A DNA stretch of 64,000 nucleotides from Flavimaricola marinus (GTDB lineage Bacteria > Pseudomonadota > Alphaproteobacteria > Rhodobacterales > Rhodobacteraceae): assembly GCF_900184895.1 (NCBI RefSeq), contig NZ_FXZK01000001.1:620001-684000 (forward strand), in the 5' to 3' direction. A model generated the notes under the pieces. It was not told the DNA's origin, made no database searches, and saw only the letters and a program-made list of their open reading frames with translations. Both the position numbers and the translations under genes were made by a program. Every line of letters begins with the position of its first letter. Within the stretch, counting starts at the first letter, position 1. Of this stretch, positions 1 to 64,000 are shown piece after piece.

Positions 1-480
1 CCCACGCCCGATCACCACGAGGCAGGTCTCCGACAGGGGCAGATCGCCGTGCGCGGCATTGGCGGCATCGACCGCCTCGCGGATGCGGCCGGCGGCGGCG
101 GCGATCATCTTGGGGTCGACCCCCAACTCGCGGCCATAGCTGACGGCCATCCCATGCTTGGCGGCATAGGTGTTCAGCACCGTGGGGATGTCGTTCTTGG
201 CGTGCATCGCGGCGAACAGCATCCCCGGCACCGCCAGAATCCGGTCGCAGCCCGCTTCGCGCAGCCGGTCCAGCCCGTCGCGGATCACCGGGTTGGCGAA
301 TTCGAGGTAGCCGTAGTCGACCATCCAGTCAGAGGGGAGCAAGGCGGGCAGCTTTTCCGCCAGCACGGCAAACTCGTCGACGGCCGACTGGCTGCGCGAG
401 CCGTGGCCGCAGATCATGACGCCCGTCTTGGTGCCGACTGCAGAGCCCGTCTCGACGCCCGATCTGGGGAGCACGGTCAT
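1..480 (-). CDS. cbiX: Sirohydrochlorin cobaltochelatase CbiX (3' end outside window)
   Basis: Inserts cobalt into sirohydrochlorin (or an equivalent precorrin step) in cobalamin synthesis; cytoplasmic. The first 160 codons are visible. They contain VMICGHGSRS, where the His of GHGSR is the metal-binding/catalytic position of the CbiX/CbiK family, then GYLEFANP and a conserved ILAVPGMLFAAMHAKND block typical of alphaproteobacterial CbiX. The ATG at 480-478 overlaps the TGA of the upstream small gene (ATGA), so the two are translationally coupled. The C-terminal half lies beyond base 1. Family call is firm; whether it acts alone or beside CobN (aerobic route) in this organism cannot be told here. 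Confidence 0.85.
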   Translation of the reverse strand, partial: MTVLPRSGVETGSAVGTKTGVMICGHGSRSQSAVDEFAVLAEKLPALLPSDWMVDYGYLEFANPVIRDGLDRLREAGCDRILAVPGMLFAAMHAKNDIPTVLNTYAAKHGMAVSYGRELGVDPKMIAAAAGRIREAVDAANAAHGDLPLSETCLVVIGRG

Positions 481-716
481 GCCGCCTGCTCCTGCTCGTC
501 TTCGGCCTCGTCCTCGACGTCCTCGTCCTTGCGCTTGCCCTTGATCGCGCCCCAGAGGCCGATCAGGATGGCTGCCCCGATGGCCGCACCGGCGACCCAA
601 TGGTCATGGCCGGCCAGCCCCGCCAGATGGCCGGGATGCGCGGCCGCGGGGCCCGAAGCGGCAACAGCCACAGTGGTGGCAAGGTTCAGGTTCGGGGGCA
701 GGCTCACAGGGCGCAT
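477..716 (-). CDS. Small His-containing membrane protein, DUF6732-like
   Basis: A 79-aa protein with an N-terminal signal-like stretch ending near AAAHPGHLAG, a His-rich segment (HPGHLAGLAGHDHW), one transmembrane helix (about residues 41-58) and a very acidic Lys/Glu/Asp C-terminus. It resembles the small cobalt- or cobalamin-associated proteins annotated DUF6732 in Rhodobacterales, but the biochemical role is unknown; metal delivery to the adjacent chelatase is inference. ATG at 716 is chosen because GGAG lies 6 bases upstream; longer in-frame starts exist up to 947 but would run through the promoter and 5' leader. The stop overlaps the cbiX start by ATGA. Confidence 0.65.
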   Translation of the reverse strand: MRPVSLPPNLNLATTVAVAASGPAAAHPGHLAGLAGHDHWVAGAAIGAAILIGLWGAIKGKRKDEDVEDEAEDEQEQAA

Positions 717-838
717 CTCAATCTCCAGCATCATCGGGGCCGAGAGAGATCCGCCGTGACGATGCGGCCCTTGGTCCCCGTCAGGGTCGACCGCGTTCCG
801 CCACCTCTCCGGCCCCATCGGGGCGTCGTCAGGGGCAA

Positions 839-867
839 GGTATAGAGACGGCGGGACAGAGTCGCAA
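839..867 (-). promoter_or_regulatory. Possible sigma70 promoter for the DUF6732-like/cbiX pair
   Basis: On the minus strand TTGCGA (862-867) and TATACC (839-844) are separated by 17 bases. This would give a leader of about 115 nt containing a CCCCATCGGGG hairpin (813-823). No cobalamin riboswitch box is present in the leader. Confidence 0.4.
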
Positions 868-939
868 ACCCATATCCGCCCCTTTGCGCTCCGGCAAAGA
901 CATGGCACTCTGCCGCCACAGGCCCGAACGAGGATCGCG

Positions 940-1683
940 ATGGACAACTACGGCCCCGAAAGCTTCGGCGCACTGAACGCAGAGGAATATGACGACCTGC
1001 ACGATCCGGGCACCACGGATCAGGCGGTCGATCTGCTGTTCGGGCTGTTCGGGGCGAGCGACGTGCTCGAACTGGCCATCGGTACCGGGCGGATCGCCCT
1101 GCCACTGGCCCGGCGCGGGGTCCGGATCAGCGGCATCGAGGGCTCGCCCCTGATGGTCGATGGCCTGCGCGCCAAACCGGGTGGGACCGACATCCCCGTG
1201 GTGATCGGGGATATGGCGGACGGCCGGTCCTTCGAGCCGTTCGAGGCGCCGTTCGATCACGCCTTTCTGGTGTTCAACACCCTGTTCAACCTGACCAGCC
1301 AGGAGGCGCAGGTCCGCTGCTTCGGGCACACCGCCGCACGGCTGCGGCCCGGCGGGCTCTTCGTCATCGAAACCTTCGTGCCCGATCACGCGCGGCTGGC
1401 CGAAACCCAGCGGGTCGAAACCAAGCGGCTCGATATCGAGCAAGTCTGGCTGGAGGCGGCGGTCCATGATCCGATCGCGCAAACCCTTGATATGCAACGG
1501 ATACGGATCACCAAGGACGGAACCAGACTGGTCCCGCTGCCGATGCGCTACGCCTTCCCGGCCGAGATCGACTTGATGGCGCAACTGGCCGGGCTGCGGC
1601 TGCGCGACCGCTGGGGCGGCTGGGACAAGCAAGCGCTTACAGCCACGTCCGGGATGCATATCTCGGTCTATGAGAAGCTCTGA
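940..1683 (+). CDS. Class I SAM-dependent methyltransferase
   Basis: A 247-aa cytosolic protein with a Rossmann methyltransferase fold. Motif I is VLELAIGTGRIALPLA (about residues 43-58), followed by the acidic end of strand 2 (ISGIEGSPLMV), GDMAD at motif II, and LRPGGLFVIETFVPD in the post-motif region. The substrate is unknown. It starts divergently from the DUF6732-like/cbiX pair with ATG at 940, preceded by GAGGATCGCG. An earlier frame start is not apparent. It lies in a cobalamin neighbourhood, but nothing in the sequence identifies it as a precorrin methylase (those belong to a different fold), so a role in B12 synthesis is not supported. Confidence 0.8.
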   Translation: MDNYGPESFGALNAEEYDDLHDPGTTDQAVDLLFGLFGASDVLELAIGTGRIALPLARRGVRISGIEGSPLMVDGLRAKPGGTDIPVVIGDMADGRSFEPFEAPFDHAFLVFNTLFNLTSQEAQVRCFGHTAARLRPGGLFVIETFVPDHARLAETQRVETKRLDIEQVWLEAAVHDPIAQTLDMQRIRITKDGTRLVPLPMRYAFPAEIDLMAQLAGLRLRDRWGGWDKQALTATSGMHISVYEKL

Positions 1684-1763
1684 GCAGCCCCCCTGTGCGC
1701 TGACGCAGGGTGGCAAGGCGGCGGGTATGGTCTAGGTCTGGGTTCAACACAGAGGAGAGCATC

Positions 1764-2744
1764 ATGGGCCAACTGATCGACGGCGTCTGGGACACAAGCT
1801 GGTATGACACGAAATCGACGGGCGGAGCCTTCAAGCGCAAAGAAGCGCTGTTCCGAAACTGGGTGACCGCCGACGGGTCTGCGGGGCCGACAGGCACAAG
1901 CGGGTTCAAAGCCGAAAGCGGGCGCTACCACCTCTATGTCAGCTACGCCTGTCCTTGGGCGCACCGGACGCTGATCTTCCGGGCGCTCAAGGGGCTGGAG
2001 GAGCACATCGACGTCTCGGTCGTCAGCCCGGACATGCTCGACGACGGCTGGACCTTCGACACCGGCTTTGACGGGGCGACGGGGGACAAGCAGTTCGGGC
2101 TGCCCTTCCTGCGGGACATCTACGTGCGGAGCGAGCCGAAAGTCTCGTGCCGGGTGACCGTGCCGGTGCTCTGGGACAAGCAGACCGGGCAGATCGTCAC
2201 CAACGAAAGCTCCGAGATCATCCGCATGTTCAACTCGGCCTTCGACGGCATCACCGGCAACAGCGACGATTACTGGCCCGAGGCGCTACGCGACGACATC
2301 GCCCCGATCAACGACCGGATCTACAACACGCTGAACAACGGCGTCTACAAATGCGGCTTTGCCACCACGCAAAAGGCCTATGACGCGGCGATCACGCCGC
2401 TGTTCGACACCATCGACTGGCTCGAAGACCACCTGTCGCGCAATCGCTACCTGATGGGGGATACCATCACCGAGGCCGACTGGCGGCTCTATCCCACGCT
2501 GATCCGGTTCGATCCGGTCTACTACGGGCATTTCAAATGCAACCGGTCGCGGATCATGGATATGCCCAACCTCTGGGGCTACACGCGCGAGCTCTATCAA
2601 TGGGACGGGGTGGCCGAGGTAACGCGGCTCGATCACGCGGTGCGGCACTACTACTACAGCCACGAAACCATCAATCCGCACCGGATCGTGCCCGTGGGGC
2701 CGCGGATCGACCTCAGCGCCCCGCACGGACGGGACGGGATCTGA
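1764..2744 (+). CDS. Glutathionyl-hydroquinone reductase (Xi-class GST, YqjG/PcpF family)
   Basis: Reduces glutathionyl-hydroquinones with glutathione, releasing hydroquinone; cytoplasmic. The 326-aa length fits the family. The catalytic motif is YACPWAHRT with nucleophile Cys63, followed by the typical WTFD and DKQTGQIVTNESSEIIRM segments (thioredoxin-like domain with the ES motif) and the C-terminal helical domain with ADWRLYPTLIRFDPVYYGHFKCN, which is diagnostic of the Xi class. ATG at 1764 is chosen for AGAGGAG 6 bases upstream; the longer reading from 1710 adds a basic tail not seen in the family. It is a single gene, spaced 80 bases after the methyltransferase. Confidence 0.93.
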   Translation: MGQLIDGVWDTSWYDTKSTGGAFKRKEALFRNWVTADGSAGPTGTSGFKAESGRYHLYVSYACPWAHRTLIFRALKGLEEHIDVSVVSPDMLDDGWTFDTGFDGATGDKQFGLPFLRDIYVRSEPKVSCRVTVPVLWDKQTGQIVTNESSEIIRMFNSAFDGITGNSDDYWPEALRDDIAPINDRIYNTLNNGVYKCGFATTQKAYDAAITPLFDTIDWLEDHLSRNRYLMGDTITEADWRLYPTLIRFDPVYYGHFKCNRSRIMDMPNLWGYTRELYQWDGVAEVTRLDHAVRHYYYSHETINPHRIVPVGPRIDLSAPHGRDGI

Positions 2745-2878
2745 GAAAAAGCGACGGGCAACGCAGGATCAAAGGCGCTTCGTCAGCGGCGATCGACAGA
2801 CGGAGTGTGGCGGCGGCAGAACGGCAGTCGGACCGGCCCTGAGAATGTCAGACCGGCGCGGTGGTGGGCGCGAAACGG

Positions 2879-3256
2879 CTAGACGGGCTGGGTCTCGGCA
2901 TGGCTGCCGTAATGCTCGACCATCGCGGCAAGGTCTTCCGGCTTGGTCCCGGTGCGGACGAGGGCCCGGGCATTCGGAGTCATTGAGAAAATAGAACCGT
3001 CTGAAAAGAACGAGGTATCAGTGACAAAGATGACGTTGGTGTTGGGCTGGCGATACTGGGCATAATCCGAAACAGCCAAGGCCGACCCTTCGGCAAGGAT
3101 CAGGTTCAGGATGATCACATCGAAGTCCTGGTCCCCGATGGCCTCGACAGCCAGATCGGAGGTCTCGGCATGATGCACCTCGAACGATAATCGCTCCAGA
3201 TGTCGTCGCCATATATTGGCCAGTTCAATTTCGCTTTCGACGATCAAAACGCGCAT
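2879..3256 (-). CDS. Stand-alone receiver-like protein lacking the phospho-acceptor Asp
   Basis: A 125-aa single-domain CheY-like protein with no output domain. The beta1 segment is VLIVESEIEL, so the usual acidic pair is E7-S8-E9. The strand that normally ends in the phosphorylated Asp reads FDVIILNLIL, putting Asn51 at that position. The switch Thr is present (VIFVTDT, Thr79), while the beta5 Lys position holds Arg101. These substitutions suggest a phosphorylation-independent (pseudo-)receiver, which is inference. The minus-strand upstream region holds a perfect CtrA box (3335-3350), suggesting cell-cycle or motility-linked control. ATG at 3256 is preceded by GAGGTTTTGC. Partners are unknown. 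Confidence 0.75.
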   Translation of the reverse strand: MRVLIVESEIELANIWRRHLERLSFEVHHAETSDLAVEAIGDQDFDVIILNLILAEGSALAVSDYAQYRQPNTNVIFVTDTSFFSDGSIFSMTPNARALVRTGTKPEDLAAMVEHYGSHAETQPV

Positions 3257-3334
3257 GCAAAACCTCCTCGGTCCGGTGTTGAAGTTTATTTTTGGTTAAA
3301 GCATCTCCACACCCTGTGGATGCTCCTCAGTTCC

Positions 3335-3350
3335 TTAACAATAGGTTAAC
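3335..3350. promoter_or_regulatory. CtrA binding box
   Basis: The sequence TTAA-CAATAGG-TTAAC matches the alphaproteobacterial CtrA consensus TTAA-N7-TTAAC exactly. It sits 79 bases upstream of the receiver-like gene (start 3256, minus strand) and 110 bases upstream of the DUF1636 gene (plus strand), so it could serve either. The surrounding 3257-3459 region is AT-richer than its neighbours and carries two more TTAA half-sites (near 3296 and 3376). Confidence 0.6.
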
Positions 3351-3459
3351 GAATCGGCAGCGATCACCATTTACTTACCTTAACGTCAGTAGACTTGTGA
3401 TTCCGGCAAAAATCCGCTTGAAGCGGCGCGGCACTCAGACACAATAAGGCGCGGCCGAT

Positions 3460-3831
3460 ATGACAACCTGGATTACCATCTGCGACACCTGCAAACGGCC
3501 CGGTTGGGACCAGACCGATATGCAGACGACCGATGGCGAGGCGCTCGCCGCCCTGATCGAAGCCGCCGCCGAAACCACCCCCGTCCAGACCCGCCGTGTG
3601 TCCTGCACCATGGGCTGCGAACGGGCCTGCAACGTCATCGTGCAGGGGGCGGGCAAGATCGGCTACTCGATGGGCACCTTCGAACCGCTGGCCGAGGCCG
3701 CGCAGGGGATCGTCGACTACGCCGCCCTGCACCACGCCAGCGAAACCGGACAGGTGCCCTACCGGGAATGGCCGCAGGCGGTCAAAGGGCACTTCGTCAG
3801 CCGCCACCTGCCGACACCGCCCGAGGCATGA
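3460..3831 (+). CDS. DUF1636 metal-binding protein of cobalamin loci
   Basis: A 123-aa soluble protein with a thioredoxin-like ferredoxin pattern: CDTC at residues 8-11 and C49, C53, C57 in [16 protein letters not shown]1636 proteins are found almost only beside cobalamin synthesis or cobalt genes and are presumed metal-binding; the exact function is not established. The TGA overlaps the cobC ATG (ATGA at 3828-3831), so it is the first gene of a coupled cobC-cbiB operon. The upstream region contains CACAATAAGGCG as a weak ribosome site. Call is confident at family level only. Confidence 0.8.
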
Positions 3832-4823
3832 CCTCCGGCCGCGACCACGGCGGCGGGACCGACGCCGCCATCGCCCGGTTCGGCGGGGCGCGGTCGGGCT
3901 GGCTCGATCTGTCGACCGGGATCAACCCGGTGCCCTATCCCACCGGACAGATCAGCGCCAATGCGTGGAACGCCCTGCCGGACAGCGGCGCCTTCTCGGC
4001 GCTCGAAACCGCCGCGCGGGCATTCTGGAACGTGCCGGCCGAGGCGGCCGTGCTCGCCGCCCCCGGGGCCTCGGCGCTGATCGCGCGGATCCCGTCGCTG
4101 ATGGCGCTCACCGGCGTGCACATCGCCCAGCCCACCTACAACGAACACGCCGCCGCCTTTGCCGCCCACGGCGTTGCGCTGGCCGAAGACGGCGATGCAC
4201 AGGTCGTCGTCCACCCCAACAATCCCACAGGCCGGATCTGGCAGGCGAACGAGCTCCGCCCCGCCCGGCTCACCGTCATCGACGAAAGCTTCTGCGACGT
4301 CACCCCCGACGCCAGCCTGATCCACCTCGCCACCCGGCCCGGCACGATCGTGCTCAAGAGCTTCGGCAAATTCTGGGGGCTCGCCGGGCTGCGGCTGGGC
4401 TTTGCCATCGGCGATCCGGCGCTGATCGGGCAATTGGGCGAGGCGCTGGGGCCGTGGCAGATCTCCGGCCCAGCCCTCGAAATCGGGGCCAAGGCGCTCA
4501 CCGACACCGCATGGGCCAGCGAAACCCGAAAGCGGACCGCGCAGGATGCCGAGCGGCTCGACAGCCTTATCAGCCAGCACGGCGGCACAGCCCTCGGCGG
4601 CACATCGCTGTTCCGGCTCTACGAGGTCGACAGCGCGACCCGCTGGCAAGACCACCTCGCGCAGTCGCACGTCTGGTCGCGGATCTTCCCCTATTCCGAC
4701 ACATGGCTGCGGCTCGGCCTGCCCGGCCCCGACGGGTGGACACATCTGGAAACCGCGCTCGGCGGGATGGCGGGTGGGGCGACGGCGCAGCCGAGCGTCC
4801 CCGACAGCCCGCCCGCCAAATGA
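3828..4823 (+). CDS. cobC: L-threonine-O-3-phosphate decarboxylase-like aminotransferase CobC
   Basis: A fold-type I PLP enzyme of 331 aa that supplies the (R)-1-amino-2-propanol phosphate linker for attachment to adenosylcobyric acid. Visible motifs: [13 protein letters not shown] near the N-terminus (typical of CobC/CobD decarboxylases), HPNNPTG (129-135), [11 protein letters not shown] (Asp contacting the PLP pyridine N) and [14 protein letters not shown], where Lys181 forms the Schiff base. The start is coupled by ATGA to the DUF1636 gene and the stop by ATGA to cbiB at 4820. The gene carries a GC-rich, Pro/Ala-containing C-terminal tail. Naming follows the Pseudomonas denitrificans convention. 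Confidence 0.92.
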
Positions 4824-5725
4824 CCGCCCTCCTCGCCGCCCTGCTGCTCGACTCCGCCTTCGGCGAACCGCGCTGGCTCTGGTCGCGGCTCACCCACCCG
4901 GCCATCCTCATGGGGCGCTGCGTGAACTGGCTCGACACCCGGCTCAACCACGCCCCCCATCAAAAAGCCAAAGGCATCGGCGCGCTCTTGCTCCTGATCC
5001 TCGGCGCAGGCGGGCTGGGGCTGGCGCTCGCCGCCCTCCCCGGCCAGATCATCGACATCGGCATCGCCGCGATCCTGCTGGCACAACGCTCGCTTTCCGA
5101 CCACGTCCGCGCCGTGGCGCAAGGGCTCTACACCAGCACCGGCGACGGGCGGGCCGCCGTGGCGATGATCGTCAGCCGGGATACCGGCGCGATGGACACG
5201 CCCGCCGTCGCCCGCTCCGCCATCGAAAGCGCGGCCGAAAACCTCTCCGACGGGGTCGTCGCTCCGGCCTTCTGGTTCCTGATCCTCGGCCTGCCCGGGC
5301 TGCTGATCTACAAGGCCGTGAACACCGCCGATTCCATGATCGGCTACCGAACCCCCCGGCACGAAAACTTCGGCTGGGCCGCCGCCCGGTTCGACGACCT
5401 GCTCAACCTGATCCCGGCCCGACTCACCGCAGCCCTGATCTGGCTCACCCGGCCCCGGCGCGGGCAATGGCGGGGGATCATCCACGACGCGCGGCTGCAC
5501 CGCTCGCCCAACGCCGGCTGGCCCGAAGCCGCGATGGCGCGGGTGCTCGGGGTCAGCCTCGCCGGACCGCGCAGCTACGACGGCACGCTCAAGGACTTCG
5601 CCTTCGTCAACCCGACCGGGGCGCGCAACATCGGCGCTCAAGACATCGACAATGCAGTGCGCACGCTCTGGCAGACCTGGGCGCTGATGGTCGGGCTGCT
5701 GCTCGCCGGGGCGATCCTCGGCTAA
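4820..5725 (+). CDS. cbiB: Adenosylcobinamide-phosphate synthase CbiB (CobD)
   Basis: An integral membrane protein of 301 aa that joins adenosylcobyric acid with the aminopropanol (phosphate) linker. The family signature blocks are present: [18 protein letters not shown]...MGR at the N-terminus, [19 protein letters not shown] in the middle, and [14 protein letters not shown] followed by [21 protein letters not shown]. Several hydrophobic segments (about residues 46-86, 145-165, 285-301) are consistent with a polytopic protein. ATG at 4820 overlaps the cobC stop. It functions directly after the CobC step, so the pair forms one biochemical unit. Confidence 0.93.
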
Positions 5726-5776
5726 CGGTTGCGCCCCGGCACCGCGCTGCTACGCTCCGGCAAAACAGGAGGCCCC

Positions 5777-6943
5777 ATGATCCGCACGCTCCCCCTCGCC
5801 CTCGCCCTCATCGGCAGCACCGCCAGCGCCCAAACCTGCGGCGGCGACGTCGGCAGCTTCAAACAGGGGCTCATCGACGAGGCCACGGCACGGGGGATCT
5901 CGGCCCAAACGGCAACAGCCTTCACCGCACCGCTGCAACTCGACCCGACGGTGATCGAGGCCGACCGCAGGCAAGGGGTCTTCCAGCGGGACTTCATCGA
6001 TTTCTCACGGCGGCTGATCAGCCAGAACCGGATCGACAACGCCCGGGCCAACAGCCAGCGATACAGCAGCACCTTCGACCGGATCGAGGCCGACTACGGC
6101 GTCCCGCGCGGCGTGCTGCTGGCGTTCTGGGCCTTCGAGACGGACTTCGGCGGCTTCCAAGGGGATTTCAACACCGCCAATGCGCTGTTCACGCTGGCCC
6201 ACGACTGCCGGCGGCCCGAGCTTTTCCGGCCACAACTCTTCGCCGCCATGACGCTGTTCGAACGGGGCGATTTCACGCACCAGACGACAGGGGCCTGGGC
6301 GGGGGAGATCGGGCAGGTGCAAATGCTGCCCGCCGACATCATCGAAAACGGGGTCGACGGAGACGGCGACGGACAGGTCACGCTCAAGACCTCGGCCATC
6401 GACGCGCTGATGTCCGGGGGCAAGATGCTGCAATCGCTCGGCTGGCGGCGGGGCGAGCCGTGGCTTCAGGAAATCCGGGTGCCGGACACGCTCGACTGGC
6501 GGGAAACCGGGCTCGACACCCAGCGGAGCGTCTCCGAATGGGCGGCACTCGGGATCACGGCCCGCAGCGGCGATCTCGGGCCGGCCAACCTGCCCGCCTC
6601 GGTGCTGCTGCCGATGGGCAAGGACGGACCCGCCTTCCTCGCCTACCCCAATTTCCGGGTCTATTTCGAATGGAACCAGTCGCTCACCTACGTGACGACT
6701 GCCGCCTATTTCGGCACCCGGATCATGGGGGCGCCGGTCTATGACGCAGGCAACCCCGATCCGGGGCTGACAGGCGAACAGATGATGGCGCTTCAGCGCA
6801 AGCTGGCGGCACGCGGGCACGACGTCGGCGGGATCGACGGGATCCTCGGGGCGGGCACGCGGGCGGCGGTGCAGGCCGAACAGGCGCGGCTCGGGCTACC
6901 TGCCGACGCATGGCCCACACGGGCGCTGCTCGACGCCCTATGA
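5777..6943 (+). CDS. MltB-type lytic murein transglycosylase with peptidoglycan-binding domain
   Basis: A 388-aa exported enzyme that cleaves peptidoglycan to anhydromuramyl products. A Sec signal peptide (MIRTLPLALALIGSTASAQ) precedes an SLT-2 domain; the catalytic Glu is Glu121 in LLAFWAFETDFGGFQGD, followed by the family's QMLPADI and GGKMLQSLGWRRGEPW segments. The C-terminus (about 335-388) is a PG_binding_1 domain (GIDGILGAGTRAAVQ). ATG at 5777 has AGGAGG 7 bases upstream. It lies 51 bases after cbiB and overlaps the next gene by ATGA, so it is probably cotranscribed with B12 genes although its function is unrelated. Confidence 0.9.
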   Translation: MIRTLPLALALIGSTASAQTCGGDVGSFKQGLIDEATARGISAQTATAFTAPLQLDPTVIEADRRQGVFQRDFIDFSRRLISQNRIDNARANSQRYSSTFDRIEADYGVPRGVLLAFWAFETDFGGFQGDFNTANALFTLAHDCRRPELFRPQLFAAMTLFERGDFTHQTTGAWAGEIGQVQMLPADIIENGVDGDGDGQVTLKTSAIDALMSGGKMLQSLGWRRGEPWLQEIRVPDTLDWRETGLDTQRSVSEWAALGITARSGDLGPANLPASVLLPMGKDGPAFLAYPNFRVYFEWNQSLTYVTTAAYFGTRIMGAPVYDAGNPDPGLTGEQMMALQRKLAARGHDVGGIDGILGAGTRAAVQAEQARLGLPADAWPTRALLDAL

Positions 6944-7323
6944 TCCGGGCGCAATACCACATCCGGCGGGTGGGCGATCACCTGCACATCTGGGACTTGC
7001 GCAAACTCGCGGCTCTGGCAGCGGACTGCCCGGTCACAGAGCACCCGCTGGCCCGGATCGCGGAAATCGACGAAGCCTACTGGTTCGACGCCACCGGCGA
7101 CCAGCCCACCTGCCGCGCGGTCATGGCGCACGCGGGACAGGCGGCGCAAACCGATCTCGGCTACCCGATCCTGCTCTGCGCTTCGGGGCGGGTGATGGAC
7201 GGCATGCACCGGGTGATGAAAGCGGTTGCAGAAGGGCGAGACACCATCGCGGCGCGGCAGCTTCGGGAAACCCCGCCACCCGACTACATCGACAGATCGC
7301 TCGACGATCTGCCCTATGACTAA
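6940..7323 (+). CDS. Small ParB/sulfiredoxin-fold-like protein
   Basis: A 127-aa soluble protein. The C-terminal half contains PILLCASGRVMDGMHRVMKA, which resembles the GxxxDGxHR core of ParB-N/sulfiredoxin-like nucleotide-binding folds. No DNA-binding HTH is visible, so it is not a complete ParB. The ATG overlaps the stop of the lytic transglycosylase (ATGA, 6940-6943), indicating coupled translation. Function is unknown; a link to peptidoglycan turnover is only suggested by position. Confidence 0.6.
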   Translation: MIRAQYHIRRVGDHLHIWDLRKLAALAADCPVTEHPLARIAEIDEAYWFDATGDQPTCRAVMAHAGQAAQTDLGYPILLCASGRVMDGMHRVMKAVAEGRDTIAARQLRETPPPDYIDRSLDDLPYD

Positions 7324-7372
7324 GGCCCGCGGGATGGCGGGCGGGGCGATGGCGCAGCCAAGCGACGACCCG

Positions 7373-7744
7373 TCATCCCTCCGGACGCACCGGATAGCGG
7401 CCACCATCCTCGGTCAACACCACGAGACGACCATCGGCACGAACATACATGTCGCACCGGGACCGGCCATTGTCATAGGCGATACAGATCACACCATCAG
7501 CAGACACCTGCCATTGGCCAATCTGGCTCTGCCCGCCGTTCAGCGCCGAATAAGTATAGGCATAGGCACCATCGGGCGAAAAGCGGGACTGGCCGTCGTC
7601 GTAGAACGTCAGGGTGCGGCCAGTAACAGCCGCCGACAGCGCCCCGGCATCCAGCCGCTCGTCGGTGGTCCGCACGGCCCAATCCTGCGCCACGGCGACC
7701 AAAGGGATCAAACTCGCAAGACAGGCAAAGACGACGGCACGCAT
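7373..7744 (-). CDS. Secreted protein of unknown function
   Basis: A 123-aa protein with a clear Sec signal peptide (MRAVVFACLASLIPLVAVAQ) and a small beta-rich mature domain containing LTFYDDGQSRFSPDGAYAYTY, GQWQVSADGVICIAY and two cysteines in ICIAYDNGRSRCDMYV that could form a disulfide. The repeated substrate-like strand pattern recalls small periplasmic lipocalin-like or META-like domains, but I do not recognise the family. ATG at 7744 is preceded by GGGGAATGCC; longer in-frame starts would displace the signal peptide. It converges on the ParB-like gene. Confidence 0.6.
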   Translation of the reverse strand: MRAVVFACLASLIPLVAVAQDWAVRTTDERLDAGALSAAVTGRTLTFYDDGQSRFSPDGAYAYTYSALNGGQSQIGQWQVSADGVICIAYDNGRSRCDMYVRADGRLVVLTEDGGRYPVRPEG

Positions 7745-7897
7745 GGCATTCCCCGGATCAAACTGGGGACAGCCTAGGCCGAAACAGCCGCCACACGTGT
7801 CACGATCGGGTGAAGCCGACACCGGGAGAGGTTAACTCCCGCCTCACAAGGCGCCCCTAGCGTTCAGGACGCGACCCGCCCACAAGTCGGTAATTTC

Positions 7898-7941
7898 GCA
7901 CCGACGCAATACCGACGTCACACCGACGGGATACCGCAGGC
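7898..7941. repeat. 11-bp tandem direct repeat array (4 units)
   Basis: Four consecutive 11-bp units, GCACCGACGCA, ATACCGACGTC, ACACCGACGGG and ATACCGCAGGC, lie between smc (ends 8007) and the secreted-protein gene (starts 7744), both minus strand. The same repeat recurs at 39727-39759. The consensus is roughly AYACCGACGNN. The surrounding 7745-8006 stretch holds no gene. Confidence 0.65.
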
Positions 7942-8006
7942 GGTTTTCCGGCCGCCCCCCGATCGACGCCAAAGGTTAAGATCGGCCCGCGCCCCGCCCG
8001 ATCGGA

Positions 8007-11000
8007 TCAGGCCACCAATTGCTCGGCCTTCTTCAGATCCACGCTGACCAACTGGCTAACCCCTTGTTCGCCCATGGTAACGCCGAACAAGCGGTCCATC
8101 CGGCTCATCGTCACCGCATGGTGGGTGATGACAAGGAACCGGGTCTCGGTGCGGCGGGTCATCTCGTCGAGCAGATCGCAGAACCGGGTCACGTTGGCAT
8201 CGTCGAGCGGCGCGTCCACCTCGTCCAGCACACAGATCGGCGCCGGGTTCGCAAGGAACACCGCAAAGATCAGCGCCAGCGCGGTCAGGGTCTGCTCACC
8301 ACCGGACAACAGGCTGAGAACACTCAACTTCTTGCCGGGAGGCTGGCACATGATCTCCAGACCCGCATCCAGAGGATCTTCGGATTCCACTAGCTCCAGC
8401 CGCGCCTCACCGCCGCCAAACAGGTGCTTGAACAGCGTGCCAAAGCTCTCGTTGACCTGCTCGAAAGCGGTCAAAAGCCGCTCGCGACCCTCCTTGTTGA
8501 GGCTGGCAATCCCGGTGCGGAGCGCCCCGATCGCCTCCTCGAGATCATTTTTCTCCTTGGCTAAAGAATCATGCTCGGTCTGAACCTCCAGCGCATCCTC
8601 CTCGGCGCGCAAATTCACCGCACCAAGGGAATCCCGCTGCCGGCGCAACATCGCCACCTCGGTTTCCACCGCCGAAGCATCGCCTTGAATCTCGGCCTCG
8701 TCTCCCAATGATTCCAGCAGCTTGGCAGGCGTCTGTTCCAAGGCTTCCATGATGCGATCCGCCGCCGTGGTCACCGTTTCACGGGCCGCTTCGGTCCGGG
8801 CTTCGGCGCGGGCACGGGCCTCGCGGGCCTCCGAGGCGGCACGCTCCGCCTCACGCTCGGCCAAGGTCGTCTCGCGCAGAGCCGATTCGGCCACCGCCAA
8901 AGCATCCGCCGCCGCCGCCCGACGCGCCTCCCCCTCGGTCAGCGCATCGGCCAATTCGGCCCGCTTCGCCGCAATCTCGTCCGGCGCGGCCCATGCCTCG
9001 GCCAGCTCGTCCTCGGCCTCGGATCTGCGCTCCGACAGTTCGGCCATGCGACGGGCCGCCGTGTCGAGCCGCGTCTGCCAGCCGTTGATTTCCTTGGTAA
9101 TATCCTGAATGCGACGGGTCCGGGCCTCACCCTCGCGGCGCAATTCGTCATGGCCCGAACGGCGCGACATCATCGTGATCCGAGCGGCCTCGACCGTAGT
9201 GCGAAGGTCGTCGACAGCCGCCCGCGACGCCGCCAGATTGCCCAAGCCTTCCGCGGCCCTCTCGGCCTCGGTCAGGGACTTGCGGGCGGACATCGCCTCA
9301 TCCTCGTGACGGGCCAGCGCCAACGTCGACGCCTCGCGGCGACCCTCCGCCAAGTCGCGATCCGCCTCCGCCCGCGCCAGCGCCCGGTTCGCCTCGGCCA
9401 CCAGCCGGTCGGCATCCCTGCGGGCCGCACGGGCGCGGCTATCGGCCTCGGTCAAGGCCGACAATCGCTCGGTCAACGCCTCGTGTGCCTGCAACGCGCC
9501 CTGCGCACGGGCGGCCACTTCCTCCAGATCCCGCTTCAGCTCGACCAGCCGGTTCAGCTGCTGCAACCGCAACGCCGCCGCCGACGGCGCATCCTCCGCC
9601 CCGGCACAGAACCCGTCCCAGCGCCACAGATCGCCCTCGGTGCTGACAAGGCGCTGACCGGGCAGCAACGAGGGCTGCAAGCGGGCGCCTTCGGCCGCAC
9701 CGACCAATCCGACCTGCGCCATCCGGCGGGCCAACACACCGGGAACATTGACATAATTCGTCAGGGCGACGACGCCTTCGGGCAAGGTCTGGCTCTTGGC
9801 ATAGGCGGGCAACGTCACCCAGCCTGACTGCCCGGCCTCGACCGCCGGGGCACGCAGATCATCGGCCAGCGCAGCGCCCAGCGCCTTCTCATAACCGGCG
9901 GTGACCTCGAGCAGATCCATGACCTGCCCGCCCTCGCTCGTGTCCCTCTCGACCAAGCGGGCAAGCGCAGCGACCTCGGCCCGCAAAGCGCTGGCTTCGC
10001 CCTCGGCCTCGGAACGCTGCGCCCGAGCGTCGGCCTCGCGGCTCTGGGTCTCTGCGCGGGCGGCCTCGGTCTCGGCCAAAGTCTCGTCGGCGGCCTCGGC
10101 CGTCGCCACGGCCGTCTCCAGCGCTTCTTCGGCCGCTGCCAAATCCGCCGATGACTTGCGGAGCAGCGCCTCTGCATCCGACAGTGCCGTCTTGGCGCGT
10201 TCGGCCTCGGCGGTGTTTTTGGCCAGGGTCTTGCGGTTGTCCTCGATCAATCGTTGCGCAGACTGGTGGCGGGCGGCCAGCCGGGCCACATCCTCGGTCT
10301 GTTCGGTCATCGACGCTTCGCGCGATTGCAGCACGTCAGCCGCCTCGCGCGATGCCGCCGCCGCCGCCGCAAGCCGGCCGTCATGGCCACGACCAGCGGC
10401 CTCCAGCTCAGCCGCTTCGGCCTTCAAGCCCTCCATCGTCTCGCCTGCGTCGCGATTGAGCGCCTCCTCGCGCTCCCGGTCGCGATCCAGTTGGGCGATG
10501 CGATCGGTCAAGGCCGCGATCCGCGAACGGGCCCGGGTCTCTTCCTCAGCCAGAGTGTCGCGACTGACGATCAGGCGCTGCAGGATGGCGCCCGCGATGG
10601 CCTCCTCCTCGCGGAGCGCGGGCAAGTCTTCTTCGGCCTGCGCACGGGCGCGGCCCGCGGACTGGGCCGCCGTTTCCGCACGGGCGGCTTCCAGCGTGCG
10701 CTCCTTCTGAGCGCCCTCCGCCTCCAGCCGAGCGGCATCCGCCTCGGCCCAGCGACGATACAGCAACAGCCCCTCGGCGCGGCGGAGTTTTTCACCGATC
10801 TCACGATACCGGGCGGCTTGGCGGGCCTGCCGGGCCAGCTGGGCCAGTTGGGCGGCCAACTGCTCGATCACATCGTCGACGCGAAGCAGATTGGCCTCCG
10901 CGCCCTTCAGCTTCAACTCGGCCTCGTGGCGGCGCTGATACAGGCCAGAGATGCCGGCGGCCTCTTCCAGGATGCGGCGGCGGTTGGTCGGCTTGGCGTT

Positions 11001-11459
11001 GATCAGCTCCGAAATCTGGCCCTGCCGGACGAGTGCCGGCGAATGCGCACCGGTCGAGGCGTCGGCAAACAGCATCTGCACATCGCGGGCGCGCACATCC
11101 TTGGCGCCGACCTTGTAGGCGCTGCCCGCGTCGCGGGTAATACGGCGGACGATCTCCAGATTGTCGGCATCGTTGAACGCGGCAGGCGCCAGACGTTCGG
11201 CGTTGTCGATGGTCAGAACCACCTCGGCATAATTGCGGGCCGGGCGGGTCGAGGCCCCGGCGAAGATCACGTCCTCCATGCCGCCCCCGCGCATCGCCGT
11301 CGGGCGGTTCTCGCCCATCACCCAGCGCAGCGCCTCCAGAAGGTTGGATTTGCCACAGCCATTCGGCCCGACAATGCCGGTCAGGCCATCGGCGATCACC
11401 AGATCGGTCGGATCGACAAAGCTCTTGAAGCCATTCAGGCGCAGCCGGGTAAAGCGCAT
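8007..11459 (-). CDS. smc: Chromosome segregation ATPase SMC
   Basis: A 1150-aa condensin subunit that organises and segregates the chromosome with ScpA/ScpB. The N-terminal head has Walker A GPNGCGKS (31-38) followed by NLLEALRWVMGE. Two long Ala/Glu/Arg-rich coiled-coil arms flank a hinge region (about residues 500-620, with GYEKALGAALADDLRAP). The C-terminal head has the ABC signature LSLLSGGEQTLTALAL and Walker B PICVLDEVDAPLDD. ATG at 11459 begins the conserved MRFTRLRLNGFKSFVD; AAGGCG precedes it. The length matches alphaproteobacterial SMC. No scpA/scpB is nearby. Confidence 0.97.
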   Translation of the reverse strand: MRFTRLRLNGFKSFVDPTDLVIADGLTGIVGPNGCGKSNLLEALRWVMGENRPTAMRGGGMEDVIFAGASTRPARNYAEVVLTIDNAERLAPAAFNDADNLEIVRRITRDAGSAYKVGAKDVRARDVQMLFADASTGAHSPALVRQGQISELINAKPTNRRRILEEAAGISGLYQRRHEAELKLKGAEANLLRVDDVIEQLAAQLAQLARQARQAARYREIGEKLRRAEGLLLYRRWAEADAARLEAEGAQKERTLEAARAETAAQSAGRARAQAEEDLPALREEEAIAGAILQRLIVSRDTLAEEETRARSRIAALTDRIAQLDRDREREEALNRDAGETMEGLKAEAAELEAAGRGHDGRLAAAAAASREAADVLQSREASMTEQTEDVARLAARHQSAQRLIEDNRKTLAKNTAEAERAKTALSDAEALLRKSSADLAAAEEALETAVATAEAADETLAETEAARAETQSREADARAQRSEAEGEASALRAEVAALARLVERDTSEGGQVMDLLEVTAGYEKALGAALADDLRAPAVEAGQSGWVTLPAYAKSQTLPEGVVALTNYVNVPGVLARRMAQVGLVGAAEGARLQPSLLPGQRLVSTEGDLWRWDGFCAGAEDAPSAAALRLQQLNRLVELKRDLEEVAARAQGALQAHEALTERLSALTEADSRARAARRDADRLVAEANRALARAEADRDLAEGRREASTLALARHEDEAMSARKSLTEAERAAEGLGNLAASRAAVDDLRTTVEAARITMMSRRSGHDELRREGEARTRRIQDITKEINGWQTRLDTAARRMAELSERRSEAEDELAEAWAAPDEIAAKRAELADALTEGEARRAAAADALAVAESALRETTLAEREAERAASEAREARARAEARTEAARETVTTAADRIMEALEQTPAKLLESLGDEAEIQGDASAVETEVAMLRRQRDSLGAVNLRAEEDALEVQTEHDSLAKEKNDLEEAIGALRTGIASLNKEGRERLLTAFEQVNESFGTLFKHLFGGGEARLELVESEDPLDAGLEIMCQPPGKKLSVLSLLSGGEQTLTALALIFAVFLANPAPICVLDEVDAPLDDANVTRFCDLLDEMTRRTETRFLVITHHAVTMSRMDRLFGVTMGEQGVSQLVSVDLKKAEQLVA

Positions 11460-11493
11460 CAGGTCGCCTTTTGCGATTCTAGACAGTGTCGAA

Positions 11494-11522
11494 GGATGAC
11501 GGACCCGGCGGGGGCGAGTCAA
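11494..11522 (-). promoter_or_regulatory. Possible smc promoter
   Basis: TTGACT (11517-11522) and TCATCC (11494-11499) on the minus strand are 17 bases apart, giving a short leader before the smc ATG at 11459. The -10 element is a weak match. Confidence 0.3.
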
Positions 11523-11556
11523 CGACGGCACACCACTTTCAGCGGGGCATAGGCGG

Positions 11557-11565
11557 TTATCCACA
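11557..11565 (+). other. Isolated DnaA box
   Basis: TTATCCACA matches the strict DnaA consensus. No second box, AT-rich unwinding element or replication gene is nearby, so this is not an origin. It lies about 98 bases upstream of the smc start codon. Confidence 0.35.
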
Positions 11566-11732
11566 ACATATTGGGGCGATGCGCAGCCGTCCGAGGCTTC
11601 TTTGGGTCAAAAATATCCAATGGCGCGGGCTGACCACGGGCGTGACGGCCAAAACGGAATGCCGCCTTCCCCCACCGCGATGTCGCAATGGCCACTTGAC
11701 GGGCCGCGCGGTCAACTTCACAACTAAAGAGC

Positions 11733-11922
11733 ATGGTTCCCCGCCAAAGGCGCAAAGCGCCGGGGATCAAAAGGGAATGCGGTGCGGGCTGATCCTGAAC
11801 AGGAGGCCCAAATCCGCAGCCGCCCCCGCGACTGTCAGCGGCGAGCGGTCGTCATTCGAGCCACTGGGCAACCGGGAAGGCAGACGACACGCAGCGACCC
11901 GCAAGCCAGGAGACCTGCCATG
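11733..11922 (+). promoter_or_regulatory. Cobalamin (adenosylcobalamin-class) riboswitch
   Basis: The aptamer elements appear in order: AAAAGGGAATGCGGTG (11769-11784), AATCCGCAGCCGCCCCCG, GCGACTGTCAGCGG, CCACTGGGCAACCGGGAAGG, GACCCGCAAG and the B12 box AGCCAGGAGACCTGCC (11904-11919). This matches the Rfam cobalamin family layout (known family; the match is by eye). The expression platform follows to 12054, with GTCCG and CGGAC arms around a 12-nt loop and a late AAGGGG ribosome site, consistent with B12 repressing the downstream cobalt-permease/cobW/cobN operon. The preceding 11523-11732 contains no gene I can support. Confidence 0.95.
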
Positions 11923-12054
11923 CACGGGAACCGCATCACGCGGGGTCCGGCCTTTTGTAACGGACGGGGTGTTCCGTAGGGGTAAGCCAGCGCAAAGAAC
12001 GGTGGCTCCTCTGACGATACCTCCCTTCACGACACTGATCCGAAGGGGACAGAC

Positions 12055-12702
12055 ATGAAAAAGCTACTTCTCGCCGCCGCAGGCGTCACCATCGCCAGCC
12101 CCGCACTCGCGCATCACCCTCTGGGCGGATTGCCGATGGAAACCCTCGCTCACGGGCTGTTGTCCGGCGTCGGACATCCGGTGCTCGGGTTCGATCACCT
12201 GTTCTTCGTGGCGCTGATGGGCGTGGCGGCTGTGTTCACCGGTCGCAAGATGCTGGCACCCGCCGCCTATATCGGCGCGATGCTGGTCGGCTGCGCGATG
12301 ATCTACGCAGGCGTGGCACTGCCCGCCGTCGAAGGCGTCGTCGTCGCCTCGCTGGTGGTGCTGGGCGGGATCGTCCTGTCGGGCCGGTCTCTGAGCTTCG
12401 CCCCCGCCCTTGTGCTCTTTGCAGCCTTCGGCCTGTTCCACGGCGCGGCCTTCGGCGGCTCGATCGCGGGCCAGGAAGGCGGCGTCGGCGGCGCGGTGCT
12501 GCTCGGCTACTTCGTCGGTCTGGGCCTGATCCAATATGCCATCGCTCTGGGTGCAGGCTGGGTCGCTGAAAAAGTTCTGGGGGCCACCACCGCCTCCGCG
12601 ATCAACGCCCGGCTCGCCGGTGCAATGGTTGCCGGTGTCGGCGTCTTCATGGCCCTCGAAATGGTCGAAGGTCCGATCGTCGCGATCCTCGCCGGCGCCT
12701 GA
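12055..12702 (+). CDS. HupE/UreJ-family metal permease, probably cobalt
   Basis: A 215-aa polytopic inner-membrane protein with an N-terminal signal sequence ending at ALAHHPLGG. The mature N-terminus carries the HupE/UreJ metal motif: HHPLGG, then HGLLSGVGHPVLGFDHLFF, and a later FHGAAFGGS; six to seven hydrophobic helices follow. HupE/UreJ proteins transport nickel or cobalt; control by the B12 riboswitch directly upstream indicates cobalt for corrin synthesis (established comparative-genomics logic). ATG at 12055 has AAGGGG 7 bases upstream. It is the first gene of hupE-like, cobW, GNAT, cobN. Confidence 0.9.
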   Translation: MKKLLLAAAGVTIASPALAHHPLGGLPMETLAHGLLSGVGHPVLGFDHLFFVALMGVAAVFTGRKMLAPAAYIGAMLVGCAMIYAGVALPAVEGVVVASLVVLGGIVLSGRSLSFAPALVLFAAFGLFHGAAFGGSIAGQEGGVGGAVLLGYFVGLGLIQYAIALGAGWVAEKVLGATTASAINARLAGAMVAGVGVFMALEMVEGPIVAILAGA

Positions 12703-12721
12703 TCTCTTTCCCCTTGCATTG

Positions 12722-12750
12722 ACGGGCGGTCCCTCGGGGCCGCCCGTTTC
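12722..12750 (+). terminator. Hairpin between the cobalt permease gene and cobW (terminator or attenuator)
   Basis: ACGGGCGG (12722-12729) pairs with CCGCCCGT (12740-12747) around a loop whose CCC and GGG can extend the stem; TTTC follows. It could lower transcription of cobW-cobN relative to the permease gene. Confidence 0.5.
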
Positions 12751-12776
12751 ACACCTAGCCCACCGGAGCTGCCACC

Positions 12777-13895
12777 ATGCCCGCCAAGATACCCGCCACC
12801 GTCATCACCGGTTTTCTCGGTGCCGGTAAGACCACGCTGATCCGACACATGCTGCAAAACGCAGAGGGAAAGCGGATCGCCCTGATCATCAACGAATTCG
12901 GTGATCTCGGCGTCGACGGCGAAATCCTGCGCGGCTGCGGGATCGAGAACTGCGCCGACGAGGACGTGGTGGAGCTGTCGAACGGCTGCATCTGCTGCAC
13001 CGTGGCCGACGATTTCATCCCCACGATGGAGGCGCTGCTGTCGCGCGAAACGCCGCCCGATCACATCGTGATCGAGACCTCCGGTCTGGCCCTGCCTCAG
13101 CCCCTCGTGCGGGCCTTCAACTGGCCGGGGATTTCCACCCGCGTCACCGTCGACGGCGTCGTCACCGTGGTCGACGGCAAGGCCGTGACCGAAGGCCGCT
13201 TTGCCCATGATGTCGCCGCCGTGGATGCCCAGCGCACCGCCGACGAAGGGCTCGACCACGACACCCCGCTCTCCGAGCTGTTCGAAGACCAGATCGCCTG
13301 CGCCGACATGATCGTGGTGAACAAATCCGACCTGCTGACCGAAGCTGAAGCAGAGGCCCTCACCACCCGGCTGAAATCCGAAGCACGCGGCAGCGTGCAG
13401 GTGCTGCGCGCCTCGATGGGCGCCCTGCCCGTCGACGTGCTCCTCGGCCAAGGGGTCGGGGCAGAGGCGGATATGGACGCCCGCCACGAGATCCACCACC
13501 ATCATCACCACGATGATGACGATCACCACGACGACGATCACCACGACGGTGACGACCATCACCACCACGAACATGCGCATGGCCACGACGAATTCGAAAG
13601 TTTCGTCGTCAATGCCTCAGAGATCACAGACCCAAAAGCGTTCACGCTGCATCTGGCCGACGTTATCCGGCAGCACGACATCCTGCGGCTCAAGGGCTTC
13701 GCGGCGGTGACGGGCAAGCCGATGCGGCTCACCATCCAGGCCGTCGGTCCTCGGATCGACAGCTACTACGACCAGCCCTTCGGCGCGGCCGCCCGCGAGA
13801 CCCGGCTGGTGGTGATCGGCATGGCCGGGCTCGACCGGGGGGCAATCGAAAGCGCACTGCAATCCCAGCCGCAAAAGGCCCCGCAGCCGGCATGA
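12777..13895 (+). CDS. cobW: Cobalamin-synthesis GTPase CobW (COG0523 metallochaperone)
   Basis: A 372-aa G3E-family P-loop GTPase proposed to deliver cobalt to the chelatase. Walker A is GFLGAGKTT (12-20), the metal-binding CxCC motif is C71-I-C73-C74 in SNGCICCTV, and the guanine-specificity motif is NKSD (about 181-184). A His/Asp-rich loop spans about residues 240-275 (runs of HHHHHH and DDDDHH), a likely metal-loading segment. The C-terminal CobW_C domain includes LRLKGFAAV and MRLTIQAVGPRID. RBS CCACCGGAG precedes ATG 12777. It is 74 bases after the permease and overlaps the GNAT gene by ATGA. Confidence 0.95.
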   Translation: MPAKIPATVITGFLGAGKTTLIRHMLQNAEGKRIALIINEFGDLGVDGEILRGCGIENCADEDVVELSNGCICCTVADDFIPTMEALLSRETPPDHIVIETSGLALPQPLVRAFNWPGISTRVTVDGVVTVVDGKAVTEGRFAHDVAAVDAQRTADEGLDHDTPLSELFEDQIACADMIVVNKSDLLTEAEAEALTTRLKSEARGSVQVLRASMGALPVDVLLGQGVGAEADMDARHEIHHHHHHDDDDHHDDDHHDGDDHHHHEHAHGHDEFESFVVNASEITDPKAFTLHLADVIRQHDILRLKGFAAVTGKPMRLTIQAVGPRIDSYYDQPFGAAARETRLVVIGMAGLDRGAIESALQSQPQKAPQPA

Positions 13896-14344
13896 GCGTG
13901 ACCGTCCGCAAAGGCGACCCCCGCTCGGCCGACGGGACGGCGCTCCTGCAGGCGAGCCATGACTACCTGTCCTCGCTCTACCCGCCCGAGCATAATCACT
14001 ACCTGTCGATCGACGCGCTCTGCACCGACGACATCACCTTCCTGATCGCCGAGCGCGACGGGAAAGCCACCGGCTGCGCCGCGCTCAAACGGTTCGACGG
14101 CTACGGCGAGGTCAAATCCATGTTCGTCGATCCGGGCGCACGCGGCTCCGGAACCGGGGCGGCGCTGATGGGGGCGCTAGAGGCCGAGGCGCGGGCGCAA
14201 GGGCTCGGGCTGCTCCGGCTGGAAACCGGCGACGACCTCTACCCTGCGCACCGGCTGTATCAGCGGCACGGTTTCACACTCTGCGGCCCGTTCGGCGACT
14301 ATGTCGAAGGACCACACTCCATATTCATGGAACGACAGCTATGA
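13892..14344 (+). CDS. GNAT-family N-acetyltransferase
   Basis: A 150-aa single-domain acetyltransferase. The acetyl-CoA pyrophosphate loop is SMFVDPGARGSGTGAALM (about residues 75-92), followed by LRLETGDDLYPAHRLYQRHGF, a typical motif B region. The substrate is not predictable. The ATG overlaps the cobW TGA (ATGA, 13892-13895), so it is translationally coupled within the B12-riboswitch operon; a cobalamin role is not implied by the family. The stop is 11 bases from the stop of the convergent 49-aa gene. Confidence 0.85.
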   Translation: MSVTVRKGDPRSADGTALLQASHDYLSSLYPPEHNHYLSIDALCTDDITFLIAERDGKATGCAALKRFDGYGEVKSMFVDPGARGSGTGAALMGALEAEARAQGLGLLRLETGDDLYPAHRLYQRHGFTLCGPFGDYVEGPHSIFMERQL

Positions 14345-14355
14345 CGACAGGCGCA

Positions 14356-14505
14356 CTACTTGCGCAGCGCCTTGCCCTTCTCGGTCTCTTCATCCACCTC
14401 TTCGGGCGGGCCGGCCCGGCTCGTCGTCAGAGCCTTGAGGCGAGCCATCCGCTCCTTCGGGCTCAGCTTGGCGGGGGCGTCCTTGGAATTGGGCTGATCG
14501 GTCAT
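14356..14505 (-). CDS. 49-aa charged protein between GNAT and cobN
   Basis: A short minus-strand gene that reads MTDQPNSKDAPAKLSPKE... and ends ...EKGKALRK. AGGAG lies 7 bases before the ATG (14505-14503), codon usage is that of a real gene (G/C third positions) and the product is hydrophilic with Lys/Glu clusters (KERMARLKAL, EEVDEETEKGK), probably helical or disordered. It is transcribed convergently to GNAT and divergently from cobN. I do not recognise a family. The evidence is the ribosome site, codon pattern and position. Confidence 0.55.
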   Translation of the reverse strand: MTDQPNSKDAPAKLSPKERMARLKALTTSRAGPPEEVDEETEKGKALRK

Positions 14506-14582
14506 CGGTCTGCTCCTGTGGATCGGGCTGTCCACGAAACTTTACGCCGAGCGCGGCGCTTACCACAAGGCACCACCGACCC

Positions 14583-17500
14583 ATGCACCTGCTAGCAGCG
14601 ACCCCCGGCGCCATCGGCGACGGCAAAGAGCCCGTCGACCTGGGGCAAAGCCCGGCGGACGTGGTGATTCTCTCCGCCGCCGATACGGAACTGGCGCTCC
14701 TGTCCGAGGCGCGGGCCGCGATGGACACACCGCCCAGCCTGCGGCTGGCCAACATCATGCACCTCAACCACCCGCTTTCGGTGGACATGCACCTGGACAC
14801 CTGCGCCACGAAATCGCGGCTGGTGATCGCGCGGATCCTCGGTGGAGCCGGCTACTGGCGCTATGGGTTCGAACAATACGCCGCGCGGCTGCACGAGGCC
14901 GGGGTCAGCTTCTGCGCCCTGCCCGGCGACGACAAACCCGACCCGGACCTGCGGACCTTCTCCACCGTCTCCGACGACGACTACGACGCGCTCTGGTCCT
15001 ACTTCGTCGAAGGCGGGGCCGAAAACGCGACCCGGCTGCTCGGCTACGCCAAGGCGATGCTGGACGGCACCGACAAACCCGCCTCCGCCAGCCCGCTGCT
15101 CAAGGCCGGCGTCTACTGGCCCGGCACCGGCATGGCCGACCTCAGCACCGCACAAGCGGCTTGGGCCCCGGATGCTCCGGTGGTCCCCATCGTCTTCTAC
15201 CGGGCGCTGGTGCAAGGCGCGGGGCTCGGCCCGATCAACCAGCTGGTCAAGACGATGCTGCGGTCCGGGCTGGCCCCGCTGCCGATCTTCGTGGCCTCGC
15301 TGAAAGACCCGGTCAGCCAAGCCACCCTCGACCACCTGTTCCAATCCGCACCGCCCTCGGTCATCCTGAACGGCACTGCCTTTGCGGTGGGCAATCCGCA
15401 CGGCGACAGCAGCCCCGAAAACCCGCTCACCAGCGCATCCGGCAATGGCGCCCCTGTGTTTCAGGTGATCCTGTCCGGCAGCAGCGCCGAGGCATGGGCC
15501 TCCGGCAACGCCGGGCTTTCGGCGCGGGATATCGCGATGAACGTCGCCCTGCCCGAGGTCGACGGGCGGCTCATCACCCGGGCGATCAGCTTCAAGGGCG
15601 AGGCGTTCTTCGACCCCGACACCGAATGCCCGATCGCCACCTATCAGGCGCAAACCGACCGGATCCAATTCGTGACGGCCCTCACCGCAAACTGGGCCAA
15701 ACTGCAACGGACCCCCGCCAAGGACCGCAAGGTCACCCTGATCCTCGCCAACTACCCAAACCGGGACGGCAGGCTCGCCAACGGCGTCGGGCTCGACACG
15801 CCCGCGGCCACGCTGCACACGCTCAACCTGCTCAATGAGGCCGGTTACAACACCGGCCCGCTGCCCGCCACGGCGCAAGAGTTGATGGACAGGCTCATGT
15901 CCGGCCCCACCAACTGGCGAACAGACCGGGCCGACCGGCAAGGCGGCGAGCACTACCCGCTCAGCGCCTACGACGCCGCCTTCAGAAACCTGCCTTGGTC
16001 CGCCAAGACCCAGATCACCACCCGCTGGGGCGAGGCGGCAAGCGATCCCTTCATCTTGGCCGAAAAACTCACGACACAGGACTCGCCGCCCGCGGACGAT
16101 ACGGGTTTCAAACTGTCCCTGCACCGGTTCGGCAATATCACCATTGGGCTGCAACCGGCGCGGGGCTACAACATCGACCCAAAGGAAACCTATCACTCGC
16201 CCGACCTGATCCCGCCGCACAACTACCTGGCCTTCTACCTTTGGGTGCGGGAAAATTCCGACGCCATCGTCCACATGGGCAAACACGGCAATCTGGAATG
16301 GCTTCCGGGCAAGGCCGTGGCACTCGGCCCCGAGGACTGGCCCGAACTGACACTCGGCCCCATGCCGCACGTCTACCCGTTCATCGTCAACGACCCCGGC
16401 GAGGGCACACAGGCGAAACGGCGGGCGCAGGCGGTCATCGTCGATCACCTGACGCCGCCACTGACGCGGGCGGAATCCTACGGGCCGCTGCGCGATCTCG
16501 AAGCGCTCGTGGACGAATACTACGACGCCGCCGGAATGGACCCGCGACGGCTGACCCGGCTCAAGAAAGACATCCTCAGCCTCAGCGAAACCACCGGCTT
16601 GGCGCAGGACGCTGGCTTCACCGGCGACGAGGACCACGATCTGGGACAACTCGACGCCTATCTCTGCGACCTCAAGGAAGCACAAATCCGCGACGGGCTG
16701 CACATCTTCGGGCAAAGCCCGGAGGGCGAACTCACCCGCAACCTCGCCATCGCCCTTGCCCGGGTGCCACGCGGCGACGGTTCAGGACAAGACGCCTCAC
16801 TGCTGCGCGCGCTGGCCGCAGACCTCGGCCTCGATTTCGACCCGCTCAGCGCCGATCTCGGCACGCCATGGGCCGGGCCACGACCCGACACGCTCAACGC
16901 CCTCAGCCGCGATACATGGCGCACCACCGGCGACACGGTGGAACGGCTCGAACTCTACAGCATCCAGCTCATCGACACCCTGCGGGACGGCAACCCGAAC
17001 GCGTATCGGGACGGTGGGTGGGGCGGCGCGGGGCTTGCCCCGCAAGCGTCACCCCCCGGCCCGGCCAGCGCCGCCGTGCTCGATCACATCGGCCAGCATA
17101 TCCTGCCCACGATCGCACAGTGCGGCCCCGCCGAAGGGAACGCCCTGCTCACCGCGCTCAGCGGCAAGGCCATCGCCCCCGGCCCCTCCGGCGCGCCCAC
17201 ACGCGGGCGGATGGACACGCTGCCCACAGGTCGGAATTTCTACAGCGTCGACAGCCGGGCCGTGCCGACGCCGACGGCGTGGTCGCTCGGCTGGGCCTCG
17301 GCCAACCTGCTGATCGAAAAACATCTACAAGACCACGGCGACTGGCCCCGCGCGATGCTCGTCACCGCATGGGGCACCGCCAACATGCGGACCGGCGGCG
17401 ACGACATCGCGCAGGCTCTGGCGCTCATGGGGGTCAAGCCGAAATGGGATGCGGCCAACCGGCGAGTCACCGGCTTCGACATCCTGCCCTTGGGCACGCT

Positions 17501-18374
17501 CGGGCGGCCGCGGGTCGATGTGACGCTGCGGGTCTCGGGCTTCTTTCGGGATGCCTTCCCGCAACTGATCGCGCTGGTCGACAGCGCGGCGCGAGCGATC
17601 CAGGCCCTCGACGAGCCCGCCGACGACAACCCGGCCGCCGCCCGCGCGCGGCAAGGCGAAGGCACCGCACGGGTCTTTGGCTCGAAACCCGGCGCCTACG
17701 GGGCGGGACTTCAGGCGCTGATCGACGAACGGCTCTGGACCACCCGCGCCGATCTGGGCGAGGCCTATCTGGAATGGGGCGGCTACGCCTACGGAGCGGG
17801 GCAGGAAGGCGTGCGGGATCGGACCGGCCTCGAACAGCGGCTCGGACAGGTCGAGGCGATCGTGCAAAATCAGGACAACCGCGAACACGACATCCTCGAC
17901 AGCGACGACTACTACCAATTCGAAGGCGGCGCCGCCGCCGCGGTCCACGCCCTGCAAGGGCGCGACAGGCCGATCTATCACAACGATCACTCGCGGCCCG
18001 AACGGCCGGTGATCCGCACCCTCGAGGATGAGATCGGGCGGGTGATCCGGTCGCGGGTGGTCAATCCCAAATGGATCGACGGGGTCAAGCGGCACGGCTA
18101 CAAGGGCGCGTTCGAGATCGCGGCCACGGTCGACTACCTCTTTGCCTTCTCCGCCACCACCGGAGCGGTGCGCAACCACCACTTCGATCTGGTCGAAGAA
18201 GCGTTTCTGGCCGACGACGACACGCGGGATTTCATCGAAGAGCACAACGCTCCGGCGTTGGCCGACATCGCGGACCGGCTGCACGAGGCGATCGAGCGCG
18301 GGCTTTGGGTGCCACGCTCCAATTCCGCCCGCGCCCGGATCGATGGGCTGCGGCGGGACACCTCGACCGGCTAG
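14583..18374 (+). CDS. cobN: Aerobic cobaltochelatase large subunit CobN
   Basis: A 1263-aa subunit that binds hydrogenobyrinic acid a,c-diamide and inserts Co2+ with CobS/CobT and ATP. It belongs to the CobN/magnesium-chelatase H family. Characteristic blocks: MHLNHPLSVDMHLDTCATKS near the N-terminus, NYPNRDGRLANGVGLDTPA, the large central HMGKHGNLEWLPGKAVAL and MPHVYPFIVNDPGEGTQAKRR, and the C-terminal RGRMDTLPTGRNFYSVD and LVTAWGTANMRTGGDDIAQALAL. The length is at the upper end of the family (about 1100-1280). The ribosome site before ATG 14583 is weak (AAGGCACC). It follows the riboswitch operon after a gap of 238 bases, so its own promoter is possible. Confidence 0.97.
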   Translation: MHLLAATPGAIGDGKEPVDLGQSPADVVILSAADTELALLSEARAAMDTPPSLRLANIMHLNHPLSVDMHLDTCATKSRLVIARILGGAGYWRYGFEQYAARLHEAGVSFCALPGDDKPDPDLRTFSTVSDDDYDALWSYFVEGGAENATRLLGYAKAMLDGTDKPASASPLLKAGVYWPGTGMADLSTAQAAWAPDAPVVPIVFYRALVQGAGLGPINQLVKTMLRSGLAPLPIFVASLKDPVSQATLDHLFQSAPPSVILNGTAFAVGNPHGDSSPENPLTSASGNGAPVFQVILSGSSAEAWASGNAGLSARDIAMNVALPEVDGRLITRAISFKGEAFFDPDTECPIATYQAQTDRIQFVTALTANWAKLQRTPAKDRKVTLILANYPNRDGRLANGVGLDTPAATLHTLNLLNEAGYNTGPLPATAQELMDRLMSGPTNWRTDRADRQGGEHYPLSAYDAAFRNLPWSAKTQITTRWGEAASDPFILAEKLTTQDSPPADDTGFKLSLHRFGNITIGLQPARGYNIDPKETYHSPDLIPPHNYLAFYLWVRENSDAIVHMGKHGNLEWLPGKAVALGPEDWPELTLGPMPHVYPFIVNDPGEGTQAKRRAQAVIVDHLTPPLTRAESYGPLRDLEALVDEYYDAAGMDPRRLTRLKKDILSLSETTGLAQDAGFTGDEDHDLGQLDAYLCDLKEAQIRDGLHIFGQSPEGELTRNLAIALARVPRGDGSGQDASLLRALAADLGLDFDPLSADLGTPWAGPRPDTLNALSRDTWRTTGDTVERLELYSIQLIDTLRDGNPNAYRDGGWGGAGLAPQASPPGPASAAVLDHIGQHILPTIAQCGPAEGNALLTALSGKAIAPGPSGAPTRGRMDTLPTGRNFYSVDSRAVPTPTAWSLGWASANLLIEKHLQDHGDWPRAMLVTAWGTANMRTGGDDIAQALALMGVKPKWDAANRRVTGFDILPLGTLGRPRVDVTLRVSGFFRDAFPQLIALVDSAARAIQALDEPADDNPAAARARQGEGTARVFGSKPGAYGAGLQALIDERLWTTRADLGEAYLEWGGYAYGAGQEGVRDRTGLEQRLGQVEAIVQNQDNREHDILDSDDYYQFEGGAAAAVHALQGRDRPIYHNDHSRPERPVIRTLEDEIGRVIRSRVVNPKWIDGVKRHGYKGAFEIAATVDYLFAFSATTGAVRNHHFDLVEEAFLADDDTRDFIEEHNAPALADIADRLHEAIERGLWVPRSNSARARIDGLRRDTSTG

Positions 18375-18445
18375 GCCATCACCTGACCGGAAATGCCTCC
18401 GCTCAATGCGACCAAATCGCTAGATCGACACCATAGAAACGAAAA

Positions 18446-18475
18446 AGGGGGCCGTTGGTTCGGCCCCTCTTTTTT
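18446..18475. terminator. Intrinsic bidirectional terminator
   Basis: GGGGCCG (18448-18454), loop TTGGTT, CGGCCCC (18461-18467), then TCTTTTTT on the plus strand and AAAAA on the 5' side (T tract for the minus strand). It separates cobN from the convergent LysM gene and can end both. Confidence 0.85.
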
Positions 18476-18492
18476 GCCTGCCAAACTCTGCG

Positions 18493-19338
18493 TTACAGCT
18501 CTGGAATAACCAGTCGCTGTCCAACGCGGATGCGATCGGGGCTCGACAATGTCGAACGGTTCGCATCGAAAATTCTGCCGTAGAAGGCGGCGTCGCCGTA
18601 GAACTTGATCGCGATCGCCCCCAGACTGTCACCGGAGTTCACCGTGTAGAACCGGAACTGCTGGGCGTCGGTCGAGGTCTGCACGACCCGCACTTCGACA
18701 CCCGCCCCGTCGACGGGCACATCCGGAACAGCCGGGGCCGGCTGGCCAGAGGCGACACGTGCCTGCGTGACGATGCTGGCCAGCAATACGCTGGTGTCCA
18801 CACGCCCGTCCGCGGTGACGAGGATGTTGGGCACAGCCACCGTTCCGGCACTTGCCGCCTCGTTGACCAGCGTGTCGATGGTGGCATCGGTCTCGCCCGC
18901 GCGCAGGGCCCCGATCACCAGTTCGGACAACGCCGAAGGCTCCGCAGGAGCCGGTGTGCCGCCGGTGACCGCCCGGATGCTCGACAGGATACCGCTGGTC
19001 ATCTGGCCCATCTCGTCGGTCGGCGCCGGGGCCGGCACCCCCGTATCAAGCCCCAACCCCGCCAGAATCCCGGCCGTGGTCTGATCCAGCGTCTCTTCGC
19101 CGGTGCGCAGGGTCGACGAAGGCGCCATGACGCGGGTCACGCTGCGCAGGGCCGGCTGGAAGGTCTCGACCTGCGCAGGCTGCTCGCGGGTCACTTCAAC
19201 CCCGGCGCCCAGCCGGTCGACGGCAGGGGCCGCACCGGCCACGGCGTCAGGCTGCTTGTCTCCCCCCGATGGGTCGATCACGATCCAAGCGCACAGGATC
19301 ACGGAAAATACAAAAAGTCCGACGACGATCCGGATCAT
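18493..19338 (-). CDS. Membrane-anchored LysM-domain protein
   Basis: A 281-aa protein with an uncleaved or lipid-free N-terminal anchor (MIRIVVGLFVFSVILCAWIVI), a long Pro/Ala/Thr-rich low-complexity linker (about 30-225) and a C-terminal LysM domain: FYTVNSGDSLGAIAIKFYGDAAFYGRIFDAN...RIRVGQRLVIP (split here). LysM binds peptidoglycan glycan strands. This tail arrangement (LysM at the extreme C-terminus) is common in Rhodobacterales periplasmic proteins of unknown function. Start at 19338 follows GGACTTCCCCTCCC on the minus strand (AGGACTTCC). It lies 36 bases downstream of the rhodanese-like gene and is probably cotranscribed. Confidence 0.8.
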   Translation of the reverse strand: MIRIVVGLFVFSVILCAWIVIDPSGGDKQPDAVAGAAPAVDRLGAGVEVTREQPAQVETFQPALRSVTRVMAPSSTLRTGEETLDQTTAGILAGLGLDTGVPAPAPTDEMGQMTSGILSSIRAVTGGTPAPAEPSALSELVIGALRAGETDATIDTLVNEAASAGTVAVPNILVTADGRVDTSVLLASIVTQARVASGQPAPAVPDVPVDGAGVEVRVVQTSTDAQQFRFYTVNSGDSLGAIAIKFYGDAAFYGRIFDANRSTLSSPDRIRVGQRLVIPEL

Positions 19339-19374
19339 GGGAGGGGAAGTCCTTCGAATTGGGCCGACTGCAAT

Positions 19375-20010
19375 TCAGCCTTCATTTTGATGTACAGATA
19401 GCGAGAGACCCTGCGACTGCCAGTCCTGCATGCCGCCGCGGTAATAACGGATTTTCGATGCGGGGTATCCTGCCGCCAAGAGGTTGTCGATGGTGCGCAC
19501 CGCCTGATCCGACGACGGGCCGGCGCCAAAGACGGTCAGGTCCAGCGCCGTGTCGAAATTCAGCGCCCCGCCTTGGGTCTGCGCACCCAGCGCAAGGAGA
19601 ATTTCGCCCAGATAGGGATTGCCGGGGGCAAGGGCGGCCGTCGGAACATTGACCGCGCCGGGGATCGTGCCCTGCGCAAACTGGCCGGGCGCGCGGGTGT
19701 CGATCAAGAGGCCGAGGCTGGTGGAAACCATCGTCTCCAGAAACGCAATCGTCTCCAACTCGGCAATGGTGGTCACGCCGGGGGCCGCGATCAAGGGCTG
19801 GATGCAATCGGGCGGGCAGTTCCACGGCAGTTTCGCCTGTCTGGAATAGCGGCTGGCGATGGCCTGATCTCGCTGGATGGAGATGACGTTGCCGTTCACC
19901 TCGACACGCACCTCGGTCAAATCCTCGATCAGTGGCACCGTCTGGGCGGTCAGTGCCGACCCAAAACCAACCGCCAATACCATTACGCTCGTCCGAAGCC
20001 GCCGCCTCAT
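19375..20010 (-). CDS. Exported rhodanese-like protein lacking the catalytic Cys
   Basis: A 211-aa protein with a signal peptide (RLRTSVMVLAVGFGSALTAQ), then a segment with LPWNCPPDCIQP and a rhodanese-homology domain: GLLIDTRAPGQFAQGTIPGAVNVP, AALNFD-type strand and IRYYRGGMQDWQSQGL at the end. In active sulfurtransferases the loop after the central strand begins with Cys; here it reads LTVFGAGPSSDQAV, with Gly at the Cys position, so thiosulfate sulfurtransferase activity is unlikely. The CPPDC pair might instead be redox-active or structural (inference). ATG at 20010 has GGGGGA upstream. A promoter-like stretch with nested palindromes lies at 20084-20119. Confidence 0.75.
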   Translation of the reverse strand: MRRRLRTSVMVLAVGFGSALTAQTVPLIEDLTEVRVEVNGNVISIQRDQAIASRYSRQAKLPWNCPPDCIQPLIAAPGVTTIAELETIAFLETMVSTSLGLLIDTRAPGQFAQGTIPGAVNVPTAALAPGNPYLGEILLALGAQTQGGALNFDTALDLTVFGAGPSSDQAVRTIDNLLAAGYPASKIRYYRGGMQDWQSQGLSLSVHQNEG

Positions 20011-20083
20011 CTGCACATCCCCCAATTCAAGGCCCACTACATATTGTTATTCCCGCTGGCAGGCGGGTTGGACTGATGAATTG

Positions 20084-20119
20084 CTACTAGGTGTAGTAGA
20101 ATCACGATTCTCAAGTCAA
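20084..20119 (-). promoter_or_regulatory. Promoter-like region with two inverted repeats
   Basis: On the minus strand TTGACT (20114-20119) and CTACAC (20091-20096) are 17 bases apart. The spacer contains the perfect palindrome AGAATC-GT-GATTCT (20098-20111), and CTACTA-N4-TAGTAG (20084-20099) covers the -10. The arrangement is that of a repressor operator; the regulator is unknown. It would drive the rhodanese-like and LysM genes. Confidence 0.4.
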
Positions 20120-20218
20120 ACAGAGATGCGAATCAGGGGCAAAAAACTTTGCCATTGGGCGGCGAATGCCTCCCGGCGCGCCAATTCCACCGGGACAAAG
20201 CGGGGGCGCGGGCCGAGG

Positions 20219-20743
20219 CTACGGCCGCTTTCCAAGAAGGTAAGCGCCCCGGCACTCGGGGGTCACGGCTTGGGTCGTGGCGCGAAGCGGGGTGGCCGGG
20301 TCGATCGACGATTGCTCGATCCACACGCCCTTCCAGCAGACATCCTGCGCATAATTCCCGGAATTGAAGCCAAAGCCGTCGCGGCCGCAATCCTCGACAT
20401 CTCCGTCGGCATTCCACCCCTGAGACTGCTCGCCGGGAAAGCTGCCGCCGGTGGGAAAGGTCAACGTCGCCGGATCGAACCGCAGGTGCCACGTCGTGTC
20501 GCGGCTCCGCTCTGCCAGGGACCAGCCGCCGATTGCCACGCCGCTCAGATAGCCGGTGATGCGGAATTCGGTCACGTCGGCCTCGGTGATGACCGGCTTG
20601 CTCAGCAAATCGTCGGGAAACCCGATCACGCCGGTCATCGTGTAACCGCCCGCTCCGGCCCAGCAAAAGTTGAACCGTGCGGCCTGCACGGGGGCGGCAA
20701 GACAGGCGCATACGCCCGCCAGAAGGGCACCCTGCCGGATCAA
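20219..20743 (-). CDS. Secreted protein, second copy of a tandem paralogous pair
   Basis: A 174-aa protein with signal peptide (M)IRQGALLAGVCACLAAPVQA and a mature domain FNFCWAGAGGYTMTGVIGFPD, FRITGYLSG, NADGDVEDCGRDGFGFNSGN and QDVC. It aligns throughout with the gene immediately upstream (20740-21258), so the two arose by duplication. The initiator is TTG at 20743, overlapping the TGA of its paralogue (TTGA), with GGGGAAGG just upstream; no better start keeps the signal peptide. The four conserved Cys suggest two disulfides. I do not recognise the family; the function is unknown. Confidence 0.7.
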   Translation of the reverse strand: MIRQGALLAGVCACLAAPVQAARFNFCWAGAGGYTMTGVIGFPDDLLSKPVITEADVTEFRITGYLSGVAIGGWSLAERSRDTTWHLRFDPATLTFPTGGSFPGEQSQGWNADGDVEDCGRDGFGFNSGNYAQDVCWKGVWIEQSSIDPATPLRATTQAVTPECRGAYLLGKRP

Positions 20744-21258
20744 GGGGCCTTCCCCAGCAGAGCCGGGGCGGTGCATCCCGGCAATTGCGGTTCGGCATAG
20801 CCGAGGATCGGCTTGTCGGGCTCGATCGACGAAGACAGGATGAACGTGTTGTCGATACAGAAATCCTGCCCGCCATTTCCGGCGTTGAAACCGAAACCGG
20901 GCACGCCGCAGTCGGTCACGTCGCCGTTGGCGTTCCACATCTGATAGAGACCGTCGAGGCCCACCAGCGGGAACACCGCCGTGCGGGGCTGATAGCGCAA
21001 GAGCCAGCTTGTCTGCGGCGTCCGGTCGGCCATGTCCCATTTGCCGATCACGCGCTCCTCGAAATAGCCGGTGATGCGAAAGCTGGTCACGTCGTCCTGC
21101 GTGACGATGGGGGCGCTCATCAAAGCATCGGGAAAGGTCATGCGACCCGTCATCGTATAGCCCCCGGCGCCGAGCCAACAGATATAGACCTCTGCCGCCT
21201 GAACAGGAGCCGCGAGCAGCGCCAGAACCGCGCCCAGATACCGTGCCCGTCCGATCAT
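20740..21258 (-). CDS. Secreted protein, first copy of a tandem paralogous pair
   Basis: A 172-aa exported protein: signal peptide MIGRARYLGAVLALLAAPVQA, then VYICWLGAGGYTMTGRMTFPD, FRITGYFEERVIG, MWNANGDVTDCGVPGFGFNA and QDFCIDN. It shares the GAGGYTMTG, RITGY, NADGD/NANGD-V-DCG and FGFN blocks and the Cys pattern with its neighbour. ATG at 21258 overlaps the folC stop (ATGA), so both secreted genes are coupled to folC, an unexpected partner. The family is not recognised. Confidence 0.7.
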   Translation of the reverse strand: MIGRARYLGAVLALLAAPVQAAEVYICWLGAGGYTMTGRMTFPDALMSAPIVTQDDVTSFRITGYFEERVIGKWDMADRTPQTSWLLRYQPRTAVFPLVGLDGLYQMWNANGDVTDCGVPGFGFNAGNGGQDFCIDNTFILSSSIEPDKPILGYAEPQLPGCTAPALLGKAP

Positions 21259-22520
21259 CCGTTCTGCCGCAGCACGTGACCGGCCAGATACAACGATCCG
21301 GCGATGAGAATGCGGGCCTTCGGGGCCTCGGCGGTGATCGCGGCAATCGCATCGGCCAGACTGTCCGCCGGCTCGGCGCGCATCCCGATGGCAAGAGCCT
21401 GTTCGGTGGTCTCCTCGGCGCTCAGGGTCGCCGCTTCGCCGGGGATTGAAATGCCGCGCAGGCTGGCGACCTCGGCAGCCAAGGGCTTCAGATAGCCCGC
21501 GATATCCTTGGTGCGGAGCATACCGCAAATCATGTGTGTCGGGCGCTTTGGCAGGGCGGCGAGCGTCTTGGCGACGGCGGCCCCGCCCGCAGGATTGTGG
21601 CCGCCATCGAGCCAGATCTCGGCCTCGGGCGCCAACTCGGCGACATGGCCAGAGGTCAGGCGCTGCATCCGGGCGGGCCAATAGGGCTGGGTCACGGCCG
21701 CCTCGCAGGCGGCCTCGTCGCGCCCCAGATGGCGCAGGGCGGCAATCGCGGTGCCCGCATTCACGTATTGATGCGGGCCGGGTAGCTTTGGCAGCGGCAG
21801 ATCGAGCAACCCGCGCTCGTCCTGATAAATCAGGCGGCCGCGCTCTTCCCAGACGTGCCAGTGCTGACCGTGAGCGATGAGCGGCGCACCGAGGCGGGCG
21901 GCGGTCGCTTCGATCACCTCCATGCTCTCCTCGTGCTGGGGGCCGACGACGCAAGGAACGCCACGCTTGATGATCCCGGCCTTCTCGGCGGCGATCTCCG
22001 CGAGAGTATCGCCAAGGTAGGACTGGTGGTCCAGATCGACCGGGGTGATGATCGTCAGCGCAGGCCGATCGACGACATTGGTGGCATCCAACCGACCGCC
22101 GAGCCCCACCTCGAGCAGCGTCCAATCGGCCGGGGTCTCGGCCATGGCGAGGATCGCGGCGCAGGTGGTGATCTCGAAATAGGTGATCGAGGCGGGGCCG
22201 TTGGCGGCATAGGCACGGTCCAGCACTTCGCCCAGCGCCGGTTCGGAGATCAGCTCCCCGGCCAGCCGGATCCGCTCGTGAAAGCGGGCGAGATGCGGCG
22301 AGGTATAGGCGTGAACCCTGTCACCGCCGGCCTCAAGCCCCGCGCGGATCATCGCCTGGGTCGAGCCCTTGCCATTGGTGCCCGCGATGTGGATCACCGG
22401 GGGCAAGCGGCGCTCGGGATGATCCAAGCGTTCCAGCAAATGCCAGACACGATCCAGGGTCAGGTCGATGACCTTGGGGTGCAGGGTCATCATGCGGGCC
22501 AGAATGGCGTCACTGGACAC
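21255..22520 (-). CDS. folC: Bifunctional folylpolyglutamate synthase/dihydrofolate synthase FolC
   Basis: Adds glutamate to dihydropteroate and then to folates; a cytosolic Mur-ligase-like ATPase. The P-loop is IHIAGTNGKGSTQAMI (GTNGKGS 47-53), followed by SPHLARFHERIRL, ITYFEITTCAAILAMA, LLEVGLGGRLDATNVVD, the carbamylated-Lys region EKAGIIKRGVPCV and WLDGGHNPAGG in the C-terminal domain. GTG at 22520 is chosen because GGAG lies 7 bases upstream, giving 421 aa; an in-frame ATG at 22568 would add 16 basic residues. It follows accD by 84 bases, the usual Rhodobacterales accD-folC order. Confidence 0.94.
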   Translation of the reverse strand: MSSDAILARMMTLHPKVIDLTLDRVWHLLERLDHPERRLPPVIHIAGTNGKGSTQAMIRAGLEAGGDRVHAYTSPHLARFHERIRLAGELISEPALGEVLDRAYAANGPASITYFEITTCAAILAMAETPADWTLLEVGLGGRLDATNVVDRPALTIITPVDLDHQSYLGDTLAEIAAEKAGIIKRGVPCVVGPQHEESMEVIEATAARLGAPLIAHGQHWHVWEERGRLIYQDERGLLDLPLPKLPGPHQYVNAGTAIAALRHLGRDEAACEAAVTQPYWPARMQRLTSGHVAELAPEAEIWLDGGHNPAGGAAVAKTLAALPKRPTHMICGMLRTKDIAGYLKPLAAEVASLRGISIPGEAATLSAEETTEQALAIGMRAEPADSLADAIAAITAEAPKARILIAGSLYLAGHVLRQNG

Positions 22521-22604
22521 GGGTTTGCTCCGCTTTGAAACAGGCCGACGGGGCACAGCGGGCGGCACGGCAGCGCGCTGGCCCCACGGCCTTGAACACC
22601 TGAC

Positions 22605-23582
22605 TCACTTGGCCTTCGGGGCCGGTGTCGATTTGGGGGGCGCGCTGTCCGTGGCGGCTTCGGCGGCCGGGGCATCCGGCACGGGCGGCGCCTTGGCGGT
22701 CTCCGGAGCGGGCAGATCGCCCGCCACGGCCGGCGGCAAGCCCATCAACATACGCAGAATACGGACAAGCTCGTCGGTCAGCTGACCACGCGGGGTCACG
22801 CGGTCGAGCATCCCGTGATCCAGCAGATATTCGGCGCGCTGGAACCCTTCGGGCAGCTTCTCGCGGATGGTCTGTTCGATGACGCGGGGGCCGGCAAAGC
22901 AGATCAGGGCACCCGGCTCCGCGATCTGGATATCGCCCAGCATCGCGTAGGAGGCGGTGACGCCGCCGGTGGTCGGATGGGTCAGCACCACGATGTAGGG
23001 CAGCCCGGCTTCCTTGAGCATCTCGACGGCCACCGTCGTGCGGGGCATCTGCATCAGGCTGAGGATACCCTCCTGCATACGGGCGCCACCGGCGGCGGAA
23101 AACAGGATCAGCGGACGGCCCAGCTCCACCGCGCGCTCGGCGGCGGCGATGATGGCGTTGCCGACATACATGCCCATGGAACCAGCCATGAAGCTGAAAT
23201 CCTGCGCAGCGGCGACGACAGGCGTGCGGCCCATCTCGCCTTCGACGACCAGCATCGCCTCCTTTTCAGAGGTGGTGCGGCGGGCATCCTTGATGCGGTC
23301 TGTGTACTTCTTCTGATCGCGGAATTGCAGCGGATCGGGAAGCGGCTCCGGCACGGTCACTTCGGCGAACACGCCGCCATCGAACATCGCCTTGAACCGG
23401 GCGCGAGGCGTGATGTGCATGTGGTGCGAACAGGAGGGGCAGACGTTCAGATTGTCGGCCAACTCGCGGTGAAACAGCATGGTCCCGCATTCATCGCACT
23501 TTGTCCAAAGGTTCTCGGGAACCTCACGACGCGAAAAGATCGAGTTGATGGTCGGACGGACGTAGTTCGAAATCCAGTTCAT
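22605..23582 (-). CDS. accD: Acetyl-CoA carboxylase carboxyltransferase subunit beta
   Basis: With AccA it transfers carboxyl from biotin to acetyl-CoA, making malonyl-CoA for fatty acid synthesis. 325 aa. The N-terminal zinc ribbon is C29-x2-C32...C48-x2-C51 ([24 protein letters not shown]). The crotonase-fold core has [34 protein letters not shown] and [17 protein letters not shown]. The C-terminal ~40 residues form a Pro/Ala/Lys-rich tail ([19 protein letters not shown]), variable in the family. The start [10 protein letters not shown] is conserved; the sequence upstream contains AGGCTCC. Confidence 0.97.
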
Positions 23583-23654
23583 GGAGCCTGCTGCCTATGA
23601 ATGTATCAAATGCCGAGATAAGGCCCACAGCCCCGAATTGCAATGCAGATGGGG

Positions 23655-23731
23655 TGGCGATCCCACGAGGACTCGAACCCCGAACCTGCTGATTAGAAGT
23701 CAGCTGCTCTATCCAGTTGAGCTATGGGACC
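23655..23731 (-). tRNA. tRNA-Arg (anticodon TCT)
   Basis: 77 nt including an encoded CCA. Acceptor arms GGTCCCA and TGGGATC pair (one G-T pair), the D arm is GCTCAACTGGATAGAGC, the anticodon stem-loop CTGACTTCTAATCAG carries TCT (reads AGA), and the T arm contains GGTTCGAGTCC. No integrase or att-like duplication is seen beside it. Confidence 0.97.
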
Positions 23732-23808
23732 ATTAAGGGCCGTTTGGCGCATCGGAGGCCTGTTTGGCAAGGCATTTCCGCGCAGCACCGCCAACGGCGA
23801 GGCTTGGA

Positions 23809-24120
23809 TCAGTGTGTCCATACTCCACGGCGATGGGTGGCGAAATTCTCGCCATAGCCGCCGGCGCGGATGTTGGGCTTGCGGGTCTTGGGCTCGCGGA
23901 CCACCGCGTCGATCCCGTGTTCCGCGGCATAGTGGATCGCGGCTTCCTTGGTGTCGAAGCGCATCCGCACCTGCGTCTGGGTATCCGAGGACGACGTCCA
24001 GCCCATCAACGGATCGACCTCGCGGCCGGACGTTTGGGCAAATTCCAACACCCATTCCTGGGTTTTGGCGGTGCCAGACTGCATGGCTGTCTTGGCGGGC
24101 TTGTAAATGCGTGCACGCAT
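23809..24120 (-). CDS. NDUFS4-like complex I accessory subunit
   Basis: A 103-aa protein of the ETC complex I conserved-region family (the 18-kDa/AQDQ subunit, NDUFS4 homologue), found in alphaproteobacteria and mitochondria, where it stabilises the NADH-binding module. Matching blocks: [58 protein letters not shown] and the C-terminal [23 protein letters not shown] (split here). ATG at 24120 has GGAG 7 bases upstream. It is a single gene away from the nuo operon, as usual. Confidence in the family is high. Confidence 0.93.
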
Positions 24121-24308
24121 GAGGCAACTCCACTGGATCACCGCCTATATCAGGCAAATGGACGGTCCATGCAATCCCCGGCGGCGCCCCGCGCGGGGCA
24201 AGTCCGCACAAAAGGGCGCCAATTGCGGGGTCGGGCGACGGAAACGGCTTGCAGCGACGTTGAGACAGCAGCACTGAGAAGATAGCCGCAGCGTTGGAGG
24301 GGGGACGA

Positions 24309-24683
24309 ATGAAGACATTTCGCAGGTTTCTCGCCGCCAACCCGATCGGCGTGCTGATCTTTGTGATCGCGATCGGGGCCGCGCTGACCTTCGGGGTCCG
24401 ATTCGGCTCCGAGGCATGGTATTTCCGCGATCCGGCACACCGCGAGCAGACGCTCGAATCCTGGATGACGCCGCGCTACGTCGGAATGTCGTGGGGGCTG
24501 CCCAAAGAGGTCATCGGCCCGCTGATGAACCTCGACCCGGATCACCCGCGCGACGGCACGCCGCCGACGCTGGACGAGGTCACCGCCGATCTCGGGATCA
24601 GCCTCGAAGAGCTGCAACAGCGGATCGAGGCAGCCAAGACCCGGATCGAGGCCGAGCGCGCAGCGGCGAGGGCACGGCCATGA
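24309..24683 (+). CDS. Single-pass membrane protein of unknown function
   Basis: A 124-aa protein with an N-terminal transmembrane helix (FLAANPIGVLIFVIAIGAAL), then a soluble part with WMTPRYVGMSWGLPKEVI, a LSDEV-like TPPTLDEVTADLGISLEELQ segment and an Ala/Glu/Arg helix at the C-terminus. No catalytic motif is recognisable. ATG at 24309 has GGGGGGACGA upstream. The TGA overlaps the start of the DedA-family gene (24680-24683), so the two are likely cotranscribed and may cooperate in the membrane (inference). Confidence 0.7.
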   Translation: MKTFRRFLAANPIGVLIFVIAIGAALTFGVRFGSEAWYFRDPAHREQTLESWMTPRYVGMSWGLPKEVIGPLMNLDPDHPRDGTPPTLDEVTADLGISLEELQQRIEAAKTRIEAERAAARARP

Positions 24684-25300
24684 CCGACACGCTGCTCGCG
24701 CTCCTACCGATCTACGGGCCAGGTCTGATCCTGATGTCGGTGCTGCTGTCCTGCCTCGCCGTGCCGATCCCGTCGTCGATGCTGGTGATGGTCGCGGGGG
24801 GCTTCGCGGCCAGCGGCGACCTTCTGTATTGGCAGGTGTTCGCGGCCGCATTCGTCGGCTTTGTCATCGGAGATCAGGGGGCGTTTCACATCGCCCGGCG
24901 GGGCGGGCCACCGTTGATCGACAAGCTCAAGCTGCGGCCCCGGATCGGGCCGCTGGTGGGACGGGCCGAAGCGTTTGTCGACCGGCGGGGCGGCTCGGCG
25001 GTGTTTCTCAGCCGCACGGTGGCCAGCCCGCTCGGGCCCTACGTCGGCTACCTCTCCGGCGCCTTGGGGTTCAAATGGCTGGCGTTCACCGTCTCGGCCG
25101 TCTTCGGGGCACTGATCTGGTCGGCAGGCTACAGTTATGTCGGCTTTCAGTTCGGCAGCCAGATCGATGAAATCAGCGCATTGATGAGCAACATGTTCGG
25201 CGTGATCGTGGCCGGCGCGGTGGCGATCGGGTCGGGCTGGTGGCTGCGGCACAGCTGGCGGTCGTTCAAGGCGCGGCACGGGGCCGAGGCATCCTCCTGA
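24680..25300 (+). CDS. DedA-family membrane protein (VTT domain)
   Basis: A 206-aa polytopic inner-membrane protein of the DedA/SNARE-associated (VTT) family, implicated in lipid-carrier flipping and envelope homeostasis. Visible: [34 protein letters not shown] (the G-D-x-x-x-Y/H pattern of DedA), [29 protein letters not shown] corresponding to the conserved F-x-R-x-x-P re-entrant loop, and about four to five hydrophobic helices. The start is coupled by ATGA to the upstream gene. The substrate is not known. Confidence 0.87.
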
Positions 25301-25373
25301 CACCTACTGTCAGCAGCCGGGGTTGAAGACCGGCGCTTGCGGGCCAATCTTAGGACGTCACCGGAGAATCGCT

Positions 25374-27572
<2,199 letters not shown>

Positions 27573-27678
27573 AGGCCCGCCGACCGGCAGGCGGCCTTGG
27601 TGCGGGCGCACCGACGGTTTGTCAGGGCCGGCAGAAATCGGGCATCGCCGCCGGATCATCGCGTGCTATGTCTGATCC

Positions 27679-28107
27679 ATGCGCCTGATCCTGCTCATAT
27701 CCTGCCTCGCCTGCTCGCCCGCCGCCGCGTGGGAATTCTCCGCGACACCGATCTGCACCCTGAGCCACGAAACCGAAGACGCGGCCGTCGTCGTCACCTA
27801 TGACGCAACGCTGCCCGAATACACGATCTCGGTCACCCGGGCGGAACCGTGGCCGGATGCGGCGATTTTCGCCATGACATTCGACGGCGGCCTGCCGTTG
27901 ACGATCCAGACCGACCGGCACGTGCTGTCCGCGGACCGGCTGAGCCTCACGGTCACGGACCGCGGCTTCGGCAACGTCCTGAACGGGTTGGAACGCAACC
28001 GCATCGCCCTGGCGGTCGCGGGCGGCGCGGTCGCGGCCCTGCCACTCGACGGGATCGAAGAGCCGATGCAGGCGTTTCGGTCCTGCCCGCAGGTTGGCCT
28101 TTCGTGA
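27679..28107 (+). CDS. Secreted protein of unknown function downstream of uvrB
   Basis: A 142-aa exported protein: signal peptide MRLILLISCLACSPAAAWEF, then a beta-rich domain with ICTLSHETEDAAVVVTYD, YTISVTRAEPWPDAAIFAMTFDGG and LSLTVTDRGFGNVLNGLERN. Two cysteines flank the mature domain (TPICTL and FRSCPQ) and could form a disulfide. Homologous small secreted genes often follow uvrB in Rhodobacterales; the function is unknown. The ribosome site is weak. Confidence 0.65.
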   Translation: MRLILLISCLACSPAAAWEFSATPICTLSHETEDAAVVVTYDATLPEYTISVTRAEPWPDAAIFAMTFDGGLPLTIQTDRHVLSADRLSLTVTDRGFGNVLNGLERNRIALAVAGGAVAALPLDGIEEPMQAFRSCPQVGLS

Positions 28108-28129
28108 AAACGATGCAAGCTGAAAGGGA

Positions 28130-28199
28130 AGCCCGGTTTGAAATTGCGTCTTCCGATGGACCACTACATCTCAGGGCGACAACAGTTCAAAACCGGGCT
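28130..28199. repeat. Long inverted repeat downstream of the secreted-protein gene
   Basis: AGCCCGGTTTGAA (28130-28142) is complementary to TTCAAAACCGGGCT (28186-28199, one bulged A) across a 43-base loop; GATTTATTAG follows. It may act as a terminator or mRNA end. The 28108-28271 interval otherwise has no gene. Confidence 0.5.
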
Positions 28200-28233
28200 G
28201 ATTTATTAGTAATCTATAAAGGTGAATAAATTA

Positions 28234-28249
28234 CTAACTTGGCGTTAAC
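28234..28249 (+). promoter_or_regulatory. CtrA-like box, one mismatch
   Basis: CTAA-CTTGGCG-TTAAC differs from TTAA-N7-TTAAC at one base and ends 22 bases before the ATG of the outer-membrane protein gene at 28272. Confidence 0.35.
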
Positions 28250-28271
28250 CATTTCAGCGCATGGTCGAATT

Positions 28272-28943
28272 ATGCTGCGCCCGGTTCTTGCCCCTTTTTT
28301 CGCGTTATTGCTTGCGGCGACCCAAAGCCACGCCGGCGCGTGGCCGCGCGCCGAAGGCGAGACCTTCTTGTCCTTCGGCGGCAACGTCGCGCTGTTCGGC
28401 GAGGCCGTGCGCCCGGTCTACTACGACCCGACGGTCTATCTGGAATACGGGCTGACAGAGCGGTGGACCGTCGGCATCGACGGCTTCACCTCCGACAAGG
28501 GCACGGCCGGCAGCCTCTTCGTCTTTGTCCGCTACCCGCTTTCGCACCCGGACAACCCGGACAAGCTCGCCGTTTCGGTCGGCACCGGGGCCACGTTGAT
28601 GCCCAACGGGGCGCTGGAAGAGACGCCGCGGATCGGGTTGCACTGGGGGCGTGGCTTTGCCAACGGCTGGATGGCGGCGGATACCGAGCTGACCTACGGG
28701 CTCACGCGCGGCATCGCCCAGACCAAGATCGACGTGACCATCGGCTACGATCTCAACGACGATTGGACGACGGTGCTGGTCAGCACCGCCGGGATCGGGC
28801 TGACGGGCGACGTCTACGTCAAGACGAGCCCCTCCCTGCTCTATCATTTCAACGATACGGTCAGCCTCCGGATGGGCTTGGTGCAGGCCCTCAGCGGCGA
28901 TTTCGGCAGCGGGCTCAGCCTCGAGGCATGGCTGCGTTTCTAG
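28272..28943 (+). CDS. Outer-membrane beta-barrel-like protein of unknown function
   Basis: A 223-aa exported protein with signal peptide LRPVLAPFFALLLAATQSHAGA and alternating hydrophobic/hydrophilic strands typical of a small outer-membrane barrel: TFLSFGGNVALFG, TVYLEYGLTERWTVGIDGF, AADTELTYGLTRG, KIDVTIGYDLNDDW, SLRMGLVQALSG and the terminal LEAWLRF ending in Phe, the usual C-terminal signal for BAM insertion. Function is not known. A TTG at 28239 is an alternative start, but ATG 28272 places the signal peptide at the N-terminus. Confidence 0.7.
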   Translation: MLRPVLAPFFALLLAATQSHAGAWPRAEGETFLSFGGNVALFGEAVRPVYYDPTVYLEYGLTERWTVGIDGFTSDKGTAGSLFVFVRYPLSHPDNPDKLAVSVGTGATLMPNGALEETPRIGLHWGRGFANGWMAADTELTYGLTRGIAQTKIDVTIGYDLNDDWTTVLVSTAGIGLTGDVYVKTSPSLLYHFNDTVSLRMGLVQALSGDFGSGLSLEAWLRF

Positions 28944-28982
28944 GCTGTTGCGGATCGACCGTCGCGGCGGCACTCTGCGCGC

Positions 28983-29459
28983 ATGACAGATCCGATCCGC
29001 CCCACCGACGACGACGCCCGCGCCCTCGCGCGGCAGTTGCTGACCTCTGCCCGCTTTGGCGCGCTGGCCACGCATGACCCGGAAACCGGGCTGCCGCATG
29101 TCGCCCGTGTCGCGGTCGGGCATGACGGCGGCGACGCGCTGCTGCTGATTTCGGAGCTCTCGCTGCACACCCGGCACCTCGGTGCATCGCCCGGCGCTGC
29201 GCTCCTTCTGGGCGAGCCCGGCGACAAGGGCGATCCCCTGACCCATCCCCGGATGACGATCCAGGGGCGCTGCGAAGAGGCCGACAAGGCGCGCCTGCGC
29301 GACGCATGGCTCTCCGATCACCCAAAGACCGCACTCTACTACGATTTCGCCGATTTCCGCCTGCTACGGCTCGTCGGTGAAGCGGTGCACCTGAATGGCG
29401 GTTTCGGCAAAGCCTACCTGCTAGCTCCGGCCGACCTCGCCGCGCGCAACGGATCATAG
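28983..29459 (+). CDS. HugZ/pyridoxamine 5'-phosphate oxidase-like protein
   Basis: A 158-aa FMN-binding split-barrel protein. The N-terminal pattern ARQLLTSARFGALATHDPETGLPHVARVAVGHD and LLISELSLHTRHLGASPGAALLLGEPGDKGDPLTHPRMTIQG match the HugZ (heme-utilisation) branch, and the end of the domain has YYDFADFRLLRLVGEAVHLNGGFGKAY. Possible roles are heme degradation or flavin-dependent reduction; the sequence does not decide. The last 46 bases overlap the convergent DUF427 gene. The ribosome site before ATG 28983 is weak. Confidence 0.85.
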   Translation: MTDPIRPTDDDARALARQLLTSARFGALATHDPETGLPHVARVAVGHDGGDALLLISELSLHTRHLGASPGAALLLGEPGDKGDPLTHPRMTIQGRCEEADKARLRDAWLSDHPKTALYYDFADFRLLRLVGEAVHLNGGFGKAYLLAPADLAARNGS

Positions 29460-29917
29460 ACGGGCACGGGCTCCGGCATCGCCTCGTCCGTCGTGACCCA
29501 GCCGCCGTCTTGCGCACCGGCATAGGGCTGCACCCGCGCCTGCCCGACCCATGCTTCGTCCACCGCTTGCGGGAAAAACGCCAAATGGCTGCGCAGCGCC
29601 CGATATTCCGGCGGCGGTTCCGGAAAGAACCAGACAGCTTCGGGAATCAGGCCCTCCGGCCCGATGAGGTGGAAATAAGCGATCCGCCCGCCCCAGTCAG
29701 ACTTTCCCTGACGGTCAGAGGGGTGCAGCCGGTCCATGTCCACATGATGCGCCGGCACATAGTAGAGCGGTGCCTCCGTGGCGCCCACGACCCTGACGGC
29801 CGCCTGCGACTGCGCGATCACCTGCCCCGCCAGTTCGATCCGGACACCGCCCGGCGCCGCTTCGAGAATGGGCGCGCAGGTCTGCCGCACCCTGGGAGAA
29901 CCCCGCCAGGCCAGCAT
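29414..29917 (-). CDS. DUF427-family protein
   Basis: A 167-aa soluble protein with the DUF427 hairpin pattern: VRIELAGQVIAQSQAAVRVVGATEAPLYYVPAHHVDMDRL (here described in parts as the AG-V-I-A and YYVP--HVDMD signatures) and GRIAYFHLIG. DUF427 domains fold as small beta barrels of unknown activity. GAGGG precedes the ATG (29917-29915). The 3' end runs 46 bases into the convergent HugZ-like gene, an antisense overlap that appears genuine because both frames keep conserved ends. Confidence 0.75.
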   Translation of the reverse strand: MLAWRGSPRVRQTCAPILEAAPGGVRIELAGQVIAQSQAAVRVVGATEAPLYYVPAHHVDMDRLHPSDRQGKSDWGGRIAYFHLIGPEGLIPEAVWFFPEPPPEYRALRSHLAFFPQAVDEAWVGQARVQPYAGAQDGGWVTTDEAMPEPVPVYDPLRAARSAGASR

Positions 29918-30355
29918 CAGCCCTCACCACAGCAACAGGGCCAATCGCCCACGGGAACCTCAGACATGCCTTTTCCCTTCCGCCCAATCGCTCAACCAAA
30001 CCGCGTCAAACAACGATAGAACGGCAAAGCTAAACAAAGCCTTAACCGGACCGCTCTGCGTGATGGGCAGCCACGCGGATCAACCCAAAGTTGCCCGACA
30101 ACACGGAACTGCGCCGATCCGCAACGCGCAGAACCGAAACAAGCGGCCAGCGGGCTGAAATATCCCGGGCGGCGCCTTGCAAGGCACAACCGCCACTGAA
30201 GGCCGCTATCCCTCTGTCAGAAAACACATTCTCACACCCGGCGCCGGCCGGGACGACGCGACGCGGGCCTCACATTCGCGCTATGGCAGACTGGGTCGAT
30301 TGCTCCAACGCGCTAGATCGGCCATTGAGAGGCTCACCCATTCCAAGGACACAAT
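29918..30355. other. Intergenic region without a recognisable gene
   Basis: 438 bases between divergent DUF427 and CDP-alcohol phosphatidyltransferase genes. It contains a perfect 12-bp palindrome GCCTTGCAAGGC (30174-30185) and a GC-rich hairpin (CCCGGCGCCGGCCGGG, about 30237-30252). A TAAA-N7-TTAAC sequence (30031-30046) is a weak CtrA-like match. No convincing RNA gene or reading frame was found. Confidence 0.5.
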
Positions 30356-30964
30356 ATGTTGGACGCCCCCGCACGACGGCTGATCGACCCCACGCTCAAT
30401 CGGATGGGCGCGGCGATTGCACGCTTTGGCGTGTCGGCCAATACGGTGACGATGCTCGGGCTGGGGCTGGGGCTGCTTGCGGCGCTGCTGATCGTCATCG
30501 GCTGGCCGCAACTGTCGCTCCTGCCGCTTCTGGCCTCACGGCTGGCGGACGGGCTCGACGGGGCGATCGCGCGGGCGACGCAAAAGACGGACTTCGGCGG
30601 ATACCTTGATATCGCAGCGGATTTTCTGTTCTACGGGGCCATCCCTCTGGCCTTCGTGCTTAATGATCCGGCGGCAAACGGGGCGGCTGGGGCGTTCCTG
30701 CTCGCCTCGTTCTACTTCAACGGAACCAGCTTTCTGGGCTACGCGATCCTCGCCGAGAAACGGGGGATGAAGACCTCGGCGCAGGGGGTCAAATCGCTCT
30801 ATTACTCCAACGGCATCCTCGAAGGCACCGAAACCATCGGTTTCTTCATCCTGCTATGCCTGTTTTCGGGCAGCTTCCCCCTCATGGCCTGGGTGTTCGG
30901 CACCTTGTGTTTTCTGGGTGGAGCGTTGCGGATCTATGCCGCCTCGCGGATTTTCCGCGACTAG
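30356..30964 (+). CDS. CDP-alcohol phosphatidyltransferase family protein
   Basis: An inner-membrane enzyme of 202 aa that transfers a phosphatidyl group from a CDP-linked donor to an alcohol. The family motif D-x2-DG-x2-AR-x8-9-G-x3-D-x3-D is complete: ADGLDGAIARATQKTDFGGY followed by LDIAAD. Six hydrophobic helices are visible. The second half (FYFNGTSFLGYAILAEKRG) matches an uncharacterised branch; the acceptor alcohol is unknown, so phospholipid head group cannot be assigned. It is followed by an epimerase and sugar transferase, suggesting an envelope role. Confidence 0.88.
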   Translation: MLDAPARRLIDPTLNRMGAAIARFGVSANTVTMLGLGLGLLAALLIVIGWPQLSLLPLLASRLADGLDGAIARATQKTDFGGYLDIAADFLFYGAIPLAFVLNDPAANGAAGAFLLASFYFNGTSFLGYAILAEKRGMKTSAQGVKSLYYSNGILEGTETIGFFILLCLFSGSFPLMAWVFGTLCFLGGALRIYAASRIFRD

Positions 30965-31047
30965 AGCCCGGCACATGGCCGAGCCTGCTGGAAATGCCGC
31001 CCCCGATCCTGTAGCGGATGGCGTCGAAGCGGCAGGAGCGCAGTGAC

Positions 31048-31905
31048 TTGACGGCCTCATCACAGCAAACAGACGATCTGGGGCCCCTGATCCTCGGCGC
31101 AAGCGGACGCGTCGGTCAGGCGTTTCGTACGTTGCACCGCGCCGGTTTGTGGCCCGCCACAGCGCAGCCCCTCTGGCACGCCCGTCAGCCCGGTCAGGGC
31201 GACTACGGCTGGGATATGCTGGCAGAGGACGCCCCCCGCGATCCCCGGCTGGCACGGGTGCGCGGGATGATCGTGCTGACCGGCGGCACCGGTGGGACCA
31301 CCGGCCCCGATCACAACAGCGCGCTGGCCAAGGCCGCAATCGACCTCGCCACCCGCGAGGGGATCGGGCCGGTTCTGCTGTGCTCGTCTCAGGCGGTCTA
31401 CGGTCGCGCCACCGGGCCACAGACCGAGATTACGGACCCGACGCCTGCCAACGCCTACGGCGAGGCCAAGCTGCGGATGGAGCAGACCGTGCAGGGCGCG
31501 GCCGGGGTCTGCTGCCTGCGGATCGGCAATGTCGCGGGCACCGACATGCTCCTGCGCAACGCGGCCCTTGGGCCGGTGACGCTCGACCAGTTCGCCGACG
31601 GGTCCGCACCGCGGCGGTGCTACATCGGGCCGCTCAGCCTTGCAGCCACGATGCTGACGCTCATCGACCAGCCCACACTACCCCGGCTGGCGAACGTCGC
31701 GGCCCCGGGCGAGTTGGGGATGGACGCGCTGCTGACCGCCGCCAAGGCCGACTGGCGCTGGCGGCCCGCCCCTGCGGATGCCCTGCCCGCCCTCTCGCTC
31801 GATCTGTCGCGGCTGATGGAGCTCGCGCCGCTACCGGCCAAGGCAGGCACCGCGCCCGCCCTGATCGACGAAGCACAATCCGCCGGCTGGAGGGTCTTTG
31901 CATGA
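31048..31905 (+). CDS. NAD-dependent epimerase/dehydratase-like protein
   Basis: An extended-SDR-like protein of 285 aa. The nucleotide-binding Gly motif is GPLILGASGRVGQAF; the active-site region reads LCSSQAVYGRATGP followed by ANAYGEAKLRMEQ, i.e. Ser and YxxxK as in sugar epimerases. The C-terminal half is divergent, so the substrate is unknown. The start is uncertain: TTG at 31048 with AGGAG 9 bases upstream is preferred, the alternative ATG at 31018 has no ribosome site. The stop overlaps the sugar transferase ATG (ATGA), so they are coupled. Confidence 0.75.
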   Translation: MTASSQQTDDLGPLILGASGRVGQAFRTLHRAGLWPATAQPLWHARQPGQGDYGWDMLAEDAPRDPRLARVRGMIVLTGGTGGTTGPDHNSALAKAAIDLATREGIGPVLLCSSQAVYGRATGPQTEITDPTPANAYGEAKLRMEQTVQGAAGVCCLRIGNVAGTDMLLRNAALGPVTLDQFADGSAPRRCYIGPLSLAATMLTLIDQPTLPRLANVAAPGELGMDALLTAAKADWRWRPAPADALPALSLDLSRLMELAPLPAKAGTAPALIDEAQSAGWRVFA

Positions 31906-32519
31906 CATGGAGCAAGCGCCTGCTCGACCTTGCCGTCGCGATCCCGGCCTGCCTCATCGCGCTGCCGATCCTGCTGGTGCTCTGCCTGCTGCTGCTGATC
32001 CGCGAGGGTCGGCCGATCTTCTATATCTCGGAGCGGATGAAAACGCCGACCGAGGGGTTCGGGCTGGTCAAGCTGCGGACCATGCGGCCCAGCCCGCCGG
32101 GAACAGAGGCCGGCGTGACGGGCGGGGACAAATCCGACCGGATGTCGGATTTCCACCGGCTTCTGAGGCGAACGCGGGCGGACGAACTGCCGCAACTGTG
32201 GAACGTGCTCAAAGGGGATATGAGCCTCGTCGGACCCCGGCCGCCCCTGCGGGTCTATGTCGAGGACTATCCGGAACTCTACGGCGAAGTGCTGCAATGC
32301 AGACCCGGCGTGACCGGCATCGCGTCATTGCGATTTCACCGACGCGAAGAGCAATTGCTGGCGGCCTGTAGGTCCGCGGCCGAAACCGATGCGGTCTATC
32401 GCAGACGGTGCGTCCCGCGCAAAGCGCACATGGACATTCTGTATCGAAACAGCCAGAGCGTGTGTGGCGACATTTCGCTCATAATACAGACGATTGCCCG
32501 ACTTTTCGGCAGACATTAA
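31902..32519 (+). CDS. Monotopic phosphoglycosyl transferase (bacterial sugar transferase, PglC-like)
   Basis: A 205-aa enzyme that transfers a sugar-1-phosphate from a UDP-sugar to undecaprenyl phosphate, starting glycan assembly at the inner membrane. It has the single re-entrant hydrophobic segment (LLDLAVAIPACLIALPILLV), then FGLVKLRTM, the catalytic Asp-Glu dyad in RRTRADELPQLWNVLKGDMSLVGPRP, and RPGVTGIASL. The size corresponds to the minimal PglC-type form. The start is coupled to the upstream epimerase. The sugar is not predictable, but the following CapD-type dehydratase suggests a diacetamido- or deoxyamino-sugar (inference). Confidence 0.9.
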   Translation: MTWSKRLLDLAVAIPACLIALPILLVLCLLLLIREGRPIFYISERMKTPTEGFGLVKLRTMRPSPPGTEAGVTGGDKSDRMSDFHRLLRRTRADELPQLWNVLKGDMSLVGPRPPLRVYVEDYPELYGEVLQCRPGVTGIASLRFHRREEQLLAACRSAAETDAVYRRRCVPRKAHMDILYRNSQSVCGDISLIIQTIARLFGRH

Positions 32520-32701
32520 GGCGCTGAGCTTGCTACAACGCCGCAACGCAGTATCATCGGCTGTTAATAACCCGCTGATTCTGAAAAGGTGACGAAGCCT
32601 TTGCGCTGAACGAGCAGGACGAGTTTATTGGATTACCTTGGTGCCTCCTATTCAATGGCGAAAGCCCGCAATTAGAACGACGTGGGCCGGAGAATTCTGA
32701 A

Positions 32702-34624
32702 GTGAGACTGCACGTGTCAAACGATTTGCTTTTGAAGATTGTCGCCGATCTTCCAAGGCCGATTAAGCAGGCCACCATCGTGGCACTTGATATCGCGTTA
32801 CTCCCAATCGCCATGGTGCTGGCGCTCGCCCTGCAACAGAACCGTTTCCCGCCCGCCGAAGGGCTCCTGGAGCTCTGGATGGGCTTCGTCATCCTGATGA
32901 CGATCGCCGGTCTGCTCAGCGTCGTGCTCGGTATCCATAAGGTGCAGCTCAAGGCTTACGAGACGCGGGCGCTGGGGATGACGGCGGCGCATGTGCTGGT
33001 CATCGGGCTTGCGGCGGCGATCATCGACGGGCTGTCTGGGCGCGAAAGCCCGATCTCGACGGCAATCATTTTCGCCTTTGTCTACTTCGGGATGTGCGCC
33101 TCCAGCCGGTATCTGCTGCTGAAACTGCTGCGGTGGATTTACGACAAGCAGGAGGATCAGGTCCGGGTGCTGATCTACGGCGCGGGGCGGATGGGGCAAC
33201 AGCTCGTCGCGGCGCTCAAGACCGACGACACCATCGTTCCGATCGCCTTTGTCGACGACAGCAAGAGGCTGCATTCGACCATCGTAAAGGGGCTGACGGT
33301 CTACTCCTCGGCCTCGATTTCCACGCTGGTTTCGGAAAAGAAGGTCGACCGGGTGCTGCTGGCGATGCCGTCGCAGACGCGGGCGCGGCTGGCGCAGATC
33401 TCGGCCAAGCTCGAAGGCATGGGGCTGACGGTTGAATCGTTGCCCTCCTTCTCGCAGCTGGCCGGCAACGGGGCCAAGCTGGTCGAACAGTTGCGGCCGG
33501 TGCAGCCGGGGCAATTCCTCGGACGGCCACCTCTCGACAGCGAATTGCCGGGCGGATCAGAGACCTACGCCGGGCGCTCAATCCTCGTGACGGGTGCGGG
33601 CGGGTCCATCGGGTCCGAGCTTTGCAAGCAACTGGTGCTGTGCAAACCGCGCCGCCTCGTGTTGATGGAGATCAGCGAACTCGCGCTCTACAACATCAAC
33701 AACGAACTGGCCGAACTGGCGCGGCACCAAGGGGTCGAGCTGATCCCCTCGCTTGGTTCCGTGACGGATGCGCCCATCGTGCGGCGGGTGCTTTCGCAGC
33801 ACAGCGTCGACGTCGTGATCCACGCCGCGGCCTACAAACACGTCCCCATCGTCGAACGCGACCCGGTCCCGGGCTTTGCCAACAACGTTCTGGGCACCCA
33901 TACGCTCGCCACCGCCGCCGCCGAAGCGCAGGTGGCGCGGTTTATCCTGATCTCCACGGACAAGGCCGTGCGGCCCAAGAATATGATGGGCGCGTCCAAG
34001 CGACTGGCCGAGATGGTCATTCAGGACCTGGCCAAGCGGGCCAATCCCGAGGCCGGCGACACGATCTTTTCGATGGTGCGGTTCGGCAACGTGATCGGCT
34101 CCTCCGGCTCGGTCATCCCGCTGTTCGAGGAACAGATCGCGCGGGGCGGGCCGGTGACGGTCACGCATCCGGACGTGACGCGGTTCTTCATGACCATCGC
34201 AGAGGCCGCACGGCTCGTGCTGGTGGCTGGCAGCCTCGCTAAAGGCGGCGACCTCTTCGTGCTGGATATGGGAGAGCCGATCCGGATCTACGATCTGGCG
34301 CAGCAGATGATCGCCGCGGCAGGCTACGAACAGCGGACCAAGGACAACCCCGGCGGCGATATCGAAATCCAGCTCACCGGCCTGCGGCCCGGCGAAAAGC
34401 TGTTCGAGGAATTGCTGATCGGCGAAGGCCAGACCAGCACCCCGCACCCAAAGATCCTGCAAGCCCGCGAAGCGCACCTCAGCGAGATCGAGGTCGCCGC
34501 CTGCATCAAGGCGATCCGGGCGGCGGTCGCAGAGGCCGACGACGACGCGATTCGCAAGATCGTCAGCCGCTGGGTCGAAAGCGGCAAGCGGATCGGCAGC
34601 CTGCAAAGCATCCCGGCAAGCTAG
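32702..34624 (+). CDS. CapD/WbpM/FlaA1-type nucleoside-diphosphate sugar 4,6-dehydratase, membrane-bound
   Basis: A 640-aa protein with four N-terminal transmembrane helices (to about residue 140), a CoA-binding-like/Rossmann domain (VLIYGAGRMGQQLVAALK) and a C-terminal SDR domain: RSILVTGAGGSIGSELCKQL, AAYKHVPIVERDP, STDKAVRPKNMMGASKRLAEM (modified active site with D/K in place of Tyr as in FlaA1/WbpM) and MVRFGNVIGSSGSVIPLFEEQI. Such enzymes make UDP-4-keto-6-deoxy-hexosamines for surface polysaccharide. GTG at 32702 with GGAG about 11 bases upstream is the start. It lies 182 bases after the sugar transferase in a slightly AT-richer spacer. Confidence 0.93.
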   Translation: MRLHVSNDLLLKIVADLPRPIKQATIVALDIALLPIAMVLALALQQNRFPPAEGLLELWMGFVILMTIAGLLSVVLGIHKVQLKAYETRALGMTAAHVLVIGLAAAIIDGLSGRESPISTAIIFAFVYFGMCASSRYLLLKLLRWIYDKQEDQVRVLIYGAGRMGQQLVAALKTDDTIVPIAFVDDSKRLHSTIVKGLTVYSSASISTLVSEKKVDRVLLAMPSQTRARLAQISAKLEGMGLTVESLPSFSQLAGNGAKLVEQLRPVQPGQFLGRPPLDSELPGGSETYAGRSILVTGAGGSIGSELCKQLVLCKPRRLVLMEISELALYNINNELAELARHQGVELIPSLGSVTDAPIVRRVLSQHSVDVVIHAAAYKHVPIVERDPVPGFANNVLGTHTLATAAAEAQVARFILISTDKAVRPKNMMGASKRLAEMVIQDLAKRANPEAGDTIFSMVRFGNVIGSSGSVIPLFEEQIARGGPVTVTHPDVTRFFMTIAEAARLVLVAGSLAKGGDLFVLDMGEPIRIYDLAQQMIAAAGYEQRTKDNPGGDIEIQLTGLRPGEKLFEELLIGEGQTSTPHPKILQAREAHLSEIEVAACIKAIRAAVAEADDDAIRKIVSRWVESGKRIGSLQSIPAS

Positions 34625-34691
34625 GCCGCTCACGGCAAATCACAGTCTTGAAACAAAAGTCACGCTTCGGCCCGTTCGGCCCGGCCCGCGC

Positions 34692-36707
34692 CTAGTCCGC
34701 GTGGTCCCTTGCGATGCGGGGTCGGCCCTGCGCCGTGACCCGCAGAGTGGCGTCGATAAACATCGGCTGCCCCTCGACCTCGACCTCGTTGATCTCGCGC
34801 GAAACAGTGAGGCGAACCTCCTCCACGCCGGCGCTGCGCGCACGCGCACTCGCATCGGCCGACAGCGCGGCTTCCAGCGCCGCGAGGGCCTCGTCCCGGT
34901 CCGTCAGGCGCAACGGCCCAGAGGCGAGGTGGACGACGAAACTGCCGCACCCCGCGCCCGACACGGTGCCGGTGGCGACCATCGACACCTGCCCCACCAC
35001 CGCGCCGATGGCATTGGCGACACCGGCGTGAGCGGGCAGCACCATCCGGGTGCCCAGCCGCGTGCCAACCGCCCCGTAATAGCTCCCCGCAGAGGCACCA
35101 AGGCCGATGACCGGCACGCCGAGGCGCAGCTCCGTCTCGATCACGCCGCGGTGCCGGTCCAATCCGGCGCGGGTCAGCCCATGGGCGGCCATCGCAGCAG
35201 GCGCCCCGCCCCAGTCGCGTCCATCTTCGGCAAAGGCCGCTTCCAGCAGGCAGGCCACCGTCTGTGCGGTCAGCTGATCGACGATCATCTGCGCCATCTG
35301 GCCCGCACCCTCCGCGATCCGGTCGCCCCTGCCAGAACGTTTGCGGGCAAACAGGGCCAGTGCCTTCTCGGCGGCCTGCGTATCCCATTCCTGCACATAG
35401 CCCAGGACATGCGCGGCATCCGACGGGGTCACGCCCGCAATGACCGCTTGTCCGCGCGATACGAGGCGGCCCAACGCCGGGGCCTCCACGCGGTTGCGGA
35501 TCAACTCGGCCAACGGCTGCGGGCCGTCGGCCAATCGCTCGGCCACAGCCGCCTCGCGTTTATCCAGCCCCGTCGGCAGCGCAGACCACAACGGCACGGC
35601 AAAGCGGCCGGCGCCGTCGCCCGCGATCTCGGTGGCCAGCGCCCGGTCGAGCACCCGGTGCACCATCTCGGCATGGGTCGTGGCCAGCAACGACACCGGC
35701 ATCAGGCGGCGCGGACCAAGGCGCAGCCCGCCCTCGAGGCCCTCCAGCAGATGCACTTCGCTGTCGCCGCCAAGGCCGGTGGTGCGCATGGCCACGGCCT
35801 CCACCATGGTGCGGTGCGGGCCGACACGGGCGCCCTCGGGGTCGATCATCGGGCGACCGTCGCGCAGGAGGCAGACATCGGTGGTCGTGCCGCCGATATC
35901 GCTGACGAGGGCGTCGGTCTCGCCGGTCAGCCAGCTTGCACCGGCGATGCTGGCCGCCGGACCGCTCAGGATCGTCTCGATCGGGCGTTCCCGCGCGAGA
36001 CCGGCCGAAACCAAGGCCCCGTCGCCGCGTACGACCATCAGTCGGGCGTCGATGCCGCGCTTGGCCAGATTGCCCTCGCAGGCTCCGATCAACCCGTCGA
36101 TCATCCCGATCAGGCGGGCATTGAGCACCGCGGTCAGCGCCCGCTTCGGGCCACCCAAGGCGCTCGACAATTCGTGCGAACAGGTCACCGGGCGAGCCAT
36201 CCTTGCACGGATCAGATCCCGGGCGGCGATCTCGTGGGCAGGGTTGCGGGTGGCAAAGCGGGCGGCCACGGCAAAGCCGCTGATCTCGGGGCCCAACCCC
36301 TCCAGCGCGGCCTCCAGTGCCGCCAGATCGAGCGGCGCGACCTCGGTGCCGGCATGGGTATGACCGCCCGGCAGTTGAATGACCGGATCGCCCTTGAGCG
36401 CCTCCTCCAACCCGTCGCGGGCAAGCTCCGCGGGATCGAAGCCGATGAAGACCAAAGCCACGCGACCGCCCTGCCCCTCGACCAATGCATTGGTAGCCAA
36501 GGTCGTCGACAAGGACACCATCGCCACGTCGATCGGAGAGACTTCGGCCTCGGCCAGAACCGCGTCGATGGCCGCGGCCACGCCGATCGACAGATCGGGG
36601 CGCGAGGTCAGCGCCTTGGCACTGGCCAGAACGCGGTCTTCGGCCTCGTCGATCAGGACGGCGTCGGTATAGGTGCCGCCGGTATCAATACCCAACAGTA
36701 TCGGCAT
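34692..36707 (-). CDS. Hydantoinase/oxoprolinase family ATPase subunit A (HyuA-like)
   Basis: A 671-aa ASKHA-fold protein of the ATP-dependent hydantoinase/5-oxoprolinase family. The phosphate-binding loop is LLGIDTGGTYTDAVLID; further motifs are LSTTLATNALVEGQGGRVAL, GDGALVSAGLARERPIETILSGPAAS, and SDIGGTTTDVCLLRDG. Substrates in the family are 5-oxoproline, hydantoins or related lactams. The partner subunit HyuB is not adjacent, so the substrate is unknown. GGAGGG precedes ATG 36707. The gene lies just after the terminator of the pyrimidine operon (36765-36797) and on the same strand, so it may belong functionally to it but has separate initiation. Confidence 0.9.
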   Translation of the reverse strand: MPILLGIDTGGTYTDAVLIDEAEDRVLASAKALTSRPDLSIGVAAAIDAVLAEAEVSPIDVAMVSLSTTLATNALVEGQGGRVALVFIGFDPAELARDGLEEALKGDPVIQLPGGHTHAGTEVAPLDLAALEAALEGLGPEISGFAVAARFATRNPAHEIAARDLIRARMARPVTCSHELSSALGGPKRALTAVLNARLIGMIDGLIGACEGNLAKRGIDARLMVVRGDGALVSAGLARERPIETILSGPAASIAGASWLTGETDALVSDIGGTTTDVCLLRDGRPMIDPEGARVGPHRTMVEAVAMRTTGLGGDSEVHLLEGLEGGLRLGPRRLMPVSLLATTHAEMVHRVLDRALATEIAGDGAGRFAVPLWSALPTGLDKREAAVAERLADGPQPLAELIRNRVEAPALGRLVSRGQAVIAGVTPSDAAHVLGYVQEWDTQAAEKALALFARKRSGRGDRIAEGAGQMAQMIVDQLTAQTVACLLEAAFAEDGRDWGGAPAAMAAHGLTRAGLDRHRGVIETELRLGVPVIGLGASAGSYYGAVGTRLGTRMVLPAHAGVANAIGAVVGQVSMVATGTVSGAGCGSFVVHLASGPLRLTDRDEALAALEAALSADASARARSAGVEEVRLTVSREINEVEVEGQPMFIDATLRVTAQGRPRIARDHAD

Positions 36708-36764
36708 AAACGCCCTCCGGTGATGTCAGACCACATAGGGGATCAGTCGGCCCGCCTGCACGCA

Positions 36765-36797
36765 CAAAAACGGCGCGAAGATCTCTCTTCGCGCCGT
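36765..36797 (-). terminator. Intrinsic terminator of the hyuC-hydA-ABC operon
   Basis: On the minus strand ACGGCGCGAAG (36797-36787), loop AGAGAT, CTTCGCGCCGT (36780-36770), then TTTT (36769-36766): an 11-bp perfect stem and U tract, 38 bases after the substrate-binding protein stop. Confidence 0.9.
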
Positions 36798-36835
36798 AGC
36801 TCAACGAGCGGTAGGTGAAAACCCCCGCTACGTGC

Positions 36836-37837
36836 TTAGTTCAGTGCCGCATCGGTGATGGCGCTGGTCCATGCACCCTCGGGCTGAGCGGTGATCACCG
36901 GATCGGAGCCACCGGCCAGCAGCGTGTCGACGGTGCGCTGGAAATCGGCCTCGTCGAGAGCGCCGTTGGAGCCTGCGGTCAGCTTGGCGACCTCTTCCAT
37001 CATGGCGATCTGGTGCTCTTCGGTCTGGGCGCCGGTCTCGTCATAGTCGAGAACGATCATCGCGGCTTCGGTCGGGTTCTCTTCGGCCCATTTCCAACCG
37101 GCCATCGAGGCGCGGACAAAGCGGACCATCTTGTCCTCGAACTCCGGGTCGGCAAGGTTCTCCTCAAGGACATACATGCCGTCCTCGAGGGTGGCGACGC
37201 CCATGTCCTCATACTTGAAGGTCACCAGCTCGTCGGGGCTGACGCCGGACGACAGGACCTGATTGTATTCGTTGTAGGTCATGGTCGAGATGCAATCGGC
37301 CTGACGCTGCAACAGGGGATCGACGTTGAAACCCTGCTTGAGAACGGTCACGCCATCCTCGCCGCCATCGGTGGAAATGCCCTCTTGGCTCATCCAGCTC
37401 AGGAACGGGTATTCGTTGCCAAAGAACCAGACGCCAATGGTGCGGCCGACGAAATCCTGCGGACCGGTGATGCCGGTGTCCTTCCAGCAGGTCAGCATCA
37501 GACCGGAGGTCTTGAACGGCTGGGCGATGTTGACGACGGGCAGGCCGTTTTCGCGGGCGGCCAGGGCCGAGGGCATCCAGTTGAGCATCACGTCGGCGCC
37601 ACCACCGGCCAAAACCTGCGGCGGAGCGATGTCCGGGCCGCCGGGCAGGATCGTGACATCGAGGCCCTCTTCTTCATAGAAACCCTGATCGAGGGCGACG
37701 TAGTAGCCGGCGAACTGGGCCTGCGTCACCCACTGCAGCTGCAAGCGAACCTCGTCCGCATGGGCATCGGCCAGCGCAGCGCCGCCTGTGACCGCAAGAG
37801 CGGCCGCTACGGCTGTGGACTTGAGAAATGTCGTCAT
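36836..37837 (-). CDS. ABC transporter substrate-binding protein (NMT1/THI5-like)
   Basis: The periplasmic receptor of the ABC importer in this operon, 333 aa. A Sec signal peptide (MTTFLKSTAVAAALAVTGGAALA) precedes the NMT1/THI5-type domain: VRLQLQWVTQAQFAGYYVALDQGFYEEEGLDV, ILPGGPDIAPPQVLAGGGADV, IGVWFFGNEYPFLSW. NMT1-like receptors bind pyrimidine-type or aromatic ligands; the surrounding hydA/hyuC/pre genes suggest uracil/thymine or a dihydropyrimidine (inference). GGAG lies 7 bases before ATG 37837. It is the last gene of the operon and is followed by a strong terminator. Confidence 0.9.
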   Translation of the reverse strand: MTTFLKSTAVAAALAVTGGAALADAHADEVRLQLQWVTQAQFAGYYVALDQGFYEEEGLDVTILPGGPDIAPPQVLAGGGADVMLNWMPSALAARENGLPVVNIAQPFKTSGLMLTCWKDTGITGPQDFVGRTIGVWFFGNEYPFLSWMSQEGISTDGGEDGVTVLKQGFNVDPLLQRQADCISTMTYNEYNQVLSSGVSPDELVTFKYEDMGVATLEDGMYVLEENLADPEFEDKMVRFVRASMAGWKWAEENPTEAAMIVLDYDETGAQTEEHQIAMMEEVAKLTAGSNGALDEADFQRTVDTLLAGGSDPVITAQPEGAWTSAITDAALN

Positions 37838-37910
37838 GGTGGTTCTCCCGTTGGTTGTCATGATGGGCGCTTTGGCCTCTTGGGTTGGTCTTGTCTTGGT
37901 CGTCTCGTCG

Positions 37911-38759
37911 TCACTGGCCCCGCTGTGATGGATGCCAGAAGGTCACACCGCGCTCGATCGCGGCAACGGCCCCGTAAAAGGCGCTACCGGCAAGGGCGGA
38001 CACCACGATCGCCGCCCATACCATATCAAGCGCAAGCTGTCCGACAGAGGTCGAGATACGAAATCCGAGTCCCACCGTCGGAGAGCCGAAAAATTCAGCA
38101 ACGATAGCGCCGATCAGCGCCAAAGTGGTCGAAATTTTAAGGCCGTTGAAAATGAAGGGCATCGCGGCCGGCAGGCGGAGCTTGATCAGGGTTGGCCAAT
38201 AGCCCGCACCATAGGTGCGCATCAGGTCGCGCTGCATGGCGCTGGTGTCGCGCAATCCGGCCACGGTGTTGACCAGCATCGGGAAAAATACCATCAGCAC
38301 GACGACGGCCGCCTTGGATTGCCAGCCAAAGCCATACCACATCACGAGGATCGGAGCGGTGCCCACGATGGGCAGGGCCGACATGAAATTGCCCACCGGC
38401 AGCAGGCCCCGGCGCAGGAAATCATAGCGGTCCACGAGGATCGCCACGGCAAAGCCCGCGCCGCAGCCGATGACATAGCCCGACAGGCCGCCCTTGAGGA
38501 TCGTCTGCACGAAATCCGCCCACAGGATGCTGGTGCTCGACGCAAAGGCCGCCGCGATGGCCGAGGGTGGCGGCAGGATCACCGCCGGCACGCCGAGGCC
38601 GCGGACGATCAGCTCCCACATGATCAGCACGGTCGCGCCGAACACGGCGGCGACGCAGAGGCCGGTCCAACGGTTGGCGGCATAGGGGCCGTTGGCCAGC
38701 CAGCGGTTCAGGCTCCAGCCCAGCGCCCAGACGATCAAGGCTATGACGACGAGGCTCAT
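37911..38759 (-). CDS. ABC transporter permease (SsuC/TauC-like), second of pair
   Basis: A 282-aa inner-membrane permease of the BPD type. Six hydrophobic helices are visible and the cytoplasmic EAA loop reads TYGAGYWPTLIKLRLPAAMPFIFNGLK. The ATG at 38759 overlaps the TGA of the preceding permease (ATGA). With that permease it would form a heterodimeric channel driven by the ATPase at 39776. Nitrate/taurine/pyrimidine-type family; substrate follows from context only. Confidence 0.9.
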   Translation of the reverse strand: MSLVVIALIVWALGWSLNRWLANGPYAANRWTGLCVAAVFGATVLIMWELIVRGLGVPAVILPPPSAIAAAFASSTSILWADFVQTILKGGLSGYVIGCGAGFAVAILVDRYDFLRRGLLPVGNFMSALPIVGTAPILVMWYGFGWQSKAAVVVLMVFFPMLVNTVAGLRDTSAMQRDLMRTYGAGYWPTLIKLRLPAAMPFIFNGLKISTTLALIGAIVAEFFGSPTVGLGFRISTSVGQLALDMVWAAIVVSALAGSAFYGAVAAIERGVTFWHPSQRGQ

Positions 38760-39703
38760 ACCACCCCCATCCGACGCAGGGTCCGGCGCTCCAACGCGCC
38801 GATCGACCAGACCAGCAGCGCCGCCAAGGCGGCCGCCGCAATCAGCGCCGCCCAGATTTGCGAGGTCTGACCATAGTAGGATCCGGCCAGCATCCGGGCG
38901 CCCAGGCCGCCTTGCTGCACAGGCAATTCACCGACGATCGCACCCACGAGGCTCGCCGCAATGCCGATCTTGAGCGACGCAAACAGATAGGGCACCGAAG
39001 CAGGCAGGCGCAGCTTCACCAGAACCGCCGACTTGCTGGCGTTATAAGTGTGCATCAGGTCGAGCTGGCTCTGATCCGGGCTGCGAAGGCCCTTCACCAT
39101 GCCGACCACGACGGGAAAGAAACTGAGGTAGGCCGAGATCACCGCCTTTGGCAGCATCCCCTGCAATCCCACGGAATACAGGACCACGATGATCATCGGG
39201 GCCAGCGCCACGATGGGAATGGTCTGGCTGACGATGGCCCACGGCATCACGCTCATCTCCATCGTGCGGGAATGGACGATGCCAACGGCCAGCAGGATGC
39301 CCAGCCCGGTGCCGATGACAAAGCCGAGCACCGTCGCCCAAAGGGTGATCCCCGCATGATAGACGAGGCCACGATTGGACAGGCTGCCCGAATTGACGAT
39401 GCCACGGCGGCCGGTCATCTCTTCGACGACGGTGGTGTTCCACAGCTCGACGGCGATCTGATGCGGCGCAGGCAGCTTGGCACGGTCGAGGCTCCACGAG
39501 GCGCCGAGATGGGCCGTGTTGTTCAGCACCAGCCCGACGGCCCCGGCGTCGCGGCGCTCGACCGGGTCGGTCGGCGTCACCACCGCCCCGTCACGCTCGG
39601 CGGCGCTCAGCACTTCGCGGACGTTCATCGGCACGCAGGCGACATACCAGATCGCCAGAATGGCGAGGATCACGGTCAGAACCGGGCCGAGCGTTCCCTT
39701 CAT
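38756..39703 (-). CDS. ABC transporter permease, first of pair
   Basis: A 315-aa BPD-type permease. An N-terminal helix (GPVLTVILAILAIWYVACVP) and a periplasmic segment of about 90 residues precede five further helices; the EAA loop is TYNASKSAVLVKLRLPASVPYLFASLK. ATG at 39703 (MKGTLGPV) has AAGGGACGG upstream and leaves the 11-bp repeat array at 39727-39759 in the intergenic spacer. The extended N-terminus is longer than in SsuC/TauC. Confidence 0.88.
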   Translation of the reverse strand: MKGTLGPVLTVILAILAIWYVACVPMNVREVLSAAERDGAVVTPTDPVERRDAGAVGLVLNNTAHLGASWSLDRAKLPAPHQIAVELWNTTVVEEMTGRRGIVNSGSLSNRGLVYHAGITLWATVLGFVIGTGLGILLAVGIVHSRTMEMSVMPWAIVSQTIPIVALAPMIIVVLYSVGLQGMLPKAVISAYLSFFPVVVGMVKGLRSPDQSQLDLMHTYNASKSAVLVKLRLPASVPYLFASLKIGIAASLVGAIVGELPVQQGGLGARMLAGSYYGQTSQIWAALIAAAALAALLVWSIGALERRTLRRMGVV

Positions 39704-39726
39704 GCGCCCGTCCCTTGCCGCAAACG

Positions 39727-39759
39727 ACACCGACGCAATACCGACGGCAGACCGACGCG
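39727..39759. repeat. 11-bp tandem direct repeat array (3 units)
   Basis: Units ACACCGACGCA, ATACCGACGGC and AGACCGACGCG follow one another in the 72-base gap between the ABC ATPase stop and the permease start. Same unit as the array at 7898-7941, 32 kb away. Confidence 0.65.
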
Positions 39760-39775
39760 TTGTCCCAACCCCATC

Positions 39776-40555
39776 TCAGTCCTCCTGATGACCGGCACGC
39801 AGGCCCTCGCGGACGCGGTGCGCAATGGCGATAAACTCGGGCGTGTCGCGAATATCCAGCGGACGCTCGCGCGGCAGCGGGCTGTCGATCACATCGGTGA
39901 TGCGGCCCGGACGGGGCGACATGACGACGATCTTGGTGCTCAGATAGACTGCTTCGGGGATCGAATGGGTCACGAAGCCGATGGTCTTTTCGGTGCGGGC
40001 CCAGAGCTTGAGAAGCTCCTCGTTCAGGTGATCACGGACGATCTCGTCGAGCGCCCCGAACGGTTCGTCCATCAGCAGAATATCGGCATCGAACGCCAGC
40101 GCACGGGCGATGCTCGCGCGTTGCTGCATCCCGCCAGAGAGCTGCCATGGGTATTTCTTCTCGAACCCCGCCAGATCGACCAGTTCAAGCACACGCTTGA
40201 CGCGCTCGGCCTGATCGGCCTTGGAAAACCCCATGATTTCAAGGGGAAGGCGGATGTTGCCGCCAATCGTCCGCCAAGGATACAGACCCGCCGCCTGAAA
40301 CACATAGCCATAAGCCCGGGCCTTGCGGGCCTCGTCGGGGGTCATGCCATTGACGGTCAGATCACCGCCCGTCGGCGTCTCCAGCCCCGCGATGCAGCGC
40401 AGAAACGTGGTCTTGCCACAGCCCGAGGGGCCAATGAACGAGACGAAATCACCCTTGTCGATGGTCAGGTTCACATCGCGCAGGGCATGAACCGGGCCAT
40501 CGCCCGTCTGGAAGGTGAGGTCGAGATGCTGGGCAGAGATGACGGCGTCAGTCAT
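39776..40555 (-). CDS. ABC transporter ATP-binding protein (NrtD/SsuB/TauB type)
   Basis: A 259-aa ATPase that powers the neighbouring permeases. Walker A is FIGPSGCGKTTFLRC, Q-loop YVFQAAGLYPWRT, signature WQLSGGMQQRASIARAL, Walker B ILLMDEPFGALDE, H-loop FVTHSIPEAV. It starts 5 bases after the stop of the 59-aa gene, consistent with one transcript from hyuC to the substrate-binding protein. Confidence 0.94.
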   Translation of the reverse strand: MTDAVISAQHLDLTFQTGDGPVHALRDVNLTIDKGDFVSFIGPSGCGKTTFLRCIAGLETPTGGDLTVNGMTPDEARKARAYGYVFQAAGLYPWRTIGGNIRLPLEIMGFSKADQAERVKRVLELVDLAGFEKKYPWQLSGGMQQRASIARALAFDADILLMDEPFGALDEIVRDHLNEELLKLWARTEKTIGFVTHSIPEAVYLSTKIVVMSPRPGRITDVIDSPLPRERPLDIRDTPEFIAIAHRVREGLRAGHQED

Positions 40556-40560
40556 ATGGT

Positions 40561-40740
40561 CTATTCACCTGATCTTTCACACATAATCGGCGCGCCGATC
40601 TGCAATTCCACCAGCCTGCGCAGCTTCAGCAAGCCGCCGACGCGACGCTCGATCTCGGCCCGCAGGCGTTGATCATGGCCGGGCAAGAAATCACCGCCCT
40701 TGGTGTCGTCGCCGCAGCCGCACTCGCATTGCATCCGCAT
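40561..40740 (-). CDS. 59-aa Cys-rich protein coupled to hydA
   Basis: A small protein beginning MRMQCECGCGDDTKGGDFLP followed by GHDQRLRAEIERRVGGLLKL and ending IMCERSGE. CxCGC at the N-terminus resembles half of a zinc knuckle; FLPGHDQ-R is a conserved-looking block also seen in other bacterial small proteins. ATG at 40740 overlaps the hydA stop (TGATG), the usual arrangement for coupled translation. Function unknown; a regulatory or metal-handling helper for the metalloenzyme HydA is speculation. Confidence 0.7.
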   Translation of the reverse strand: MRMQCECGCGDDTKGGDFLPGHDQRLRAEIERRVGGLLKLRRLVELQIGAPIMCERSGE

Positions 40741-42194
40741 CAAACCCCACTCGCCGGAATACCCGACCGCTCTACCGGGCGGGGGTTGGTCAGTTCCTTC
40801 CACGAACTCAGGGCCTTGTTCACCGAAGTATTGGCCTCACGGGCGACGAACTCGCCGTGGCCCTCCTTGGTGCGGACCTCACCGTCGTGCACGGCGACAT
40901 AGCCGCGGGTCAGGGTAAAGCGGGGCAGGCCCTTGACCTCCTTGCCCTCGAACACGTTGTAATCGATGGCCGATTGCTGCGTGCCGGCGGTGATCGTCTT
41001 GGTCTTCTCCGGGTCCCAGACCACCAGATCGGCATCGGCTCCGACCAGAACGGCGCCCTTCTTGGGATAGCAGTTGAGGATCTTGGCGATGTTGGTCGAG
41101 GTCACGGCGACGAACTCGTTCGGCGTCAGCCGGCCGGTGCCCACACCGTAGGTCCAGAGCATCGGCATCCGATCCTCCAGGCCGCCGGTGCCGTTGGGGA
41201 TCTTGGTGAAATCACCCACGCCGTAGCGTTTCTGCTCGGTGGTAAAGGCGCAGTGATCGGTGGCCACGACCGACAGCGAACCCGACATCAGACCGGCCCA
41301 GAGGCTGTCCTGATGCTGCTTGTTGCGGAACGGAGGAGACATGACGCGGCGGGCGGCATGGTCCCAATCCTGGTTGAAATACTCGGATTCGTCCAAGGTC
41401 AGATGCTGGATCAGCGGCTCGCCCCACACGCGCTTGCCCTGCTGGCGGGCGCGGCGGATGGCCTCGTGGCTCTCCTCGCAAGAGGTGTGAACGACGTAGA
41501 GGGGCACGCCCGCCATATCGGCGATCATGATGGCGCGGTTGGTGGCCTCGCCCTCGACCTGCGGCGGGCGGGAATAGGCATGGGCCTCGGGGCCGGTGTT
41601 GCCCTCGGCGAGCAGGCGGGCAGACAGATCGGCCACCACATCGCCGTTCTCGGCATGGACCATCGCGATGGCACCCAGCTCGGCAAGGCGCTGGAAGGAC
41701 GCGAACATCTCGTCGTCCTGCACCATCAAGGCGCCCTTGTAGGCCATGAAATGCTTGAAGGTGTTTATGCCGCGATCCTGCACCACGGTCTTCATCTCGT
41801 CGAACACCTGCTCGCCCCACCACGTGACGGCCATGTGATAGCTGTAATCGCAGTTGGCGCGGCCGGCCTTGTTGTCCCACATCTTCAGGGCATCCAAGAG
41901 GCCTTGCCCCGGTGAGGGGAGCGCGAAATCGACGACCATCGTGGTGCCGCCCGACAGGGCCGCGCGGGTGCCGCTCTCGAAATCGTCGGTGGAATAGGTT
42001 CCCATGAACGGCATCTCAAGGTGGGTGTGAGGGTCAATCCCGCCGGGCATCACAAAGCAGCCGGTCGCGTCGAGAACCTCCGCCCCCGAGAGGTCTTGGC
42101 CGATCTGGGTGATCTTGCCACCTTCGATCAAGACGTCTGCCTTGTAGGTCAGGTCTGCGGTGACAATAGTGCCGTTTTTGATGACAGTGCTCAT
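40740..42194 (-). CDS. hydA: Dihydropyrimidinase (D-hydantoinase)
   Basis: Second step of reductive pyrimidine degradation: opens 5,6-dihydrouracil/dihydrothymine to N-carbamoyl-beta-amino acids. A 484-aa amidohydrolase with a binuclear zinc site: H56 and H58 in GGIDPHTHLEMPF, the carboxylated Lys153 in FMAYKGALM, His180 (AMVHAENGD), the next His in YVVHTSCEES and Asp in VVATDHCAF. ATG at 42194 has GGGGGA upstream; a longer reading runs into the neighbouring gene. It is 22 bases downstream of a secreted-protein gene and overlaps the 59-aa gene. Confidence 0.96.
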   Translation of the reverse strand: MSTVIKNGTIVTADLTYKADVLIEGGKITQIGQDLSGAEVLDATGCFVMPGGIDPHTHLEMPFMGTYSTDDFESGTRAALSGGTTMVVDFALPSPGQGLLDALKMWDNKAGRANCDYSYHMAVTWWGEQVFDEMKTVVQDRGINTFKHFMAYKGALMVQDDEMFASFQRLAELGAIAMVHAENGDVVADLSARLLAEGNTGPEAHAYSRPPQVEGEATNRAIMIADMAGVPLYVVHTSCEESHEAIRRARQQGKRVWGEPLIQHLTLDESEYFNQDWDHAARRVMSPPFRNKQHQDSLWAGLMSGSLSVVATDHCAFTTEQKRYGVGDFTKIPNGTGGLEDRMPMLWTYGVGTGRLTPNEFVAVTSTNIAKILNCYPKKGAVLVGADADLVVWDPEKTKTITAGTQQSAIDYNVFEGKEVKGLPRFTLTRGYVAVHDGEVRTKEGHGEFVAREANTSVNKALSSWKELTNPRPVERSGIPASGV

Positions 42195-42216
42195 TTGGGT
42201 ATCCCCCGTTTTCGAA

Positions 42217-42888
42217 TTAGTCCCATTCGCGGTCTTGGCAGGTTTGCAGGATGGCGGCCGGATCCAGACCAGCATCGGCGACACCGCCTTGGTCGATGAA
42301 GCTGCAGGTCTGGTCGGCATAGTCGATGCTGAGTGTATAGACCTCGACGAAGCCATCGGCCTCGAGGATATAGCTCGCTTCGGTAAAGGTCGCGGCGTTC
42401 TCGCGGGTCAGGGTGCGAACCAGATCGCCCTCGACGTCAAAGGCATCGACGCCAAAGCCAGAGATCGTGCCGCTGGGATGATAGACGCCGCCCGGATCTG
42501 ACTGCCAGACAAGGAATTCCGAATTCACATTGCCGGACATGGTCGGAATGAACAGCTCCGGCGCGCCGTCGGAATTGATGTCACGCAACGCCGGCGGGAT
42601 GAGCAAGCCGTCGACCCGGATCGGCTCGGAGGTGTGCAGCAGATCGCCGTCGAGGGTGGTCTGGGTCAGCGTCAACTCGGCGCTCAAGGCATCGCCCTCG
42701 TAGTCGAAGCCGAGCAACACATCGCCCACGGTCAGGGCGCAGTCGACGGCCGCCGCCGCGCCGGGCGCGAGGGTATCGCACCACGGCTCGCCCTCGATAT
42801 GGGGTGTCTCCGCCGCGGCGGATGCCGCAACGGCGACAAAGGAAAGAACCGACAGCAGCGCCGTCACCTTGAAGCCTTGCGCAGTCAT
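42217..42888 (-). CDS. Secreted VCBS/FG-GAP-like protein A in the pyrimidine operon
   Basis: A 223-aa exported protein: signal peptide with hydrophobic core LLSVLSFVAVAASAAAE, then GFDYEGDALSAELTLTQT, a calcium-type loop ALRDINSDGAPELFI (DxNxDG), SYILEADGFVEVYTLSIDYADQTCSFID and the terminal CQDREWD. It aligns with the next upstream gene over its whole length (LRDI-N/D-DG--EL-I, CSxID, C-x-x-RxW). The single FG-GAP/VCBS-like blade suggests calcium binding; function is unknown. It lies 22 bases before hydA on the same strand. Confidence 0.7.
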   Translation of the reverse strand: MTAQGFKVTALLSVLSFVAVAASAAAETPHIEGEPWCDTLAPGAAAAVDCALTVGDVLLGFDYEGDALSAELTLTQTTLDGDLLHTSEPIRVDGLLIPPALRDINSDGAPELFIPTMSGNVNSEFLVWQSDPGGVYHPSGTISGFGVDAFDVEGDLVRTLTRENAATFTEASYILEADGFVEVYTLSIDYADQTCSFIDQGGVADAGLDPAAILQTCQDREWD

Positions 42889-42921
42889 CAGGCGTTTCCG
42901 TTCCTAGTGAGGCTCGGCATG

Positions 42922-43575
42922 TCAGTCATTCCAGTCACGCGCCTCGCATTCCGCAAGCAACACATCGGCGTTCAGCCAATCCTGCGCCTCGGCGGCACCA
43001 TCGATCAGGCTGCAGCTGCGGCTGTCCGGGTCGATGCGCATCCGAAATACGGTGACGACCTCGGCTCCGTCGAGAAGATAAGCGGTCTCGGTGATCTGGC
43101 CGGCTCCGTCCCGGACCTCTCCCACGATCAGGGCGCCGCGCTGGCTGATCTGGGCAAGGGACTGGGCGCGCACGCGGCCGGCAATCCGGTAGAACCCGTC
43201 GGCGTTCAGCACCCAGACATCGTAGGCGGCGGGGCGCGACTGAATCAGCAGTTCGGCCAGCCCGTCATTGTCGATATCGCGCAAGACCGGGGGTTGCAGG
43301 CCACCGGCCACCTCGAAGGGGCCGGTCACATCGCGTGTGCCGCCTTCGGGGGTGGATTGGGTGATCGACAGATTGCCGCGACGCAGGTCGGCCGTGGTGG
43401 GGGTATAGTCAAAGCCAAGCATCAACGGCGGCGCTTCGAGCATACAGTCGTCGGGCAAGGCGGGACCGGCGGCGCCACCACACCGGGACAACCCGCTTTG
43501 CGCCTGAACCGCGCCTGACAGCAGCAGCCCACACACGGCTGTCGCTGTCAGGAATGGAAAGGCTGTCAAAGGCAT
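42922..43575 (-). CDS. Secreted VCBS/FG-GAP-like protein B in the pyrimidine operon
   Basis: A 217-aa exported protein, paralogue of the 42217-42888 product. Signal peptide MPLTAFPFLTATAVCGLLLS...AVQAQ, then MLGFDYTPTTADLRRGNLSI, PPVLRDIDNDGLAELLIQS (DxDNDG loop), AYLLDGAEVVTVFRMRIDPD followed by SRSCSLID, and the terminal CEARDWND. Four Cys suggest disulfides. It is 33 bases upstream of its paralogue and 24 bases downstream of the lipoprotein gene, so all three are likely cotranscribed. Function unknown. Confidence 0.7.
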   Translation of the reverse strand: MPLTAFPFLTATAVCGLLLSGAVQAQSGLSRCGGAAGPALPDDCMLEAPPLMLGFDYTPTTADLRRGNLSITQSTPEGGTRDVTGPFEVAGGLQPPVLRDIDNDGLAELLIQSRPAAYDVWVLNADGFYRIAGRVRAQSLAQISQRGALIVGEVRDGAGQITETAYLLDGAEVVTVFRMRIDPDSRSCSLIDGAAEAQDWLNADVLLAECEARDWND

Positions 43576-43599
43576 GGTGTCCTATTCGGGTGCAGCGGG

Positions 43600-43875
43600 T
43601 TAGGCCTGCGCCTCACAGATTTGGTTGCCGGCATCGTCGCGCACCGGGAAACCGGAGGGCGGGTCGGTCAGCTCGATCGAAAACAGGTAGCAGCCGTTGC
43701 CGTCCTGAAACACGGTGTTGACCGGCGTGCCGGGGGGCAAGACGGCGGCAACTGCGGCGGGCAGGGTCGGCGGCGGCGGTGGCGGCGGCGGTTCGAAACC
43801 GGGGATCGAGGCCATCGTGGCTGGATCGCAGGCGGCGAGGATGGGCAACAAAAGCAGAGGCAACAGGCGGGGCAT
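43600..43875 (-). CDS. Small Pro-rich lipoprotein in the pyrimidine operon
   Basis: A 91-aa lipoprotein: lipobox LPILAAC with Cys16 as the acylated residue, followed by ASIPGFEPPPPPPPPTLPAA (a spacer with an eight-Pro run) and a compact C-terminal part with NTVFQDGNGCYLFSIELTDP and QICEAQA. Two Cys in the mature part could pair. The first of three envelope genes between hyuC and hydA. The GAGAC before ATG 43875 (CAGGAGACGTGA) is a good ribosome site. Function unknown. Confidence 0.7.
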   Translation of the reverse strand: MPRLLPLLLLPILAACDPATMASIPGFEPPPPPPPPTLPAAVAAVLPPGTPVNTVFQDGNGCYLFSIELTDPPSGFPVRDDAGNQICEAQA

Positions 43876-44042
43876 TCACGTCTCCTGACAGGTTATTAAG
43901 GGGCCGCAAGCAGGTGCACCGCCCCCAGACCCACTTGCCGCCCGGCCAGAGGTCAGGTCAAGGCATTGATGCCAGATCGCGCCCGATTCAGTGCAAAAAT
44001 GCATGAATGTCCACGAACGGGCGACGGAGAGGCGCGCGCCCC

Positions 44043-45305
44043 TCACCCGTCGATGCCCGCCGTTTCAACCACAGCGTGAAACAGGACATCCGCACCCTTC
44101 GCGGCCCATTCCGGGGTGATCTCCTCGGCTTCGTTGTGGCTCAGGCCATCGACACAGGGGCACATCACCATCACGGTCGGTGCGACCCGGTTGATCCAGC
44201 AGGCGTCGTGACCGGCGCCGCTGACGATATCCATATGGCTATAGCCCAGCCGCTCGGCGGCGGCGCGAACGGTGGTGACCAGATCGGGATCGAAGGTCAC
44301 AGGATCGAAATGGCCGACAGGCTCGATACTGATGCCAAGGCCAAGCCCTTCGGCGATTTCGGCGGCCTCGGCCTCCAGACGCTCGCGCATCGAGGTCAGC
44401 TTGGCCAGATCGGGAGAGCGGAAATCAATCGTGAACACCGCCTTGCCCGGGATCACGTTGCGGCTGTTGGGATAGACGTTGGCCTGTCCGACAGCGCCCA
44501 CCGCGGCGGGCTGATGATCCATCGCGATGGTGTGGACGGCCTCCATGATGCGGGCCATGCCAAGGCCCGCATTGACGCGCATGTTCATCGGGGTCGAGCC
44601 GGTATGAGCGTCCTTGCCGGTCAGCGTGACCTCGAGCCACCACAGCCCCTGACCGTGGGTGACGACGCCGATGTCCTTGCCCTCGGCTTCGAGGATCGGA
44701 CCCTGTTCGATGTGCAATTCGAGGAAGGCGTGCATCTTGCGGGCGCCGACGGGCTCGTCGCCCTTCCAGCCGATGCGCTCCAGCTCCGCACCAAAGGTCT
44801 TGCCCTCGGCATCGGTGCGGGCGTAGGCCCAATCCTGCTCGTGCATCCCGGCAAAAACGCCGGAGGCGAGCATGGCGGGGGCAAAGCGGGTGCCCTCCTC
44901 GTTGGTCCAGTTGGTCACCACGATGGGGCGTTTGGTCTTGATATTCAGGTCGTTGAGGCTGCGCAGGATCTCCAATCCGGCCAGCACGCCCAAGACGCCA
45001 TCATACTTGCCCCCCGTGGGCTGGGTATCGAGATGCGATCCCACATAGACCGGCAGAGCATCGGGGTCGGTGCCTTCGCGGCGGGCGAACATCGTGCCCA
45101 TCTGGTCGAGACCCATCGTGCAGCCGGCCGCCTCGCACCATTTCTGGAACAGGTGGCGGCCCTCGCTATCGGCGTCGGTGACGGTCTGGCGATTGTTGCC
45201 ACCGGCCACGCCGGGGCCGATCTTCGCCATTTCCATCAGGCTGTCCCAAAGTCGGGAACCGTCGATCTTGAGATTGGCTCCAGGAGCGGCAGCGGAAGAG
45301 GACAT
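44043..45305 (-). CDS. N-carbamoyl-beta-alanine amidohydrolase / N-carbamoyl-L-amino acid hydrolase (HyuC/PydC)
   Basis: Third step of reductive pyrimidine catabolism: hydrolyses N-carbamoyl-beta-alanine to beta-alanine, CO2 and ammonia. A 420-aa M20-type zinc hydrolase: VYVGSHLDTQPTGGKYDGVL (H-D dimetal ligands), VTNWTNEEGTRFAPAM (bridging Glu region), LELHIEQGPILE and SGAGHDACWI. ATG at 45305 has GGAG 6 bases upstream. It is the promoter-proximal gene of the long minus-strand operon and diverges from rutR, with the RutR palindrome at 45346-45363 between them. Beta-ureidopropionase specificity is inferred from context. Confidence 0.92.
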   Translation of the reverse strand: MSSSAAAPGANLKIDGSRLWDSLMEMAKIGPGVAGGNNRQTVTDADSEGRHLFQKWCEAAGCTMGLDQMGTMFARREGTDPDALPVYVGSHLDTQPTGGKYDGVLGVLAGLEILRSLNDLNIKTKRPIVVTNWTNEEGTRFAPAMLASGVFAGMHEQDWAYARTDAEGKTFGAELERIGWKGDEPVGARKMHAFLELHIEQGPILEAEGKDIGVVTHGQGLWWLEVTLTGKDAHTGSTPMNMRVNAGLGMARIMEAVHTIAMDHQPAAVGAVGQANVYPNSRNVIPGKAVFTIDFRSPDLAKLTSMRERLEAEAAEIAEGLGLGISIEPVGHFDPVTFDPDLVTTVRAAAERLGYSHMDIVSGAGHDACWINRVAPTVMVMCPCVDGLSHNEAEEITPEWAAKGADVLFHAVVETAGIDG

Positions 45306-45345
45306 GGCATTCTCCGGTCTGGCAACGTTGACTTGGGCGATACGA

Positions 45346-45363
45346 TTTGACCAACTGGTCAAA
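45346..45363. promoter_or_regulatory. RutR operator
   Basis: TTTGACCA-AC-TGGTCAAA is an 18-bp palindrome with 8-bp perfect arms and contains the RutR consensus TTGACCA-N2-TGGTCAA exactly. It is placed 41 bases upstream of hyuC and 58 bases upstream of the rutR-type start, so it can control both the catabolic operon and the regulator. Confidence 0.9.
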
Positions 45364-45421
45364 CCAACGCTAACAGAGGCGACCGGGCAGTCAAGACCGG
45401 CAGACCGCGAAAGGACATGAA

Positions 45422-46024
45422 TTGGCCCCGACCCGCACGCGCATCCAGACCCGCAATCGCGAAACCATCCTCGCCGCTGGCTTGACCGTGTTCTCAGGGC
45501 AGGGATTCCGGGGGGCCACGCTGGACGAAATCGCCCGGCAAGCAGGGCTGAGCAAGCCCAATCTGCTCTACTATTTCCCGTCCAAAGAGGCGATTTATAC
45601 GGAACTTCTCGAAGGATTGCTGGATACTTGGCTCGATCCGCTGCGGGCGCTCGATCCATCCGGGCCGGCACTGGAAGAGCTCTTGGCCTATGTCGAACGA
45701 AAGCTGTCTCTGAGCCGGGATTTCCCGCTGGAAAGCCGGCTTTTCGCCAACGAAATCCTGCAAGGCGCGCCGCAGATCGGCAAAATACTGTCGAGCGATC
45801 TCAAGGCTTTGGTCGATGAAAAGGCGGCCGTGATCAAGATTTGGGCAGATGACGGACAGATCGCGCCAGTCGATCCGCACCACCTGATCTTCTCGATCTG
45901 GTCACTGACGCAGCACTACGCCGATTTCGACGTGCAGGTGCGGGCGGTTCTGGGCAAGGCCGACCCCTTTCCGGGGGCCGAGGCACATCTGGAGCAGGTG
46001 TTCCGGCGGATCCTGACGCCGTAA
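45422..46024 (+). CDS. rutR: TetR-family regulator of pyrimidine catabolism, RutR-like
   Basis: A 200-aa regulator with an N-terminal HTH (RNRETILAAGLTVFSGQGFRGATLDEIARQAGLSKPNLLYYFPSKEAIY, split here at the recognition helix KPNLLYYFP) and the RutR-type C-terminal domain (YVERKLSLSRDFPLESRLFANEILQGAPQIG). E. coli RutR binds uracil/thymine and releases DNA. The TTG at 45422 is the start: AAAGGA lies 6 bases upstream and the in-frame product begins APTRTRIQTRN. The gene is divergent from hyuC with an ideal RutR palindrome between them. Confidence 0.9.
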   Translation: MAPTRTRIQTRNRETILAAGLTVFSGQGFRGATLDEIARQAGLSKPNLLYYFPSKEAIYTELLEGLLDTWLDPLRALDPSGPALEELLAYVERKLSLSRDFPLESRLFANEILQGAPQIGKILSSDLKALVDEKAAVIKIWADDGQIAPVDPHHLIFSIWSLTQHYADFDVQVRAVLGKADPFPGAEAHLEQVFRRILTP

Positions 46025-46042
46025 CGGCGGCCCATATCGAAC

Positions 46043-46060
46043 GCCGCCCGATCGGGCGGC
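46043..46060. terminator. Palindrome between convergent rutR and VOC gene
   Basis: GCCGCCCGATCGGGCGGC is an 18-bp perfect palindrome located just after the rutR stop; it can form a hairpin in either transcript but no T tract follows. Confidence 0.4.
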
Positions 46061-46092
46061 AGCCCCTCAAAGCAGGCCAAGGCCGTGCGGGG

Positions 46093-46476
46093 TCAGGCGG
46101 TCATCTCGTCAGAGTGATAGTCAATGTGCAGATGGTTCCCGTCCGGGTCCCAGACGTTGATCTGAACCACCGGGAAATCCGGCAACACGGCGATCTCATA
46201 GCGTTCGCCCTCGGCGTCGAGCTTGGCGATCATCTCCTGATAGCCGGTGGCGCGAAAGGCGCCGTGCTCGAGCTTGAGGTCCTTGGGGTCGGACCCCGGC
46301 TCGCGGTCGACGCCCACCAGATGCACAAGGGCGAACCCATTGGCATAAAGCCATGCCCCCGGAAACGAAAATGCCGGGCGCGGGCCGGTGGTCATGCCCA
46401 GAAACTTGCCATACCACGCGATCATCTCGTCAAGACGGGTGGTGCGGATGTTGATGTGGTCCAGTCGTTCGATCAT
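46093..46476 (-). CDS. VOC-family (glyoxalase/dioxygenase-like) protein
   Basis: A 127-aa beta-alpha-beta-beta-beta metal-fold protein: IERLDHINIRTTRLDEMIAWY (metal His), FPGAWLYANGFALVHLVG (metal His), and FPVVQINVWDPDGNHLHIDY with the metal Glu position apparently replaced near the C-terminus. The activity is not predictable; candidates are glyoxalase-like or fosfomycin-like. ATG at 46476 has GAGGGGG upstream. It follows preA by 104 bases on the same strand and may be read through from it. Confidence 0.8.
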   Translation of the reverse strand: MIERLDHINIRTTRLDEMIAWYGKFLGMTTGPRPAFSFPGAWLYANGFALVHLVGVDREPGSDPKDLKLEHGAFRATGYQEMIAKLDAEGERYEIAVLPDFPVVQINVWDPDGNHLHIDYHSDEMTA

Positions 46477-46580
46477 GCGGATGCCCCCTCGCGAAGAGCC
46501 CGCGCAGCGGTCAGGCTGCGGCGGGCTCGGTGCCGGCACCAACTGTGGTGGCGGTTTCAGGCGGCGTCAATGGCGCCGCG

Positions 46581-47885
46581 TCACTCGGCGGCTTGCGCGG
46601 CCGGGTTGTTGGGGTGGCTGGTCCAGTTGGCATACTCGTCGCTGACGACCTTGCCGGTGCGGGGATCGACGGCGCCCGCGGGCATCCGCTCCATGGTGAT
46701 GCAATCCTCGACAGGGCAGACATCGACGCACAGATTGCAGGCGACGCATTCGTCGTCCATCACCTCAAAGACGCGGTCCGGACTCATGCTGATCGCCTGA
46801 TGGCTGGTGTCCTCGCAGGCGGCATAGCAGCGGCCGCACTTGATGCAGGCGTCTTGGTCGATCTTGGCCTTGGCCACGTAGTTGAGGTTCAGATACTGCC
46901 AGTCGGTCACGTTCGGGACGGCCTTGCCGATGAAGTCGGAGGTGCTGGAATGGCCCTTCTCGTCCATCCACTGCGACATGCCCGATTTCATCTCTTCGAC
47001 GATCTTGAAACCATAGGTCATTGCGGCGGTGCACACCTGCACGTTGCCGGCACCCAGGGTCATGAACTCGGCCGCATCGCGCCATGTGGTCACGCCACCG
47101 ATACCGCTGATCGGCAGACCGTGGGTTTCGGGGTCGCGGGCGATCTCGGCCACCATGTTGAGCGCGATCGGCTTGACCGCCGCACCGCAATAGCCGCCGT
47201 GGCTGCCCTTGCCGTCGATCGACGGCTCGGGGCTGAAGGTGTCGAGGTTCACGCTGGTGATCGAGGACACCGTGTTGATCAGGCTGACGGCGTCTGCGCC
47301 ACCGGCCTTGGCGGCGCGGGCGGGGCCGCGAATGTCGGTGATGTTGGGCGTCAGCTTGACGATGACGGGCATCCGGGTGGTCTGCTTGCACCAGCGGGTG
47401 ATCTGCTCGATCAGATCGGGGGCCTGCCCCACGGCGGCCCCCATGCCGCGCTCGGACATGCCGTGCGGGCAGCCACAGTTCAGCTCGATCCCGTCGGCGC
47501 CGGTTTCCTCGACAAGCGGCAGGATCGCCTTCCACGCGCTTTCCTCGCAAGGGACCATCAGGCTGACGATCATGGCGCGGTCGGGATAGTCGCGCTTGAC
47601 GGCCTTGATCTCGCGCAGGTTCACCTCCAGCGGGCGGTCGGTGATCAGCTCGATATTGTTGATGCCCAGAACCCGGCGGTCGGCACCGTAAACCACGCCG
47701 TAACGGGGGCCGTTGACGTTGACGACAGGCGGGCCCGCTTCGCCCAGGGTCTTCCAGACGACACCGCCCCAGCCCGCCTCAAACGCGCGGCGGACGTTGT
47801 ATTCCTTGTCCGTCGGCGGGGCCGAGGCCAGCCAAAACGGATTGGGGCTCTTGATGCCCAAGAAGTCGGTTCTGAGATCGGCCAT
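46581..47885 (-). CDS. preA: NAD-dependent dihydropyrimidine dehydrogenase subunit PreA
   Basis: Catalytic subunit that reduces uracil/thymine to the 5,6-dihydro forms with PreT. 434 aa. A dihydroorotate-dehydrogenase-like FMN barrel (NPFWLASAPPTDKEYNVRRAFEAGWGGVV, GADGIELNCGCPHGMSERGMG with the catalytic Cys, VKLTPNITDI, GGYCGAAVKPIAL) is followed by two 4Fe-4S clusters: CIKCGRCYAAC and CVACNLCVDVCPVEDC. ATG at 47885 has AGGAG upstream. preA is 26 bases after the glycosyltransferase gene and 3rd in preT-GT-preA. Confidence 0.96.
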   Translation of the reverse strand: MADLRTDFLGIKSPNPFWLASAPPTDKEYNVRRAFEAGWGGVVWKTLGEAGPPVVNVNGPRYGVVYGADRRVLGINNIELITDRPLEVNLREIKAVKRDYPDRAMIVSLMVPCEESAWKAILPLVEETGADGIELNCGCPHGMSERGMGAAVGQAPDLIEQITRWCKQTTRMPVIVKLTPNITDIRGPARAAKAGGADAVSLINTVSSITSVNLDTFSPEPSIDGKGSHGGYCGAAVKPIALNMVAEIARDPETHGLPISGIGGVTTWRDAAEFMTLGAGNVQVCTAAMTYGFKIVEEMKSGMSQWMDEKGHSSTSDFIGKAVPNVTDWQYLNLNYVAKAKIDQDACIKCGRCYAACEDTSHQAISMSPDRVFEVMDDECVACNLCVDVCPVEDCITMERMPAGAVDPRTGKVVSDEYANWTSHPNNPAAQAAE

Positions 47886-47911
47886 GGAGCTCTCCTGCAG
47901 GTTTTCCGCCG

Positions 47912-49207
47912 CTATGCTGCGGCAATGGGGGCCTTGGGCGGTCCAAGGCTCTTGTGAATGATCTCGCGGCGGGCGCGGTAGACTTGGGTTCGGGTCAGAT
48001 GCCGGGCCGAGCGACCGGCGCGGGCGATCATATCGGCCAGCGTCGCGCGGTCGGCATCGAGGGTCGCGACGGCTTCGGCCAAGGCGACACTGTCGCCGCG
48101 GGGCACGAGGCGGCCCGCGCCCTGCTCGGCCACCAAGGACGAGGCATAGGGATCGGCAAAGCCCAACAGCGGCGTCGCGGCATGAAGCGCCTCGACCAGA
48201 TTGCGCGGGGATTCGTCGGTCATATGGCAAAACAGCATGATCTGCGCCCGGCGCATCAGGTCGAGCACGCGCGGGCGGTCGCTGACAAAGCCGTGGAAGG
48301 TGATGCACTCGGCAATGCCCAACCGATCCGCCTCGGCGCGCATCTGATCGAGCAGAACGCCGTCACCGACCCAGTCCGCCTCGAAGGGAATGCCCTTGGC
48401 GTACAGCGCGCCCAGAACGGCGACCCAGTGCAGCGGCCCCTTCATCTCGTCGGCGCGGCCGACATAGATCAGGCGCAGCGGTCCGGTGGCGGCCCCCTCG
48501 CGCTTTTCGGCCAGCGCAGTCGGCGAAATGCGGTCCACGTCCTCGAGGTCGATATCCTCGACGATATGCGGATCACGGCTGAAGGGGGACAGACGGTCAA
48601 AAACGGTTCGACCATGCAGCAGCGCCAGATCGGCACCGCGCAGCGCGCGGCGTTCGTTATGAGCGGTGATCGCCGCCTTCACGCGGCCCCAGAGCTTGCG
48701 GGGCAGACTGCCCTCGGCGCGAGTCGCCATGATCTGGCTCTCGACACGGTCGAACCAGACGGCATGGCTCAGACCGCGCTTGCGGGCGACGCCGGCACCC
48801 GTAATGCCCCAATCACCGATCCAGCCGCCAATGGCAAAGGAGCGATAGGTGCAGCGAGCCATCACCTCGGCCAGCCGGTCGGCCACGGCGGCGCGGCTGC
48901 GCAGAAACGTCGGCAGGTGATAGCCGTTGGGCAGATCGACCAATTCGAAAGTCGGGGCGGTAATGCCGCCCGCCTCTGCCTCGGACCAGCCGGGCGGCGG
49001 GGCGGCGGCATGACAGATCGAACAGGCTTTGACGCGGGTGAAATTCTCCGCCCAGGTCTTCAGGCCACTGATCGACTGATCCTCGATATAGAGCTTGCCC
49101 TGCCAGCGATAGAACGGCGCCCCCAGCGTGATCAGCAGGCTGTCCGGCTCTTCCGCCGAGGCGGGCAAGGCAGGCGAGGTGCGGGCTGAAGAGGTGCTGG
49201 CTGTCAT
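47912..49207 (-). CDS. Glycosyltransferase-like protein between preT and preA
   Basis: A 431-aa cytosolic protein with a GT-B-type C-terminal half: RLIYVGRADEMKGPLHWVAVL, ITFHGFVSDRPRVLDLMRRAQIML, FCHMTDESPRNLVEALHAATPLLGF (the E-x7-E-like nucleotide-sugar region). The N-terminal half lacks recognisable donors but includes CSICHAAAPPPGW, a CxxCH sequence not preceded by a signal peptide and therefore not expected to bind heme. It lies 39 bases after preT and 26 before preA on the same strand, which makes it part of that operon. The substrate and any link to pyrimidines are unknown. Confidence 0.85.
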   Translation of the reverse strand: MTASTSSARTSPALPASAEEPDSLLITLGAPFYRWQGKLYIEDQSISGLKTWAENFTRVKACSICHAAAPPPGWSEAEAGGITAPTFELVDLPNGYHLPTFLRSRAAVADRLAEVMARCTYRSFAIGGWIGDWGITGAGVARKRGLSHAVWFDRVESQIMATRAEGSLPRKLWGRVKAAITAHNERRALRGADLALLHGRTVFDRLSPFSRDPHIVEDIDLEDVDRISPTALAEKREGAATGPLRLIYVGRADEMKGPLHWVAVLGALYAKGIPFEADWVGDGVLLDQMRAEADRLGIAECITFHGFVSDRPRVLDLMRRAQIMLFCHMTDESPRNLVEALHAATPLLGFADPYASSLVAEQGAGRLVPRGDSVALAEAVATLDADRATLADMIARAGRSARHLTRTQVYRARREIIHKSLGPPKAPIAAA

Positions 49208-49246
49208 CGGCAGGCGATCCTGAATGGCGGGCGGGGCAGAGCCACC

Positions 49247-50557
49247 CTACACCAAACTGGCGTGAATATCTTCCGCGGCGTCGCGGCCCTCGGCCACTGC
49301 GGTCACGGTCAGATCGTCGCCCCCGGTGGCGCAATCGCCGCCGGCCCAGACGCCCTCCATGCTGGTGCGGCCGGCACCGGACACGGCGATCTTGCCGGCC
49401 TCCATCGCCAGACCGACATCGAGGGAAAGGGTCTGGCCAATCGCCTTGAACACCTGATCGGCGGCAAGACTGAGGCGCTCGCCGGTGCCGACCAACTTGC
49501 CGTCCGTGGTCGTGGTATACTCCAGCTCGATGCCATCCTCATGGACAGCCACAGGCATCACGTTGAACAGCAGGCGGACACCGTAGGAGGCGGCAAGGTC
49601 CTGCTCGAACCGGCTCGCGCTCATCTGCTCGCGGCCGCGGCGATAGGCGATGGTCACGGTCTCTGCGCCGAGCAGCTTGGACTGCACAGCCGCGTCGACA
49701 GCGGTCATCCCGCCGCCGATCACCACCACATTGCGGCCCACGGGCAGATCCAGAAGATCGCTCGCCTGGCGCAGATCGGCGATGAAATCGACGGCGTCGC
49801 GGACGCCTTCGCGATCCTCGCCGTGGGCGCGAAGCATGTTCACGCCGCCAAGGCCGACACCCAGAAAGACCGCATCGAACTCGGCCTTCAGCCCGTCGAG
49901 GCTCAGATCCTCGCCCAGAGTGCCGCTGGCCTGGGTGATGCCGCCGATCCCCATCAGCCATTGCACCTCGCGGGCGGCAAAGTCGTCTGTCGTCTTGTAG
50001 GCGGCAATGCCGAATTCGTTCAGGCCGCCGGGCTTGGGACGGGCTTCATACAGGGTCACGTCATGGCCCTTCATTGCAAGGCGGTGGGCACAGGCCAGAC
50101 CGGCGGGGCCGGCGCCGACGACGGCAATGCGCTTGCCGGTTTCGGCGGCGCGGGTGAAGGGGTGGCCCTGCTGGGCCATCAGCGTATCGGTGGCGTGGCG
50201 CTGCAACCGGCCGATCTCGACAGGCTTGCCCTCGGCGGCCTCGCGAACACAGGCTTCCTCGCAGAGGGTCTCGGTCGGGCAGACGCGGGCGCACATGCCG
50301 CCCAGAATGTTCTGCTCAAAGATCGTGCGGGCCGCAGCCTCCGGGGTGCCGGTCTGGATCTGGCGAATGAACAACGGGATGTCGATCGAGGTCGGACAGG
50401 CCGTGATGCACGGGGCGTCATAGCAGAAATAGCAGCGATCCGCCGCAACGGCAGCCTCGTGCGGATCAAAGGCACTGTGAAGATCGGCAAAGTTCTTGGC
50501 GATCTGTTCGGCGGTCAATCTGCCCGACGAAATGCCGGGGGTCATTGGGCTGGGCAT
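49247..50557 (-). CDS. preT: Dihydropyrimidine dehydrogenase NADH-binding subunit PreT
   Basis: Passes electrons from NAD(P)H to PreA. 436 aa with the GltD/DPD-N organisation: Cys-rich N-terminus for 4Fe-4S clusters (AADRCYFCYDAPC, CPTSIDIP, MCARVCPTETLCEEAC), FAD motif IAVVGAGPAGLACA and NAD motif VVVIGGGMTAVDAA, then GVWAGGDCATGGDDLTV near the end. ATG at 50557 has AAGGA upstream; a longer in-frame start at 50587 exists. A candidate RutR-type palindrome lies 50 bases upstream (50608-50623). Confidence 0.95.
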   Translation of the reverse strand: MPSPMTPGISSGRLTAEQIAKNFADLHSAFDPHEAAVAADRCYFCYDAPCITACPTSIDIPLFIRQIQTGTPEAAARTIFEQNILGGMCARVCPTETLCEEACVREAAEGKPVEIGRLQRHATDTLMAQQGHPFTRAAETGKRIAVVGAGPAGLACAHRLAMKGHDVTLYEARPKPGGLNEFGIAAYKTTDDFAAREVQWLMGIGGITQASGTLGEDLSLDGLKAEFDAVFLGVGLGGVNMLRAHGEDREGVRDAVDFIADLRQASDLLDLPVGRNVVVIGGGMTAVDAAVQSKLLGAETVTIAYRRGREQMSASRFEQDLAASYGVRLLFNVMPVAVHEDGIELEYTTTTDGKLVGTGERLSLAADQVFKAIGQTLSLDVGLAMEAGKIAVSGAGRTSMEGVWAGGDCATGGDDLTVTAVAEGRDAAEDIHASLV

Positions 50558-50607
50558 GGCGGCTGTCCTTCGGTTCGGTTTGGACACAGCCTGCCACAGT
50601 CAGAAAT

Positions 50608-50623
50608 TTTATCAAATGGTAAA
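50608..50623. promoter_or_regulatory. Degenerate RutR-like palindrome upstream of preT
   Basis: TTTATCAAATGGTAAA has the arm geometry of the RutR site (arms TTTATCA and TGGTAAA, 2-base centre) and retains CA-N2-TGGT, but G and C of the consensus TTGACCA arms are changed. It is in an AT-rich stretch (50600-50632) 50 bases before the preT start. Confidence 0.4.
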
Positions 50624-50688
50624 TTTTAGGCTGTTTGAGAATTTGGGGCGAAACCGGAGGAAACGCCTGCCGCCACAGGCAAACCGCA

Positions 50689-50718
50689 ATGGGGCCCCGA
50701 TCGAGATCGGGGCCCCAT
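50689..50718 (-). terminator. Strong hairpin downstream of the sulfide dehydrogenase operon
   Basis: ATGGGGCCCCGATC (50689-50702), 2-base loop GA, GATCGGGGCCCCAT (50705-50718): 14-bp perfect arms, 18 bases after the flavoprotein stop. No U tract, so efficiency is uncertain. Confidence 0.55.
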
Positions 50719-50735
50719 ACCGGCTCGAGGCGCGA

Positions 50736-51998
50736 TCAGCCGAACATGTCGGCGGTGATGCCGTCGTACCAGCCGATAGATTCCTGATAGGTCGCGGCGC
50801 GCAGTTCGGCGCTTTCGCCGGTCTGGCTGATAAAGCCGTCGACGCGGGCGATCTTCTCCTCGGTGGCCTCGTAGGTGGCGCCGACCTTGACCCCGTCATC
50901 GGTGTCGATCAGCGACCAGCAGGTGTTCGAGAACCGGGCCGGGAACACCGTCGATCCGGTCAGCGCCCCGCGCACGGCATTGGCGCAGACCTTGGCCTGA
51001 CTGTTGGCGCTGAAGCCGGATTTGGGCATGTCGCCCTGCGCGGCGGAATCGCCGAGCACATGGATCGACGGGTCGATCTTCGACGAGAGATCCGCGGCGT
51101 TCACCGGCGCCCAGTTGCCATCGGTCACACCGGCGATCTCGGCAATCCGGCCGGCCTTCATCGCGGGGATGACGTTGCAGACATCCACCGGAGTGGCCTC
51201 GCCGTCGATCGTCAGGGTCATTGCTTGCGGGTCGACGCTGATATCCGCCCCGCCCATCTCGGGGCCGACCCGCTCGATCATGCCGGGATAGTGGGTGGCC
51301 CAGCCCTCCTCAAAGAGACCCTGCTTGGAAAAGGCCTCCTTTGGATCGGCGATCAGGATCTTGGCGGTCGGGTTCACCTCCTTGAGCAGATGCGCGACCA
51401 TCGAGACCCGCTCATAGGGGCCGGGCGGGCAGCGATAGGGGTTGGGCGGGGCGACCATCGCAAAGGTGCCGCCTTCGGGCATCGCCATGACCTGCGCCTT
51501 GAGAAGCTCGGTCTGCGAACCGCCCTTGTAGGCATGGGGCATGGCGTTCTGCGCCGACAGATCCCAGCCGGCCACCGAGCCGTCGACGAAATCGATGCCG
51601 GGCGACAGGATCAGACGATCATAGGGCAGGCTCGCGCCCCCTGCGAGCGCGACGGTCTTGGCATCGCGGTCCACCCCGACAGCCCAGTCGTGCACGACGT
51701 TGATGCCATAGTCGGCGGCCAGCGTGCCATAGCTGTGGGCCAGCGAATCGATCTCGCGGAAGCCGCCCAGATAGAGGTTGGAGAAAAAGCAGGTGTAGTA
51801 GGCACGGCTCGGCTCGATCAGCGTGACGTCGATCGCACCGTCGCTGTCCTTGGCGATATAGCGGGCGGCGGTCGCGCCCCCTGCCCCGCCGCCAACGACG
51901 ACCACGCGCGGACGGGCCTGCGCGCGGACCATCGGAGCCGCAAGCGTCGCACTCAGGGCGGCCGTGGCCCCGATGAATTGCCTTCTATCAAATGACAT
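50736..51998 (-). CDS. Flavocytochrome c sulfide dehydrogenase, flavoprotein subunit (FccB/SoxF type)
   Basis: A 420-aa FAD enzyme exported by the Tat pathway (signal MSFDRRQFIGATAALSATLA, with RRQFIG). The FAD motif is RVVVVGGGAGGATAARYI; conserved Cys residues lie in YYTCFFSNLYLGG and YRCPPGPYER, corresponding to the redox disulfide of sulfide dehydrogenases/SQR relatives. It oxidises sulfide in the periplasm and passes electrons to the cytochrome subunit, encoded 22 bases upstream. GGAGGAG precedes ATG 51998. No other sox genes are in the window. Confidence 0.9.
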   Translation of the reverse strand: MSFDRRQFIGATAALSATLAAPMVRAQARPRVVVVGGGAGGATAARYIAKDSDGAIDVTLIEPSRAYYTCFFSNLYLGGFREIDSLAHSYGTLAADYGINVVHDWAVGVDRDAKTVALAGGASLPYDRLILSPGIDFVDGSVAGWDLSAQNAMPHAYKGGSQTELLKAQVMAMPEGGTFAMVAPPNPYRCPPGPYERVSMVAHLLKEVNPTAKILIADPKEAFSKQGLFEEGWATHYPGMIERVGPEMGGADISVDPQAMTLTIDGEATPVDVCNVIPAMKAGRIAEIAGVTDGNWAPVNAADLSSKIDPSIHVLGDSAAQGDMPKSGFSANSQAKVCANAVRGALTGSTVFPARFSNTCWSLIDTDDGVKVGATYEATEEKIARVDGFISQTGESAELRAATYQESIGWYDGITADMFG

Positions 51999-52020
51999 GA
52001 CTTTCTCCTCCAAAAGAAAC

Positions 52021-52725
52021 TTACTCGATGCTCAGGTAATAGGCGGCCAATGCGGCGATCTCCTCGTCGGTCAGACGGGCGGCGATCAGGCGCATGGTCT
52101 CGTTGGTGCGGGCACGGGCGCGATATTCGTGCATGGCGGTGATGAAATACTCGCCGTCGAGCAGGTCGATGGCCGGCACGTTGCCCGATCCGCTCCGGTG
52201 GCAACCGGCGCATTCCGAGGCGAGGTATTCGCCGTAGGCGGGATCGCCCTCGATGGCCAAGACCTCGGGCGGGACGACAAGCTCGCCGCGTGCCGGGGGT
52301 GGCGGCAATGTGGCAACGCGGACAAAGGTCAGGATATCGCGGCGATCCTGCTCACCGGCCACAACAGGATGGGTGTCAGGGAGCAGATCGCCCTGCAGAT
52401 AGGCATGCAACGCCTCGCGCTCCCAGATCGCGCCCTCGGCCTGCAACTGGCGCAGACCGGGGGAATAGGCATAGCCGTCCACCGCCGCGACCTCACGGCC
52501 GAACAACGCGCCCAGATGCGGGCCGGCCTGCGTCGGTCTGGCATCCTCGGGTTGCAGGGCGTGGCAGGCGCTGCAACTGGTAAACAGCACTTCGCCCGCC
52601 GCCGCCGTGCCGCCGCATTCGGCGGCAATCTGGTCCGGATCGGTGAGCGTCAGATCAAGCGACTGGGACATTGCCAGCGACGCACCGCAGCACGCCAACA
52701 CAGCAGACAGCACAGGCAAACGCAT
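52021..52725 (-). CDS. Diheme c-type cytochrome, partner of the sulfide dehydrogenase (FccA/SoxE type)
   Basis: A 234-aa periplasmic cytochrome with a signal peptide (RLPVLSAVLACCGASLAMSQ) and two class-I heme domains: CSACH (about residues 52-56) and CAGCH in the C-terminal half. The separate domains and the position upstream of the flavoprotein match FccA/SoxE. GGAGG is 11 bases before the ATG at 52725; an alternative TTG at 52734 is closer to it. Electrons from sulfide would go to the respiratory chain or reaction centre. Confidence 0.88.
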   Translation of the reverse strand: MRLPVLSAVLACCGASLAMSQSLDLTLTDPDQIAAECGGTAAAGEVLFTSCSACHALQPEDARPTQAGPHLGALFGREVAAVDGYAYSPGLRQLQAEGAIWEREALHAYLQGDLLPDTHPVVAGEQDRRDILTFVRVATLPPPPARGELVVPPEVLAIEGDPAYGEYLASECAGCHRSGSGNVPAIDLLDGEYFITAMHEYRARARTNETMRLIAARLTDEEIAALAAYYLSIE

Positions 52726-53112
52726 TGTTCTCAATTCCTCCCCAATGTGAGGGCAATTGTATAAATTATGGGCGTTCTGTCACCTATGGTTTTCCTGTCT
52801 TTTCGGGCTATGCCCCGCGACGAACAGCAATGGCACGGCAGGTCGACAGCCATCGCGAGGCCAAGGAAACATGGGGCGCGGGGGAATGGGGCACAGGCAA
52901 ACAGGCGCTGGTTGCACAGTTGAAACGTATTGTTTCCACAATTTAGACACTTTTCAGTTTGGCCGGGGCGGGCAATAAGCCATCAAGGATGCGTTACTGT
53001 GCTGCCCGCTCAATTCTTTGAAAACCTTTGAAAACCGGCGTCGCGTGCCCGCGTATTGAGGGCTCCGCAAGACCGGGACGGCACACAGATCGCGTGTAAC
53101 GAGGAGTGTGGT
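52726..53112. other. Intergenic region upstream of the RTX gene
   Basis: 387 bases between divergent cytochrome and RTX genes. It contains a GAAAC-N5-GTTTC inverted repeat (52922-52936), a promoter-like TTGAAA-N17-TTAGAC (52920-52948) and a tandem 10-bp repeat CTTTGAAAAC x2 (53016-53035). No small gene with a ribosome site was found. Confidence 0.5.
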
Positions 53113-56100
53113 ATGTCGGACGCAACGCAATCAGGGACCGAACTTGACGACAGCCTGACAGGCGACGACGGGGCCAACACCCTGCTCGGGCTTGCGGGCA
53201 ACGATACCCTGATCGGCGGCAATGGCGCCGACCGGCTCGACGGCGGCGACGGCAACGATATCCTCGATGCCGGGTCGAACACCCAGTCCAACGGCACGGA
53301 GATGCTGCTCGGGCGGGGCGGCGACGACACCTACCTGTTCAGCAGCGGCACCTACAAGGCCACCGTGATGACCGAGGGGAGCAACTCGGGCAGCGCCGAC
53401 AGCGTGGTGTTCGGGGATATGAGCCTCGGCGACTTCGACGCGGTCACCATCAACGGCACGACCATCGTCTTTGAATTCGTCAACGCCTACGGGCAGAACA
53501 GCGTCGTCACGATCCAGGGCTTCGGCAATATCGAGAGCTTCGTCTTTGCCGACGGGGCGATCCTCACCGCCGGCGATCTGGCCTTGTCCGCAGGCAGCAC
53601 AGGCGACGACACGCTCACCGCGCTCGACACGGGATCGGTGCTCTATGGCGGGGCGGGGGCAGACAGCCTGATCGGCGGCATCGGCGCAGACAGCCTGATC
53701 GGCGGCGACGGGGACGACCAGATTTTCGGCGGCGACGGAGGCGATACCCTGTCCGGCGCGGCGGGCGACAACGTGCTCAGCGGCGGTGATGGCAGCGACA
53801 GCTACGTCGCCTCCCAAACCGGCGGCCACGCCCTGATCCTCGGCGAAACAGGCACATCCGGCAGCGCCGACACCGTCATCTTTGCCTCCGGCTACGGCAC
53901 TCTGGCGCAGCCGACGCTGACCGCCGACGGGCATCTGCTGCTCGTCGTCACCGGGCCGGACGGGCAGAGCAATAGCGTCGAGATCGCCGCCTATGACGCG
54001 ATCGAAAGCTATGTCTTTGCCGATGGGACGGTGATCGACGCGGCACAGATGCTGGGGCTGATCGCCACGGACGGAAACGACACGATCCAGGGGCTCGACC
54101 GGAACGACACGCTCACCGGTATGGCGGGATCCGACCGGATCTACGGCAATGACGGCGACGACGTGCTGAGCGGTGGCGACGGGCGCGATTTCCTCTTTGG
54201 CGGCGAAGGGGACGACACCCTGCACACCAGCGCCAACGAGTATACCAACATCGACGAATACCTGCGCGGCGGGAACGGCAACGATACCTACATCATCAGC
54301 CGCGACACCGGGCGGGTGATGATCCTCGGGGAAACCGCAAGCTCGGGCAACGCCGACGTGGTGATCTTTTCCGGGATCGACTTCGACGACATCACCGGCG
54401 CCAGCATCGCCTCGAACGGAGACCTGCGGCTGACCCTGATCAACGCGGGCGGAGACGAGGTGCGGATCACGATCCGGGACTATCAGGCGATCGAACGGTT
54501 CGAATTTGCGGACGGGATTGTACTCACCGGGGAAACAATCACCATGTTGGCCACGACCGATGTCTCGGCCAGCGATACCAGCCATGTCGATCTCGGCGCT
54601 CTGGACGCATTCGATGGGCACAACGGGCTGACGCCGATCGCGCTCGGTCAGGTGCAAAACCCCGACGGCAGCGACTATGCCTTTGCGCACAGCTATCACG
54701 TTCCGAACGGGATGGTGCACAACATGGTCGACGGCGACGTCTGGACCTCGGCCAGCCTGACCAACGCCATCGAATACGTGGTCGGAGACGACAGCGCCCA
54801 GATCATCTCGAATCTCAATTCGGGCGGAGACATCTTCTTCGGCAACGGCGGCGACGACTACGCCCACGGCGGCGGCGGAGCCGACTATCTCAACGGCGGC
54901 GCAGGGAACGACACGCTCTATGGCGGGACCTATTCCGACATGGTGGTCGGCGGGGCGGGCAACGATCTGCTGACCGGCGACCAGATGAACGACCTGCTCT
55001 TCGGCGGCGACGGCGACGACACGCTCGAAGGCGGGCTGGCGCTCGACGTGCTGTTCGGCGGGGCGGGCAACGACGTGATCATCAGCCGCAGCGATTCGGG
55101 CGAGCCGGACGTCCGGGTCGACGGGGTCGATCCCGTCGTGGTCACCGACGATCCCAGCAGCATCGACATCTCAGGGGCGGCGAGCAACGATGCGCTGTTC
55201 GGCGGATCGGGCTCGGATCTCTTCGTGTTCGAATTCACCGTGGGGGCCGTGGCCGATCCCGAGGTGCTGCTCGCCGGCGTCATGGACCTCTATACGCTCT
55301 ACGACGACATGGGCACCGCGGACGTGCTCGACGATATCTACACGATCAACGGCGAACTCGACGGCGCGGGCAACCCCAAGCAGATCAAGCTCACCGACAT
55401 TCCCATCGACTGGACCGTGATCACCGGGCTCAACGACGACCGGCACGATCACTGGATGGACGGGATCGGCAACGACGTGATCCACGACTTCACCGTCGGC
55501 GAGGATCAGATCGTGTTCATCGGGCACACGGTGGCGATCGAGGGGATCGAGTATGTCGACACGGACGGCAACGGGGTGCTCGACACCGTCATCACCATCG
55601 GCTCTGATCACGTCATGGACATGGGAGGAATGGTAACTCCGCTGGCGCATGACAACGACCTGCTCGGCACCGTCACCCTGATCGACGTGCAACTGAGCGA
55701 AGCCGATCTGGCCTATTCCGTCGTCGACGTGCCGGTGCACGGGCACGACGTGATGGAGCTGACCGGCGACGCCATGATCGACGCCTACTTGCTGACCAAC
55801 TACACCGACGAGACCGGGGCCTTCCTCTCGGCACAAGAGCTGATCCCGATGTTCTCCAGCTTCGAGACGATCGGACAGGCGTCGAGCTACTATTCGTCGA
55901 ACCTCGGGGCGATCAACACCTATGGCGACGATGTGCCCACGGCGCTCTTCGGGTCGGACGGGGCCGACGTGATGCAGGCTTCCGATCTGGGCAGCTACCT
56001 CGCGGGCGGGGCCGGTGACGACATCTTGCTCGGGTCCGACACCTACGCGATCCAGTTCGGGCGCGACTTCATCGAAGGCGGCGACGGCGACGATCTGATC

Positions 56101-56868
56101 TACGGCTCGGTGCAGGACGATTTCCTGTTCGGCGGCGAAGGCGACGATACCATCCTCGGCGGCGGCGTGATGGAGATGTATGCCTCCGGCACCACCATCC
56201 CCGTGGGCGACGAAGACCTGATCTTCGGCGGCGCGGGCAACGATACACTGGCCGGCGGGCCGTCGATGGACTGGATCGAAGGCGGCGACGGCGACGACAC
56301 CCTGCTCAGTGCCAGCGACATCTACATCGGCAACTACACGTCCGACTACGTGCAATTCGGCGGCTCCACCTTCGAGGCCGACGACGGGGCCGAACTGACG
56401 CGCGATTTCCGCACGCTCGACGATTACCTGATCGGCGGCGACGGGGCCGACAGCTTCGTCTTCGACGTGCTCACCTCCGAGGTGGACGGGGCGGTCATCC
56501 AGACCAGCTTCGGGGTCGACACCATCTATGATTTCGACGCCAGCGAAGGCGACACGCTCAGCATCACGGTCCACGGGGCCAGCGCAGGCAGCGCCTATGC
56601 CGAGGTCAGCGCCGTGCTGGTCGACGGGATCGACAGCGCCGTGATCAACGTGATCTCGACCACCAGCGACAATCTTGCCACGACCATCGACCCGATCAGC
56701 GGCGATCCGATCGTCGAGACCGATTACACCGGCAGCGTCGGGGAAATCCTTCTGATCGGGGTCAGCGCGGCCGAGGCAGAGGCCCTGCTCGATCTGGCGG
56801 GCGGGTTCACCCTGTCCGAGCCCGCGCTGGGGGCGGCGGCCTATTACGAGGACATCCTCGGGTTCTGA
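53113..56868 (+). CDS. RTX-type calcium-binding secreted protein with HCBP-related modules
   Basis: A 1251-aa acidic protein with nonapeptide repeats (GGxGxDxLx) in clusters at about 53150-53280, 53640-53790, 54090-54230, 54830-55080 and 55980-56310. Between the first clusters are three related modules of about 100 residues containing ILGE(T)xxSGxADxVIF and ending IESFVFADG, IESYVFADG or IERFEFADG, matching hemolysin-type calcium-binding-related domains. The C-terminus (LLDLAGGFTLSEPALGAAAYY) lacks charges, as expected of a type I secretion signal. No N-terminal signal peptide, no adjacent T1SS genes, no enzyme domain. GAGGAG precedes ATG 53113. Adhesin or S-layer-like role is inference. Confidence 0.85.
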   Translation: MSDATQSGTELDDSLTGDDGANTLLGLAGNDTLIGGNGADRLDGGDGNDILDAGSNTQSNGTEMLLGRGGDDTYLFSSGTYKATVMTEGSNSGSADSVVFGDMSLGDFDAVTINGTTIVFEFVNAYGQNSVVTIQGFGNIESFVFADGAILTAGDLALSAGSTGDDTLTALDTGSVLYGGAGADSLIGGIGADSLIGGDGDDQIFGGDGGDTLSGAAGDNVLSGGDGSDSYVASQTGGHALILGETGTSGSADTVIFASGYGTLAQPTLTADGHLLLVVTGPDGQSNSVEIAAYDAIESYVFADGTVIDAAQMLGLIATDGNDTIQGLDRNDTLTGMAGSDRIYGNDGDDVLSGGDGRDFLFGGEGDDTLHTSANEYTNIDEYLRGGNGNDTYIISRDTGRVMILGETASSGNADVVIFSGIDFDDITGASIASNGDLRLTLINAGGDEVRITIRDYQAIERFEFADGIVLTGETITMLATTDVSASDTSHVDLGALDAFDGHNGLTPIALGQVQNPDGSDYAFAHSYHVPNGMVHNMVDGDVWTSASLTNAIEYVVGDDSAQIISNLNSGGDIFFGNGGDDYAHGGGGADYLNGGAGNDTLYGGTYSDMVVGGAGNDLLTGDQMNDLLFGGDGDDTLEGGLALDVLFGGAGNDVIISRSDSGEPDVRVDGVDPVVVTDDPSSIDISGAASNDALFGGSGSDLFVFEFTVGAVADPEVLLAGVMDLYTLYDDMGTADVLDDIYTINGELDGAGNPKQIKLTDIPIDWTVITGLNDDRHDHWMDGIGNDVIHDFTVGEDQIVFIGHTVAIEGIEYVDTDGNGVLDTVITIGSDHVMDMGGMVTPLAHDNDLLGTVTLIDVQLSEADLAYSVVDVPVHGHDVMELTGDAMIDAYLLTNYTDETGAFLSAQELIPMFSSFETIGQASSYYSSNLGAINTYGDDVPTALFGSDGADVMQASDLGSYLAGGAGDDILLGSDTYAIQFGRDFIEGGDGDDLIYGSVQDDFLFGGEGDDTILGGGVMEMYASGTTIPVGDEDLIFGGAGNDTLAGGPSMDWIEGGDGDDTLLSASDIYIGNYTSDYVQFGGSTFEADDGAELTRDFRTLDDYLIGGDGADSFVFDVLTSEVDGAVIQTSFGVDTIYDFDASEGDTLSITVHGASAGSAYAEVSAVLVDGIDSAVINVISTTSDNLATTIDPISGDPIVETDYTGSVGEILLIGVSAAEAEALLDLAGGFTLSEPALGAAAYYEDILGF

Positions 56869-56882
56869 GGCGCCGACGCGGC

Positions 56883-58025
56883 TCAGACCCAGACGCGCAA
56901 CCGCTCCGAAAGGTGGGCGACGCGCTCGGCCACCACGTCCGACACCGGGCCGTCACGGGGCGGATCGCGCAGAGTCGTCAGCCACGCGGGGTCCGGCTCC
57001 CGCTTGCGGCCACGGTTGTCCCAGGACAGATCGGTCAGCACCCGCTCGGCGGCCGGGGGCAGACGGTCCGGCGCCTCATGGCCGTTGAGCACGCCCCAGA
57101 CGCCGGTCCAAAGGCGGCCGACGGACCACGGATTGTAACCGCCGCCGCCCAGCACCAGCAGACGGGGGGCCATGCCGATCAACGCGGCGACAATAGCCCA
57201 ATGGGCATTGTTCGACATCGCCATGCGACTCTGCGGATCCTCGGTCACCGCATCGGCCCCGCATTGCAGGACGATGGCATCGGGGGCAAACTTGGCGATG
57301 GCGGGCAGGATCAGCGCCTCGCGGGCCATCGCCATATCGCCGTCATGGGCGCCGCGCGGCACCGGCAGGTTATAGACCTGCCCCACCCCGCGATCGGTGA
57401 TGGCGCCGGTGCGGGGCCAGCGGTTCTCCTCATGGACCGAGATCATCAGAACGTCAGGATCATCGGCAAAGGCGACCTCCACCCCGTCGGGATGATGGGC
57501 GTCGATATCGACATAGGCCAGACGGCGGACGCCATGATGGCGCAGCGACAGCATGGCGAGGACCGGGTCGTTGAAATAGCAAAAGCCGTTGGCCATGTCG
57601 GGCAGGCCGTGATGGGTGCCGGCGGCGGGGGCATAGACGGTGCCACCCTTGGCGACCAGCTCGCCCGCCAGAATCGCGCCACCGGCCGAGGTGGCGGGGC
57701 GGCGATACATCTCGCCAAAAACCGGGTTGGCATGGGTGCCGATATTGTGGCGGGCCCTGACCTGCTCGGTGACCGACTGGCTGGCCTCGGCGGCAGCGAG
57801 GGCCGCGACATAGTCGGGGGTGTGAAAGGCATGCAGCGCGGCGGGCTTGGCCTTGGGGCTGTTGATATACTGATGACCGGGCAACCAGCCCAGCGCCCGC
57901 GACAGGTCAATCACCGTGGACACGCGCGGTACGCGCAGCGGATGCCAGCCGCCATAGCTCGACCGGCGATAGATTTCCGACCCGATAAAGAGGGGGGCGG
58001 CGGCAATCTGGGAAAGCGAATTCAC
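56883..58025 (-). CDS. Histone deacetylase-family amidohydrolase (AcuC-like)
   Basis: A 380-aa arginase-fold zinc deacetylase. Catalytic His pair in APAAGTHHGLPDMANGFCYFND, zinc ligand Asp/His in YVDIDAHHPDGVEVAF, and the Tyr-containing GGGGYNP near the C-terminus; LFIGSEIYRRSSYGGWHPL at the N-terminus matches AcuC/HDAC entry motifs. Likely substrates are acetyl-lysine proteins (acetyl-CoA synthetase) or acetylpolyamines; not decided. GTG at 58025 is the preferred start (GAGG 9 bases upstream); an ATG at 58085 would place the start 27 bases from the divergent Nudix gene. Confidence 0.88.
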   Translation of the reverse strand: MNSLSQIAAAPLFIGSEIYRRSSYGGWHPLRVPRVSTVIDLSRALGWLPGHQYINSPKAKPAALHAFHTPDYVAALAAAEASQSVTEQVRARHNIGTHANPVFGEMYRRPATSAGGAILAGELVAKGGTVYAPAAGTHHGLPDMANGFCYFNDPVLAMLSLRHHGVRRLAYVDIDAHHPDGVEVAFADDPDVLMISVHEENRWPRTGAITDRGVGQVYNLPVPRGAHDGDMAMAREALILPAIAKFAPDAIVLQCGADAVTEDPQSRMAMSNNAHWAIVAALIGMAPRLLVLGGGGYNPWSVGRLWTGVWGVLNGHEAPDRLPPAAERVLTDLSWDNRGRKREPDPAWLTTLRDPPRDGPVSDVVAERVAHLSERLRVWV

Positions 58026-58111
58026 GCCGGCAGACCTCAAATCTCTTGCTCCACGGGGCGTCACATGAAACCGTGGTCGCACCAACTATAGCCTCGCAAA
58101 GCCGACAGACC

Positions 58112-58585
58112 ATGTCCCTTGACGAAATGCACCAGTTGCCGCTGCGTCTGGCCCGCAAGGCCAAGGGGCGGGCGCACACGCAATTCGCCGCCCTGTGCTG
58201 GCGAATCGTCAATGGCGGGCCAGAGATCTGCCTGATCACCACGCGGGGCAAGGGGCGCTGGACGCTGCCCAAGGGCTGGCCGATGGACGGGCAGACCCCG
58301 GCCGAGGCCGCCGCGATGGAGGCTTTCGAGGAAGCCGGGCTCACCGGGCAATCGCTCGACCGTTGCCTCGGGGTCTATACCTACGTCAAACCCAAGGACA
58401 AATCGCGGACCCCGCATTTGACACTGGTGTTTCCCTTACAGGTGCAGACGATCCACGCAGATTGGCCCGAACGGGCGGTGCGGCGGCGCAAATGGGTCAG
58501 CCCGGCCAAGGCGGCGCGGCTGCTCAAGTCGCCCGAACTGCGGCACATCGTCGAACAATTCGACCCGCGGCAACTGCATCGCTGA
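58112..58585 (+). CDS. Nudix hydrolase with degenerate box
   Basis: A 157-aa Nudix protein. The box (GWPMDGQTPAEAAAMEAFEE followed by AGL) keeps the catalytic E19-E20 of G-x5-E-x7-REUxEExGU but has Gln in place of the first Glu and Met in place of Arg. The surrounding ARKAKGRAHTQFAALCWRIV and ITTRGKGRWTLPKGW match the diphosphoinositol-polyphosphate phosphatase-like subgroup common in Rhodobacterales. Divergent from the HDAC gene; ATG 58112 has a weak ribosome site. Confidence 0.85.
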   Translation: MSLDEMHQLPLRLARKAKGRAHTQFAALCWRIVNGGPEICLITTRGKGRWTLPKGWPMDGQTPAEAAAMEAFEEAGLTGQSLDRCLGVYTYVKPKDKSRTPHLTLVFPLQVQTIHADWPERAVRRRKWVSPAKAARLLKSPELRHIVEQFDPRQLHR

Positions 58586-58708
58586 GGGCGCGGGCGCGCG
58601 CCTCGGATTGGCCGGACAGACACGCGCCGGGATTGCAATTCGACCGGTTCTCACTAGATCTGATGGGTACGACACCATCGTATCCCCTTACCTGCACAAA
58701 GAAAGCCC

Positions 58709-59134
58709 ATGATCCGCTTCACCCTCTCCTGCAAAGACGGTCACCGCTTTGAAAGCTGGTTCGCGTCGAACAGCGCCTTCGACAGCCTCTCGGCCGCCGG
58801 ACACGTGACCTGCGCGGTCTGCGGCAGCACGCAGGTAGAGAAATCGCTGATGGCCCCGGCGGTGCGCACCGACGAAGAGGATCGCAAGCGGCCTTCGCTC
58901 TCGGCCGCGCTCAGCCCGCAGGAACAGGCCGCCGCGGACCTCCGCCGCAAGGTCGAGGAGAATGCCGATTACGTCGGGCTGTCCTTCGCCAAGGAAGCAC
59001 GGGCGATTCACGATGGCGACGCCCCGGCGCGGGCGATCTACGGCGAGGCCAAGCTCGACGAGGCGCGCAAGCTGCTCGAGGACGGGATACCCGTGGCACC
59101 GTTGCCCTTTATGCCAAAAGCCAAGACCAACTAG
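58709..59134 (+). CDS. DUF1178-family zinc-ribbon-like protein
   Basis: A 141-aa soluble protein. The N-terminus has MIRFTLSCKDGHRFESWFAS and CAVCGSTQVEKSLMAPAV, giving Cys pairs of a small zinc ribbon (C8, C37-x2-C40), followed by an acidic-basic helical part and LSFAKEARAIHDGDAPARAI, the DUF1178 hallmark. Function is unknown. It is 124 bases after the Nudix gene and 71 before lysC. Confidence 0.85.
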   Translation: MIRFTLSCKDGHRFESWFASNSAFDSLSAAGHVTCAVCGSTQVEKSLMAPAVRTDEEDRKRPSLSAALSPQEQAAADLRRKVEENADYVGLSFAKEARAIHDGDAPARAIYGEAKLDEARKLLEDGIPVAPLPFMPKAKTN

Positions 59135-59204
59135 CGCCCGGCGCATTGCACTAGACGGCAAGGGTGACTAAAAGGCCGCGACTTATCCGCCCAAAGGGAC
59201 CAGC

Positions 59205-60443
59205 ATGTCCATCCTTGTCATGAAATTCGGCGGGACGTCCGTCGGCAGTATCGACCGGATACACCGCGCCGCCAAGCGCGTCTCGGCAGAAGTGGCCAAG
59301 GGCCACAACGTCATCGTCATCGTCTCGGCCATGTCTGGCAAGACCAACGAACTGGTCGGCTGGGTCTCGGAAACCTCGCCGCTTTATGACGCCCGCGAAT
59401 ACGACGCGGTCGTGTCCTCGGGCGAGAACGTGACGGCGGGGCTGATGGCGCTGCGGTTGCAGGAAATGGATATCCCCGCGCGGAGCTGGCAGGGCTGGCA
59501 GGTGCCGGTCAAGACCACCTCCGCCCACGCCTCCGCCCGGATCGAAGAGATCCCCAGCGACAACATCCTCGCCAAGTTCGACGAAGGCATGCGGGTCGCC
59601 GTCGTGGCGGGCTTTCAGGGGATCAGCCCCGAGGGGCGGATCACCACGCTGGGGCGGGGCGGATCGGACACCACGGCCGTGGCCTTTGCCGCCGCCTTCG
59701 ACGCGGTGCGGTGCGACATCTACACCGATGTCGACGGGGTCTATACCACCGATCCACGGATTTGCGACAAGGCGCGCAAACTCGACCGGATCGCGTTTGA
59801 GGAAATGCTCGAACTGGCCTCGCTAGGGGCCAAAGTGCTGCAAACGCGCTCGGTCGAACTGGCGATGCGCTACAAGGTCAAGCTGCGGGTGCTCAGCAGT
59901 TTCGAAGAACAGTCGGACGACGCCGGAACGCTCGTTTGCGACGAGGAGGAAATCATGGAAAGCAATGTTGTCGCCGGTGTCGCCTATTCGCGGGACGAGG
60001 CCAAAATGACGCTGATCTCCGTGGCCGACCGGCCCGGCATCGCCGCCGCGATCTTCGGGCCACTGGCCGAGGCCGGGGTCAACGTCGACATGATCGTGCA
60101 GAACATCTCCGAAGACGGGCGCACCGACATGACCTTCTCCTGCCCCACCGATCAGGTAATGCGGGCCGAGAAGGCGATGAACGAGGCCAAGGCGAAGGGC
60201 GAGATCAACTTCCACGATCTCGTGGCCGACAAGGGCGTCGCCAAGGTGTCGGTCGTCGGCATCGGGATGCGGAGCCACGCCGGCGTCGCCGCCCAGATGT
60301 TCGAAGCCCTGCGCGACGAAGGGATCAACATCAAGGTCATCACCACCTCCGAGATCAAGATCTCGGTGCTGATCGACCGCAAGTATATGGAACTGGCCGT
60401 GCAGGCGCTGCACGACACCTTCGGGCTGGACAAGGCCAGCTAA
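59205..60443 (+). CDS. lysC: Aspartate kinase
   Basis: Phosphorylates aspartate in lysine, threonine and methionine synthesis. 412 aa. Catalytic domain: MKFGGTSVG, VSAMSGKTNELV, VSSGENVTAGLMAL, TLGRGGSDTTAVAFA, YTDVDGVYTTDPR. Two C-terminal ACT domains (VADRPGIAAAIFGPLAEAGV and SHAGVAAQMFEALRDEGINI) for feedback control. Followed after a 351-base gap by ptsP, the conserved alphaproteobacterial order. RBS AAAGGGACCAGC before ATG 59205. Confidence 0.97.
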   Translation: MSILVMKFGGTSVGSIDRIHRAAKRVSAEVAKGHNVIVIVSAMSGKTNELVGWVSETSPLYDAREYDAVVSSGENVTAGLMALRLQEMDIPARSWQGWQVPVKTTSAHASARIEEIPSDNILAKFDEGMRVAVVAGFQGISPEGRITTLGRGGSDTTAVAFAAAFDAVRCDIYTDVDGVYTTDPRICDKARKLDRIAFEEMLELASLGAKVLQTRSVELAMRYKVKLRVLSSFEEQSDDAGTLVCDEEEIMESNVVAGVAYSRDEAKMTLISVADRPGIAAAIFGPLAEAGVNVDMIVQNISEDGRTDMTFSCPTDQVMRAEKAMNEAKAKGEINFHDLVADKGVAKVSVVGIGMRSHAGVAAQMFEALRDEGINIKVITTSEIKISVLIDRKYMELAVQALHDTFGLDKAS

Positions 60444-60794
60444 GGAGCGATCGCCGGATTTTGGGGCCGGGCCGGATGCTGCCCGGGCCCGCGCCCTTTG
60501 GCTCGGGTCGGCGCCGCCGTATTTGGAGCCAAAAGAAACACCGTGGTATCGGCGGAGAGATATCCCGCGCGACGCGCAGGGTTAGGCGTTGCATTTCGGG
60601 GCGGCGGCACGAAGTGGCGCGGCCGGGCACAGCCTGAAGGACGCGGGCATACCCCAGCGGACTGGCAAATGGATGCACCGGGAACAGCGCAACGCCAAGT
60701 TTAGCGCAAGACCTTGCGTCTGGCGCATTGAGGGCCTCCCCTTCGCTGCCAAGATCGCCTATACCTCGGCACTGGAACGCACAAAGGGGGCAGG
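60444..60794. other. lysC-ptsP intergenic region with hairpin and short repeated motif
   Basis: 351 bases without a gene. GGGCCGGGC (60464-60472) and GCCCGGGCCC (60481-60490) form a GC-rich hairpin, likely the lysC terminator although no T run follows directly. GTATTTGGAGCCAAAAGAAA (60519-60538) resembles the inverse-strand motif near 11597-11618. Confidence 0.5.
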
Positions 60795-63038
60795 ATGCCC
60801 GATCGAACGGAAAGCGAAAGCCGCAAGCTGCTCGGGCGGCTTCAGGCCGCACTTGCAGAGGACAGCGCCGGTCAGGCCCGGTTGAACCGAATCGTCCGGC
60901 TCATTGCATCGTCGATGCAGACGGAGGTCTGCTCCATCTACCTGTTCCGCGACGCCGAAACGCTGGAACTTTGCGCCACCGAGGGGCTTCAGCCCGAGGC
61001 CGTGCACCAGACGCGGATGCGGATGGGCGAGGGCCTCGTCGGGCGGACCGCGCGCAGCAAGACCGTGATCAACACCGCCGACGCCCCGGCAGAGCGGGGC
61101 TTTCGCTATATGCCGGAAACCGGCGAGGAGCGGTATTCCTCCTTCTGCGGGGTGCCGATCCAGCGGCTGGGCGAGGCGCTCGGCGTGCTGGTCGTGCAAT
61201 CCAAGGCGGCGCGGCTGTTCACCTCCGACGAGGTCTACGCGCTCGAAGTGGTGGCGATGGTGCTGGCCGAAATGACCGAGCTCGGGGCCTTCGTCGGCGA
61301 CGGCGCGGCGCTTTCGGCGCGGCACCAGCGGTCGGTCATGCTGCGCGGCACGATCGGGCAGGAAGGCGCCGTGCAAGGGCAGGTCTATCTGCACGAACCG
61401 CGTGTGGTCGTGACCAACCCGATCTCTGACGATCCCGAAGCCGAACTCGTGCGGCTGCGCGAGGCGGTCGATCAGCTGCGGATCTCGGTGGACGAATTGC
61501 TCGATGGCAACGCCGCCGAGGGCGAACAGGCCGCCGTGCTGCAAGCCTACCGGATGTTCGCCCAGTCGCGCAGCTGGATGCGGCGCATGGAATCGGATGT
61601 CGAAAGCGGGCTCTCCGCCGAGGCGGCCGTCGAGAAAGAGCAATCGCTGGCCCGGACTCGGATGGGCAAGTCGAACGATGCCTACATGCGCGACAGGCTG
61701 CACGATCTGGACGACCTGTCGAACCGGCTGCTGCGAATCCTGACAGGGCAAGGCAGCAGCACCGGCGCCGAGATGCCGGAAAACCCGGTGCTGATCGCGC
61801 GAAACATCGGGCCCGGAGAGCTCTTGGAATACGGCAAGGTGCTCAAGGGGATCGTGCTGGAAGAAGGCTCCGTCGGCAGCCACGCGGCCATCGTCGCCCG
61901 GGCCTGGGCGATCCCGCTGATCATCCATGCCAGCGGGATCACCACAGAGGCGCTGAACGGCGATACCATCCTTGTCGACGGCGATCAGGGGATCGTGCAC
62001 CTGCGGCCCGAGGAAACCGTCACCGCCGCGTTTCAGGACAAGGTCGCGATGCAGGCGCGGGCGCAGGAACGCTATGCCTCGATCCGGGACGAGCCTGCGC
62101 AGGCGCTCTGCGGCACCACCATATCGCTGCACATGAATGCCGGGCTGATCGCGGACCTGCCATCGCTGGCGCCTTCCGGGGCGGACGGCGTCGGTCTGTT
62201 CCGCACAGAGCTTCAGTTTCTGGTGCGCAACCAGATGCCGCAGCGGTCCGAATTGTCGGCGCTCTACGCACGGGTGATGGACAGCGCCCAGGGGCGGCGG
62301 GTCGCCTTCCGCACGCTCGACATCGGCTCGGACAAGGTGCTGAGCTACATGAAGCCGAACGACGAACCCAATCCCGCGATGGGCTGGCGGGCGATCCGGG
62401 TGGGGCTCGACAAGCCGGGCGTGCTCAGAATGCAGTTGCAGGCGCTCATACGCGGGGCCAAGGGGCGGCCCTTGTCTGTCATGTTCCCCTTCATCGCAGC
62501 GCCTTCGGAATTTCGGGCGGCGCGGGCCGAATGGGACAAGGCGCTGGCCCGCGAAGAGGGGCTGGGCCATCCGCTCCCCGTCTCGGCAGAGGTCGGCGCG
62601 ATGCTGGAGACGCCCAGCCTCGCATTCGCGCCCGACAGCTTCTTCAAAGAGGTCGATTTCATCTCGGTCGGCGGCAACGACCTGAAGCAGTTCTTCTTCG
62701 CGGCCGACCGCGAGAACGAACGGGTGCGGCGGCGCTACGACACGCTGGACGTCAGCTTCCTGACCTTCCTCGAACAGATCCTCGCCCGCTGCCACGCCGC
62801 CGGAACGCCGATCAGCTTCTGCGGCGAAGATGCCGGGCGGCCCATCGAGGCGATGGCCCTGTCGGCGCTCGGCTTCCAAATGCTCTCCATGCGGCCGGCC
62901 TCGATCGGCCCGGTCAAGCACCTGCTGCGGCGGGTCGATCTGTCAGCGGCCAAACAGGTGATCGACGAGGCCCGCGACGCGGGCCAAGACAACGTGCGCG
63001 AGGCACTCACCGGATGGCTCGCCGCTCAGCGGGGCTGA
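60795..63038 (+). CDS. ptsP: Nitrogen phosphotransferase enzyme I PtsP (EI-Ntr)
   Basis: Phosphoryl donor of the nitrogen PTS, using PEP to phosphorylate NPr. 747 aa: N-terminal GAF domain (about 20-165; senses nitrogen status in relatives), the phospho-His region EEGSVGSHAAIVARAWAIPLI, FRTELQFLVRNQMP, the PEP-binding LSVMFPFIAAPSEF and the terminal FCGEDAGRPIEAM with catalytic Cys. AAAGGGGGCAGG directly precedes the ATG. The downstream EcsC gene is convergent (4 bases between stops). Confidence 0.96.
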   Translation: MPDRTESESRKLLGRLQAALAEDSAGQARLNRIVRLIASSMQTEVCSIYLFRDAETLELCATEGLQPEAVHQTRMRMGEGLVGRTARSKTVINTADAPAERGFRYMPETGEERYSSFCGVPIQRLGEALGVLVVQSKAARLFTSDEVYALEVVAMVLAEMTELGAFVGDGAALSARHQRSVMLRGTIGQEGAVQGQVYLHEPRVVVTNPISDDPEAELVRLREAVDQLRISVDELLDGNAAEGEQAAVLQAYRMFAQSRSWMRRMESDVESGLSAEAAVEKEQSLARTRMGKSNDAYMRDRLHDLDDLSNRLLRILTGQGSSTGAEMPENPVLIARNIGPGELLEYGKVLKGIVLEEGSVGSHAAIVARAWAIPLIIHASGITTEALNGDTILVDGDQGIVHLRPEETVTAAFQDKVAMQARAQERYASIRDEPAQALCGTTISLHMNAGLIADLPSLAPSGADGVGLFRTELQFLVRNQMPQRSELSALYARVMDSAQGRRVAFRTLDIGSDKVLSYMKPNDEPNPAMGWRAIRVGLDKPGVLRMQLQALIRGAKGRPLSVMFPFIAAPSEFRAARAEWDKALAREEGLGHPLPVSAEVGAMLETPSLAFAPDSFFKEVDFISVGGNDLKQFFFAADRENERVRRRYDTLDVSFLTFLEQILARCHAAGTPISFCGEDAGRPIEAMALSALGFQMLSMRPASIGPVKHLLRRVDLSAAKQVIDEARDAGQDNVREALTGWLAAQRG

Positions 63039-63042
63039 TGGC

Positions 63043-63831
63043 TCAGGCGCGCTTCACCGGCAGCTTGGCCTCGGCCAGTACCTTGTGGAAATGGGCCAGA
63101 ACCGGCTCTTCGCCATAGGTCTCGACCGCGCGGCGCAGGCCGAAGTGGACATGGGCGACCTCGACGTAATAGTCGACGAAGGCGTAGTTCGTGCCCGCCC
63201 CCGCGGCCGCGCCCAGGATGGGAACGGCTTGGGTGGCCAGCTTCTGGCTCAGCACGGCGGCAAACTTCGGGGCGATCTTGCTGATCAGGCCATGCAGGGC
63301 CGGGCCGGTCAGGCTCAGACGGGCACCGATGAAACTGGTGTCGATGCCGTCATCATCGCCGCCCGGCGCACCGGCGCCAAACACCCGAAGACATTCGACG
63401 CGGGTCGCCTCACTGGCCGGATCCTCGCCGTATTGGCTGGCCACGTCCTGCACCGCGCGAAAGATGATCGTCGTGGCGACGGGGAGTTCGGCCAGAGCGG
63501 TCGGCAATCCGCCGATGCCGCCCAGCGCGCCGGAGATCGTGCCCAGAACGCGGTGCGTCCGGTCGCCCGACACACGGGCGGCCTGCCCGCCACGGGTGCG
63601 GCTGGCGGCCTGATAGCTCTGGGTCAGAGCCTTGCGGGCGGCGCCCTCGATCTGGCCCCGGACGCCCTTGGGCAACAGCTTCATACCGTCCTCGACCTGT
63701 CCGCCGACGAATGTAATCGCTTGCATCAGGACACCGTTGGCACGGCGCTGGCGACGGGCAAGGGCGGCCACCTGCTCTTGGGCAGAGGCGTCAAAGGGGG
63801 GAAACTGCACGTCGGGATCGATCACTTTCAT
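63043..63831 (-). CDS. EcsC-family protein
   Basis: A 262-aa protein of the EcsC family (named for Bacillus ABC-transport locus component; function unclear). Pattern: ANGVLMQAITFVGGQVEDGMKLLPKGVR, ISGALGGIGGLPTALAELPVATTIIFRAVQDVA and the C-terminal NYAFVDYYVEVAHVHFGLRR, with Gly/Ala-rich amphipathic stretches that may associate with membranes. ATG at 63831 has AGGAGG 7 bases upstream; the in-frame reading up to 63945 lacks a ribosome site. Convergent with ptsP. Confidence 0.85.
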   Translation of the reverse strand: MKVIDPDVQFPPFDASAQEQVAALARRQRRANGVLMQAITFVGGQVEDGMKLLPKGVRGQIEGAARKALTQSYQAASRTRGGQAARVSGDRTHRVLGTISGALGGIGGLPTALAELPVATTIIFRAVQDVASQYGEDPASEATRVECLRVFGAGAPGGDDDGIDTSFIGARLSLTGPALHGLISKIAPKFAAVLSQKLATQAVPILGAAAGAGTNYAFVDYYVEVAHVHFGLRRAVETYGEEPVLAHFHKVLAEAKLPVKRA

Positions 63832-63880
63832 CGCGGGGCCTCCTGTCCACCCTTGAAATGTGGGGGGTCGGGCGTGAAAT

Positions 63881-64000
63881 TCAATCTTTCGCCTTGCGGA
63901 CGTTGCCCTTGATGCCCTTCCACGCATCCGGATAAAGCGCCACACCCAGAACCCGGTCGGGGTTGGTCGGGGGCGGCATCTTCACGTCCTTGAGCTTTTG
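63881..64000 (-). CDS. 3' end of an unrecognised gene (5' end outside window)
   Basis: The last 39 codons and TGA stop of a minus-strand gene, reading ...LKDVKMPPPTNPDRVLGVAL followed by YPDAWKGIKGNVRKAKD. The Lys-rich tail suggests a soluble protein. No family can be named from this fragment. Confidence 0.5.
   Translation of the reverse strand, partial: QKLKDVKMPPPTNPDRVLGVALYPDAWKGIKGNVRKAKD

Follow-up and report, generated by a model that had tools for sequence, protein, structure and literature searches.

A predicted orthologue of the CckA inhibitor Osp with a natural Asn51 and an upstream CtrA box in Flavimaricola marinus

Introduction

What does a stand-alone receiver protein do when it lacks the phospho-acceptor, and is its gene tied to CtrA? 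The question is raised by an ORF at 2879-3256 (minus strand) of the window, i.e., the whole 64,000-nucleotide stretch of DNA that was analysed. A sequence-only reading of this DNA had taken the product for a pseudo-receiver that acts by protein-protein contact, with Asn in place of the Asp as its defining feature, and had suggested that the gene belongs to the CtrA network.

A protein of this kind has been described. Osp of Rhodobacter (Cereibacter) sphaeroides (RSWS8N_09785; Vega-Baray et al. 2022, mBio, PMC9430884) is receiver-like, has D51 but is without the acidic pair and the beta5 Lys, and is not phosphorylated; its transcription is activated by CtrA, and it binds the transmitter domain of CckA and inhibits autophosphorylation at a 1:1 ratio (PMC9430884). 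A laboratory-made D51N version is still functional, with swimming rings of 1.12 cm for the D51N plasmid, smaller than the 1.64 cm for wild-type Osp, each having been tested against the osp mutant only (PMC9430884). FixT of Sinorhizobium and Caulobacter is likewise receiver-only and not phosphorylated, and inhibits autophosphorylation of the histidine kinase FixL; by the description given there, FixT and Osp have a common type of mechanism but differ in kinase target and regulatory circuit (PMC9430884).

Results

We examined the ORF by sequence and Pfam analysis, which bore out its reading as a receiver-only protein with Asn51 and an altered acidic pair. The start codon is ATG, and the product matches Pfam Response_reg at 35.3 bits (cut-off 30.2). 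E7-S8 stands where the acidic pair is expected, leaving the pair absent, and the usual Lys position is Arg101 or Thr102, depending on the alignment, with Lys in neither case, in agreement with the earlier claim that the conserved Lys is replaced. A genome search gave a copy number of one. The AlphaFold model of the product (built from two sequences) was of low confidence beyond residue 80 and was used in no fold search or interface claim. The features of the region are as follows.

1767..2744, plus strand: convergent neighbour, glutathione S-transferase family protein (GST_N_2/GST_C_2); adjoins osp in 27 of 31 loci, function unrelated
2879..3256, minus strand: predicted osp orthologue, 125 aa single-domain pseudo-receiver (inhibitor of CckA); ORF call, Pfam, reciprocal best match and 151-orthologue alignment
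3104..3106, minus strand: codon 51, AAC = Asn, the phospho-acceptor position; sequence and alignment column 51
3263..3268, minus strand: AGGAGG ribosome-binding site, 5' of the osp ATG; sequence
3335..3350, no strand assigned: predicted CtrA box TTAA-N7-TTAAC, palindromic core 3335-3349, 78 bp before the osp ATG and 110 bp from the divergent DUF1636 start; sequence match, conserved upstream of orthologues
3460..3831, plus strand: divergent neighbour, DUF1636 protein (PF07845); adjoins osp in 10 of 31 loci, presumably outside the system

The identity of the gene was assessed by way of L202, a family member in genome G051. In the published locus a TetR-family gene precedes osp at a distance of 243 bp, a conserved gene follows after 111 bp, and the CtrA site is placed 54 bp 5' of the ATG (PMC9430884). 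At L202 an ORF ends exactly 243 bp upstream (weak TetR_N match of 17.4 bits, under the cut-off of 24) and a gene starts exactly 111 bp downstream; the box is 53 bp before the ATG, and residue 51 is Asp. From the locus distances and the box position we infer that L202 is the published R. sphaeroides osp locus. The window protein and L202 are 46% identical over 116 aa, gap-free, and are reciprocal best matches (E=4.5e-26 in the reverse search, vs 0.065 for the next). With L202 taken as the published locus, the window gene is, on sequence criteria, an orthologue of osp, and its product is the predicted counterpart of an already described brake on CckA, here with one catalytic residue naturally absent.

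The two proteins share the single-domain receiver form, a length of about 120 aa, the numbering of position 51, the absence of the acidic pair and of the beta5 Lys, and an upstream CtrA box. They differ at residue 51, where the Asn of the window protein against the Asp of R. sphaeroides Osp is equivalent to the laboratory D51N mutant; in the distance from box to ATG (78 bp vs about 54 bp); and in their neighbours, i.e., GST and DUF1636 genes in the window vs a TetR-family gene and a hypothetical protein in R. sphaeroides.

How far the altered residues extend was assessed in 298 genomes sampled from the same family, 170 of which had a match at E<=1e-12; 151 orthologue sequences were gathered and aligned, and all counts out of 151 refer to these. 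Column 51 held D in 121, N in 24, S in 3, Q in 2 and E in 1, so that 30 orthologues were without Asp. Two acidic residues at 7-8 were retained in only 7/151, Lys was found at 101 in one orthologue and at 102 in one, and none of the 151 had all four catalytic residues together. The orthologue alignment, a check named beforehand, thus went against Asn as the defining feature: L038, a genome of the same genus, has Asp51, as do the 121 orthologues noted above. The conclusion that the protein is a pseudo-receiver stands, since loss of the acidic pair and of the Lys is family-wide. Other positions were strongly conserved, W16, D64 and F84 being invariant in the 151 orthologues and R22, P71, S85-D86-G87-S88-I89-F90 and N95 nearly so; the window protein keeps the family hallmarks W16, R22, D64, FFSDGSIF and N95.

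On a maximum-likelihood tree the Asn51 group requires at least 19 changes, and the well-supported branches alone force 7; the tree is that of a short protein with many branches unresolved, and the changes at position 51 may be gains or losses. Asn51 is common to the window protein and its sister L006 (branch support 97/90). Judged by the alignment and tree, Asn51 is a recurrent, species-level variation and not the origin of the pseudo-receiver state. Asp is retained by 80% of orthologues, which suggests that residue 51 is not wholly free to vary.

A single-protein scan of genome contigs gave one clear named orthologue, from Roseovarius (L035), and two further matches that are distant receivers; no orthologue was found in the plasmid collection. 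In five genomes of the family (G007, G042, G082, G126 and G254) the protein matched twice, which shows that there are second copies or paralogues. L211 and L212 (in G126 and G066) are distant members with 32% identity that have no CtrA box and lie 3' of a same-strand ORF, the C-terminus of which we take to resemble a UvrD/PcrA-type helicase; they are probably a separate paralogue group, not Osp.

The sequence TTAACAATAGGTTAAC at 3335-3350 is an exact match to TTAA-N7-TTAAC, as first read, and the sole one in the 64-kb window, for which the expectation was 0 (100 shuffles). In the sense of osp the box is TTAACCTATTGTTAAG; its 15-base core stops 78 bp 5' of the ATG, and its TTAAC end faces away from osp. 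The whole genome (4.79 Mb) had 27 matches, several being one site counted on both strands, vs 11 for the reversed control pattern, and the CtrA box is only moderately enriched genome-wide. The significance of the 3335-3350 box derives from its conservation upstream of orthologues, not from genome-wide enrichment. Within 200 bp upstream, an exact TTAA-N7-TTAA was present for 69/151 orthologues (shuffle mean 0.59, maximum 3), and for 125/151 when up to one mismatch was allowed (shuffle mean 11, maximum 21); spacings of N3-N6 and N8-N12 gave merely 0-4 exact matches upstream of the same 151. The distance from box to start codon had its mode at 65-79 bp. The exact box was about as frequent in N51 members (12/24) as in D51 members (55/121), and no link between Asn51 and loss of the CtrA box was seen among the 151 orthologues. 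Loci lacking DUF1636 (e.g., L012, L014, L020, L023, L024 and L033) still have the box 5' of osp, and it hence goes with osp. CtrA appears to switch osp on in the window organism. L006 (68% identity; the nearest sampled orthologue outside the genus) had no recognisable CtrA box in the 200 bp that precede its osp start codon, so that CtrA control of osp is not universal even in near relatives.

The partners were searched for in the organism's own genome, which encodes CtrA (378.8 bits vs a curated NCBIfam cut-off of 350), ChpT (85.1 bits), flagellin, and CckA, for which CckA was by far the best family yet the score fell below the NCBIfam cut-offs, which are designed for Brucella and Caulobacter. 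CtrA and DivK were each searched for with a probe sequence, and the CtrA match was confirmed independently with NCBIfam. No stand-alone DivK was found in this genome with the DivK probe, the best matches all being at <=34% identity and inside longer ORFs. A 525-aa PAS protein resembles the short DivL of Rhodobacterales (L052/L236), and its gene has an exact CtrA box 43 bp upstream (C16:1371097-1371112); with a box there as well as at osp, both putative CckA regulators may be CtrA targets. R. sphaeroides and the window genome are alike in having CckA, ChpT and CtrA with a short DivL-like protein and no stand-alone DivK. Two further exact CtrA boxes in the genome, about 1 kb apart (L046 and L048; C16:169303-169319 and C16:170291-170307), precede genes for a LuxR-type autoinducer receptor (Autoind_bind + GerE) and a LuxI-type synthase (Autoind_synth), which suggests that CtrA may be coupled to quorum sensing.

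Discussion

We consider it very probable that the window gene is osp, and that CtrA raises osp while Osp blocks CckA autophosphorylation, forming a negative feedback on the CtrA regulon. CtrA-P would bind the predicted box at 3335-3350 and increase osp transcription. Osp would remain unphosphorylated and, with Asn51, could not be phosphorylated at residue 51; it would dock through the receiver's kinase-docking surface onto the CckA transmitter (DHp/CA) and block autophosphorylation. ChpT and CtrA would then receive less phosphate, CtrA-P would fall, and the CtrA regulon would be subject to negative feedback. The experiments were those in R. sphaeroides, and for the window organism the mechanism would follow from orthology and the conserved box. 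We infer that the CckA interface is formed by the invariant alpha1 (W16, R22) and the FFSDGSIF patch. The proposal of a pseudo-receiver acting by protein-protein contact gains support from the orthologue Osp, a published direct inhibitor of CckA, and so does membership in the CtrA network, Osp being CtrA-activated (PMC9430884); what that proposal missed was the upstream role as a brake on CckA.

The protein could instead be a divergent Osp orthologue, marked as such by Asn51, that no longer inhibits CckA or has turned to another kinase, acting as an adaptor with another partner. The Asn is not common to the same-genus L038, and partner specificity is not readable from sequence. Against this, the hallmark residues listed above are all kept, box and partners are present, N51 is held in common with L006 on a well-supported branch, and the D51N form of R. 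sphaeroides Osp is functional (PMC9430884), so that we regard such divergence as improbable; basic Osp function should be unaffected by Asn51. A related idea, that the repeated Asp-to-Asn change across genera is adaptive, with Asn giving a locked, stronger CckA inhibitor and Asp keeping some tunability, is rather doubtful, if somewhat less so.

That the box belongs to the divergent DUF1636 gene at 3460 or acts on both genes, with osp here outside CtrA control, is about as improbable as a divergent Osp with another partner. The TTAAC does face 3460 and the site is 110 bp from the DUF1636 start, but orientation says little because the core is palindromic, DUF1636 adjoins osp in only 10 of the 31 loci while the box stays upstream of osp elsewhere, and R. 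sphaeroides osp is CtrA-activated despite a TetR-family upstream neighbour (PMC9430884). The chance that the protein is CpdR or DivK, each a canonical free-standing receiver of the CtrA network, altered by a local mutation is close to nil. The top NCBIfam match is CpdR, through the common receiver fold, and no Osp model was among the NCBIfam matches to the window protein; the active site, however, is degenerate across the family and the hallmark motif differs. CpdR identity itself was rejected, the CpdR equivalog scoring 32.5 bits vs a cut-off of 180. DivK and CpdR of the Caulobacter CtrA network are, like Osp, stand-alone receivers on the CckA-CtrA pathway. Their phosphorylation site is complete and their action depends on phosphorylation, whereas the Osp family is without a complete site.

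With the gene read as osp, no known principle is changed, and the window gene joins the described Osp family. The predicted CtrA-Osp-CckA negative feedback would be extended over many genera of the family. The repeated appearance of Asn51 is natural evidence that Osp needs no phosphate at residue 51: Asp51 is absent in about one-fifth of genera, several times independently, while the gene, its hallmarks and the box are kept, in support of Osp working unphosphorylated.
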